DNA from: Sulfurovaceae bacterium | GTDB lineage: Bacteria; Campylobacterota; Campylobacteria; Campylobacterales; Sulfurovaceae | DNA length: 37,996 nucleotides | Assembly (NCBI GenBank): GCA_016744315.1 | Contig: JADGER010000006.1 | Location: 1 to 37,996 of the forward strand | Direction: 5' to 3' | Shown: one piece after another, positions 1 to 37,996 of the stretch | How positions within the stretch are numbered: position 1 is the stretch's first letter | Layout: each line of letters starts with the position of its first letter | Position numbers and translations under genes: made by a program | The notes under the pieces: model-generated | Told to the model about the DNA's origin: nothing | The model's database searches: none | Seen by the model: the letters and a program-made list of their open reading frames with translations, nothing else

Positions 1-1
1 T

Positions 2-550
2 AATAACGAAGCCACAAAAGAAAACTTTTTTAGTAATAATGAACAATATAATATCTTACACTGCTCTACGCATGGTTTTTTTGCTTCTAATGCCCTAGAG
101 TCAGGAATTGTTTTGAAAATACCTCAACAATTAATGCTAAAAAAAGGTGAAGTATTAGAAAATAAGTTACAAGAAAATCAAGAGTTACAACAGAGTATCA
201 TTACGGTTAATGACTTAATCAAGGAGTTAAATTCAGAGTTTGAACTGGTATTTTTCTCAGCTTGTGTAAGTGGTGAAAATAAGAATGAATCAGGAGATGA
301 GTTGATTGGTCTCTCTCGTGGACTTTTCTATGCTGGTACAAAAGCAATGATACTCTCTTTGTTTAATACTTTTAAAAATGTAACCGTTGATAATGATGTA
401 CATATCAAAAACTTTTATCAATATTGGATAGAAGAGAAACAACCAAAAGCAAAAGCATTTCAACGCTATATCCAAGAGGTAAAAGCAAAAGATGAATATA
501 AACATCCATTCTATTGGTTTGCTTATATTTTAATAGGGAATCCATATTAA
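2..550 (+). CDS. CHAT-domain (caspase-like) protease, 5' end outside window
   Basis: The reading frame is open from the left edge to the stop at 550; the track's start at 113 is an internal TTG, so this is the C-terminal ~182 residues of a longer protein. It shows both halves of a CHAT (caspase HetF-associated with TPRs) catalytic dyad: HCSTHGFF with the His codon at 71-73, and FFSACVSG with the Cys codon at 263-265. The family's C-terminal pattern follows: a GL-x-R-GLFYAGTKAMILSLF block and HPFYWFAYILIGNP at the very end. CHAT proteins are cysteine peptidases usually placed behind TPR or sensor modules in bacterial conflict systems. An AAGGA ribosome site and only 9 bases separate it from the next gene, so it heads (or continues) the operon. 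The N-terminal partner domain cannot be seen. Both catalytic residues look intact. Confidence 0.9.
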   Translation, partial: NNEATKENFFSNNEQYNILHCSTHGFFASNALESGIVLKIPQQLMLKKGEVLENKLQENQELQQSIITVNDLIKELNSEFELVFFSACVSGENKNESGDELIGLSRGLFYAGTKAMILSLFNTFKNVTVDNDVHIKNFYQYWIEEKQPKAKAFQRYIQEVKAKDEYKHPFYWFAYILIGNPY

Positions 551-559
551 GGAAAAAAT

Positions 560-1456
560 ATGTTAGATAAAAAAGAGTTACTCGAAGAGATTGAGATATT
601 TGAGAAATTAGATATTATCTATATTTTAGAAGTCTTACAAAATAAACTTGATGATAATAATGAAATTAGAGCAGATAAAACTATAGAATTAGATAGTAAT
701 ATGATTGAGACTATTAAAGAACTGTTATCTGCTCTAGTAAGACATAGCGATAATTTTAGAAAAATTTTCAATTTGGCTTTAGTGGAGATAGATAGTTATA
801 ATAAAGTTGCTAATATTGATATTGAAGATACAAATATTTCTAAAGAAAATATTGAGTTTTTATATGCTTTATTAAAAAACATAGCGTTAAATCATCAAGG
901 CTTTGGCGATAATGTTGCAGGAGATAAAACCACTCATAATACTAATAGTGTAAATATTAGTGGTTCTAACTCAGGAGATATAATCATCAACACAAAAGAT
1001 ATAGATTATGCGTCTAAGTTAAAAAACATACTCTCTAATCTACCTATAGGTAATATCCTATTTAATGCACCCAAAAATATTTCATTGAATGAGTCAAAAA
1101 AAGCAATTTTACGAATCTCGAAACAAAGTATTGATATAAGTAATTTACCACAAAACAATCAACAAATAGAAGAAAAATTAGAAATATACTCTTTTATGTC
1201 TGCAAAACTGATGAGCTTTGATTTTGATATTATGAATAATAATCATGAAGAACAAGCTATTGGTGAAAAAGACTTTACAGAGTGGTCATGGTATATTACT
1301 CCTAAGATACAAAAAGATAAAGGAGTGCTTTTACTTCGTATTAGCATTAGGATACCTTTAGACAAAAATAAAGAAGAGAAAAAAGATTTACCTCTATTTG
1401 AAAAAAATATAGATATTTTAGTTAAAGAAGATAAAATACTAGAAACAGGAGAATAA
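560..1456 (+). CDS. Unknown protein with GDxxxGDK motif linker and C-terminal beta-rich domain
   Basis: A 298-residue protein that I cannot assign to a named family. Residues 1-110 are charged and look all-helical. Residues ~114-145 hold the island's shared motif (GFGDNVAGDKTTHN, then SVNISGSNSGDIII). Residues ~165-298 look like a beta-rich domain containing MSAKLMSFDFDI, EEQAIGEKDFTEWSWYITPK and alternating hydrophobic strands. A similar W-x-W...P layout occurs, as far as I recall, in domains attached to bacterial CHAT/TIR conflict proteins. There is no signal peptide or membrane segment, so it is probably cytoplasmic. The start has AAGGA 7 bases upstream; the gene lies 9 bases after the CHAT gene and 3 bases before the hydrolase, so it is surely co-transcribed. 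An adaptor joining the protease, hydrolase and NLR through the shared motif is an inference from context only. Confidence 0.85.
   Translation: MLDKKELLEEIEIFEKLDIIYILEVLQNKLDDNNEIRADKTIELDSNMIETIKELLSALVRHSDNFRKIFNLALVEIDSYNKVANIDIEDTNISKENIEFLYALLKNIALNHQGFGDNVAGDKTTHNTNSVNISGSNSGDIIINTKDIDYASKLKNILSNLPIGNILFNAPKNISLNESKKAILRISKQSIDISNLPQNNQQIEEKLEIYSFMSAKLMSFDFDIMNNNHEEQAIGEKDFTEWSWYITPKIQKDKGVLLLRISIRIPLDKNKEEKKDLPLFEKNIDILVKEDKILETGE
899..994 (+). repeat. Shared island motif, copy 1 (full form)
   Basis: Encodes GFGDNVAGDKTTHNTNSVNISGSNSGDIIIN-type sequence in the middle of the unknown protein. It contains both halves of the motif: the GD-x-x-x-GDK part and the S-x-x-I-SGSNSG part. The copies match better as protein than as DNA. 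Confidence 0.85.
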
Positions 1457-1459
1457 AAT

Positions 1460-2440
1460 ATGAGTGAAGAGCGATATAAAATTTTTTCAATTAACCCAGA
1501 TGATAAAAATACTCAAATGGATGTCATTTTTATCCATGGTTTAGGTGGTGACAAGTATTCAACATGGCAAAATTCAAATAATGAATCATGGCAAAAGTGG
1601 TTAGCCAAAGATTATAATGTATCAGTTTATTCTATAGCTTATGGTGCAAATATGACTAATTGGGATGAAGATGATATGAAACTCGATGAAACAGCTGATT
1701 TTTTCTTAAGTTCATTAAAAAGTGAAGGTATAGGAGATAAACCTTATATGTTTGTAGTGCATAGCTTAGGAGGATTGCTAGTAAAGAATATTTTATTAAA
1801 AGCACAAAATAGTAAAGATTATAAATACTTATTGGATATGTGTAAATCTATTGTTTTTTTTGCTGTTCCTCATAGTGGGTCAGGATGGGCAACTCTATTG
1901 AATTATGGGAAAGTATTATTAAGAAGTAGTAATCTATTAGAGTCATTATCTAAAAATACACAAGACCTCCATAACTTAACTACAAACTTTAATCAATTGA
2001 TTATTAATAATAAGATTGAAACTTATGTATTTTATGAAACCAAAAAGGTAAAAATAGAAAAAATAATAGGCTTTAAAAGTATAGTTGTAGTCAGTAGAGA
2101 AAGTGCAACGATTGTACATTCAACTAATCAAGTTATTCCACTACCTAAAGACCATATTACTATCTGTAAAATTGATGATAGAGATGATGACTTATATAAG
2201 CATAAAATAAAAAGTATTATGAATAAAACTATAGAGATAAATCAAGTATCAACTCAAAAAGAGTCTCAATCAGATGAACAAAATAATTCATCTACTACTA
2301 CATCCATTCATTATGGTTCTGGAGATATTATTACAGGAGATAAAGTTACTCATAATAACAATAGTGTTAGTATCGGTGGTTCAAATTCTGGTAGTATTGT
2401 AATAGGAAATAATAATAAGGTAAATAAAAATGGAAAATAA
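1460..2440 (+). CDS. SesB-like alpha/beta hydrolase effector with C-terminal shared motif
   Basis: A 326-residue serine hydrolase of the alpha/beta fold. Visible landmarks: the oxyanion strand VIFIHGLGGDKYSTW (residues ~23-36), nucleophile elbow VVHSLGGLLVK with Ser102, the IVFFAVPHSG strand, ETYVFYET, SRESATIVHST, and a late KDHITICK with His232 as the likely catalytic base. This series is characteristic of the SesB-like esterase/lipase domain known as the effector of many fungal NLR proteins. Residues 284-320 carry the motif HYGSGDIITGDKVTHNN / SVSIGGSNSGSIVIG. No secretion signal is seen. AGGAG lies 8 bases before the ATG; the 3' end overlaps the NLR gene by 11 bases, which suggests translational coupling and paired function. 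The natural substrate (phospholipid or other ester) cannot be read from sequence. Confidence 0.88.
   Translation: MSEERYKIFSINPDDKNTQMDVIFIHGLGGDKYSTWQNSNNESWQKWLAKDYNVSVYSIAYGANMTNWDEDDMKLDETADFFLSSLKSEGIGDKPYMFVVHSLGGLLVKNILLKAQNSKDYKYLLDMCKSIVFFAVPHSGSGWATLLNYGKVLLRSSNLLESLSKNTQDLHNLTTNFNQLIINNKIETYVFYETKKVKIEKIIGFKSIVVVSRESATIVHSTNQVIPLPKDHITICKIDDRDDDLYKHKIKSIMNKTIEINQVSTQKESQSDEQNNSSTTTSIHYGSGDIITGDKVTHNNNSVSIGGSNSGSIVIGNNNKVNKNGK
2309..2419 (+). repeat. Shared island motif, copy 2 (full form)
   Basis: C-terminal motif of the first hydrolase: HYGSGDIITGDK, then SVSIGGSNSGSIVIG. The first ~35 bases (cattatggttctggagatat...) are nearly the same as DNA at 2457 in the next gene, so they form a direct repeat about 148 bases apart spanning the gene junction. 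Confidence 0.88.
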
Positions 2441-4496
2441 AGAGATACACCCAAAGCATTATGGTACTGGTGATATTATTTTAGGTGATAGACATGAACA
2501 CCATCATCAAGCCCCTCATATAATCCCCAGAGTCTTAACCAAACAAGTAGGTCTAGCCAACGATATAGACTTCGTAGGGCGAAAAAATGAGCTACAAAAA
2601 GTAGATGAGCTTTTAAATCAAAACGCTATGTTGCTTCTGCTCAATGGTATTGGAGGTATTGGTAAAAGTACATTAGCATCCTATTATCTTAATCAAAAAA
2701 AAGATGAGTTTGATTATTATGGTTTTGTGCAGGTTAATGAAGATATAAAACTAAGTCTTGCTTCTGCTTTTTCTACTTCTCTCGATTTAAAATCAGAAAA
2801 AATTGATGATTTGTTTGCTGAAATAATGAGTAAGCTCAATAATTTAGATAAAAATAAAAAAAAGCTTCTTATTATAGATGATGTTAAAGAGATGGATAAT
2901 CAGAAAGATGAAATAAATACTCTTATGACACTTAAAAATAATGGTTTTCAAATTTTATTCACTTCACGAGAGGTTAAAGATAATATTAAAAATTATCCTT
3001 TACCTATGATGAATGAGGGAGATGCTAGAGATTTATTTTTGAAACATTATGATACGGATGATATAAATAATATTGATATTATTGTAAAAGAGTATTTAGA
3101 TTATCATCCATTATTTATTGAAATGACAGCAAAAACATTATCTTTAAAAAGAAGATTATCACTTAACGAAATTATAAAAAAATTTGAAAGTGAAGAATAT
3201 CAAGTAGTAAAAAGAGATGATATTGAAAGTTACCATAAGTTTTTGGATAATTTTTCTATGAATGACCAAGTTTTACAAAATGAAGAAACACTATTATTTA
3301 TAAAAAAGTTAGCTTTATTACCGTCTATCGAAATTTCTTTTGAGGAGTTGTATAAGTTTTTAGTTTGTGATAATAAAGATAATAAAGATAAATTAGATAA
3401 TTTTTTAATTAAACTTATTCGCAACGGTTGGTTAATTGAATTTAAAGATGGATATAAATTTCATCAAATTTTACGAGATTATATTTTAGAGAGATATAAA
3501 CCTAAATTTGAAGAGATTGAAAAGCAAATAGATTATTGTATATATTTAACAAAAGATAGTTCAGATCCTCAAAAAGCTTTGGACAACAGAGATAATTTAA
3601 TTTATTTTAAATCTATCTTGGCATTTATTGAGAAAGAAGAAATCAAAAATCAAAAAACAGCTACTATATACAATAATTTTGGACTTACTTTTAACTATTT
3701 AAATGAGCCTGATGAAAAAATCATCAGATTATATGAAAAATCTTTAAAAATAAGAGAAAAAATAGAAAATAAAAATACAGCTGAAACACTTAATAACTTA
3801 GCAGGAATATATAGTTTCCTTAAAAATTATAGGGAAGCACAGCTATTTCATTTTAAAGCTTTAAAAATAAGAAAAAAGTGTAAACTTGAAAATGAAATAG
3901 GTTCAAGTTATAATAATTTAGGTGTACTCCTTTACAGAAAAAAAGAATATCATAAATCAAAATTATTTTGGTGTAAATCTATACAAATATGGGAAGGTTT
4001 ACGAGGTAAACTAAATAAGGATTCTAAAGAATTACCTAATCTAAATAGTTTACTGGCTAAAGCTCATGATAACTTAGGAGTATTGTATAAAGTAACTGAA
4101 GAAGTAAGTTCAGTTGAAATTATAAAATTACATGAAAAAGCTTTAAATCTAAGAATAGAATCTTTATCTGAATGGCACATTGATAAGGCTTCAAGCTATA
4201 AAAAATTATCGGACTTATATTTTGAAGAAAAGAATTTTGAAAAATCTTTTGAGTTTATACAGGAATATATAAAAATATATGAAGAGAATTTTCTAAAAAG
4301 TGGTTCTAAATTAGTTGAGGTAAAAGATAGCTTCAAGAAGAGCGTCTTAAATTTATTTCATCAATATCAAGATAAGAATATCTCTATAGGCATAGTTGAT
4401 GAAAGTTTTAATATAGATAGAGAAGATGTTTTGGCTCTTTTCAAAAAGCATGATATAAATTCGGTCGATTCTGAATTAGAAGAGTTTAACAAATAA
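2430..4496 (+). CDS. NB-ARC ATPase with TPR repeats (NLR-like sensor), N-terminal shared motif
   Basis: A 688-residue STAND NTPase. Residues 10-26 are the short form of the shared motif (HYGTGDIILGDRHEHHHQ). The NB-ARC module follows: FVGRKNEL at ~48, Walker A NGIGGIGKST at 72-81, Walker B KLLIIDDV at ~145-152, the arginine sensor LFTSRE near 176-181, a GLPL-like YHPLFIEM at ~225-232, and a winged-helix region ending in an MHD-like FHQILRDY near 344-351. From ~405 to the end there are tetratricopeptide repeats (NNFGLTF..., LNNLAGIYSFLKNY, NNLGVLLYRKKEY, DNLGVLYK...). Such proteins stay ADP-bound until the repeats sense a trigger, then oligomerise. The N-terminal motif, in the place where effector or adhesion modules normally sit, and the 11-base overlap with the hydrolase gene suggest that it recruits the hydrolase. 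Function as a sensor is inferred from family and context. Confidence 0.92.
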   Translation: MENKEIHPKHYGTGDIILGDRHEHHHQAPHIIPRVLTKQVGLANDIDFVGRKNELQKVDELLNQNAMLLLLNGIGGIGKSTLASYYLNQKKDEFDYYGFVQVNEDIKLSLASAFSTSLDLKSEKIDDLFAEIMSKLNNLDKNKKKLLIIDDVKEMDNQKDEINTLMTLKNNGFQILFTSREVKDNIKNYPLPMMNEGDARDLFLKHYDTDDINNIDIIVKEYLDYHPLFIEMTAKTLSLKRRLSLNEIIKKFESEEYQVVKRDDIESYHKFLDNFSMNDQVLQNEETLLFIKKLALLPSIEISFEELYKFLVCDNKDNKDKLDNFLIKLIRNGWLIEFKDGYKFHQILRDYILERYKPKFEEIEKQIDYCIYLTKDSSDPQKALDNRDNLIYFKSILAFIEKEEIKNQKTATIYNNFGLTFNYLNEPDEKIIRLYEKSLKIREKIENKNTAETLNNLAGIYSFLKNYREAQLFHFKALKIRKKCKLENEIGSSYNNLGVLLYRKKEYHKSKLFWCKSIQIWEGLRGKLNKDSKELPNLNSLLAKAHDNLGVLYKVTEEVSSVEIIKLHEKALNLRIESLSEWHIDKASSYKKLSDLYFEEKNFEKSFEFIQEYIKIYEENFLKSGSKLVEVKDSFKKSVLNLFHQYQDKNISIGIVDESFNIDREDVLALFKKHDINSVDSELEEFNK
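2457..2507 (+). repeat. Shared island motif, copy 3 (short form)
   Basis: N-terminus of the NLR-like ATPase: HYGTGDIILGDRHEHHHQ. Only the GD-x-x-x-GD half is present; the IGGSNSG half is absent and replaced by a His-rich run. Close in DNA to copy 2. Confidence 0.85.
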
Positions 4497-4522
4497 ATGA
4501 AGATATTTATCAAAGCTATATT

Positions 4523-6814
4523 ATGACCAAACAAATAAACCTACCCCAACTAATCAAAACCTCAACCGATGAAACATTCAGAACAAACCTAAAAACTGTT
4601 GTAGAAAAAAATGTCCCTTTTGGTGAGAGATTGACACTTTATAATCATATCGCAAATAGTATATATACTGATGGTTATACTGTTTTTGCTATCTTTGCTT
4701 GGGAGCTTGGGTTGGATTATCTTGATAGTGATGAGATAGATGGTGTTTTAAAGGCTGATTTGCTTAGGAGTTATGGTTTGGCTTGGATGGAGTTAAATCA
4801 TTTTGATTTATCTATAGAGTATCTCAATGAAGCTATGGAGTTTTTAGATAATCGTGATGATGGGATATTGATAGATATATATTTTGGTCTCTCTATCGTA
4901 TATAAGCATTTGACTGATATGCCAAAAGCCATTGAGTATGCTAAAATGGCTACCCACACTGCTAAAAAAATGAATGATGACTTTGAAATATCAAGAGCTT
5001 ATCTAAATACAGGGAATTTACTCTCTAAGACAAATAGATATGATGAAGCCCTAGAGAATTATCAAAATGCTTTAAAGTATTCTACTATGGATGAAGTCAA
5101 ATCCAATGTTTTGATGAGTTTGGGGCTTTTATATAAAAACACAATGGAGTATCAAAAAGCCAAAGAGACCTTTGATGAGGCAGAGAGACTTTTTAAGAAA
5201 CTAAAATTTGTCAATGAGATGTTTGAGCTTTATATTAACTATGGCATACTCTATACCAAACTAGCAAAGTTTGATAATGCAAAAGAGTATCTTCAAATGG
5301 CATTGGACTATTTTGAAGAGATAGATGATAGTTATAATATGACCATTTGCTATCTAAATCTAGGAAGAGTAGAACAAGATAGAGCTAAATTCTCTACATC
5401 TTTGAAGTATTTTAATAGAGGTGTTGCACTTTGTAATAGTGATGATAATCTTATCTCTTTGGCTTCTCTTTTGTATTATAGTAGAGGAAATATATTTTTA
5501 TCTCTCAAAGAGTATAAGAAGGCTTCTAGTGATTATCAAATCGCTATACAATATGCAAAAGAACAAAATGATACTTCTATGGAGGCTTCTATTAAAAATG
5601 CTTTGGCAGGACTTGAAGCAGATAAAGGAAATATTGATACAGCACAAAAACTCTATCAAGAGATTTTGGAGGTGTTTCAAAAAGATAATAATATTGAAGA
5701 GATAGTGGCTACTTATACAAATATGGCACTTTTATATGAAGAAAAGGCGATGCATCAACTCGCTCATAAAGCATATACTAAAGCTCTTAATTTAGCTCAA
5801 ACAATTGATATACCACAGTTAGAAATATCTATACTTATCAATATGGCTGAGATGTTTGCTAGTATTGCAGATAGTCACAAAGCAATTGAACTCTATAATC
5901 AAACCTTTGAGCTACTAGAAAATTATGACAATGATGATTTACTCTCAAAGTGCTATTTAAATTTGGCTAATATATATGAGAGTATTACAGAGTTTGATTT
6001 GGCTCTTAAATATGCAAAACTAGGACTAGCACTTAAAGAGAAGTTGGGATATGATGATAAGTCACTCTATATCATTTATGATTCATTGGCTCGTATTTAT
6101 GATGGGCTAAAACAAGAAGAGGAAGCTGAGAAATATTACATCAAAACACTTCAAAGTGCAAAAGAGTATAACCCATCACACTATTATGGAATGTTAGTGA
6201 ATTATGGTCTATTTTTGTTTAAATTCAAAGAAGATATTCTAGGTGCAATAGAGTGCTATGACAAGGCAAAAGCCTATTTTGAAAAACATCAAAAATATGA
6301 AACACTTATCGCTATCAATAGTAATTATGCGATGATATACGAGTCTCAATCACAAAGAGAAGATGCCATAAAACACTACAAAAAAGCACTAGAGTATGCT
6401 GATATATTTATCTCTTTTATAGAAGATGAAAACATTATGATGAAATATAGAATTAACTTTGAACATATATACGAAAATTTAGTACAACTCTATATCCAAA
6501 AAAAATCATACAAAAAGGCTTTTGAAACCATAGAAAATCTAAAATCAAGAACCTTTTCAAAGATACTCTCCTCAAACTATTTCCACTCAAATAAAATCCC
6601 AAAAAATCTTTTGGCAAAAGAGAAAAAGCTCAAAAAGGAGTTAAATCAAATACTTTCTAATGATTTAGATATAGTAAATCTCGATAGTATGCTCCAACCC
6701 ATCTATAAAGACTTAAGCAATCTCTATACCAACATGAGAAAGATTGATACAAATTATGTTTTAATCAAAGAGAATAGTATATTAGGGTTTGATAGGATTA
6801 AGGGTGTTTTATAG
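4523..6814 (+). CDS. Long TPR protein lacking the expected C-terminal CHAT domain
   Basis: A 763-residue protein made almost entirely of tetratricopeptide repeats (for example AYLNTGNLLSKTNRYDEALENYQNAL, SLGLLYKNTMEYQKAKETFDEA, CYLNLANIYESITEFDLALKYAKLGLAL), roughly 16-18 units of the 34-40-residue type. After ~600 it carries the helical connector usual in TPR-CHAT proteins (ALEYADIFISFIEDEN, IENLKSRTFSKIL). It ends in YVLIKENSILGFDRIKGVL, close to where the CHAT peptidase domain would normally start. No catalytic domain remains. The start is ATG 26 bases after the NLR stop, with no strong ribosome site, so translation may be coupled. Either it is a stand-alone TPR scaffold or sensor, or a TPR-CHAT gene that has lost its protease. 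The first CHAT gene of the operon might supply the activity in trans; that is inference. Confidence 0.9.
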   Translation: MTKQINLPQLIKTSTDETFRTNLKTVVEKNVPFGERLTLYNHIANSIYTDGYTVFAIFAWELGLDYLDSDEIDGVLKADLLRSYGLAWMELNHFDLSIEYLNEAMEFLDNRDDGILIDIYFGLSIVYKHLTDMPKAIEYAKMATHTAKKMNDDFEISRAYLNTGNLLSKTNRYDEALENYQNALKYSTMDEVKSNVLMSLGLLYKNTMEYQKAKETFDEAERLFKKLKFVNEMFELYINYGILYTKLAKFDNAKEYLQMALDYFEEIDDSYNMTICYLNLGRVEQDRAKFSTSLKYFNRGVALCNSDDNLISLASLLYYSRGNIFLSLKEYKKASSDYQIAIQYAKEQNDTSMEASIKNALAGLEADKGNIDTAQKLYQEILEVFQKDNNIEEIVATYTNMALLYEEKAMHQLAHKAYTKALNLAQTIDIPQLEISILINMAEMFASIADSHKAIELYNQTFELLENYDNDDLLSKCYLNLANIYESITEFDLALKYAKLGLALKEKLGYDDKSLYIIYDSLARIYDGLKQEEEAEKYYIKTLQSAKEYNPSHYYGMLVNYGLFLFKFKEDILGAIECYDKAKAYFEKHQKYETLIAINSNYAMIYESQSQREDAIKHYKKALEYADIFISFIEDENIMMKYRINFEHIYENLVQLYIQKKSYKKAFETIENLKSRTFSKILSSNYFHSNKIPKNLLAKEKKLKKELNQILSNDLDIVNLDSMLQPIYKDLSNLYTNMRKIDTNYVLIKENSILGFDRIKGVL

Positions 6815-6870
6815 GTTTAAAACCATCTATGCTAGGAGAGGTGATATATGACTTAGTTTTATTCAAATAG
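6814..6870 (+). pseudogene. Possible remnant of a CHAT domain
   Basis: Directly after the TPR stop, a shifted frame reads LKPSMLGEVIYDLVLFK before a stop. LxxxIYDLVL resembles the LYDLLL helix that precedes the central strand of CHAT domains. If real, the TPR gene was a TPR-CHAT fusion cut short by deletion, with the convergent gene now starting 3 bases further on. The match is short and could be chance. Confidence 0.25.
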
Positions 6871-6872
6871 TT

Positions 6873-8882
6873 CTAGCTTGGTACTATCTTCATATTTCTA
6901 AACAACTCTACAAAAAAACCATCAGGTATCATAGCCAAAATATGATAAGCAGTGAAGAAGAGAGTAATAAGTGCTGAATAAAACTGTACTTTTTTTAAGC
7001 TATATATTTTTGCTCCCCATTTATCACCATAGTTTGAATATTTCTTTCTATAAATTAAGATATGACTAAAGCTTATCATAAATAGAATAGTAATCATAGC
7101 AAAAAGAAAATTTGTAATATGCCATATCCCAAAGTTATCAGGATAAGCAAAAAATATTGTTTTGAATGTTGAAGGAAGTTCAAAACCTTCCAAAAGTTGT
7201 GGAAAAAATAGAGGCAAAAAAGTACAAATGAAAACAATTATCAAAGAGTAAACAAACATCAAATAATTTTGAGGAAGTGTTGTTTTCTTTTTCATTTTTT
7301 CAGTTAAATCAGCTTTTTCTGAGGGGATTATAAGCCAAAGAAGTGGTAAGTATATCCATGCAGTTGATTTAATAGAATATCTAAATAAAATCACAGGAAT
7401 AAAAACAGCAAAGAGGAACAAAAAAAGTGTAATTATATCAATAAGTTTCACTATTATCTCTAGCTCTCCATTCGATTCTCTAACCAAAGTATTTATAGAT
7501 TTATTAATAAATTTACTAGTTTTATATTTAGAATTTGTTTTTGATATGCTTGGCATAAGCTCAATGGGATGAAAAATATCAGTAGAAAAAGTTATTTTAT
7601 ACCAATTATTTGGGATCTTATTAATAGATCTCAATGAAAAACTTTTAATAGTTGTAAAGCTTTTTAAGATCCAAATAGGTAGATGAAAGGCTAATAAAAA
7701 TGATACTAGTATAATACAAAAAAAATTATAGTTATTTTTTTGCTTTTCTATCATTTCAGTTGGAGTTAGAATATAGAGATTATTATACCATATAGGTAAA
7801 TATTCTTTTAGTAAATAATCTTGAGGTAAAGAATTTTTTGGAAAAAATATTTCACAAAAAAGATAATAAAAGTCAGTATTAGTGATTATATCTATTATTA
7901 TAAGAATTAGAAAAACTGTCAAACCAAGAATTAATGCTGTACTTAAATGATATTTCTCAAAAAGTGCTAATCCATAATTATCTGATTTCTCTGTTCTCAA
8001 TAAAAACAAAGGAGCAACAATTAATCCAATAATAATATGCCAATAAAAATCATAAGTAAACCAAACATAAAAAGAAATACTTACAGCCAATACCGTCTCT
8101 ACCAATGCTAAAACCGAAAACTGCAACTTATCAGCACTCTCTACCGAGCTTATCCATACTTTATCTTTGAATATCTCTTTGGAAAGTATATTGGAGTTTT
8201 CACTTCGCAAAGCTTCTTGTAAAGGTTTAAAATACTCAACTACCTTTTGAATCGGTATCATAGATTGGGCATCTATCATCACCCCACTAATACCTCCACT
8301 ACTTATATCCCATAGTGGAGTACCACTAAAGCTATTGGCTATAATAGACTTTTTGTCTATGGTAATTTGTTTTTTGCTTTTGGATAAATTACCTTTATAA
8401 CTCCCCTCTATCCAATCATTTATTTGACTATCAAACCCACAAGCGACAAACTCTTGTCCATAGTCAGCAGTCGTGACAAGTGGAATATTAAAAGGTTCTT
8501 CACTCTCTATCTCTAATAATGCAATGTTGTGGATGGAATTAGTCTCGACCACTTTAGCTTTAAATTGTAATTGAGGTTCACGCAGGGCAAAGGTGACATT
8601 TAGAGTCTCAAAATTGGCGATGTTCTCATAGGTAGTGATGATGTAGTTGGAGGTGATTAAAAATCCACTCCCTATAACCTCATTATCACCATTATAAATA
8701 GAGACGATGGAAGCGTTATAGATGTCAGGAATGGAGATATTACTATCTCTTTTATGGTAGATATTGGTTACATTATAGTTTTCATAGTAGTTTTCAGCAT
8801 AGATGGTGCGTTGATTATTGTGTATGACTTTATCACCTGTGATATTGTCACCACTCCCACTATGATTTGATGAATTTTCCAT
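6873..8882 (-). CDS. Trypsin-fold (degenerate triad) membrane protein with N-terminal shared motif
   Basis: A 669-residue protein. Residues 7-43 hold the shared motif (HSGSGDNITGDKVIHNN) followed by RTIYAENYYENY. Residues ~52-235 resemble the trypsin-like peptidase domain used in bacterial conflict proteins: GSGFLITSNYIITTYENIA, HNIALLEIE and NSFSGTPLWDISSGGISGVMID. The Ser motif is kept (Ser196), but the position expected for catalytic His reads Glu86 (ITTYENI instead of TAAHVV) and the Asp position reads Asn119, so peptidase activity is doubtful. From ~254 to the end there are about ten hydrophobic segments, so it is a polytopic membrane protein with its N-terminal domain probably cytoplasmic. 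It converges on the TPR gene and diverges from the second hydrolase. A membrane-permeabilising effector, or a membrane anchor controlled by the motif, is inference. The first ~820 coding bases look richer in GC than the membrane part. Confidence 0.85.
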   Translation of the reverse strand: MENSSNHSGSGDNITGDKVIHNNQRTIYAENYYENYNVTNIYHKRDSNISIPDIYNASIVSIYNGDNEVIGSGFLITSNYIITTYENIANFETLNVTFALREPQLQFKAKVVETNSIHNIALLEIESEEPFNIPLVTTADYGQEFVACGFDSQINDWIEGSYKGNLSKSKKQITIDKKSIIANSFSGTPLWDISSGGISGVMIDAQSMIPIQKVVEYFKPLQEALRSENSNILSKEIFKDKVWISSVESADKLQFSVLALVETVLAVSISFYVWFTYDFYWHIIIGLIVAPLFLLRTEKSDNYGLALFEKYHLSTALILGLTVFLILIIIDIITNTDFYYLFCEIFFPKNSLPQDYLLKEYLPIWYNNLYILTPTEMIEKQKNNYNFFCIILVSFLLAFHLPIWILKSFTTIKSFSLRSINKIPNNWYKITFSTDIFHPIELMPSISKTNSKYKTSKFINKSINTLVRESNGELEIIVKLIDIITLFLFLFAVFIPVILFRYSIKSTAWIYLPLLWLIIPSEKADLTEKMKKKTTLPQNYLMFVYSLIIVFICTFLPLFFPQLLEGFELPSTFKTIFFAYPDNFGIWHITNFLFAMITILFMISFSHILIYRKKYSNYGDKWGAKIYSLKKVQFYSALITLFFTAYHILAMIPDGFFVELFRNMKIVPS
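8754..8864 (-). repeat. Shared island motif, copy 4 (with NYYE tail)
   Basis: N-terminus of the trypsin-fold membrane protein: HSGSGDNITGDKVIHNN followed at once by RTIYAENYYENY. The IGGSNSG half is missing, but the NYYE tail is shared with copy 5 (RKIDAKNYFEKID). Confidence 0.8.
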
Positions 8883-8911
8883 CCTCTATACTCTCCCATT
8901 TGATTACTCTA

Positions 8912-8917
8912 ATTGTA
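8912..8917 (-). promoter_or_regulatory. Possible -10 box (TACAAT) of the trypsin-fold gene
   Basis: On the minus strand TACAAT lies 29 bases before the ATG, with an AGAGGA ribosome site next to the start. No convincing -35 is seen. Confidence 0.3.
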
Positions 8918-8964
8918 CCTACTTATGATAAAAGCTTTTGAGAGGTAGATTTACATTTTGTTGC

Positions 8965-8970
8965 TATAAT
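8965..8970 (+). promoter_or_regulatory. -10 box TATAAT of the second hydrolase gene
   Basis: A perfect TATAAT preceded by TTGC, 29 bases upstream of the ATG at 9000, with AAAGGG acting as ribosome site. The second hydrolase therefore has its own promoter, separate from the NLR operon. Confidence 0.6.
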
Positions 8971-8999
8971 AGAATTTAATTTTTGATTAAAGGGTAGAG

Positions 9000-10052
9000 A
9001 TGAGCGAACGATATATAATTGAAAAAATAGCAAAGAAAGATAATGGAGATTTTGATGTAGTTTTTATCCATGGGTTGGGTGGAGATAAATTTACAACATG
9101 GCAAAACTCAGAAGGACGATCTTGGCAAGATTGGTTGGTACATGATAATGAAAATATGTCAGTTTGGACTATAGGCTATGGAGCTAATAAAACCAATTGG
9201 ATTGAAGATGATATGTCTTTGGATGATACGGCAGGTTTTCTATTGGGGTCATTACAAAGTAAAGGTATTGGAGAAAAGCCTTATATGTTTATTGTGCATA
9301 GTCTTGGTGGGCTATTGGTCAAAAAAATCCTGCTTAAAGCACAAATAAGTGATGAATATGAAAATATTTCAACCATGTGTAAATCTATCATCTTTTTTGG
9401 TGTACCACATAATGGTGCAGGATGGGCATCTTTGTTTAATTATGCTCAAACATTTTTGCGAACGAGTGATGTATTTCAGGCACTCTCAAAAGATACAAAC
9501 TCTCTTCATCAATTGGCACTTGATTTTAATACTCTAGTGAGAAAAAATAAAATTAACACTTATGTATTTTATGAGACCAAGGAGATCCGTGCCAAGGGTT
9601 TACTTGGTTGGTTACATCTCAAAAAAGGAATAAAAGTTGTGAGTCAGCAGAGTGCCACACAAGTACACTCTACTAACACACCTGTAGCAGTCCACCAAGA
9701 CCATATTTCCATGTGTAAGCTTGAACCAGAATTTTATCAAACTCATATATTACCAATTATGAAAAAAGAACATCCTCAAAAAGAGAAGGAAAAACAATCA
9801 CAACAAGAAAGCAATAACCCTAACAATATATCAAATACAACGACTATCACACAAACACATTCAGGAAAGGGTGACAATATAGGTGGTAATAAAATCGTCA
9901 ATAATAATGGTATCTCTATAGGTGGTAATAATACGGGTGCAGTTGTGTCGGGTGATGCTAACAGTGTCACAATAGAGAACAATGAACGCAAGATTGATGC
10001 GAAGAATTATTTTGAGAAGATTGATAATAATGGTAGTATGAATTTTGATTAA
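9000..10052 (+). CDS. Second SesB-like alpha/beta hydrolase with C-terminal shared motif
   Basis: A 350-residue paralogue of the hydrolase at 1460, identical at more than half of positions by eye across the catalytic domain. It keeps VVFIHGLGGDKFTTW, the elbow IVHSLGGLLVKK (Ser101), IIFFGVPHNGAGW, TYVFYETKE, SQQSATQVHST and HQDHISMCK (His235). After a KEKEKQSQQE linker, residues 287-325 carry THSGKGDNIGGNKIVNNN / GISIGGNNTGAVVSG, and the last ~22 residues read RKIDAKNYFEKIDNNGSMNFD, which echoes the N-terminal RTIYAENYYENY of the divergent membrane protein. It is preceded by its own TATAAT box and AAAGGG ribosome site. The shared motif and tail suggest that it works with the divergent trypsin-fold protein and perhaps with the NLR upstream. 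The substrate is unknown. The protein is probably cytoplasmic because no signal peptide is seen. Confidence 0.88.
   Translation: MSERYIIEKIAKKDNGDFDVVFIHGLGGDKFTTWQNSEGRSWQDWLVHDNENMSVWTIGYGANKTNWIEDDMSLDDTAGFLLGSLQSKGIGEKPYMFIVHSLGGLLVKKILLKAQISDEYENISTMCKSIIFFGVPHNGAGWASLFNYAQTFLRTSDVFQALSKDTNSLHQLALDFNTLVRKNKINTYVFYETKEIRAKGLLGWLHLKKGIKVVSQQSATQVHSTNTPVAVHQDHISMCKLEPEFYQTHILPIMKKEHPQKEKEKQSQQESNNPNNISNTTTITQTHSGKGDNIGGNKIVNNNGISIGGNNTGAVVSGDANSVTIENNERKIDAKNYFEKIDNNGSMNFD
9858..10049 (+). repeat. Shared island motif, copy 5 (full form plus NYFE tail)
   Basis: C-terminus of the second hydrolase: HSGKGDNIGGNKIVNNN, GISIGGNNTGAVVSG, then RKIDAKNYFEKID. This is the only copy that shows all three blocks in order, and it links the forms seen in copies 1-2 with that in copy 4. 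Confidence 0.85.
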
Positions 10053-10183
10053 AGAATCATAGAGGCAGAGAATTAGCTTTTGTTTTTAGAAAGTTTGATT
10101 TTGGGGAATTTAAAAAATGACTACTACTGAAAATAGAATTAAATTTTCTACTAGAGAAATAGTCACACTCATACTAGTGACAG

Positions 10184-11086
10184 TTATGCCCCCAAACCTA
10201 TCTTCGTAGCTGTTAAAAACAGATACTCTTTACCTGTAATGGTTACTCTAAATTTATGTTGTTGCAGATATTTTTTGCAAAAGTATATATCTTTGATAAG
10301 GAGTGACATCTCTGAAAATGGATAGTTAGGGGCTTTGGCTCCGTATATCATCTCTCCATCTATCCACCTAGAGTTAGGAAATCCTAATATAACTGCACCA
10401 TCAAAAGAGAGATAGTTTTGGATAAGAGACATAAAAAATCTTTTAAAAGGGATACTTGGACTTTGGAGTGTACCTATGGAGATAATAAGATCTGATTTGG
10501 GGAGATTTAGACTCTCTAGGTCATTAATATCATGGCAATGGAAAGTAATATTAGAATGGTTAAATCTATTTTGAGCATACTCTATGGCTGATGGACTATG
10601 GTCTACTCCTATGAGACTCATTTGCTCATAAGTACTTCTATCTACCATTTTTTGAATAATTTCAAACTCATCACCACTATTAACCCCCAAATCTAAAATA
10701 CTATGCCTTTTGGATATGTTTACCTGTTTTAAAGCATTACGATAGCTAAATAAAAATGCTGGTTCTTCATTTTTGTAAATTGTGGCAAAAAGTGAATCTC
10801 TTCCGTACTTCTCTTCTTTGGATTGAATCTCTGCATTATGGAAAGATGTAGTGCTACTGAGCTTTTGGAATCGAAGAATAACTTTTGTATCTAAGACTTT
10901 GGGAGTGAGCATACGACAAAAAAGCAGTGAAGCCAAATCATTCCATGCTCTCCAACTATGCAAAGAAGTGGCTAGGTCAGGATTAGGTATAGTAATCTCT
11001 AAAACTTGTGACGCTTCAAGAGTCTCTATTTGCTCTTCACATAGCATTAAAATTTCAAACATGGATTGTTTTTGAATCTCTATCAT
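10184..11086 (-). CDS. Class I SAM-dependent methyltransferase
   Basis: A 300-residue protein with a Rossmann-type methyltransferase core in its second half: motif I HSILDLGVNSGDEFE (~residues 128-142), an acidic end of strand 2 in MSLIGVDHSPSAIEYA, FHCHDINDLESL (adenine pocket) and SDLIISIGTLQSP (motif IV region). The N-terminal ~110 residues lack a motif I recognise and may bind the substrate. A late ILGFPNSRW strand completes the fold. The substrate cannot be told; closest in style are small-molecule or lipid methyltransferases. It is a single reverse-strand gene at the right border of the conflict island, separated by 131 gene-free bases from the second hydrolase (convergent) and divergent from the L,D-transpeptidase gene. 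It may be ordinary chromosome rather than island. Confidence 0.75.
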   Translation of the reverse strand: MIEIQKQSMFEILMLCEEQIETLEASQVLEITIPNPDLATSLHSWRAWNDLASLLFCRMLTPKVLDTKVILRFQKLSSTTSFHNAEIQSKEEKYGRDSLFATIYKNEEPAFLFSYRNALKQVNISKRHSILDLGVNSGDEFEIIQKMVDRSTYEQMSLIGVDHSPSAIEYAQNRFNHSNITFHCHDINDLESLNLPKSDLIISIGTLQSPSIPFKRFFMSLIQNYLSFDGAVILGFPNSRWIDGEMIYGAKAPNYPFSEMSLLIKDIYFCKKYLQQHKFRVTITGKEYLFLTATKIGLGA

Positions 11087-11130
11087 TTAATATTGCTCCT
11101 ATATTTTAGAAACCATGATACACTTTTGGC

Positions 11131-11136
11131 TATAAT
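11131..11136 (+). promoter_or_regulatory. -10 box TATAAT with start codon 6 bases downstream
   Basis: TATAAT ends at 11136 and the ATG lies at 11143. Transcription would start at about the A of the ATG, so the transpeptidase mRNA may be leaderless. No ribosome site fits between the box and the ATG. Confidence 0.5.
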
Positions 11137-11142
11137 ACTTAT

Positions 11143-11631
11143 ATGAAAAAATTAAATACTTTACTAGCAATAATTATAAGCTCTACTCTTTTGTATTCCC
11201 AAAAGTTTATATTAATAGACTTAGAAGTACAAAAAGGCTATGCCTATGAGAATGGTGATTTGGTAATGAGTGGACGAGTTTCTACAGGCAAAAAAGATTA
11301 TCGTACTCCTAAAGGATATTATACCATCCTAGAAAAAAAACGCTATCACAAATCTAATCTTTGGCCAAAACCAAAAGGGGGTGCTACTATGGATTTTATG
11401 CTAAGACTTACTAATACAGGAATTGCTATGCACCTAGGAGCTGTACCCAAATGGCCAGCTTCTCATGGCTGTATCCGTCTCAAAACTGGCTTTGCACAAA
11501 ATTTATGGAAATGGGCTACAGTAGGTACACAAGTAGAAGTAAGTGGATTTATACCCGAACTCTATGCCAAAGATAAATCCCATCAAGATGAAAATGATTT
11601 TTTTGGTGATACTTACTTTATTGCAGATTAA
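11143..11631 (+). CDS. Secreted L,D-transpeptidase (YkuD family)
   Basis: A 162-residue protein with a typical signal peptide (MKKLNTLLAIIISSTLLYSQ) and a YkuD domain. The catalytic signature is ASHGCIRLKTG with Cys110, preceded by MHLGAVPKWP containing His97. STGKKDYRTPKGYYTI is the usual early part of the domain. Such enzymes act in the periplasm on peptidoglycan stem peptides, forming 3-3 crosslinks or attaching or removing proteins; the exact activity is not visible. It is followed after 12 bases by the TRAP permease gene, so they may share a transcript. The start is supported by the signal peptide but has no ribosome site; a -10 box lies right before it, so a leaderless message is likely. 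Confidence 0.9.
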   Translation: MKKLNTLLAIIISSTLLYSQKFILIDLEVQKGYAYENGDLVMSGRVSTGKKDYRTPKGYYTILEKKRYHKSNLWPKPKGGATMDFMLRLTNTGIAMHLGAVPKWPASHGCIRLKTGFAQNLWKWATVGTQVEVSGFIPELYAKDKSHQDENDFFGDTYFIAD

Positions 11632-11643
11632 AAGCATTATTAT

Positions 11644-13500
11644 ATGACAAATAAACTCTCTTCTTATGCAGGGCTAATCTCTGCTCTTCTTGTGATTACT
11701 CTAGCTCTACTCGTAACTTATGATGCTATGATGCGGTATCTATTTTCTGAAGGTTCTATAGCCTTACAAGAATTAGAGTGGCATATTTTTGATATTATAT
11801 TTTTGCTTGGTATCTCTTATGCTCTAGGACATGATAAACATGTTAGAGTAGATATACTTTATGATAAATATACTCCAGATACTCGCTATCTTATTAATAT
11901 TTTTTCTCTTATAATCTTAGTTATCCCTTTTTCTCTCCTGATTTTATTTAATGCATGGGATATGATGCTACAAAGTTATCTCCAAGAAGAAGTCTCTAGT
12001 GACCCAGGAGGATTAAAATATCGTTATATTATCAAAGGAGTAATCATAATAGGATTTGGACTTCTAATACTTCAAGCTTTGAGCCAAACAGCCTATTACT
12101 TCAAAAAACTAGAATCCAAAAAGGCACTTCTAAATACATCTCTCGCTTTGGGTTTTATTGCTATTTTTAGCTCTATAGGCGTTATATTTGAATGGACTTT
12201 TTGGATAGACCCTCTCTTTTTGATGTTTATACTCTCTTTAAGTTTATTACTTTTAGGTTTTCATGTAGCATTTGTATTTGCTGGTGTTGCACTCTTTTTT
12301 GCACTTATATCCCAAGAAGTAGGTTTAGTAATTTTTGAGATGTTACCTTATCGTATCTATGGAATTATGGGGAATATTACACTTATGGCTATACCACTTT
12401 TTATTTTTATGGGACTTATACTAGAAAAATCAAAGATGGCAGAAAAACTACTTATCTCTATGGCTCATCTCTTTGGTTCAGTGCGTGGGGGTTTGGCTAT
12501 TTCTGTGGTTTTAGTAGGAGCAATACTAGCTGCCAGTACTGGTATTGTAGGGGCTTCTGTTGTGATGATGAGTCTTATAGCACTTCCTTTGATGCTCAAA
12601 TATAACTACTCCCCTACCCTAGCCTCTGGAGCCATTGTGGCTAGTGGAACTTTGGGGCAGATTATCCCTCCATCTATAGTACTTATTATATTAGGTGACC
12701 AAATGCATCTAAGTGTAGGAGATCTTTTTAGGGCTGCTGTAATACCTGGATTGTTACTAATACTACTATATATACTCTATATACTGATAGTTTCATTCTT
12801 CCAAAAAGATATAGCACCAGCCTTACCAAGCCATAATAACTATAGCCAAACACTCAAAGAGGCACTTAAAGCCATTATTCCTCCTTTGCTTTTGATTACT
12901 ATCGTACTAGGGTCTATCTTTACAGGAATAGCCTCTCCTACAGAATCAGCTGCTATAGGAGTAATAGGTGCAGGAATATTAGCATGGAGTAATAATAGTT
13001 TCTCTAAAGAGTTACTACAGTATGCTTCTATAGAAACCGTCAAACTCACGGCTATGATTTTTATGATTTTAATTGGAGCCACTGCATTTTCCTTAGTCTT
13101 TCATCAACTAGGTGGAGGCGATATGGCATTGGCATTTTTTGAAGAAGATATAGAAAGTAAATGGAGATTTATACTTATTAGTATGCTTTTAATATTTATA
13201 CTAGGTTTTTTTATTGACTTTATTGAAATAGCCTTTGTTGTTGTACCTATTTTGGTACCTATTATACATCTACTTGGAATTGATCCTATTTGGTTTGCTA
13301 TTCTTATAGCTCTCAATCTTCAGGCATCTTTTCTTACACCTCCTTTTGGATTTGCTCTTTTTTATCTCAAAGGTACAGCTGGTGATAGTATAACTACAAA
13401 AGCTCTCTATAGAGGGGTAATACCATTTATATCTCTACAGATTTTAGCTTTGATTATTGTTATACTTTTTCCTAATATTATATATCTTTTGGGGAAATAA
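11644..13500 (+). CDS. Fused TRAP transporter permease (DctQ-DctM)
   Basis: A 618-residue polytopic membrane protein. The first ~160 residues have four membrane segments with DAMMRYLFSEGSIALQELEWHIFDIIFLLG, typical of the small DctQ subunit. From ~185 onward the large DctM subunit follows, with LAASTGIVGASVVMMSLIALPLML, ASGTLGQIIPPSIVLIILGD, GIASPTESAAIGVIGA and the late NLQASFLTPPFGFALFYLKG. TRAP permeases take up organic acids, amino acids or related solutes with Na+ and need a periplasmic DctP binding protein. No DctP gene is visible next to it, so the substrate is open and the binding protein must lie elsewhere. It sits 12 bases after the transpeptidase gene and 3 bases before the thioredoxin-like gene. 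Confidence 0.92.
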   Translation: MTNKLSSYAGLISALLVITLALLVTYDAMMRYLFSEGSIALQELEWHIFDIIFLLGISYALGHDKHVRVDILYDKYTPDTRYLINIFSLIILVIPFSLLILFNAWDMMLQSYLQEEVSSDPGGLKYRYIIKGVIIIGFGLLILQALSQTAYYFKKLESKKALLNTSLALGFIAIFSSIGVIFEWTFWIDPLFLMFILSLSLLLLGFHVAFVFAGVALFFALISQEVGLVIFEMLPYRIYGIMGNITLMAIPLFIFMGLILEKSKMAEKLLISMAHLFGSVRGGLAISVVLVGAILAASTGIVGASVVMMSLIALPLMLKYNYSPTLASGAIVASGTLGQIIPPSIVLIILGDQMHLSVGDLFRAAVIPGLLLILLYILYILIVSFFQKDIAPALPSHNNYSQTLKEALKAIIPPLLLITIVLGSIFTGIASPTESAAIGVIGAGILAWSNNSFSKELLQYASIETVKLTAMIFMILIGATAFSLVFHQLGGGDMALAFFEEDIESKWRFILISMLLIFILGFFIDFIEIAFVVVPILVPIIHLLGIDPIWFAILIALNLQASFLTPPFGFALFYLKGTAGDSITTKALYRGVIPFISLQILALIIVILFPNIIYLLGK

Positions 13501-13503
13501 AAA

Positions 13504-14016
13504 ATGATAAAAAAAACAACCGTAAAAAAAATAATCAAAGAGATACTCCTTGCTAGTATTATTTTATTAGTAGTGAGTAATGTTATTAGCTATCTGCGTC
13601 AACCACAAATTGCTAGTGATACACTTCCACACCTTAGTCTCCAAACAATAGAGGGTAAAACTATTAATTTTGAAGATTATAAAGGCAAACCTCTCCTTAT
13701 ACATTTTTGGGCTACTTGGTGTCCTACTTGTAAGTTAGAAACAAATAATATAAATAGCGTATCTAAAAAATATCAGGTTATTACTATAGCTGTTAACTCT
13801 GGTGATATTCAAGGTATCAAAAAGTTTATGAAAGAAAAAGATGCACACTTTGATGTTATAGATGATAAAGAGAGTATACTTGCGTCTCAATTTTCTGTAG
13901 AAGTATTTCCAACCTCTTTTATATATGATAAAAATAGTAAACTTCTATTCTCTGAAGTGGGATATACCTCCACTGCTGGGCTACTAGCAAGAATGACTTG
14001 GGCTTCAAATAGATAA
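13504..14016 (+). CDS. Membrane-anchored thioredoxin-fold disulfide protein (TlpA/ScsD-like)
   Basis: A 170-residue protein with one N-terminal membrane anchor (IIKEILLASIILLVVSNVISYL) and a periplasmic thioredoxin fold. The redox site is HFWATWCPTCKLE with Cys73 and Cys76, and the cis-proline loop is EVFPTSFIYD. Length and the LLIHFWATWCP context match ScsD-like protein disulfide oxidoreductases; TlpA or ResA-type cytochrome maturation proteins are the alternative. It lies 3 bases after the TRAP permease gene and probably ends that operon. Its client could be a disulfide in the secreted neighbours, but that is only a guess. Confidence 0.88.
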   Translation: MIKKTTVKKIIKEILLASIILLVVSNVISYLRQPQIASDTLPHLSLQTIEGKTINFEDYKGKPLLIHFWATWCPTCKLETNNINSVSKKYQVITIAVNSGDIQGIKKFMKEKDAHFDVIDDKESILASQFSVEVFPTSFIYDKNSKLLFSEVGYTSTAGLLARMTWASNR

Positions 14017-14062
14017 TTTTTCAGCGACTAAATAACTTTTCAACGATAAAACACTCAACATA

Positions 14063-14102
14063 ATGGCTCTATAATTCTTAAAATAGAGAAGATTATAGCC
14101 AT
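14063..14102. other. Imperfect inverted repeat after the TRAP operon
   Basis: ATGGC..TATAAT.CTT pairs with AAGATTATAGCCAT around a loop of about nine bases; two small bulges interrupt the stem. It could end the TRAP/thioredoxin transcript, but no run of T follows, so a protein-binding or mRNA-structure role is also possible. Confidence 0.4.
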
Positions 14103-14128
14103 AGTGTCCTCTATCAATTAAAAATTGT

Positions 14129-14134
14129 TATAAT
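14129..14134 (+). promoter_or_regulatory. -10 box TATAAT of the polysaccharide operon
   Basis: GTTATAATTA lies 37 bases before the flippase ATG, with AAGGA as ribosome site 10 bases before the start. All later genes in this cluster overlap or abut, so this is likely the main promoter. Confidence 0.55.
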
Positions 14135-14170
14135 TACTTAGAATACACACTACTCAAGGATAGCTAAAAA

Positions 14171-15394
14171 ATGAGAAATAAATTTATTGAAAACTTCTTT
14201 TCATTAACTCTCTTACGCATAATTACTCTTGTTGTACCACTTCTTACCTTCCCCTATTTAATTAGAGTATTAGGGAGTGAGACTTATGGTCTCATTATAT
14301 GGAGTTGGTCTATTATCACATTTTTTATACTCTTTATAAACTTTGGATTTAATCTCTCTGTGACTAAATATATAGCCATACATAGAGATGACAAAAATAA
14401 ACTCTCAGAGATAGTCTCCACTGCTATAGCTACAAGACTCTTTTTATTTTTTGTTTCACTTATATTATTTATATTACTTGTAGAATTTATCCCTAAAATG
14501 CATGAAAATAGAGTCCTATTGTATCTATTTTTTGGATTAACCATAGGTGAAACACTTATGCCTATGTGGTATTTTCAGGGTATTGAAAAGATGAAATATA
14601 CGGCTATTATCACCTCAGCAGTCAAAATACTTTTTACCATTTTAGTTTTTTGGATAATCAAAGAGCAATCAGACTATCTAAAAGTACCTATTCTCTACGC
14701 AGTAGCATCTCTTGCTAGTGCCTTAGTAGCCTATGCAATAATTTTATTTAAAGACAAAATATACCTACAAAAACCAACCATAGAAAATATGATATTTTAT
14801 ATTAAAGATAGTGTAGCTCTATTTTTGTCTGATTCACTTTTTGTCATTCAAAATAATATAACTATTCTTTTTATAGAACACTATCTAGGTCTATCAGAAG
14901 TCGCCTATTTTGACCTCTTACAAAAATTTGTTAATATCCTTATAACACCTTTTCATATTTTAGCCAAAGTACTCTATCCTCATATAGCTAGAGTCAAAGA
15001 CTTTATACTCTTGAAAAATGCTATGATTCTAAGTACTCTTGTTGCTATAGTGCTACTATCTATTATCTATATATTCAAATATAATATTATTTTGCTCCTC
15101 TTTGGAACAGAAAATGTAGAGTTAGAACCTCTAATATTTATTTTCTCTTTATCTATTATATTTGCGAACTTATCATCATTATTAGGTAAAAATCTTCTTG
15201 TCGTACTTGGCAGGAATAATAGACTTTTGATAAGTATACTCTTTGGTCTTATTGTATATATAACACTCTTATATATGATAATATCATCCGAACAAGCCAC
15301 ACTAGAGCTTATAATTATTAGTATTTTACTCTCGTATTTTACTGATATGATAACTAGAATCTATTTTGGAAGGGATATTTTATGGCACAAATAA
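14171..15394 (+). CDS. Polysaccharide flippase (Wzx/MATE-like, PST family)
   Basis: A 407-residue protein of about twelve membrane segments. The N-terminus (IENFFSLTLLRIITLVVPLLTFPYLIRVLGSETYGLIIW) is the standard opening of Wzx-type exporters, and MWYFQGIEKMKY is a typical loop further on. Such proteins flip lipid-linked oligosaccharide units from the cytoplasmic to the periplasmic face of the inner membrane. It is first in the operon and overlaps the GT4 gene by 13 bases. Whether the product is O-antigen, capsule or exopolysaccharide cannot be settled from the window. Confidence 0.9.
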   Translation: MRNKFIENFFSLTLLRIITLVVPLLTFPYLIRVLGSETYGLIIWSWSIITFFILFINFGFNLSVTKYIAIHRDDKNKLSEIVSTAIATRLFLFFVSLILFILLVEFIPKMHENRVLLYLFFGLTIGETLMPMWYFQGIEKMKYTAIITSAVKILFTILVFWIIKEQSDYLKVPILYAVASLASALVAYAIILFKDKIYLQKPTIENMIFYIKDSVALFLSDSLFVIQNNITILFIEHYLGLSEVAYFDLLQKFVNILITPFHILAKVLYPHIARVKDFILLKNAMILSTLVAIVLLSIIYIFKYNIILLLFGTENVELEPLIFIFSLSIIFANLSSLLGKNLLVVLGRNNRLLISILFGLIVYITLLYMIISSEQATLELIIISILLSYFTDMITRIYFGRDILWHK

Positions 15395-16467
15395 TTTTTA
15401 TAACTCCTGAGATCAACAGAGCCACAGGAATAGTAAGAGTCGTGAATATATGGGCAAATTATTTAAGTCTTGATTCAGAAAATCAAATCACAATAATAGC
15501 AAAAGGAGTAGAAAATCCTTATTATGACTTTAATTCTAAGATACAAATACAAAAATATAATTTTGATTTTAAAAGAAAAGGCATAGGTATTATATATAAT
15601 ACTATTCAGCTTTTTAGATATTTATACTCATTAAGGAATCAAAAAAATATTAATATTATTATTGATAAATCTCTTCTTATAGAACCTCTTTGGATTTTAA
15701 AAAAACTTAGTCTTTTTAAGAAAATTAATTTTATCTATTTTACTCATAGTGGAAGTAGTGCATTTAGAGAATTTTATCTTAGTCGTCCACATACAAAACA
15801 CCGGGTAGATATGATGTTTAAAACCTTTGATAAAATAGTATGTTTATTTGATGATGAGACAAATTATCCTAATATGGTACAAAAAGAAAAACTCTTTTTT
15901 CTCTCTAATCCTATTCCTTTTGAACTCTCTCATATTGATATAGAAGCAAAAGAAGATATTGTTCTTTATTTAGGTCGTGTACGCATTGAAAAAGGCATAG
16001 ACACACTCCTCAAAGCTTGGGCAATAACAGATCATATTGGTTGGAAACTCCAAATAGTTGGTGATGGAAAAGAAAAACAAGACTTTATAGACTTGGCAAA
16101 AGAACTAAATATCCTTGATAGTGTTGAATTTATACAGAGTCAAACTGATGTTAAAAGCTATTACGATAAATCAAAAATATTTGTATTACCATCTATCTAC
16201 GAAGGTATGCCTATGACTATACTCGAAGCTATGGCATGTAAAAGTACAGTTATTTCTAGCAATACTGCTGGAGGCTTACGACTTGTCAATGATAATAAAA
16301 CAGGTTTATTATTTAAAAAGAGAGATGAAGAAGAACTAGCTAAGAAACTTACTTATCTTATGAGAGATAAACACCAAAGAGAGAATTTAGCAAATAGTGC
16401 TTATAACTATATTAATAAGCACACCATAGAAAATATTGCAAGCAACTGGAATAATATTTTAGTATGA
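15382..16467 (+). CDS. Glycosyltransferase family 4
   Basis: A 361-residue GT-B fold enzyme. The N-terminus (IIFITPEINRATGIVRVVNIW) is the acceptor-binding half. The C-terminal half has VLYLGRVRIEKGIDTLLKAWA, LQIVGDGKEKQDF, and the donor-site stretch IFVLPSIYEGMPMTILEAMACKSTVISSNTAGG, the E-x7-E motif of GT4. It transfers a nucleotide-activated sugar to the growing lipid-linked glycan in the cytoplasm; the sugar is unknown. An AAGGGA ribosome site lies inside the flippase gene, and the 3' end overlaps the next gene by 4 bases (ATGA). Confidence 0.92.
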   Translation: MAQIIFITPEINRATGIVRVVNIWANYLSLDSENQITIIAKGVENPYYDFNSKIQIQKYNFDFKRKGIGIIYNTIQLFRYLYSLRNQKNINIIIDKSLLIEPLWILKKLSLFKKINFIYFTHSGSSAFREFYLSRPHTKHRVDMMFKTFDKIVCLFDDETNYPNMVQKEKLFFLSNPIPFELSHIDIEAKEDIVLYLGRVRIEKGIDTLLKAWAITDHIGWKLQIVGDGKEKQDFIDLAKELNILDSVEFIQSQTDVKSYYDKSKIFVLPSIYEGMPMTILEAMACKSTVISSNTAGGLRLVNDNKTGLLFKKRDEEELAKKLTYLMRDKHQRENLANSAYNYINKHTIENIASNWNNILV

Positions 16468-17669
16468 AAATCAATCTCAAATATGATTTGCGTACTATAT
16501 ATTTGTCAACCTTTTTTATAATGCTTCTGCTCTATGGTCTTAATAAAGTACTCTTTATTGGTGGACTCAAACTTTTTTACTTAACTATTCCTATGCTTTA
16601 TAGTATTTATCTCTTTAAATATGAATTTGAGATTACAAAAGAGATTCGAGTATTACTATTTTTTGTGTTGGCTCTTTCTATATCTACTATCAATACTCTT
16701 ATCTTTCATGAGGGAGGACTCCATGCGGTTTTAATGAATCTCCAAAGACTCTATATAGTTCTGTTGATGCTTATTCCTTTATATGGTTTTTATATAAAAG
16801 ATGACAAACTTTTTAATATTTTTCTTGTAATCTATGCAGCAGAAGTATCTTTTGCAAATATTTATCATTATTTCTTTGTTTATGATTTTGCAGATAGATT
16901 TGAAGGTACTTTTGGTGGGTCAAATGAGTTTGCTTATATGCTAGTATCCTTAATCTATTATGTCTATTATGTTTTTTATAGAATACCAAATATTAAGCTA
17001 AAATGGCTTTTTACTATAGCACTAATTTTATTACACATAGTAGTTCTTATTACCCTTTCAAGAACAGCAATATTAGGTATGTTTATCTTCTATTTTTTTG
17101 CATCTCCTTATTTTCATAGACATACAGAAAAGTGGAAGAAAGTGATGATTGTAGTAGCTTTTCTGAGTGTCTTTCTTTTTGCACTAGATTCACTAGGAAA
17201 AACTGCTGAATTGATGATAGAGAGATTTACAGGAGAGAGGGGTGCTAGTTCTTTGGGGAGTCGTACATTTGAGATGTTAGCAGGTATTAATCTATTAGCA
17301 GAGCATCCCATGAGTGTATTATTTGGCAATGGTATGAGTATTAGTGGGTCAGAGATTTTCCCAGATTTTTATAGAGGAATGGGAGGGCTTGGCACACGAA
17401 TTCATAACTCCTATTTTGCTATGATTGTAGAAAATGGTCTTTTTAGTGTATTGTCATTTGCTTATTTAATGTATTTTATTCTCAAACAGGTATACTTTAT
17501 GAAAGATGACTTTAAATATGTTATTTTAGGCTTTACTGTTTTTACAATTAGCTTTTTATCTACTATATATCTGCTATACTTCTTACCATTTTGGATGGCA
17601 CTATTTATGATTAGTGCCCATATTAATATATTAAATAACAAAGAGAGTGAAAATGAAAAAAATTACTAA
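16464..17669 (+). CDS. O-antigen polymerase/ligase (Wzy/WaaL-like)
   Basis: A 401-residue membrane protein of ten or more segments. It carries FEGTFGGSNEFAYMLVSLIYY, a membrane helix with LSRTAILGMF, and a large periplasmic loop ending in RIHNSYFAMIVENGLFSVLSF; the H-N-S-Y...E-x-G pattern is the mark of the Wzy_C O-antigen ligase superfamily. It either polymerises repeat units or ligates them to a lipid acceptor in the periplasm. With a Wzz-type protein at the end of the operon, a Wzy role is more likely. It overlaps the LicD gene by 17 bases if the ATG start is used there. Confidence 0.85.
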   Translation: MKINLKYDLRTIYLSTFFIMLLLYGLNKVLFIGGLKLFYLTIPMLYSIYLFKYEFEITKEIRVLLFFVLALSISTINTLIFHEGGLHAVLMNLQRLYIVLLMLIPLYGFYIKDDKLFNIFLVIYAAEVSFANIYHYFFVYDFADRFEGTFGGSNEFAYMLVSLIYYVYYVFYRIPNIKLKWLFTIALILLHIVVLITLSRTAILGMFIFYFFASPYFHRHTEKWKKVMIVVAFLSVFLFALDSLGKTAELMIERFTGERGASSLGSRTFEMLAGINLLAEHPMSVLFGNGMSISGSEIFPDFYRGMGGLGTRIHNSYFAMIVENGLFSVLSFAYLMYFILKQVYFMKDDFKYVILGFTVFTISFLSTIYLLYFLPFWMALFMISAHINILNNKESENEKNY

Positions 17670-18414
17670 AGAAACCCTCAAAGAGACACAACTCATTATA
17701 CTAGATATGCTAGATCAAGTTGAACTAATATGCAAAAAACATAATTTAACCTACTGGCTTGATGGTGGAGCATTATTGGGTGCAGTAAAGTACAAAGGGT
17801 TCGTTCGCTGGGATGATGATTTGGATATTGCTATGCCTATAGAAGATTATGAAAAATTTTGTCTTATAGCATCCAAAGAACTCCCCCAAGGAATGTTTTT
17901 TCAACATAGACAAACAGATGAGTTTTTTCCCTACGATTGTGTAAAAATTCGAGATAATAGAGGGATTATGGTAGAAAATCACCAAGTAGGAAAAGAAGTT
18001 TTGTATAATCAAGGTATTTTTTTGGATATATATCCCGTATTAACCATAAAAAGATCTTTTTTCTATAGAATATTACATATTATTCTATTTTTATTTGTTA
18101 AACTTTTTAGTTATAAATACCTCAATATTAAAACTATACGAGATATTTTAGTCTCTTGGAGTGAAAACTTTCATAGAGGCTGGCAAAAAGATAGTAAGGT
18201 TGTTAGAAGTGGAAACCACCCTACTATTAGATTTTATGTGGATGAGAAGAGTATATTTCCTCTGGCTTCTACACTCTTTGAAAATCGAGTCATTCCTATA
18301 CCGCATGATGTTGATCACTACCTAGGAAGTCTTTTTCCAAAAGGCTATAAAAATCCACTACCAAAAGAGGCAAAGAGAGCACCTCATGCCTTTGATATTA
18401 AGTTAAAGGACTAA
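17653..18414 (+). CDS. LicD family phosphotransferase
   Basis: A 253-residue LicD protein. The signature LTYWLDGGALLGAVKYKGFVRWDDDLDIAMPIEDYEKF is complete; the DDDLD aspartates are thought to bind metal in this nucleotidyltransferase-like fold. LicD proteins add phosphocholine or other phospho-alcohols to surface glycans. The track starts two codons earlier at a GTG; ATG at 17653 with GAGAG five bases upstream is preferred. There is a possible membrane-attached hydrophobic helix (FYRILHIILFLFVKLF) in the middle. No choline uptake or CDP-choline genes are in the window, so the group transferred is unknown. Confidence 0.9.
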   Translation: MKKITKETLKETQLIILDMLDQVELICKKHNLTYWLDGGALLGAVKYKGFVRWDDDLDIAMPIEDYEKFCLIASKELPQGMFFQHRQTDEFFPYDCVKIRDNRGIMVENHQVGKEVLYNQGIFLDIYPVLTIKRSFFYRILHIILFLFVKLFSYKYLNIKTIRDILVSWSENFHRGWQKDSKVVRSGNHPTIRFYVDEKSIFPLASTLFENRVIPIPHDVDHYLGSLFPKGYKNPLPKEAKRAPHAFDIKLKD

Positions 18415-18415
18415 A

Positions 18416-19228
18416 ATGAAATTTTCATTATTAATGTCAATATATGTTAAAGAAGCTCCAGATAATTTTGATAGAGCTATGATAAGTGTATGGGACGAAC
18501 AAAGTATTAAACCAGATGAGATTATATTAGTTGAAGATGGAAAACTTACACCCAAACTCTATGAGGTAATAGAAAAATGGAAACTAAAATGCGAAGGTGT
18601 ACTCCATACAGTAACATTAGAAGAGAACTTAGGCTTAGGAGATGCTCTGAATATTGGTCTTCAAAGATGTAGTTTTGAAAGAGTTGCCAGAATGGATACG
18701 GATGATATTGCACATCCCACTAGGTTCCAGAAACAATTAGAGGTTTTTGAGAAATTAGATATAGATGTATGTGGAAGCTGGGTCAGTGAATTTGATACAA
18801 ATGAAGAAAATATAGTATCCTATAGAAAACTTCCTGAGTTTCATCAAGAGATTAGCTCTTTTGCAAAACTTAGAAATCCTATTAACCATCCAAGCTCTAT
18901 GTATAATAAAACTCCTGTGTTAGAAGCAGGCAACTACCAGAAAATGTTATGGTTTGAAGATTATTATCTTTGGGCAAGAATGATCCAAAATGGTGCTAAG
19001 TTTTATAATATTCAAGATACTCTTATTAATATGCGAGCAGGCTATGGACAGCTTCAAAGACGTGGTGGATTAAACTATGCTATTCAAGAGTATAAATTTG
19101 AAAAGAAATTATTAAATATTAACTTTATAACCCTTAGGGAATTTGTAAGAAATATTTTTATCCGATTTATAGCAAGAGTGATACCTCAGGGATTACGAAA
19201 AAATATATATAAGATACTAAGAAAATAA
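18416..19228 (+). CDS. Glycosyltransferase family 2
   Basis: A 270-residue GT-A enzyme. FSLLMSIYVKEAPDNFDRAMISVWDEQSIKPDEIILVEDGKLT is the family's N-terminal nucleotide-binding half; LGDALNIGLQRCSFERVARMDTDDIAHPTRF carries the D-x-D (DTDD) metal site; NPINHPSSMYNK and MLWFEDYYLWARMI form the acceptor side with the catalytic E/D-D-Y pattern. It probably adds one sugar of the repeat unit. It begins 1 base after the LicD stop and its stop shares a base with the next ATG. Confidence 0.92.
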   Translation: MKFSLLMSIYVKEAPDNFDRAMISVWDEQSIKPDEIILVEDGKLTPKLYEVIEKWKLKCEGVLHTVTLEENLGLGDALNIGLQRCSFERVARMDTDDIAHPTRFQKQLEVFEKLDIDVCGSWVSEFDTNEENIVSYRKLPEFHQEISSFAKLRNPINHPSSMYNKTPVLEAGNYQKMLWFEDYYLWARMIQNGAKFYNIQDTLINMRAGYGQLQRRGGLNYAIQEYKFEKKLLNINFITLREFVRNIFIRFIARVIPQGLRKNIYKILRK

Positions 19229-21456
19229 TGCGAGAAGAACATAAAGATATTATAGATATAAAAAAACTTTTTTTAGTTATAAAAAGTTTTATCATTCCTA
19301 TAATTCTCTTTACAAGTATTATTGTTACATTAGCTGGATACAAAGTGTATACAGCTGCTCATATTTATATGAGTTATACAACTATAGACTTTGGTGGAAA
19401 AGAGAAGAAAAAAGATAAAGCCGCCATGCTCTCTGAAGCCTTTGAGTCAGAAGAAAGCAATTTAGATACAGAAATACAAGTTATTACCTCTAGGCTTACG
19501 CTTAAAGAGTTAATGGAGAAAATTGATTTTAGTACACACTATTACAAAAAAAAGAAATTTAAAAAGCGAGAAATTTATCAACAATCTCCATTTAGTATAA
19601 AATTTTTAAATAAAGAGGCTATTGGTAGAGTTAAATATTCACTTAAATTTATAGGAACAAATGAGTTTTTATTAGAATCAATAAAAGATGATAATAAATC
19701 AAAAGTACCTTATAGCAGAGTCCATACATTTGGTAAAAAAATAGATCTAAATAACTCTTCATTCATTATAAAAAAAGAAGATTTTCCTATTGATGCACAT
19801 ACATATTACTTCTCTTATACCAATGATAAAGAAGCAATCCTAGCCTCTATAAAATCTAAATTAACTGTAAGAAAATTATCTAAAGAGTCTTCAATTATTA
19901 AAATAAGTTATGAAGATAGAATCCCACAAAGAGCAAAAATTGTTGTTGAAACTATCTCTTATATGTATATTATAGATAATCTTGATTCACGAAAACAAGA
20001 AGCTCGAAACTCTTTGAAGTTTATACAAGCACAACTTGCTATTATTAATAAAGAACTAAAAGATTCTGAATCTAAATTAGAAGAATATAAGAGAAATAAT
20101 GATATTATAGATATAGATATATCTACAAAACTCACACTCACAAAACTTACAGAATACGAAAATGAAGCCTCAATATTAGACTTAGAATTAAGTATGCTCC
20201 ATAGTATTGAGAAATATTTATCTCAAAATGATATTGCTAGCATCTCTACAGAATCTTTAGCATTTTCTACATCAATATTAAGCTCACTCATACTCTCCTT
20301 ACAAGAAAAACAGCTAGAGCTTAACTCTTTTTTAACAGAGTTTACAGACTTACACCCTCAGGTCATTAGATTAAAAGGGCAAATTAACAATCTAAAAAAT
20401 ACTATTAAAAAGAAAATTTATGGTATAAAAAGAAATTTAAAAAATAAAAAAAATACCTTTGATAAAAGAGTGACTAAATATAAGAAAATATTGTCTAATT
20501 TACCACAAAAAGAAATACATTTAGTAAATCTAAAAAGAAGTTTTTCTATTAATGAAAAAATCTATTCGTATCTTCTACAAAAACAAGCAGAAATGGAAAT
20601 AGTCAAAGCTTCCACTGTCTCAAATATTAGAGTTTTAGATAATCCAATTGTTGCCAAAAAACCAATTAAACCTAAAAAAACACTTATTTTAGTTGTTGCC
20701 ATTATCTTAGGTTTGGGTGTTTCTATTTTTATCGCATCAATTGTAGACCTTCTTATGAATAGAGTTTCTAGTCTACAAGATATAGGCAGACATACAGATG
20801 TTACTATTGTAGGCTTTATCCCAAAAAAAAGAAAAGGTAAAAAACATATCTTAGCGTATGAAGAAGCATTTATATCTTTAGGAACAACCCTCTACTTTAG
20901 ACTCCCTCATGCCAAAACAAATATCATCTCCATAGTATCAGCAAGAGAAAATGAAGATAAAAATTATCTTTCAATAGACTTAGCTAAAGTACTTACAACA
21001 CAAACAAAAAAAGTTATTTTAATAGACCTAGATATGAGAGATGCTCAGATACACCATATAGTAGATGGAAACCATAAAGGTATTAGTGATGTCCTCTTGG
21101 ATAATGTTGATATAGAAACTCTTATTCATAAAATAGATTATCAATATCCTGAGGGTACTACTAGAAGTTTTTATAGTATCTCAGCAGGTGAACATATCCC
21201 TAGAAATCCATCTGAATTAGTTATGGATGACAGACTTGATGATATACTACTTTGGCTTTCTAAAAGATTTGATTATATAATAATTAATACAACTCCATTA
21301 GAAAAAGGTAAAGATGCTATAGTACTGATGGAAAAATCTAACCTAGTACTCCTAGCAATAAAAGATAGGTATACAAAACAAAATCATATAGATAACTTTG
21401 ATAAAATCATACGACAGCATAATATTACATCCACAGGTATTGTACTATATCTATAA
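19228..21456 (+). CDS. Wzz/BY-kinase-like polysaccharide co-polymerase with degenerate P-loop
   Basis: A 742-residue protein with a Wzz (chain-length) architecture: membrane helix ~13-38, a long periplasmic part with coiled coil (~255-440), second membrane helix ~484-508, then a cytoplasmic ATPase domain from ~545. Walker A' is present (KVILIDLDMRDAQIHH, ~595-610), but the P-loop expected as PGEGKST reads SARENEDKNYLS (~571-582): only the lysine remains. The C-terminus (NITSTGIVLYL) lacks the tyrosine cluster that BY-kinases autophosphorylate. It probably still sets chain length as a co-polymerase while kinase activity is doubtful. It is last in the polysaccharide operon, 25 bases before holA. 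Confidence 0.88.
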   Translation: MREEHKDIIDIKKLFLVIKSFIIPIILFTSIIVTLAGYKVYTAAHIYMSYTTIDFGGKEKKKDKAAMLSEAFESEESNLDTEIQVITSRLTLKELMEKIDFSTHYYKKKKFKKREIYQQSPFSIKFLNKEAIGRVKYSLKFIGTNEFLLESIKDDNKSKVPYSRVHTFGKKIDLNNSSFIIKKEDFPIDAHTYYFSYTNDKEAILASIKSKLTVRKLSKESSIIKISYEDRIPQRAKIVVETISYMYIIDNLDSRKQEARNSLKFIQAQLAIINKELKDSESKLEEYKRNNDIIDIDISTKLTLTKLTEYENEASILDLELSMLHSIEKYLSQNDIASISTESLAFSTSILSSLILSLQEKQLELNSFLTEFTDLHPQVIRLKGQINNLKNTIKKKIYGIKRNLKNKKNTFDKRVTKYKKILSNLPQKEIHLVNLKRSFSINEKIYSYLLQKQAEMEIVKASTVSNIRVLDNPIVAKKPIKPKKTLILVVAIILGLGVSIFIASIVDLLMNRVSSLQDIGRHTDVTIVGFIPKKRKGKKHILAYEEAFISLGTTLYFRLPHAKTNIISIVSARENEDKNYLSIDLAKVLTTQTKKVILIDLDMRDAQIHHIVDGNHKGISDVLLDNVDIETLIHKIDYQYPEGTTRSFYSISAGEHIPRNPSELVMDDRLDDILLWLSKRFDYIIINTTPLEKGKDAIVLMEKSNLVLLAIKDRYTKQNHIDNFDKIIRQHNITSTGIVLYL

Positions 21457-21481
21457 ATATATCCCATAAAAAAGAGAAACT

Positions 21482-22459
21482 ATGTATCAAAGAGAATTAG
21501 ACCAAAAAATTAGAACATCTCTTCCTAAGGCACTGCTACTTTTTGGTGAGAATACTTATTTGATTGAATATTATATTCATTATTATACAAATAATCTTCA
21601 TGCCAAAGAAGATATGCTCTCACTCTATTTTGAAGAGTGGAATTTTGAAAGAGCCAAAAATTATCTTGCACAAACATCACTATTTGGTGGGATAAACCTA
21701 CTTCTTATTAAACATGAAAAAAAAATTCCTAAAAAAGAGTTAGATATATTAATTACACTTACAAATAAGAATAAAGATAATTATCTACTTTTTGATTTTA
21801 GAGGGAATGCTAGAGATGCAAAAGGTTTACAAAGTAGTTTTAACACTAAAAAAGGGGCTGAATGGGTAAGGTTTTTTGAACCTACTATTCGTGAAGGAAT
21901 TGAGCTATTACAAAAAAAATCTCTCCAAATAGGCTTAGATATAGACCATTATGCCTTACAACATCTTATGCTTATTCTCAATAATAATTTAGCCCTATGT
22001 GCCAATGAACTCCCCAAACTAGCTATCGCTGGTACAAAAGTTACTAGCAAAGATATTGATAATTTAGTATACTCAACCGCACCACTTGCTACAGAACAAT
22101 TTTTGACAGAATTATTTGAGAAAAAACCTATAACACAAATGATTCACACACTCTTAGAGCTTGGTGAAGATGAGTATTCTATCTTGCGTTCTACACAAAA
22201 ATTTATTATAGAGATTTTTCTATTTAATGCCTATATCAAACTCCATGGGCAAGCAAACTCTTTTGATATACTAGGATATAAACTGCCCAAACAAATAGAA
22301 GAGAAAAAAGCGCGTCTAGCTATCAAAATCAAACCTGCATCACTTTTAGCAATATTAGAGCATCTTATAGAGAGTGAATTAGAGCTTAAACAACCACATA
22401 AAACCAACAAAGAAACTCTCTTATATGGAATTTTTATTAAGATACAACACTGTTTGTAA
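21482..22459 (+). CDS. holA: DNA polymerase III subunit delta
   Basis: A 325-residue protein with the epsilon-type HolA opening (MYQRELDQKIRTSLPKALLLFGENTYLIEYYIHYY), then domain II (NYLLFDFRGNARDAKGLQ) and the helical C-terminal collar domain (EQFLTELFEKKPITQMIHTLLELGEDEYSILRSTQKFIIEIF). Delta opens the beta sliding clamp as part of the clamp loader. It follows the polysaccharide operon by 25 bases and may be read from it; the next genes have their own promoter directly after its stop. The assignment is from general pattern and the usual position next to rpsF in Campylobacterota. Confidence 0.85.
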   Translation: MYQRELDQKIRTSLPKALLLFGENTYLIEYYIHYYTNNLHAKEDMLSLYFEEWNFERAKNYLAQTSLFGGINLLLIKHEKKIPKKELDILITLTNKNKDNYLLFDFRGNARDAKGLQSSFNTKKGAEWVRFFEPTIREGIELLQKKSLQIGLDIDHYALQHLMLILNNNLALCANELPKLAIAGTKVTSKDIDNLVYSTAPLATEQFLTELFEKKPITQMIHTLLELGEDEYSILRSTQKFIIEIFLFNAYIKLHGQANSFDILGYKLPKQIEEKKARLAIKIKPASLLAILEHLIESELELKQPHKTNKETLLYGIFIKIQHCL

Positions 22460-22474
22460 GTAACTTTAGGGTAT

Positions 22475-22480
22475 TATAAT
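22475..22480 (+). promoter_or_regulatory. -10 box TATAAT of the rpsF-ssb-rpsR operon
   Basis: GGTATTATAATC lies 16 bases after the holA stop. Transcription would begin near 22487, giving a leader of about 70 bases that contains the hairpin at 22503-22527. Confidence 0.6.
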
Positions 22481-22502
22481 CTTTCCAAAATTCTTGCTCA
22501 GA

Positions 22503-22527
22503 GTTTGGAGAGTCAGAAGACTCAAAC
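22503..22527 (+). promoter_or_regulatory. Leader hairpin upstream of rpsF
   Basis: GTTTG-GAG-AGTC pairs with GACT-CAAAC around an AGAA loop: nine base pairs with one three-base bulge. S6 (with S18) binds its own leader RNA in many bacteria to repress the operon, so this is a candidate autoregulatory site. The known conserved CCG bulge is not seen here, so the link is tentative. Confidence 0.4.
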
Positions 22528-22555
22528 AATGGGCTATAAAACCAAAAGGAAACAA

Positions 22556-23035
22556 ATGAATTGTTATGAAACACTGTTTGTTGTAAAACCAACACTAACA
22601 GAAGAAGAGACTACAGCTCAAATTGAAAAAGTAAAAGCTGTACTTATAAAAGAAAATGCTGAAATCCTAGCAACTGATGATATGGGAATGAGAAAACTTG
22701 CATATCCTGTACAAAAGAATAATAGAGGTTACTATACAATACTTTTCTATAAAGCAAGTGGAGAAACAATTGCTGAACTTGAAAGAAATCTAAAAATCAA
22801 TGAAGAAGTTATTAAGTTTTTGACTGTTAAATATACAAAAACTAAAGAAATGACTCAATTTAATAAACTTGTAGCTGCTGCATCTAAAAAAGGTGAATTG
22901 GCAGAAGCATCTGTAGTAGAAACACCTGTAGCTGAAGAAGCACCTGCTACTGTTGAAACTACAACTGAAGAAGCACCTACTGCTGTTGAAACTGCAAGTG
23001 AAGAAACACCTGTAGCTGAAAAAACAGAAGCATAA
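22556..23035 (+). CDS. rpsF: 30S ribosomal protein S6 with acidic repeat tail
   Basis: The S6 fold is clear from MNCYETLFVVKPTLTEEETTAQIEKVKAVL through DDMGMRKLAYPVQKNNRGYYTILFYKASG and ERNLKINEEVIKFLTVKY. The track starts at a TTG at 22505; the ATG at 22556, with AAAAGGA 6 bases upstream, gives the normal S6 N-terminus, so the protein is 159 residues. After ~105 it carries a non-ribosomal Ala/Glu/Thr/Val tail of three 11-residue units. Short acidic S6 tails are known (E. coli S6 is glutamylated), but this one is longer and repeated. S6 binds 16S rRNA with S18, whose gene is two positions downstream. Confidence 0.95.
   Translation: MNCYETLFVVKPTLTEEETTAQIEKVKAVLIKENAEILATDDMGMRKLAYPVQKNNRGYYTILFYKASGETIAELERNLKINEEVIKFLTVKYTKTKEMTQFNKLVAAASKKGELAEASVVETPVAEEAPATVETTTEEAPTAVETASEETPVAEKTEA
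22934..23032 (+). repeat. 33-base tandem repeat in the 3' end of rpsF
   Basis: Two near-identical 33-base units (gaagaagcacctgctactg... and gaagaagcacctactgctg...) followed by a third diverged unit. They encode EEAPATVETTT, EEAPTAVETAS and EETPVAEKTEA, so the frame is kept. Confidence 0.85.
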
Positions 23036-23056
23036 TAAAAGCTTAGGAGTAACCTT

Positions 23057-23659
23057 ATGTATAATAAAATAGTATTGATGGGAAACCTCACTAGAGATAT
23101 TGAGATTAGATATTCGCAAGGCGGTGGTGCTATCGGGAATACTGGTATTGCAACTAATCGTAAATGGAAATCTCAAACAGGTGAGCAAAAAGAAGAAGTA
23201 ATGTTTGTTGACCTTACCTTCTTTGGGCGAACTGCTGAAGTAGCCAATCAATACTTGCGTAAGGGAAGTAAAGTTTTAGTCGATGGTAGACTAAAACTAG
23301 ATCAGTGGACTGCACAAGATGGGACAAAAAGAAGCAAACATACAGTTGTTGTAGAGAACCTACAAATGATTGGTGGAAGAGAAGATAACCAAGGTGGTAA
23401 TGAGAGCTATAGCGGTGGTAGTGGATATAACCAAAATCAACCGCAACAAAACCAACCACAACAAAATCAGTATAGTGGTGGCAATCAGAACAACCAATAT
23501 AGTGGTGGACAAAATACAGCATCTCAATATGGTAACCAAAACTCTACACCTCCTCAATATGGTGGTGAGCAACCACAGAGCAGACCCCCACAGCAGACAC
23601 AAGCCACTACACCATCTATCCCAGAGATAGATATTAGTGAAGATGAAATACCATTCTAG
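23057..23659 (+). CDS. ssb: Single-stranded DNA-binding protein
   Basis: A 200-residue SSB. The OB fold is plain (MYNKIVLMGNLTRDIEIRYSQGG, NRKWKSQTGEQKEEVMFVDLTFFGRTAEVANQYLRKGSKVLVDGRL). A linker rich in Asn, Gln, Gly and Ser with short internal repeats (QPQQNQPQQNQYSGGNQNNQYSGG) spans ~112-185. The acidic tip EIDISEDEIPF ends in the conserved DEIPF that recruits partner proteins. AGGAG sits 8 bases before the ATG. It lies between rpsF and rpsR, the usual arrangement. Confidence 0.97.
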   Translation: MYNKIVLMGNLTRDIEIRYSQGGGAIGNTGIATNRKWKSQTGEQKEEVMFVDLTFFGRTAEVANQYLRKGSKVLVDGRLKLDQWTAQDGTKRSKHTVVVENLQMIGGREDNQGGNESYSGGSGYNQNQPQQNQPQQNQYSGGNQNNQYSGGQNTASQYGNQNSTPPQYGGEQPQSRPPQQTQATTPSIPEIDISEDEIPF

Positions 23660-23668
23660 GAGTATATT

Positions 23669-23932
23669 ATGGCAGAAAGAAGAAAGTTTAAAAAGAAATA
23701 TTGTAAATATTGTGAAGCAAAAGTAAGTTATATTGATTATAAAGATCTTGCACAATTTAAATTTAGTTTGAGTGAAAGATTTAAAATCATGCCAAGAAGA
23801 CTAACAGGAAACTGTAAAAAACACCAAGAGATGGTAACAATTGCTATCAAAAGAGCGCGTCAAACTGCACTTATTCCATATATCGTAGATAGAAAAAATG
23901 TAGTTGAAAATCCATTTGAGATGATCAAATAG
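23669..23932 (+). CDS. rpsR: 30S ribosomal protein S18
   Basis: An 87-residue S18 ([61 protein letters not shown]). The cysteines C18/C21 with C53-H56 resemble the zinc-binding form of S18. The gene follows ssb by 9 bases with AGGAG before the ATG and closes the operon in front of a hairpin terminator. Confidence 0.97.
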
Positions 23933-23939
23933 AAACTTC

Positions 23940-23961
23940 AGTCTCCTTTTAGGAGGAGACT
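23940..23961. terminator. Hairpin between rpsR and the response regulator gene
   Basis: AGTCTCC pairs with GGAGACT around TTTTAGGA, followed by TTTAT on the plus strand. It also contains the stop codon of the convergent response regulator gene, so it may end both transcripts. Confidence 0.55.
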
Positions 23962-24341
23962 TTATGAATAGTAGCTATCAATTCATCCACAACAAAAGGT
24001 TTAGTAATATATGCTTCTACATTAAGATGTTTTATATTATATAAATTATAATCCTCATCGTATGCTGATATAATAATCACTGGTATCTCTTTATCTGACT
24101 CTCTAATTTTACTAATCATTGAAATTCCATTCATTAGAGGCATTTTTATATCTGTAATAATAAGATCATACTTAGCACTTTCATAACATGCCAACCCTTC
24201 CAAACCATTTTTAGCAATAGTTATATTCTCAAAAAAGATATCAAGCATTGTTTCTGTATCTTCTCGTACCATATCATTATCTTCTACATAGAGTAGAGAC
24301 ATTTTATTGGTTTTAGTAGTTAACTTATAAATATCTATCAT
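23949..24341 (-). CDS. Response regulator, receiver domain only (CheY-like)
   Basis: A 130-residue stand-alone receiver. The acidic pocket is in LLYVEDND (~17-23), the phosphorylation site is Asp64 in LIITDIKMP, the switch Ser is in VIIISAYD (~92) and the Lys is in AYITKPF (~114). There is no output domain, so it must act through protein contacts or as a phosphate relay. Its ATG overlaps the kinase gene's stop by 4 bases, which ties it to that sensor. Confidence 0.95.
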   Translation of the reverse strand: MIDIYKLTTKTNKMSLLYVEDNDMVREDTETMLDIFFENITIAKNGLEGLACYESAKYDLIITDIKMPLMNGISMISKIRESDKEIPVIIISAYDEDYNLYNIKHLNVEAYITKPFVVDELIATIHKVSS

Positions 24342-26170
24342 ACGGCAACCTTTATTGTAAAAATAGCACCCAATGCACTGTTTGTAACAGAAATACTACC
24401 CTTACAGTGATCTTCTATAATAATGCGACTCATATAAAGTCCAAGCCCTGTACCTTCTTGTTCTTTTGTACTAAAGTATGGCTTAAATATATTATGAATT
24501 ATTTCATCAGATATACCACCAGCATTATCACTTATCTCCAAAAATATCTCTGAGGCACTCTCGTAAGCCTTGATTGTAATAGCTGGATTTTCAATCTCTC
24601 TCTCTATCAAAACATCATAAGCATTTTGAATAATATTCAAGATTACCTGTTTAAACTCATTAATATATGTATTAATAATAATATCTTTTTGCAAATCAAG
24701 AGTTAATATAATCCCTTCATGATCTAAAGATGGTTTAATAATAATAGTTGTAGATTCTATGATCTTCTTAAAATTTCCCTCTTCTAATATTTTATCTTGC
24801 TTAAAGAAATCTCTAAAATCATTAATAGTGTCACTTAAATATTGTGAGTATAGTGTAATTTGATCAAGTTTTGTATCAAAAAAATCTTTCTCATAATTAT
24901 CAAGCATATTTCGTAGTTTTAGTGTACCAATTGTAGCACTAATCGCAGCTAAAGGCTGTCTCCACTGATGTGCTATCATACTAATCATCTCACCCATCTG
25001 AGCAAGTCTTGATTGTTGCATAAGATGTTCTAACATCTTTTGTTCTGAGTCAACTGCTTGGGCTAACTCTGTTTCAATTTCTGTAATATCCACAAACAAA
25101 ACTCGTATAAGCTCATACTCTTCAAATATATATTGAGAAATACTTAATGTATAACTAGCATCTTTTATTGTAATTCGTGCATCATTATTATAGCAATCTT
25201 GATTTATATCATCTACTATAGACTTCCAGAATTTTTTATCAATAATTGTACAAATATCATCATCAAGAACATTACCAAAAATATCTTTAGCTTTGTTATT
25301 AAGCCAATGGATATGATGAGAACTCTTGGTGCTAAAAAGTTCTATTACCATATTTGGAAGTGAATCAAGTGTATTTTTGGCTATTTTAAGTTTCTGTTCA
25401 ATAAGATTTGCATAGTTACCTTTGATATTTTTCATAATATCTCTTGTCCCTATAATCCCTATAACTTCTAAATTTTCATCTGTAACAACAAGTCGTCTAA
25501 TCTTCTTTTGTGTCATAAGTTCTGTTGCATCTGCTATAATCGTATCTTGATCTATAGTCACAACAGGACTACTCATAACATCCTTTACAGCAGTTGTTAA
25601 TGGAGTTTTATTATTAATAACCTTAATAAGATCTCGTTCAGTAAAAATACCAAGCAATTTATTTTTATCTTTTACGACAACAGAACCAATAGACTGCTCT
25701 CTCATAATTTTTAGGCTATGCTCAAGACTTTCCAGAGGAGATACATAAATAACTTCTTGATTATTTCCTATAATATTTGAGACAGAGAGATGAATACGAT
25801 AGGTATCCCGTTCTATATAGTTTAAAATCATTTCTTGAGTTAGAATACCAATAAAACGATTTTCATCATCTTTGATAATTAATCTTCTAATATTATTATC
25901 AATCAAAATATGTAAAGCATAATCTAAAGAACGATCAAGATGAATACAGATAAGAGATGTTTTATAATATCTTAATGCTCGAACATTTAAGGATATTTTT
26001 TGTTTTAGTATAAGAAGTAGATCTCTCTCTGTTAGTATACCTACAGCTCTATCAGCATCCAAAAAGACAACTATTCCTTCTCCATTTTTAAGCATAAGAC
26101 TAATAGCATCATCCAAAGAAGCATTTTTATCAATAGAAATATTCTCTTTTTTGGCTATATCTTCAATCAT
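24338..26170 (-). CDS. Soluble hybrid sensor: four CBS domains, PAS-like region and histidine kinase
   Basis: A 610-residue histidine kinase without membrane segments. Residues 1-250 contain four CBS repeats (for example GIVVFLDADRAVGILTERDLLLIL, SIGSVVVKDKNKLLGIFTERDLIKVI, KKIRRLVVTDENLEVIGIIGTRDIM), so two Bateman modules that usually bind adenosine nucleotides. A PAS-like stretch follows at ~265-370. The H box is MGEMISMIAHQWRQPLAAI with His401; the ATPase has N box NIIQNAYDVL, G1 EISDNAGGIS and G2 EGTGLGLYMSRIII. The HQWRQPL form is common in Campylobacterota. CBS input suggests sensing of cell energy state (ATP/AMP or similar), an inference from the domain. The partner is the overlapping response regulator. 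Confidence 0.93.
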   Translation of the reverse strand: MIEDIAKKENISIDKNASLDDAISLMLKNGEGIVVFLDADRAVGILTERDLLLILKQKISLNVRALRYYKTSLICIHLDRSLDYALHILIDNNIRRLIIKDDENRFIGILTQEMILNYIERDTYRIHLSVSNIIGNNQEVIYVSPLESLEHSLKIMREQSIGSVVVKDKNKLLGIFTERDLIKVINNKTPLTTAVKDVMSSPVVTIDQDTIIADATELMTQKKIRRLVVTDENLEVIGIIGTRDIMKNIKGNYANLIEQKLKIAKNTLDSLPNMVIELFSTKSSHHIHWLNNKAKDIFGNVLDDDICTIIDKKFWKSIVDDINQDCYNNDARITIKDASYTLSISQYIFEEYELIRVLFVDITEIETELAQAVDSEQKMLEHLMQQSRLAQMGEMISMIAHQWRQPLAAISATIGTLKLRNMLDNYEKDFFDTKLDQITLYSQYLSDTINDFRDFFKQDKILEEGNFKKIIESTTIIIKPSLDHEGIILTLDLQKDIIINTYINEFKQVILNIIQNAYDVLIEREIENPAITIKAYESASEIFLEISDNAGGISDEIIHNIFKPYFSTKEQEGTGLGLYMSRIIIEDHCKGSISVTNSALGAIFTIKVAV

Positions 26171-26263
26171 ATTAAACCCTATTTTCTTATAATAAAAATA
26201 TTATAACTTCTTTTTTATTCTTTACACTTGATAGAAAACTCATAAGATATAAAAATTTTATGT

Positions 26264-26269
26264 TACAAT
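26264..26269 (+). promoter_or_regulatory. -10-like TACAAT directly before the DUF4178 module
   Basis: TTACAAT ends six bases before the ATG at 26275, so transcription would start around the start codon. No ribosome site is seen before either of the two adjacent ATGs. This is a second possible leaderless message in the window. Confidence 0.4.
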
Positions 26270-26274
26270 AAAGA

Positions 26275-26898
26275 ATGATGAAACATTTTGATACTCCGTA
26301 CAAAACTATCAACTGCCCACAATGTGGGGCTTCACTACCACTCTATTTTGCTCATGCAAAGTTGGCACAATGTGAATTTTGTCACTCAACACTCTTTTTA
26401 GATGATGCATCAGCAAGAGTTGCAGGAGAATCTTCTGTATTAGCTCCTGAACCCTCTTTAATCAAACTCAATCAAGCATTTTCTTATAATAAAAAACATT
26501 ATCTTCCTATAGGAATGATTCGCTACTCTTATGGACGAGGCTTTTGGGAAGAGTGGTGGATAAAAGATAGCTCTGGAGAGGAATATTGGCTAAGTGTTGA
26601 TGAAGGAGATGTGGTACTTGAAAGACTTATTGCAAATGAAGAAGATGTTAGTATCTTCAAAGATGCAATTATTGGTCAAAAAATAGGTTCAAAATGGATT
26701 ATATCTGAGATAGGTATAGGTGTATGTGAAGGCTTTATAGGTCTTTTACCCAAAACTATTACTATAGGGCAAGAGCATACATATCTACACCTCTCAGGCT
26801 ACCATGCACAGCTTAAAACTTTGGAATTACATACATCCAGGATGCAGAGCTATATAGGTAAATGGCTGAATACTTTTGATATTAGGGAGGCTTTATGA
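26275..26898 (+). CDS. Zinc-ribbon DUF4178 protein
   Basis: A 207-residue protein with an N-terminal zinc ribbon (CPQCGASLPLYFAH..., Cys14, 17, 33, 36) and a DUF4178-like beta domain (LPIGMIRYSYGRGFWEEWWIKDSSGEEYWLSVDEGDVVL). No membrane segment. The biochemical role of DUF4178 is not established; it tends to occur with DUF350 membrane proteins, as here, and I recall polyamine-synthesis genes in some such clusters, though none is present here. The gene overlaps the next by 4 bases. Two ATG codons stand in tandem; either could be used. Confidence 0.75.
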   Translation: MMKHFDTPYKTINCPQCGASLPLYFAHAKLAQCEFCHSTLFLDDASARVAGESSVLAPEPSLIKLNQAFSYNKKHYLPIGMIRYSYGRGFWEEWWIKDSSGEEYWLSVDEGDVVLERLIANEEDVSIFKDAIIGQKIGSKWIISEIGIGVCEGFIGLLPKTITIGQEHTYLHLSGYHAQLKTLELHTSRMQSYIGKWLNTFDIREAL

Positions 26899-28112
26899 GT
26901 TCAGAAAAATCCTCTCTGAAAGCTATCAAATGTACCAACTGTGCTGCACCACTTAAGCTCCTTGGTGGTGGGCGTATTACTACTATTACTTGTGAATATT
27001 GTAATAGCCTTTTAGATATGAATGATGAATATAAGGTACTAGTACAGTTTAAGGATAAATATCGCCCTATTGTACCCTTTACACTCGGAATGCAAGGGAA
27101 GATTAAAGATATTGAGTGGATGATTATAGGCTGGATAGTCTATCGTACTCAAGACAAAGAAGAGTGGAGTGAGTTTTTTCTTTATTCTCCACTCTATGGA
27201 TATGCATGGCTTATTTATGAAGAGGGAGAACTCTTTTTTAGTAAAAGAGTTCGTGACTTTAAACTGCGTGAATGGATAGAGAAAAAAAAGTCCAAAACAA
27301 TATTCTATCAAAAAGGACATTACTTAGCCAAAGAAGAGTCATATTCTGCCAAAATTCATTTTGTCCAAGGAGAACTTAGTTTTATAGCTAAAGCTGGTGA
27401 TAGAGTCCAGTATTGGGATTATGTTGGTATCAGAAGAAAATCTTTATCAATAGAAAAAATAGATAATGAAATAGAAGTCTACCTCAATGAAAAACTTGAT
27501 CCACAAATAATATATAAAAGTTTTAAGGTCAAAGAGAAAGACCAAATCAAAGCCAAACAGGATCTGATAGATAAAGTATTTGAAGAAGAGAGTTTAGACA
27601 AGACTGAAAAGTCTTTTTCTTTTTTTAATATATGGATGCTCAATCTAGTAGCTATACTTTTTGTTGCTATTATTCTCTCATTTTTTATCAATACTACTCT
27701 TATCAACGAAAGTAGTACGCAAGCCTTTAGTAAAGAGTTTACAATTAGCTCTGATACATTTATAAGTACAATAGAACTCAAAGCCCCCTCCCCTAGAATT
27801 TTAAATACTTGTCGCTTAAGTCTCTATCAATCTAAGAAAAAGATTTTTGCTATTGATAAAAATAGTATTTTTCCTTATACTAAAGATTTTAGGTCTACTT
27901 GGGAAAAGGGTGATGATGAAGTTTTGATATATATTAAATTAGCAAAAGGTCAGTATCGTCTACAACTAGAACGCACAAAGGCTACTGCTCTTAAAAATAA
28001 TCAAAAGATTATTATAATTATTCAAGAGAGAGTTATGCGTCTATTCTATATAGTTCCTTTGTTTATACTAATGTTAATTATGCTATTTTTTACAAGGAGA
28101 AGGAATATATGA
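26895..28112 (+). CDS. Zinc-ribbon DUF4178 membrane protein
   Basis: A 405-residue relative of the previous protein. It has the same zinc ribbon (CTNCAAPLKLLGGG..CEYC, Cys13, 16, 33, 36) and a DUF4178 domain (GMQGKIKDIEWMIIGWIVYRTQDKEEWSEFFLYSPLYGYAWLIYEEGE). It then has a membrane helix (NLVAILFVAIILSFFI, ~250-266), an outside domain (TFISTIELKAPSPRILNTCRLSLY...) and a last helix (IVPLFILMLIMLFF) with an RRRNI end. The soluble zinc domain would face the cytoplasm and the middle domain the periplasm. It overlaps both neighbours by 4 bases, so the four genes form a tight operon. Confidence 0.75.
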   Translation: MSSEKSSLKAIKCTNCAAPLKLLGGGRITTITCEYCNSLLDMNDEYKVLVQFKDKYRPIVPFTLGMQGKIKDIEWMIIGWIVYRTQDKEEWSEFFLYSPLYGYAWLIYEEGELFFSKRVRDFKLREWIEKKKSKTIFYQKGHYLAKEESYSAKIHFVQGELSFIAKAGDRVQYWDYVGIRRKSLSIEKIDNEIEVYLNEKLDPQIIYKSFKVKEKDQIKAKQDLIDKVFEEESLDKTEKSFSFFNIWMLNLVAILFVAIILSFFINTTLINESSTQAFSKEFTISSDTFISTIELKAPSPRILNTCRLSLYQSKKKIFAIDKNSIFPYTKDFRSTWEKGDDEVLIYIKLAKGQYRLQLERTKATALKNNQKIIIIIQERVMRLFYIVPLFILMLIMLFFTRRRNI

Positions 28113-28294
28113 GTAAAATAATCTTGATACTCTTCTCTCTTCTTACCATAGGAAGTCTATTTATAACCTATAAAGGTAGTAACTTAGAGGGAATCAAAAC
28201 CCATTCAACACTCAAACAAGTCAGATCGAGCCATGCAGGAAGTTGGGGTGGTAGTAGTGGAAGTAGTAGCAGTGGATTTAGCTCGGGTAAATAA
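28109..28294 (+). CDS. Small membrane or secreted protein with Gly/Ser-rich tail
   Basis: A 61-residue protein. A hydrophobic N-terminal helix (IILILFSLLTIGSLFITY) is either a signal peptide or an anchor, and the C-terminus is GSWGGSSGSSSSGFSSGK. It overlaps the DUF4178 gene by 4 bases (ATGA), which supports it as a real gene. No function is known to me. Confidence 0.65.
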   Translation: MSKIILILFSLLTIGSLFITYKGSNLEGIKTHSTLKQVRSSHAGSWGGSSGSSSSGFSSGK

Positions 28295-28310
28295 AATTTT
28301 AGGAGAAGAC

Positions 28311-28526
28311 ATGAATGAATCAACACTTATAGGACAGGTAAGCGGAACACTCTTATATGCATTTATAGGAACTGTTGTTTTTCTTATAGTTATATTTTTA
28401 ATAGAGAGTATTACAAAATTTTCTATTCAAAAACAGGTAGTAGAAGATGGAAATATAGCTGTTGCTATTGTATTAGCTTCAATTATAGCATCATTAGGCA
28501 TGATTGTCTCTTCTGCCATAGGTTAG
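28311..28526 (+). CDS. DUF350 family small membrane protein
   Basis: A 71-residue protein with two membrane helices (GTLLYAFIGTVVFLIVIFLIESI and VAIVLASIIASLGMIVSSAIG) and the connecting FSIQKQVVEDGNIAVAI typical of DUF350. The track extends 26 codons upstream through another frame of the preceding gene; the ATG at 28311, with AGGAG 6 bases upstream, is clearly the start. It ends the DUF4178 operon. Confidence 0.82.
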   Translation: MNESTLIGQVSGTLLYAFIGTVVFLIVIFLIESITKFSIQKQVVEDGNIAVAIVLASIIASLGMIVSSAIG

Positions 28527-28572
28527 AAGTGCTAGTTTTATCTTTTTCAAGATAGCTATTATTATTCTTAAG

Positions 28573-28578
28573 TATAAT
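28573..28578 (+). promoter_or_regulatory. -10 box TATAAT of the NuoG-like gene
   Basis: AAGTATAATTG lies 39 bases before the ATG; AAGGAG is the ribosome site, 5 bases from the start. Confidence 0.55.
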
Positions 28579-28616
28579 TGCATAATTATCCTCTCTAACA
28601 AACTTAAGGAGTCCAA

Positions 28617-29984
28617 ATGAGTCTCGTACATATCACTGTTGACAATACCAATATAGAGGTAGAAGATGGTGCATTACTTATTGATATACTACTTAACAAT
28701 AGTATCAAAATACCACACTTTTGTTACCATGAGGCATTAGGTGCAGATGGAAATTGCAGAATGTGCATGGTAGCCATAGAAGGACAAAAACGCCCACAAA
28801 TTGCTTGTGATACTTTTGTCAAAGAGGGAATGAAAGTCTTTACAAATAGCCCTATAATACAATCAGTACAACAAGATATACTAGAACTAGAGTTAATAAA
28901 CCATCCTATAGATTGTCCTGTATGTGACCAAGCAGGAGAGTGTAAACTTCAAGATTATTATATGGATTATGGTCTGAACCATTCCAAAGTAGAGGTAGCA
29001 GACAAAGTATCTCATAGCAAACATATAGACCTAGGTTCAGAAGTTATGTTAGACCAAGAACGATGTGTATTGTGTGCTAGATGTACTCGTTTTACCTCTG
29101 ATATTACCAAAACACACGAATTAGGTATTATAGGCAGAGCAGACCATGCCAGAGTCTCTACAATGCCAAACAAAAAACTTGACAATCCTTATGCTATGAA
29201 TATTGTAGATTTATGTCCTGTTGGTGCGTTAACAAGCAAAGATTTTAGATTTTCTCAGCGAACTTGGTTTCTCAAAAACACTTCTTCTATCTGCCATGGC
29301 TGTGCAACAGGATGTAATATCTCTATTGATCACAACAAAGAAAAGTATAAAGATGCCAAAATATACCGTTTTAGACCTCGAATAAATAAAGCTGTAAATG
29401 GACACTTTATCTGTGATACAGGACGACTAAGCTATAAACAACTCCAAGAAAATAGACAAGAAGAGATTAGCTATAATCAAAAAACTATAGAACAGTCTCT
29501 CGCTTTAGAAAATTTTCAAGAGCTAAAAGATAGCAGTAAAAATATCACTATTTTTGTAGATGCAAACCTCTACACAGAAGAATTAGAAGCAATCAAAGAA
29601 TATGCCAAGCAAATAAAAGCATCACTCTATTGTCCTTTAGATGTTTATCAAGATGAGAGCTTTGGCGATGAGTGGCTCAAATCATCTCAAAGAGTAGCCA
29701 ATGCTAAAGCCATAGAACTCTTAGATATTACAACAACTATATCTCCACTAGAAGAGATTGATCTCCTCATCAATTTCAACCACCCAAATCCACCCAAAGC
29801 AAAAAATAGTATATCATTTCAAACACATCAAAAACAAAAAGCAACTCTTATCTTCCCCTTAGCAGTATTTAGCGAAAGTAATGGAAGTATCATAAATAAA
29901 GATAATATCGTACAACAGTGCCAAAAAGCCATATTTAGAAACACCCCTATTCCAACAGCATTGGAGTGGTTAGAGGTGTTATAG
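28617..29984 (+). CDS. nuoG: Short NuoG-like iron-sulfur protein (NADH-quinone oxidoreductase subunit G type)
   Basis: A 455-residue protein with the full N-terminal cofactor set of NuoG: a [2Fe-2S] site (Cys36, 47, 50, 64), the His-Cys cluster (NHPIDCPVCDQAGEC: His96, Cys100, 103, 109), a [4Fe-4S] site (CVLCARC at 150-156 with Cys200) and a fourth (CHGCATGC at 226-233 with Cys256), the N7-type cluster. After ~260 a short, poorly conserved part replaces most of the molybdopterin-type domain; usual NuoG proteins are roughly 700-900 residues. It lies alone, far from any other nuo gene in the window. It could be a true small subunit G or an electron-transfer subunit of another complex (such as a hydrogenase or formate dehydrogenase partner). 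Confidence 0.85.
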   Translation: MSLVHITVDNTNIEVEDGALLIDILLNNSIKIPHFCYHEALGADGNCRMCMVAIEGQKRPQIACDTFVKEGMKVFTNSPIIQSVQQDILELELINHPIDCPVCDQAGECKLQDYYMDYGLNHSKVEVADKVSHSKHIDLGSEVMLDQERCVLCARCTRFTSDITKTHELGIIGRADHARVSTMPNKKLDNPYAMNIVDLCPVGALTSKDFRFSQRTWFLKNTSSICHGCATGCNISIDHNKEKYKDAKIYRFRPRINKAVNGHFICDTGRLSYKQLQENRQEEISYNQKTIEQSLALENFQELKDSSKNITIFVDANLYTEELEAIKEYAKQIKASLYCPLDVYQDESFGDEWLKSSQRVANAKAIELLDITTTISPLEEIDLLINFNHPNPPKAKNSISFQTHQKQKATLIFPLAVFSESNGSIINKDNIVQQCQKAIFRNTPIPTALEWLEVL

Positions 29985-29998
29985 AACTTTTTATAGGA

Positions 29999-30013
29999 TG
30001 GGAGAAAATCCCA
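29999..30013. terminator. Short hairpin between convergent genes
   Basis: TGGGA and TCCCA pair around GAAAA between the NuoG-like gene and the small reverse-strand gene; GG/CC just outside could extend the stem past one mismatch. There is no clear run of T on either side. Confidence 0.3.
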
Positions 30014-30018
30014 CCAAA

Positions 30019-30300
30019 TTAGTTTATCATATAATCAATTACTATTGAAATAGATATTGCGATAATACCTATTCTAAAACTTATAATTCTGATCTTTGTT
30101 GCGTAATATTGATGCCATGTATTATTAATAAACTTTTGTTCTATAGAAGAACGAGACTCTTTTAGTTTTTCTGAAACACGAAAATATTTTTCTCTTCTTT
30201 TTTTGTTCATAAAGTCAGCACTAAGAAATTGTGAACAAAACATAACTAAACTAGTTAGCAAAAATAAAAATCCTACTAAATTTAATATATTAATAAGCAT
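30019..30300 (-). CDS. Small membrane protein of unknown function
   Basis: A 93-residue protein with two hydrophobic helices (ILNLVGFLFLLTSLVMFCSQFL and RIGIIAISISIVIDYMI) around a basic, soluble middle (MNKKRREKYFRVSEKLKESRSS). I recognise no family. It lies 18 bases after the permease gene on the same strand, so it is probably the last gene of the glgB operon. Function is open. Confidence 0.65.
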   Translation of the reverse strand: MLINILNLVGFLFLLTSLVMFCSQFLSADFMNKKRREKYFRVSEKLKESRSSIEQKFINNTWHQYYATKIRIISFRIGIIAISISIVIDYMIN

Positions 30301-30318
30301 AACTTCTATTTTGAACCA

Positions 30319-31125
30319 TCAACTCATCTTCTCTTTTTGGTTAAATTTCTCTTGGAGATAATCACTCAGAAGTATTAAAGAGAAGGTAATCAAAAATATC
30401 ATAAATCCGGGGAAGAAGCTTACCCACCAAGCTATTTGCATTATTGATTTACCATCACTTAGTATACTTCCCCAACTCATATTTGGTGGGGTTACTCCTA
30501 AACCTAAGTAGCTAAGTCCACTCTCTGCTAATATTGCACCACTTACTCCAAAAGTAAAACTTACCAAGAAAATAGGTGCAAGAAGAGGAATAAAATATTT
30601 GAATATAATTTTGAGCCTAGGAACTTTGGCTACAGTGAGAATTTTAATAAAAGGTTGTGTGGCTATACGGTAGCTTTCTGCACGGATAAGTCTAGAAGTT
30701 CCCATCCATCCTGTAATAGAAATAACAATAATAAGAATAGGTGTTGATGCAGAAATATAACTAGCAAGAGCAAGAAGCAAGAAAAATGTGGGGAAAGTCA
30801 AAAATAGGTCTACTATTATAATAAAACTTTTATCAAAATTTCCTCGTAAATATCCTGCACTCACTCCCAAAATTAATCCTATTAACGAGGCTATTACAGC
30901 AGATCCCACACCAATAATCAAAGATACCTGTCCTCCTTGCATAATACGAGCAAGCATATCTCTACCAAGTCTATCTGTCCCCATAAGGTGTTCTAGGCTT
31001 GGTGCTTGGAGTATGGTATTTGGATTGAGTTCAAAAGGAGAGTGAGCATAAAAAAGAGGAGCTACAAATACTAAAAGAAATATCCCAATAATAATATTAA
31101 GACTAATTGTAGCTCTTTTGAGCAT
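30319..31125 (-). CDS. ABC transporter permease, OppC/DppC family
   Basis: A 268-residue inner-membrane permease. N-terminal HSPFELNPNTILQAPSLEHLMGTDRLGRDMLARIMQGGQVSLIIGVGSAVIASLIGLILG is the family's standard opening. The coupling loop is SYRIATQPFIKILTVAKVPRLKIIFKYFIPLLAP, and GVTPPNMSWGSILSDG lies near the end. It forms half of the channel in peptide or nickel importers, but no OppB, ATPase or binding protein gene is next to it here. In some Campylobacterota permeases of this kind sit alone near rsmD; whether it works with distant partners is unknown. It begins 3 bases after rsmD. Confidence 0.9.
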   Translation of the reverse strand: MLKRATISLNIIIGIFLLVFVAPLFYAHSPFELNPNTILQAPSLEHLMGTDRLGRDMLARIMQGGQVSLIIGVGSAVIASLIGLILGVSAGYLRGNFDKSFIIIVDLFLTFPTFFLLLALASYISASTPILIIVISITGWMGTSRLIRAESYRIATQPFIKILTVAKVPRLKIIFKYFIPLLAPIFLVSFTFGVSGAILAESGLSYLGLGVTPPNMSWGSILSDGKSIMQIAWWVSFFPGFMIFLITFSLILLSDYLQEKFNQKEKMS

Positions 31126-31128
31126 TTT

Positions 31129-31737
31129 TTATGCCTCTTGTGGACGAAAATAACTCATAGTACTTCTACCAAATTTTTTGCGTTTGACAAGCTCTAATTT
31201 TCCTATTGTTTGTGGCATATCAAGCTGTGTCATATGTTCTACTATAACCATTTCACACATACTTGTATCAATAGCTTCCATAAGCTCTATAGTCTTATCA
31301 TAAACCTCATCCATACCATCACGAGTTGCAAAAGGTGGATCAAAATAAAAATAAGTTTTTTGAGTACTTCGTTTAAGAGACTCTAATACTATAGAAAACT
31401 TCTCAAAGCTATCACCAAAAAGTACATTACAATGCGTTGCTTTAAGCGTTTTTATATTCTGTTGCAAAGTCTTGTATGCTATTTTATTATATTCAATAAA
31501 ATAACACTCACTTGCACCACGACTTATAGCTTCTAACCCCACAGAACCACTTCCAGCAAATACTTCAACAAAGTTTTTGTCTATAATATCAAACTGCAAA
31601 GTGTTAAATAGTGACTCTTTAAGTATAGACTTAGAGCTTCGTGTAGTGCTAATATCAGGAATCTCTATAGTTCGACCCTTATATTTTCCACCAATTATTG
31701 TTGTTGTAAATAGTTTTATTTTATCATTTTTTTTCAT
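31129..31737 (-). CDS. rsmD: 16S rRNA (guanine-966-N2) methyltransferase
   Basis: A 202-residue RsmD. The N-terminus (TTTIIGGKYKGRTIEIPDISTTRSSKSILKESLFNTL) is typical, motif I is FVEVFAGSGSVGLEAISRGA, the catalytic motif is YFYFDPPFATRDGMD, and the end has MVIVEHMTQLDMP. It methylates G966 of 16S rRNA. It lies 12 bases after glgB and 3 before the permease gene, an operon without an obvious shared theme. Confidence 0.95.
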   Translation of the reverse strand: MKKNDKIKLFTTTIIGGKYKGRTIEIPDISTTRSSKSILKESLFNTLQFDIIDKNFVEVFAGSGSVGLEAISRGASECYFIEYNKIAYKTLQQNIKTLKATHCNVLFGDSFEKFSIVLESLKRSTQKTYFYFDPPFATRDGMDEVYDKTIELMEAIDTSMCEMVIVEHMTQLDMPQTIGKLELVKRKKFGRSTMSYFRPQEA

Positions 31738-31749
31738 AAAAGGATTTTA

Positions 31750-33678
31750 TCATATTAAGGCTTTAACCCTCAGATATATCACTCCTAGTGGTGGAAGTGT
31801 CAGTGATATTGAGTGTTCTTTATTATGCATAGCAATAGCTTCAGACTTAAGTACTCCACTATTACCTATATTCCAACCATGATAATACTCTGATTGAGAA
31901 TTAAATATCTCTTCATACTCTCCTTCATATGGCACACCTATACGATAAGAACTATGCGTTGCATCAGCAAAATTACAAATAATAATAATACTTTCACTAG
32001 GTGTATCACTCTTACGAATAAAACTTAGACAATTATGTGCATAATCTCCATCTTCTATCCACTCAAAGCCTTCTCTTTTTTCATCATATTGATGCAAGGC
32101 TCTCTCTTTGATATAAATAGCATTCAAATCTGAAAGCATTTTTTTGAGTTGAGAATGAAATGGATTATCTAACAGATGCCAATCAAGACCTTTTTCATAA
32201 TTCCACTCAGCATACTGTCCAAACTCTCCACCCATAAACAAGAGCTTTTTCCCTGGATGAGCCATCATATAGGCATACATAGCACGCAAGTTAGCAAACT
32301 TCTGCTCTTGTGAACCTGGCATTTTATTGATAAGAGAGCCTTTCATATGAACAACCTCATCATGGCTTAGAGGCAACATGAAATTCTCATCAAAGGCATA
32401 CCACATACTAAAAGTTATATGCTTATGGTGAAATGCTCTATAAATAGGGTCAAAACCATTATATTTAAGCGTATCATGCATCCAACCCATATTCCATTTA
32501 AATCCAAATCCTAAACCACCCAAATGTACAGGACCTGTAACCATAGGCCATGCTGTAGATTCTTCGGCTATCATCATAATATCAGGGAACTCTGCATAGA
32601 CAGAAGTATTCAGATGCTGAAGAAAATCCACGGCTTCTAGGTTTTCATTACCTCCATGCTTATTAGGAATCCATTCACCCTCTTCTCTTGCATAATCAAG
32701 ATGAAGCATAGAAGCCACAGCATCGACACGAATACCATCAATATGATACTTCTCTAGCCAAAACATTGCAGAAGAGATCAAAAAAGCTTTTACCTCGTTG
32801 CGTCCATAGTTAAAGATTATACTTCCCCACTCAGGGTGAAAACCTTGTTTTGGATCATCATGCTCATACAAGGCTGTTCCATCAAAGTTAATAAGCCCAT
32901 GCATATCTACAGCAAAATGAGAAGGAACCCAATCCATAATAACACCAATATCGTTTTGATGTAACAAGTCTATAAGGTACATCAAATCCTCAGGCTCTCC
33001 AAAGCGTGCAGTAGATGCAAAATATCCAACTACTTGATAACCCCAAGACCCACGGTATGGAAACTCTGTAAGAGGCATGAATTCTACATGCGTATAATTC
33101 ATCTCTTTAAGATATGGAACTAACTCATCTGCTACTTCTCGATAAGTTAGATAACGATTCTCTTCTTCTGTTTTGCGTTTCCAAGACCCCATATGCATTT
33201 CATAAATACTCACAGGTGCGTCATGGGCATTATTTTTATGGCGTTTTTCCATCCACTCACTATCTTCCCATTTATAAGTATCTAAACCCCAAATACGAGA
33301 TGCTGAATTAGATGGTTTTTCACTATAAAAAGCATAAGGATCACTCTTTTCATGCACTATGTCATGATGCTTTGAAACAATATGGTACTTATAAGTTACG
33401 CCTATTTCTATTCCTTCTATAAAACCTTCCCATATACCCGAATCATCTTCTCGCAATTGCAAAGGATGCATATCTATTGTATAGTCATTAAAATCCCCAC
33501 GCACACAAATAGTGTCTGCACTCGGTGCCCATACAGCAAAATAAACCCCTGCTACACCATCTACTGTCATAGGATGCGATCCCATTTTTTCATACAGCTT
33601 TGTATGATTTCCTTGTTTGAAAAGGTAAATATCTAAATCAGTGAAACGGGTGGTCTTATAGTGAATATTATATAACAT
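31750..33678 (-). CDS. glgB: 1,4-alpha-glucan branching enzyme
   Basis: A 642-residue GH13 enzyme. Residues ~30-110 form the N-terminal CBM48 domain (VYFAVWAPSADTICVRGDFNDY). The catalytic barrel has GVIMDWVPSHFAVD, the nucleophile in IDGIRVDAVASML (Asp319), the acid/base in MMIAEESTAWP (372-373) and LPLSHDEVVHMKGS (~436-446). The C-terminal beta domain ends in LPPLGVIYLRVK. It introduces alpha-1,6 branches in glycogen. The ATG has AAGGAG 8 bases upstream. It heads the reverse operon; no other glycogen genes are in the window. Confidence 0.96.
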   Translation of the reverse strand: MLYNIHYKTTRFTDLDIYLFKQGNHTKLYEKMGSHPMTVDGVAGVYFAVWAPSADTICVRGDFNDYTIDMHPLQLREDDSGIWEGFIEGIEIGVTYKYHIVSKHHDIVHEKSDPYAFYSEKPSNSASRIWGLDTYKWEDSEWMEKRHKNNAHDAPVSIYEMHMGSWKRKTEEENRYLTYREVADELVPYLKEMNYTHVEFMPLTEFPYRGSWGYQVVGYFASTARFGEPEDLMYLIDLLHQNDIGVIMDWVPSHFAVDMHGLINFDGTALYEHDDPKQGFHPEWGSIIFNYGRNEVKAFLISSAMFWLEKYHIDGIRVDAVASMLHLDYAREEGEWIPNKHGGNENLEAVDFLQHLNTSVYAEFPDIMMIAEESTAWPMVTGPVHLGGLGFGFKWNMGWMHDTLKYNGFDPIYRAFHHKHITFSMWYAFDENFMLPLSHDEVVHMKGSLINKMPGSQEQKFANLRAMYAYMMAHPGKKLLFMGGEFGQYAEWNYEKGLDWHLLDNPFHSQLKKMLSDLNAIYIKERALHQYDEKREGFEWIEDGDYAHNCLSFIRKSDTPSESIIIICNFADATHSSYRIGVPYEGEYEEIFNSQSEYYHGWNIGNSGVLKSEAIAMHNKEHSISLTLPPLGVIYLRVKALI

Positions 33679-33782
33679 AATTATACTCCTTATTTTTGGT
33701 AAACTCTTCTTTGGAATACTTAAAAAACAGTATTCTACGCTCTGTTTTTCATAACTTATCTTTACTTTATAGCGATTATAGC

Positions 33783-33788
33783 TATAAT
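33783..33788 (+). promoter_or_regulatory. -10 box TATAAT of the trxC-like gene
   Basis: GCTATAATAACC lies 21 bases before the preferred ATG at 33810, with AAGGA in between. This supports the shorter start, because the box lies within the track's extended ORF. Confidence 0.6.
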
Positions 33789-33809
33789 AACCAAAAAGGA
33801 AGTAGCCTT

Positions 33810-34235
33810 ATGAATATAAATGTAGTCTGTCCTCACTGTCTTAAAGTCAATCGTATACCCAAAAAAGAGAACTATACCAAAGCAAACTGTGGTGAGTGTA
33901 AACACTCTCTTCTTAATAATAAACCCCTAGAAGCTGATAGCAGTAGTTTAGAACTCTTTATACTCAATAGCGATATTCCTGTAGTTGTTGATTTTTGGGC
34001 TCCTTGGTGTGGACCATGTCTTTCTATGGCTCCTTCCTTTGAAGAAGCTTCAAAAGCAATGTCTTTGCAAGCTCAGTTTCTTAAAGTTGATACACAAGCA
34101 CAGCAACAACTAGGTGCAAAATATCAAATCCAAAGTATTCCCACGATGATTATCTTTAAAGATGGCAAAGAAAAAGATAGAGTCAGTGGTGCTTTGAGTA
34201 GTCAAAGAATTCAAAACTGGGTAAATCAGCAATGA
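33810..34235 (+). CDS. trxC: Thioredoxin 2 (zinc-ribbon thioredoxin)
   Basis: A 141-residue thioredoxin with an N-terminal zinc ribbon (CPHCLKVNRI..NCGEC; Cys7, 10, 27, 30) and the redox site VDFWAPWCGPC (Cys67, Cys70), followed by the cis-Pro loop QSIPTMIIFKDGK. This is the Trx2 layout; it reduces cytoplasmic disulfides, often in oxidative stress. The track's start at 33696 is rejected in favour of the ATG with AAGGA 10 bases upstream and a promoter box ahead of it. Its stop overlaps the next ATG by 4 bases. Confidence 0.92.
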   Translation: MNINVVCPHCLKVNRIPKKENYTKANCGECKHSLLNNKPLEADSSSLELFILNSDIPVVVDFWAPWCGPCLSMAPSFEEASKAMSLQAQFLKVDTQAQQQLGAKYQIQSIPTMIIFKDGKEKDRVSGALSSQRIQNWVNQQ

Positions 34236-34543
34236 GAAAAATAGTATATATTTTTACAATCATTGCCCTAGCCTCACTCTTTTCTTACGCTGATGCAACA
34301 AAAGGGCAAAGACTCTATAAACACAAACTTAGAAAAGGATGCCAATATTCAGGTCTAAAGTTTGCAAGAACTTATACACAATCCCAATGGAAAGAGTTAT
34401 ATGACAAAGGTCTCTTTCCAGAAAAAACAAAAGAGTTATGCCCCAAAATAGACCTAGAAAAAATGAACAAAAAATGGTGGAAAGATATTTATGATTTTAC
34501 TTATGAGTATGCAAAAGATAGTGGAAATGTTCCTAGCTGCTGA
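34232..34543 (+). CDS. Small secreted protein with three cysteines
   Basis: A 103-residue protein with a signal peptide ([20 protein letters not shown]) and a basic mature part ([38 protein letters not shown]) with Cys37, Cys70 and Cys103. The pattern recalls small periplasmic cytochrome-like proteins of Campylobacterota, but there is no CxxCH heme site, so I do not call it a cytochrome. It overlaps trxC by 4 bases. Trx2 is cytoplasmic, so a direct redox pairing with this exported protein is not obvious. Confidence 0.75.
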
Positions 34544-34572
34544 GGTATTCTAATCTCTCAACCAAACTTAGA

Positions 34573-34578
34573 TATAAT
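34573..34578 (+). promoter_or_regulatory. -10 box TATAAT of the aspS-adk transcript
   Basis: AGATATAATCA lies 34 bases before the TTG start of aspS. Confidence 0.55.
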
Positions 34579-34611
34579 CACTCCAAAATTATAAATTATG
34601 AGGATAGCCAC

Positions 34612-36378
34612 TTGAGAACACATTATTGTGCCCAAATAAATGAAGAACATATAGACCAAGAGATTACTGTTAGTGGATGGGTTGCTAGCCGTCGTGACCA
34701 TGGGGGAGTTGTATTTATCGACCTCAGAGACAAAGATCAAGTTCTCCAACTTGTATGTGACCCAGAAGATAGTCCTTCCGCACATAAACTAGCTGAAGAG
34801 ATTAGAGATCAATTTGTATTGATAGTCACAGGGAAAGTTCGTGCTAGAGGAGAAGGATTAGAAAATCCTAATCTTAAAACAGGAAAAGTTGAAATCGTAG
34901 TAGATACAATGATTATCGAAAACCGTTCACTTCCTATGCCTTTTGATCTTGGTGATGAGAGAGTCAATGAAGAAATTAGACTCAAATATCGTTACCTAGA
35001 GATGCGTACACAAAAATCTTATGATATTTTTAAACTCCGTTCAAAAGTTACAATGGCAGCAAGAAATACACTTGATGAGCTAGGTTTTTTAGAAGTTGAA
35101 ACTCCTATTATCACAAAATCTACTCCTGAAGGTGCTAGAGATTATCTTGTGCCAAGTCGTGTACATGGTGGAGAATTTTATGCACTTCCACAATCACCAC
35201 AACTTTTTAAACAACTCTTAATGGTTGGTGGATTTGACCGTTATTTCCAAATTGCTAAATGTTTTAGAGATGAAGATTTGCGTGCAGATAGACAGCCTGA
35301 GTTTACACAAATAGATGTAGAAATGAGCTTTTGTGACCAAGAAGATGTTATCACTGTAGCAGAAAAACTTATTTATGATATATTTACACAAAATGGACAT
35401 ACTGTTCCTAGCCAATTTAACCGTATTACTCACTCTGAAGCAATGGAAAAATATGGTTCTGATAAGCCAGATATGCGTTATAACCTAGCAATGGTTGATG
35501 TTATTGATATTTTTGAACGATGTGATAATGAAATATTCTCAAATATTGCAAAAGCTCCAAAGAAAAACCGTATCAAAGCACTTAAAGTTCCAAAAGGTGA
35601 TGAGATATTCTCAAAACGACAGATGAAAGGTTTTGAAGATTATGTCAAAAAATTTGGTGCTGGTGGCTTAGGCTATTTCCAAATGAAAGAAGATGGACTC
35701 AAAGGACCTTTGACTAAATTCTTTACAGAAGAAGATATAGAGCTTCTTATCAAAAGATGTGAACTCCAAGTAGGAGATGCTGTATTCTTTGGTGCTGGTG
35801 ATAAAAAAATAGTTCTTGATTATATGGGTCGTTTCCGTATCTATCTCGCACAACTTATGGATATTATCCCAAAAGATGTATTTGAATTCTTATGGGTTAT
35901 GGATTTCCCTATGTTTGAGGTAGAAGAAGGAAAGGTTAAAGCCCTTCACCATCCATTTACTATGCCAAAAATGTCAGAAAAAGGTACACTTGATTATGAT
36001 GATATAGAAGAGATAGAATCTATTGCTTATGATATTGTCCTCAATGGTACAGAGCTAGGTGGTGGCTCTATTCGTATTCATAAAGAAGCTATCCAAGAAG
36101 AGATATTTAAACTCCTTGGCATAGAAGAAGAAGAAGCTCAAGATAAATTTGGATTCTTATTAGACGCACTCAAATTTGGCGCACCTCCACATGGTGGTTT
36201 TGCTATGGGTCTTGATAGAATGATTATGCTTATGGCAGGTACTGATAGTATCCGTGATGTTATAGCATTTCCAAAAACACAAAAAGCCCAATGTCTGCTT
36301 ACACAAGCACCAAGTCCTGTAGATGCACAACAACTCAAAGATTTAAGTCTCAGAGTTAGACAAACACCAACAGAATAG
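34612..36378 (+). CDS. aspS: Aspartyl-tRNA synthetase
   Basis: A 588-residue class II synthetase of bacterial type. It has the anticodon-binding OB fold ([24 protein letters not shown]), motif 2 in [24 protein letters not shown], the bacterial insertion domain in the middle, and motif 3 [16 protein letters not shown]. It starts with TTG: AGGATAG precedes it and the nearby ATG at 34598 runs into a stop after five codons. In relatives such as Helicobacter pylori the enzyme also charges tRNA-Asn, with later amidation; whether that holds here cannot be read from this window. Confidence 0.97.
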
Positions 36379-36413
36379 TACCAATTACTCAACCAAACAA
36401 AAAGGAACATATA

Positions 36414-37007
36414 ATGAAAAAACTCTTTCTTATCATCGGAGCCCCTGGTTCTGGTAAAACAACTGACGCTAGTATTATTGCACAAAATCATAGTGATAGT
36501 ATAGTACACTACTCTACAGGTGATATGCTTCGTGAAGAAGTAGCAAGTGGTAGTGAACTTGGTAAAACAATAGATGGCTTTATAGCAAAAGGGGCGTTAG
36601 TTCCACTTAACATTATTATTGATACAATTATTTCTGCTATCAATAATGCACCTGTAGATGTTGTTTTGATTGATGGGTATCCAAGAAGTACAGAACAGAT
36701 GACAGCACTTGATGAAATTTTATCAAACCAAAGTGATATTGAACTTGTTTCGGTTATTGAAGTTCGAGTAAGTCAAGCTGTAGCACAAGAGCGTATTTTG
36801 GGTCGTGCTGCTGATGCAAAAGAGGGTGAAGAACGAAGTGATGATAGTATGGATGTATTCTTTGATAGAATGAAAATCTATACAGACCCACTAGAAGAAA
36901 TTCAAGCTTTCTATACACAAAAAGCTCTCCTAGAAGTTATTAGTGGTGAAAGAACTCTTGAAGAAGTTGTAGAAGATATGCAAGCATTTATCCAAAGCAA
37001 AATATAA
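36414..37007 (+). CDS. adk: Adenylate kinase
   Basis: A 197-residue kinase that interconverts ATP + AMP and 2 ADP. The P-loop is GAPGSGKTTDAS, AMP-binding parts are YSTGDMLREEVASGS and VLIDGYPRSTEQM, and the short LID region is GRAADAKEGEERSDD, without zinc-binding cysteines. It follows aspS by 35 bases with an AAAGGAA ribosome site, and a strong terminator follows. Confidence 0.96.
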   Translation: MKKLFLIIGAPGSGKTTDASIIAQNHSDSIVHYSTGDMLREEVASGSELGKTIDGFIAKGALVPLNIIIDTIISAINNAPVDVVLIDGYPRSTEQMTALDEILSNQSDIELVSVIEVRVSQAVAQERILGRAADAKEGEERSDDSMDVFFDRMKIYTDPLEEIQAFYTQKALLEVISGERTLEEVVEDMQAFIQSKI

Positions 37008-37022
37008 TACCTCTACTCTAGC

Positions 37023-37051
37023 AAAATCCTGAAGTACCTTCAGGATTTTTT
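37023..37051. terminator. Rho-independent terminator after adk
   Basis: AAAATCCTGAAG and CTTCAGGATTTT form a perfect 12-base-pair stem around TAC, with T-runs on the plus strand and, because the stem ends in A/T, a T-run on the minus strand too. It probably serves both adk and the convergent pta. Confidence 0.9.
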
Positions 37052-37996
37052 CTACTCTCCATTAAACTGTTGTGCTTGAATAGCAGTAATGGCTACCGTA
37101 TTAACTATATCATCTACCAAACACCCACGGCTTAAATCATTTATTGGACTATTGAGACCTTGGAGTATAGGTCCTATAGCTAAAGCTCCTGTAGAGCGTT
37201 GTACAGCTTTGTAGGTATTGTTTCCTGTGTTAAGGTCAGGGAATATAAGAATAGTAGCATCTCCCGCAATTTGACTATGAGGAAGCTTTTGTGCAGCTAC
37301 TTTGGTATCAATGGCCGCATCATATTGAATTGGTCCATCTATTAATAACTCTGAGTCTAAATCTCTGGCTATTTGTGTTGCTTCGCGTACTTTTTGTACA
37401 TCTGGTCCTGTTCCTGATTCCCCTGTAGAATAGGAGAGCATAGCAATGCGTGGAGTAATATCAAAACTCTTGGCAGTCTCAGCCGAAGAGAGAGCAATAT
37501 GAGCTAACTCTCGTGCATTAGGATCTTGATTGATAGCACAATCTGCATAAATCAAAACCTTTGTATCCAAACACATAAAAAAGAGACTAGAAACAAGTTT
37601 GGTATTAGGCGTTGTTTTGATAATCTCAAAGGCTGGTCTTACAGTATCTGCTGTGGTATGATTTGCACCTGAAACCATTCCATCAGCCATTCCTTTATAA
37701 ACCATCATTGTAGCAAAATAATTTACAAGCTCCATAGACTCCAAAGCCATCTCTTTGTTAATTCCTTTATGTTTTCGCATCTCATAAAAAATATTAGAAA
37801 ACTGCTCCAACAATACAGGATCCTTAGGGTTAATAATAGAAGCATCAGAAACATTAAGTCCTAATTGCCGTGCTTGATGCTCTATAACTACTCTATCTCC
37901 AAGCAAAATTATATCTACAACATCCCTACGAATTAATATATCTACAGCTCGTAAAATTCTCTCATCATTACTTTCTGGAAGTATTATTCTTTGGCG
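37052..37996 (-). CDS. pta: Phosphate acetyltransferase, 5' end outside window
   Basis: The frame is open to the right edge; the track's start at 37906 is an internal TTG. Beyond it the frame reads RIILPESNDERILRAVDILIRRDVVDIIL, the usual start of the PTA_PTB catalytic domain, and it continues through GMADGMVSGANHTTADTVRPA, MLSYSTGESGTGPDVQKVREA and ILIFPDLNTGNNTYKAVQRSTGALAIGPILQGL. So 314 C-terminal residues are present. It converts acetyl-CoA and phosphate to acetyl phosphate. Whether an N-terminal regulatory domain (as in long Pta proteins) exists is not visible; ackA, its common partner, is not in the window. Confidence 0.95.
   Translation of the reverse strand, partial: RQRIILPESNDERILRAVDILIRRDVVDIILLGDRVVIEHQARQLGLNVSDASIINPKDPVLLEQFSNIFYEMRKHKGINKEMALESMELVNYFATMMVYKGMADGMVSGANHTTADTVRPAFEIIKTTPNTKLVSSLFFMCLDTKVLIYADCAINQDPNARELAHIALSSAETAKSFDITPRIAMLSYSTGESGTGPDVQKVREATQIARDLDSELLIDGPIQYDAAIDTKVAAQKLPHSQIAGDATILIFPDLNTGNNTYKAVQRSTGALAIGPILQGLNSPINDLSRGCLVDDIVNTVAITAIQAQQFNGE

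Follow-up and report, generated by a model that had tools for sequence, protein, structure and literature searches.

A candidate NLR/hydrolase effector module with a shared terminal motif in a Sulfurovaceae bacterium

Introduction

In the bacterial pairs termed BASS, a motif is present at the C-terminus of an effector and at the N-terminus of an NLR, with the two genes adjacent or overlapping (PMC7889193). The effectors named are Bell and, less often, CHAT and TIR proteins, from Actinobacteria, Cyanobacteria, and Archaea (PMC7889193, PMC9815663). These pairs originate from Dyrka et al. 2020, which is followed here as described in PMC7889193 and PMC9815663. In fungi, PNT1 has a PP-NB-ARC-TPR architecture, and HET-S/NWD2 and HELLP/PNT1 form comparable pairs (PMC12881547). 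Fungal NLRs and EAD systems are both known to use hydrolase effectors (PMC8195603, PMC9815663, PMC7159879). No published account of a hydrolase/NLR pair coupled by a motif was found, although the 2020 founding BASS paper may mention some.

The window analyzed here, a 37,996-nucleotide stretch of contig JADGER010000006.1 from a Sulfurovaceae bacterium, contains a gene pair that resembles BASS in two respects: the genes overlap by 11 bases, and a common motif lies at the effector C-terminus and the NLR N-terminus, where it is shortened. It differs from BASS in that the effector is an alpha/beta-hydrolase rather than Bell, the taxon is Campylobacterota rather than Actinobacteria, Cyanobacteria, or Archaea, and the motif is present on at least five genes; the likeness to BASS is drawn from published descriptions. 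As in fungal HELLP/PNT1, the window has a motif-NB-ARC-TPR order and a partner with a C-terminal motif (PMC12881547). However, the partners in HET-S/NWD2 and HELLP/PNT1 carry HeLo/HELL membrane domains, while the window partner is a hydrolase. In fungi, a SesB-like hydrolase is usually part of the NLR protein, whereas the two are separate in the window, and the likeness to fungal pairs is one of architecture.

EAD conflict systems carry a duplicated terminal adaptor on the core NTPase and on effectors that include alpha/beta-hydrolases, trypsins, and caspases, with several copies per locus (PMC7159879, PMC8195603). The window likewise has five copies in 10 kb, although most EADs are folded helical domains, the window motif is short with no structure in the monomer model, and no MoxR-vWA core was seen at the locus. 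ABC-3C and retron-type effectors have a hydrolase domain homologous to that of the window but different sensors, and no terminal motif was seen in them. Bacteria usually place a membrane-targeting protein in this position and the window a hydrolase; the layout is a known one, in which the hydrolase effector appears to be new.

Results

The predicted effector, a 326-aa SesB-like/DUF676 alpha/beta-hydrolase, is encoded at 1460..2440 on the forward strand. Its DUF676 match (2e-6) is over the curated Pfam cut-off, and its best PADLOC model is DUF626_VIII (6e-22), which, from the model name, we take to be a retron-VIII hydrolase. An AlphaFold2 model built with 30 relatives had a mean pLDDT of 79.9, with 174 residues above 90 and an alpha/beta-hydrolase fold as its core, while the tail from residue ~277, motif included, was low-confidence or unstructured in this monomer model. 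The top structural match was the Legionella phospholipase PlaB (Z 18.6 over 220 residues, rmsd 2.9), and further matches were the Bacillus lipase BlEst2 and other superfamily members, with lipases and dehalogenases among the neighbors. Since the Z values are closely spaced, they do not settle the substrate.

A serine elbow (HSLGG) and a catalytic His are both present. His232 (codon 2153-2155) and Glu193 (2036-2038) are invariant among the 30 relatives and Ser102 (1763-1765) is nearly so; all three are invariant in nine. A previous sequence-only reading of this DNA had proposed a SesB-like effector with intact Ser102 and His232 and had named structure prediction as a check, and the domain match, the residue conservation, and a core with pLDDT above 90 whose nearest structures are lipases and phospholipases all agree with it. 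Glu193, which that reading did not name, is the likely catalytic acid, based on its invariance and its position after a strand.

The hydrolase stop and the NLR start overlap by 11 bases at 2430..2440 on the forward strand (ATGGAAAATAA), and both open reading frames have exactly the coordinates first assigned to them. The NLR gene (2430..4496, forward strand) encodes a 688-aa NB-ARC-TPR protein, the predicted sensor, with matches to NB-ARC (1.4e-12) and TPR_12 (7e-21). Taking an NLR to be an NB-ARC or NACHT protein with Walker A and B motifs and C-terminal repeats, this protein is one: the ATPase motifs, previously read as intact, are present as Walker A (GIGGIGKS, residues 73-80, 2646-2669) and Walker B (KLLIIDDV, residues 145-152, 2862-2885), and an MHD-like motif lies at 3459-3482, all on the forward strand. 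Oligomerization on activation is established for the NB-ARC class. An NLR in genome G177 is 62% identical to the window NLR across the N-terminal part and has its own motif copy, so the N-terminal motif is a family trait of these NLRs.

The motif connecting the two proteins is G/D/N-rich and 20-35 aa long. The hydrolase copy (2297..2410, forward strand; HYGSGDIITGDKVTHNNNSVSIGGSNSGSIVIG) lies in the low-confidence tail, which is rich in N, G, S, and I, and the NLR copy (2445..2516, forward strand; HYGTGDIILGDRHEHHH) is shortened. Alignment of the hydrolase tail with the NLR N-terminus (HYGSGDIITGDKVTHN / HYGTGDIILGDRHEHH) gave a local score of 63, which none of 5000 composition-preserving shuffles reached (maximum 48), and mismatched hydrolase/NLR pairs from other loci scored at most 39. 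A profile made from the other four copies scored the window NLR copy at only E 0.086; in G335, the same profile detected a trypsin-nSTAND1 protein at 3e-10, and its matches to the N-termini of the G335 and G177 NLRs were at 2e-7 to 2e-5. We hold the NLR copy to be real because of the pairwise score and the clear copies at the same place in homologous NLRs. The order and number of motif elements vary across copies; the hydrolase tail has GSGD..GDK followed by SIGGSNSG, and the window NLR has the first element only.

Five window genes in 10 kb carry the motif (866-985, 2297-2410, 2445-2516, 8778-8876 on the reverse strand, and 9831-9968). The sequence-only reading had described it at the effector C-terminus and sensor N-terminus, and those two copies stand, but the motif is not confined to the pair: it belongs to a five-gene cluster whose other three members were absent from that reading, and the NLR may therefore drive more than one effector. 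Only one more copy, a weak one, was found elsewhere in the genome, at the C-terminus of a protein (G000:C252) that we take to be Roc-COR-like. No Pfam or NCBIfam matches cover the motif in the window proteins, and the motif peptide had no match among plasmids, where low-complexity filtering is possible. Profile matches in the phylum are confined to a few genomes, and most of them are terminal in an NLR, an effector, or a STAND protein.

The pair lies in a same-strand series of a CHAT half, a 298-aa protein, the hydrolase, the NLR, and a TPR protein, separated by 9, 3, -11, and 26 nt. The first of these (2..550, forward strand) encodes the C-terminal half of a CHAT protease whose gene is truncated at the contig edge, with His (HCSTHG) and Cys (SACVSG) present. 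The 298-aa protein (560..1456, forward strand), 3 nt upstream of the hydrolase, carries the motif internally at 866-985; its C-terminal part matches the central part of a G303 LRR protein at 42% identity, and its structure model is too poor for interpretation (pLDDT 44). In the TPR protein (4523..6814, forward strand), 26 nt after the NLR, neither the motif nor a CHAT domain was detected. Its C-terminal end resembles the linker that precedes a CHAT domain, with no CHAT following; as the first bases of the contig are already within a CHAT gene, the assembly may have been interrupted by a repeat. A promoter and terminator scan gave results barely different from shuffles.

The protein encoded at 6873..8882 on the reverse strand combines the motif (8778-8876) with a trypsin-like domain and hydrophobic segments. 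Its His and Asp positions look replaced (TTYENIAN, HNIALL) and its Ser site is kept. The G335 trypsin-nSTAND1 fusion, 59% identical to it, has the same replacements, which suggests that the two represent a conserved pseudoprotease. A second hydrolase (9000..10052, forward strand) is 55% identical to the first and has its own C-terminal motif (9831-9968).

The phylum was confirmed as Campylobacterota with EPSY549, a published epsilonproteobacterial 16S probe (PMC4703759), whose site occurs in 44 of 61 phylum-mates and never in the reversed control; the assembly of the window itself lacks 16S. Neither 396 other Campylobacterota genomes nor the rest of the same family (175 genomes) yielded the exact hydrolase/NLR pair, and a close hydrolase was in none of the others among 397 phylum genomes. 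The expectation that such a pair would be unusual in Campylobacterota was thus borne out, with the exact pair in one genome only. The motif itself occurs in 5 of the 175 family genomes. One of them, G518, encodes a 108-aa protein and a NACHT NLR that share the window's motif (L144:3-1874, G518:C191, reverse strand). The 108-aa protein is hydrophobic at its N-terminus and ends with the motif (QTHYGSGDNVAGDKVVYNK); we call it Bell-like, a name of our own, and its Pfam match is a sub-threshold one to HetE-N (0.084). The NACHT NLR (6.6e-17) lies 9 nt downstream and begins MSNQNHSGSGDNIAGDKHEHYHH, and the ending GD[RK]HEH.H is common to it and the window NLR (score 70). Protein order and motif placement in G518 match the Bell/NLR layout in the literature (PMC7889193). 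In G177 and G335, too, NLRs carry the motif at the N-terminus, with no motif-bearing gene adjoining. Conserved pairing in related genomes, on which the sequence-only reading had made its case depend, was found in part: the exact pair is not conserved, but the same family has a Bell-like/NLR pair with the same motif, and hydrolase pairs with other motifs occur elsewhere.

Complete absence of such hydrolases from the family was rejected, as a broader model matches 16 of the 175 genomes. The matches examined are divergent PGAP1-like hydrolases near WD40 proteins, and they do not carry the motif. At L145, L146, L147 (G538, G539), and L143 (G518), hydrolases of this kind lie near WD40-repeat proteins, several of them with a P-loop, and make up a second hydrolase/STAND-type pairing that lacks the window's motif. 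Two other Campylobacterota loci, L121:6686-8197 and L026:6884-7399 (reverse strand), have motif-like G/N-rich stretches and a similar small helical C-terminal domain (..TAKTVGEVGVTFMELIPKIVEFLG); LRRs are present in the L121 protein as well, together with the domain that forms the C-terminus of the window's 298-aa protein.

Scanning the genome collection with the two window hydrolases as query gave no match, but a broader hydrolase alignment did. The 80 best-scoring loci of this contig scan, which are not a random sample, comprised 33 short or stand-alone hydrolases, 14 P-loop fusions, 13 ABC-3C-like proteins, 17 other long proteins, and 3 uncalled loci. Among 25 proteins encoded directly after stand-alone hydrolases, 7 matched NB-ARC, 6 NACHT, and 7 nSTAND3 (the categories overlap), and related hydrolases precede STAND/NLR genes in cyanobacteria and Competibacter. 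Four such loci share a terminal motif between the hydrolase and the next gene, in each case different from that of the window: L046 and L112 (nSTAND3), L058 (NACHT), and L096 (a small next gene, then a P-loop-like ORF). When these were taken together with the window, matched scores exceeded mismatched scores at all five loci, and the true pairing was the best of 120 permutations.

Motif matching as a universal property of hydrolase/NLR pairs was rejected. Many pairs, such as those of Moorena, have no detectable shared motif, so motif coupling is one solution among several, with fusion another. Because bacteria also commonly have SesB-like hydrolases fused to STAND proteins, the separate genes of the window do not mark a contrast between fungi and bacteria, as the sequence-only reading had supposed. 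Relatives of the hydrolase are effectors in defence-type systems, including ABC-3C. No match to the hydrolase was found in phage records, and three matches on viral contigs are ABC-3C-like or long fused proteins without the window's motif.

Discussion

We propose that the NLR recruits and activates the hydrolase effector through the BASS-like motif, and we consider such an NLR/effector module probable, with appreciable room for doubt. In the resting cell, the NLR would be monomeric and the hydrolase inactive or dispersed. Sensing of an intruder or stress by the TPR side would lead the NB-ARC domain to oligomerize and bring the N-terminal motifs together, and the clustered motifs could then template the matching C-terminal motif of the hydrolase into an active assembly. 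The assembled enzyme would probably act on membrane lipids, with growth stop or cell death as the outcome. This suggests, by analogy with fungal NLR/amyloid cell-death pairs, a self-destruct or anti-phage switch. We favor motif-templated recruitment because the NB-ARC class oligomerizes, the motifs are at termini able to meet, the enzyme residues are intact, and homologous hydrolases are effectors elsewhere. Counted against the module are the presence of the exact pair in one genome, the shortened NLR copy and its weak profile score, the motif-bearing NLRs of G177 and G335 that have no motif-bearing neighbor, and the glycine/asparagine-rich composition of the motif, which makes chance similarity easier. 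That templating proceeds by amyloid rather than ordinary binding seems to us slightly short of an even proposition.

The motif might instead be a soluble homotypic adaptor, a beta module resembling effector-associated domains, in which case the NLR and hydrolase would still be a signaling pair that works by ordinary oligomeric binding. What defines EADs is just such a duplication at the termini of core and effector proteins (PMC8195603), their usual partners are alpha/beta-hydrolases, trypsins, and caspases (PMC8195603, PMC7159879), and copies of the window motif also lie inside the 298-aa protein and in, or beside, Roc-COR-like proteins. However, of the 12 original EADs, 9 fold as alpha-helical domains (PMC8195603), and the window motif has more in common with BASS motifs, being short, G/N/D-rich, without structure in the monomer model, and the link between a Bell-like protein and an NLR; we regard a soluble adaptor as unlikely, if still a serious contender.

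A different division of labor is raised by the tight spacing of the CHAT fragment, the 298-aa protein, and the hydrolase, and by VMAP ternary systems, in which caspase-type domains are always accompanied by an adjoining alpha/beta-hydrolase (PMC7159879). The hydrolase could work with these two upstream proteins, and the NLR, rather than being its sensor, could be a co-acquired neighbor sharing the motif, as the solitary motif-bearing NLRs of G177 and G335 would allow. The overlap of the NLR gene with the hydrolase gene, the motif on the NLR itself, and the wide recurrence of hydrolase-STAND adjacency make this improbable. It is more improbable still that the likeness is compositional, a resemblance between glycine/asparagine-rich tails that do not interact. 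The composition of the hydrolase tail and the poor leave-one-out score of the NLR copy would fit such a view, but composition-preserving shuffles never attained the observed score, matched pairs beat mismatched pairs at five loci, and profile matches in the phylum are few and mostly terminal.

If the module of NLR and motif-coupled hydrolase is real, bacterial amyloid-type NLR signaling would extend beyond pore-like Bell effectors and beyond filamentous phyla, the motif would be a plug that lets an NLR drive an enzyme, and the fungal SesB-like effector class would have free-standing, motif-coupled bacterial relatives. The second hydrolase, the 298-aa protein, and the degenerate trypsin-like membrane protein have the motif too, and through it one NLR could address several partners. 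A stronger form of this idea, which we find doubtful, is a multi-effector amyloid hub in which one NB-ARC NLR would nucleate two hydrolases, a membrane-anchored pseudoprotease, and a further adaptor via a single motif, with the motif family swapping freely between Bell-like and hydrolase effectors in one bacterial family. Since the Bell-like pair of G518 and the hydrolase pair of the window share the motif, effector swapping and cross-activation are directly testable.

Two further arrangements were observed among the hydrolase loci. A recurrent set at L046:5941-11349, L112:5941-11118, and L096:5959-10507, from cyanobacteria and Competibacter, combines a motif-bearing hydrolase, an nSTAND3-type NTPase with the same motif, an SPFH/Band 7-like protein, and a DUF4829-like protein, and from its gene content looks like an undescribed conflict system. 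At L067:1387-4550 and L081:3056-4345, a SesB-like hydrolase with a TIR-looking C-terminal extension (ISYSHKDK...) is encoded directly before another gene, which in L067 specifies a NACHT protein.

Follow-up and report, generated by a model that had tools for sequence, protein, structure and literature searches.

A tagged pseudo-trypsin fused to a membrane protein of an undescribed family in an NLR-linked gene cluster of a Sulfurovaceae bacterium

Results

The stretch of DNA analysed in this study (hereafter the window) comprises 37,996 nucleotides of a contig from a Sulfurovaceae bacterium. At 6873..8882 on the minus strand it contains a chimeric gene with an ATG start, encoding a 669-aa protein in which the ORF, the Trypsin_2 match and a membrane-family profile delineate a short tag, a pseudo-trypsin domain and a membrane domain. 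The frame of 669 codons is free of stops and ends exactly at these bounds, and the overall observation of the initial annotation, a trypsin-like domain with replaced catalytic residues joined to a membrane part, was confirmed. By coordinates, a gap of 117 bp (8883..8999) lies between this gene and the divergently transcribed gene of an alpha/beta hydrolase. Promoter-like sites around the chimera gene were counted at chance level, and no terminator-like site was found near it. The exact fusion of tag, dead trypsin and membrane domain was seen a single time, and a scan of genome contigs with the whole chimera gave no matches.

The neighbours of the chimera gene suggest an immune gene cluster. 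On the plus strand, the gene at 560..1456 encodes a protein of no Pfam family with an internal tag (893-1000), possibly a new sensor or adaptor of the island. It is followed by alpha/beta hydrolase 1 (1460..2440, plus strand; Pfam DUF676, E 2.1e-6), which carries the tag near its C-terminus (2309-2416, tag HMM) and the gene of which overlaps that of an NLR with NB-ARC and TPR domains (2430..4496, plus strand; Pfam NB-ARC, E 1.4e-12) and an N-terminal tag (2457-2516, tag HMM). Alpha/beta hydrolase 2, the divergent neighbour of the chimera (9000..10052, plus strand), also carries the tag near its C-terminus (9858-9980, tag HMM). The two hydrolases are 53% identical to each other, and both are matched by the PADLOC model DUF626_VIII (E 6e-22 for 1460-2440 and 6e-17 for 9000-10052). 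A TPR protein (4523-6814, plus strand) ends just before the convergent chimera, at the point where a CHAT domain would begin in the architecture expected of such proteins. The C-terminus of a CHAT domain lies at 2-550 of the window. It may be that this end of the TPR gene was displaced by the chimera and hydrolase 2.

The tag is thus present in five genes of the window, and in the chimera it corresponds to HSGSGDNITGDKVIHNN at aa 7-23 (8814..8864, minus strand). An HMM built with neither trypsin copy, that is, leaving out both the chimera and its nearest homologue in genome G250, matched the chimera tag with an E value of 3.2e-10, whereas 780 shuffled proteins gave no value better than 0.087, and this bears out the initial claim of a shared motif. 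Tag models made from copies outside the window still ranked the chimera first, and they missed one of the four other tagged window genes when the G250 trypsin copy was included and two of the four when it was excluded. Among 60 relatives searched with the tag profile, 16 genomes had a match at E <= 0.5. Many of these matches were weak, the strong ones being those in the own genome (G000), G250, G081 and a few others. A sixth site in the own genome lies off the island, at the very C-terminus of a COR-A/COR-B protein (L062:698-1948, minus strand, contig C252). In G250, an NB-ARC/TPR NLR with the same tag is encoded on a contig other than that of the dead-protease gene. A short protein of genome G024 with one membrane helix (L068:7342-7614, minus strand) also has the tag near its C-terminus.

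A second shared element, NNQRTIYAENYYE, was found at aa 22-34 of the chimera (8781..8819, minus strand) by local alignment to the C-tail of hydrolase 2. Its pattern, NNxRxIxAxNYxE, is common to the chimera linker and the tail of this divergent hydrolase, and the alignment score was reached by 4 of 5000 shuffles, and by 0 of 5000 for the G250 version.

The Trypsin_2 match spans aa 71-200 (8283..8672, minus strand; Pfam and alignments) with an E value of 2e-6 and 29.1 bits against the curated cut-off of 27.6, and the chimera head accordingly belongs to the trypsin-like (chymotrypsin-fold) family PF13365. The best PDB match of the chimera by sequence was the pseudo-protease domain of MamO (E 0.0019), the His of which lies opposite Glu86. 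The NCBIfam MamO equivalog model gave 38.5 bits against a cut-off of 800, which leaves the chimera outside the MamO family, and the PADLOC families RT-Protease_XI (E 2e-8) and Avs1b (E 4e-7) matched the head weakly. In the AlphaFold model, the first lobe (aa 58-131) was usable with a pLDDT of about 70-78, the remainder being below 50. This lobe matched MamO, DegS and MucD, with MamO as the nearest PDB match in Foldseek, and its matches to DegS and MamO had a Z score of about 10 over 74-84 residues. The structural comparison covers this first lobe.

In the alignment with conflict-type trypsin domains, E86 aligns to His57, N119 to Asp102 and S186 to the nucleophile, and the placing of Glu86 and Asn119 at the His and Asp positions by the initial annotation is correct. 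The Ser motif had been called normal; the nucleophile Ser186 is indeed kept, but the oxyanion-hole Gly, two residues ahead of it, is replaced by Ser184. Of the four key positions, those of His, Asp and the oxyanion Gly are thus changed, and the chimera lacks the triad and oxyanion Gly of an active trypsin-like serine peptidase, with Ser186 as the sole key residue kept. At the sequence level we found no support for another His or Asp at the active site, and the only spare His in the first lobe, H118, lies beside N119 and is unable to fill the place of His57.

The relatives used for this comparison were the trypsin domains of 11 of 14 plasmid records and three DegP-like proteins. Three plasmid records (H6, H9 and H15) of the same species as included rows were left out, and an ordinary secreted trypsin (L003), the second half of which failed to align, was dropped. 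Asp, Gly and Ser are present in all of the 11 plasmid-encoded domains, which are more distant from the chimera, and His in 10 of the 11, the lone exception being L073 with Asp at the His position; the three DegP-like rows have intact catalytic positions. The nearest homologue, from G250 (L002), is 58% identical to the chimera over the trypsin module and has Ala, Asn, Gly and Ser at the key positions. Since both known close copies have lost His and Asp and the more distant relatives are intact, the loss is not a private mutation of the window gene. Ser186 and the following Gly are kept in both copies, as are the stretches SGGISG and SMIPI of the C-terminal lobe. Comparison of the two heads gave dN 0.33, dS 1.5 and a dN/dS of about 0.22 (227 codons, with dS near saturation), which fits a maintained protein and purifying selection on the dead module. 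The dead form of the head therefore looks selected, considering that G250 has lost both residues as well.

The G250 homologue carries the tag and the dead protease ahead of an nSTAND1 NTPase (E 1.2e-99), and the head thus occupies the N-terminus of both fusions. Of 397 genomes of the phylum, 3 contain the trypsin module at E <= 1e-6, in one case as a fragment of 30 residues, and scans of viral contigs for trypsin relatives found none. A PF13365 search of the own genome, which returned one Do-like protease and missed the window gene, is not exhaustive for divergent copies.

The membrane domain covers aa 242-669 (6876..8159, minus strand), as defined by an HMM made without the window sequence and by a standalone copy from the same genus (G833, L128). 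Hydropathy analysis gave eight peaks above 1.3 in aa 255-652 and none in aa 1-240, where the maximum over 19 residues was 1.02 and there is no hydrophobic segment. The membrane part proposed initially is therefore present, but its count of about ten helices is not clearly matched by the eight peaks. The domain begins at aa 242, at the same point where the standalone relatives start. A profile of 17 other members, made without the window, matched the chimera with an E value of 4.3e-48 (150 bits), against 3.3 bits for the best of 500 shuffles, and E262, N426, P444, R501, K505 and P513 are invariant in all 18 rows. Neither aa 240-669 nor the relatives gave a convincing match in Pfam, NCBIfam, PHROGs, PADLOC or PDB, and the fold may still be a known one. 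Judging from these sequence comparisons, the membrane half is thus a polytopic membrane protein that is complete in itself and the family of which is undescribed and unmatched in the libraries searched.

Standalone members were found in Sulfuricurvum (L014 and L023), Hoeflea (L022), a Rhizobium etli plasmid (L024) and a phage contig (L031), and those examined have no evident signalling head. The same-genus copy L128 is identical to the window protein at 41% over 270 aa and at 51% over 76. Within the phylum, the membrane query matched 5 of 397 genomes at E 0.001 (the own genome, G532, G191, G530 and G432); the marginal matches in G191 and G530, glycosyltransferases by eye, were rejected as chance. 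A richer membrane profile matched 4 of 43 close relatives, own genome included, and in a Pseudomonadota sample of 398 genomes, 17 had a member at E 1e-5, including G534, which had already contributed to the profile. Six standalone members (L104, L105, L109, L022, L031 and L128) have long near-repeats rich in Ala, Gly and Val in the middle of the protein, which the window copy lacks, and those of L128 coincide with short DNA tandem repeats.

The genomic context of the membrane family is mixed. The Hoeflea copy is carried by a prophage, where an Abi_alpha gene (PF14337, E 1.4e-11) immediately precedes it and lysis-type phage genes are nearby. On the phage contig the copy is flanked by tail genes, and on the Rhizobium plasmid the Septu genes PtuA and PtuB precede it by about 2 kb; at a fourth such locus (G822, L030) no defence neighbour was seen by eye. 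The Pseudomonadota neighbours examined, 26 hand-chosen proteins from 16 of 20 loci fetched, were mostly housekeeping (ClpB, rpoD, IPP transferase and others). Among these 26, PADLOC matches at 1e-10 comprised three to PDC-M37B/DolB, which are most likely ClpB-type ATPases, one to MzaA and one to cyclase models. The membrane family is therefore not specific to defence, and these ordinary neighbours weaken the candidate role of the membrane half as a dedicated phage-defence effector. Three standalone Campylobacterota copies adjoin a toxin- or antitoxin-like gene (L014:9737-10102, L128:2295-2603 and L129:6405-6680), the first being Gp49-like by Pfam and the other two having been judged by eye only.

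Discussion

Because the head and the membrane half each occur apart, with separate histories, the chimera is a fusion of two parts, an adaptor head linked to the NLR and a complete membrane protein, the family of which is undescribed. A non-proteolytic role of the trypsin-like head is well supported by comparative sequence evidence, considering the change at three of four key positions, the loss of His and Asp in G250 as well, the reuse of the head on a STAND NTPase and the apparent purifying selection. The further proposal of the initial annotation, that the pseudo-protease gates a membrane effector driven by assembly of the motif, is plausible but unproven. The effector part of it is an inference, since the membrane part also stands alone in many genomes without defence neighbours.

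The closest structural parallel is MamO, described (PMC4794232) as a magnetosome pseudo-protease with a C-terminal TauE-like membrane domain. Both proteins have a non-proteolytic trypsin-like domain ahead of a polytopic membrane domain. However, MamO keeps His and Asp, has Thr for Ser and binds metal, whereas the chimera has lost His and Asp, keeps Ser, gave no TauE-family match and is linked by its tag to an NLR.

Amyloid signalling motifs associated with bacterial NLRs (BASS) were reportedly described by Dyrka in 2020. Bacterial NLR pairs with amyloid motifs are presented in two papers (PMC12261475, PMC7889193), in which BASS comprises ten motif families and the effectors carry the motif at the C-terminus. 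The island resembles such a pair in the placement of its motif, at the N-terminus of the NLR and near the C-terminus of the product of the overlapping gene (1460-2440), and both hydrolases carry the tag near the C-terminus. In contrast, the chimera tag is N-terminal, ahead of the pseudo-protease.

The chimera also differs from systems in which a trypsin-like protease is active. In a CARD-NLR-like system (PMC13236601), active trypsin-like serines are needed, as LypA S262A and LypC S296A fail. Such systems, with gasdermin or other effectors, resemble the island in that a single pathway comprises an NLR-like ATPase, a trypsin-like domain and an effector of death that acts on the membrane or otherwise, but there the active protease is separate from the effector, whereas the chimera has a dead protease and a membrane part in one chain. 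In nuclease-protease pairs of Hachiman, AVAST, Lamassu and DRT, trypsin-like cutting frees the nuclease (PMC12799240). The trypsin heads of Avs1b, RT-Protease and STAND proteins are related to the chimera by the weak family matches and by a GFSGxPxW-like signature, and differ in the near-complete retention of catalytic residues in the trypsin relatives examined. The chimera thus fits none of the compared systems fully and is a variant of NLR-linked conflict systems in which the adaptor is a dead protease and the membrane part comes from an undescribed family. A literature search of titles and the beginnings of abstracts, covering few subscription papers, found no NLR-tagged dead trypsin fused to a membrane domain.

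Building on what was computed, namely that the tag is shared, that catalytic residues are lost, that the gene has a two-part origin, that the dead module looks selected and that the C-terminal half is a membrane protein, we tentatively favour a model with a little less than an even chance of being right, in which the NLR recruits the chimera via the tag, the dead protease scaffolds and the membrane half acts. The NLR would sense an invader and oligomerise, and its N-terminal tag would nucleate co-assembly with the tags of the two hydrolases and the chimera, gathering these proteins at the inner membrane. The dead protease would transmit or scaffold the assembly instead of cutting, and clustering would switch the membrane part of the chimera, most likely perturbing the membrane, while the hydrolases would attack lipids or other targets. 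The simplest topology would place the head in the cytoplasm, where it could meet the NLR, because the head, which lies ahead of the first membrane segment, is itself free of hydrophobic segments. Further points in favour of the model are the tag on the COR-domain protein, the second element in common with hydrolase 2, the tagged NLR of G250 and the place of some relatives of the membrane half beside Abi_alpha, among phage tail genes or close to the Septu genes. Against the model stand the N-terminal place of the chimera tag, which is that seen on receptors and differs from the C-terminal place in amyloid-motif effectors, the mostly ordinary gene neighbours of the membrane family in the Pseudomonadota sample and the single occurrence of the exact fusion. 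A more specific version, in which a protease-to-pore cascade has collapsed into one chain, with the protease of an NLR pathway giving up catalysis to couple a templating tag allosterically to a membrane effector of a new family, and with tag assembly opening or disrupting the membrane without cleavage, seems rather unlikely.

The main alternative, since the head takes the place of the output domain of STAND receptors in both fusions, is that the membrane half serves as sensor or anchor, detecting a membrane cue, which the tag would relay to the hydrolases as the damaging agents. The N-terminal tag, placed as on NLRs, and the second element, which pairs the chimera specifically with the divergent hydrolase, are consistent with it. 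However, nothing known shows sensing by this membrane family and its standalone members have no evident signalling head, and we regard this alternative as unlikely. Less probable still is a decoy or peptide reader, in which the old cleft would bind phage protease inhibitors, proteases or peptides and trigger the membrane part. Inactive enzyme copies in such conflict systems have been proposed as decoys (PMC7159879), and the conservation of SGGISG and SMIPI in both copies is compatible with such putative ligand binding.

It is also improbable, to a somewhat greater degree, that the gene is a decaying remnant in which a broken protease gene was joined by accident to a membrane gene. The rarity of the module in the phylum and the adjoining TPR gene, seemingly without its CHAT end, would agree with decay, but the open frame, the low dN/dS of the head and the conservation of the tag and the membrane signature residues argue for a maintained gene. 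Finally, it is very improbable that the domain still cuts by unusual chemistry, for instance with Glu86 or with Ser only, as none of His, Asp and the oxyanion Gly is left in the chimera and G250 has Ala at the His position, despite the Ser and Gly kept in both.

In summary, we favour, tentatively, recruitment of the chimera by the NLR through the shared tag, with a scaffolding dead protease and an acting membrane half. The usual reading of trypsin-like domains in the NLR-type defence of bacteria is that they are active proteases by which other effectors are switched on. If the proposed model is true, a selected dead trypsin fold would serve in bacterial immunity as a portable adaptor head, carried on a STAND NTPase in one case and on a membrane protein in the other, the latter belonging to a family that is widespread yet described by no library searched.
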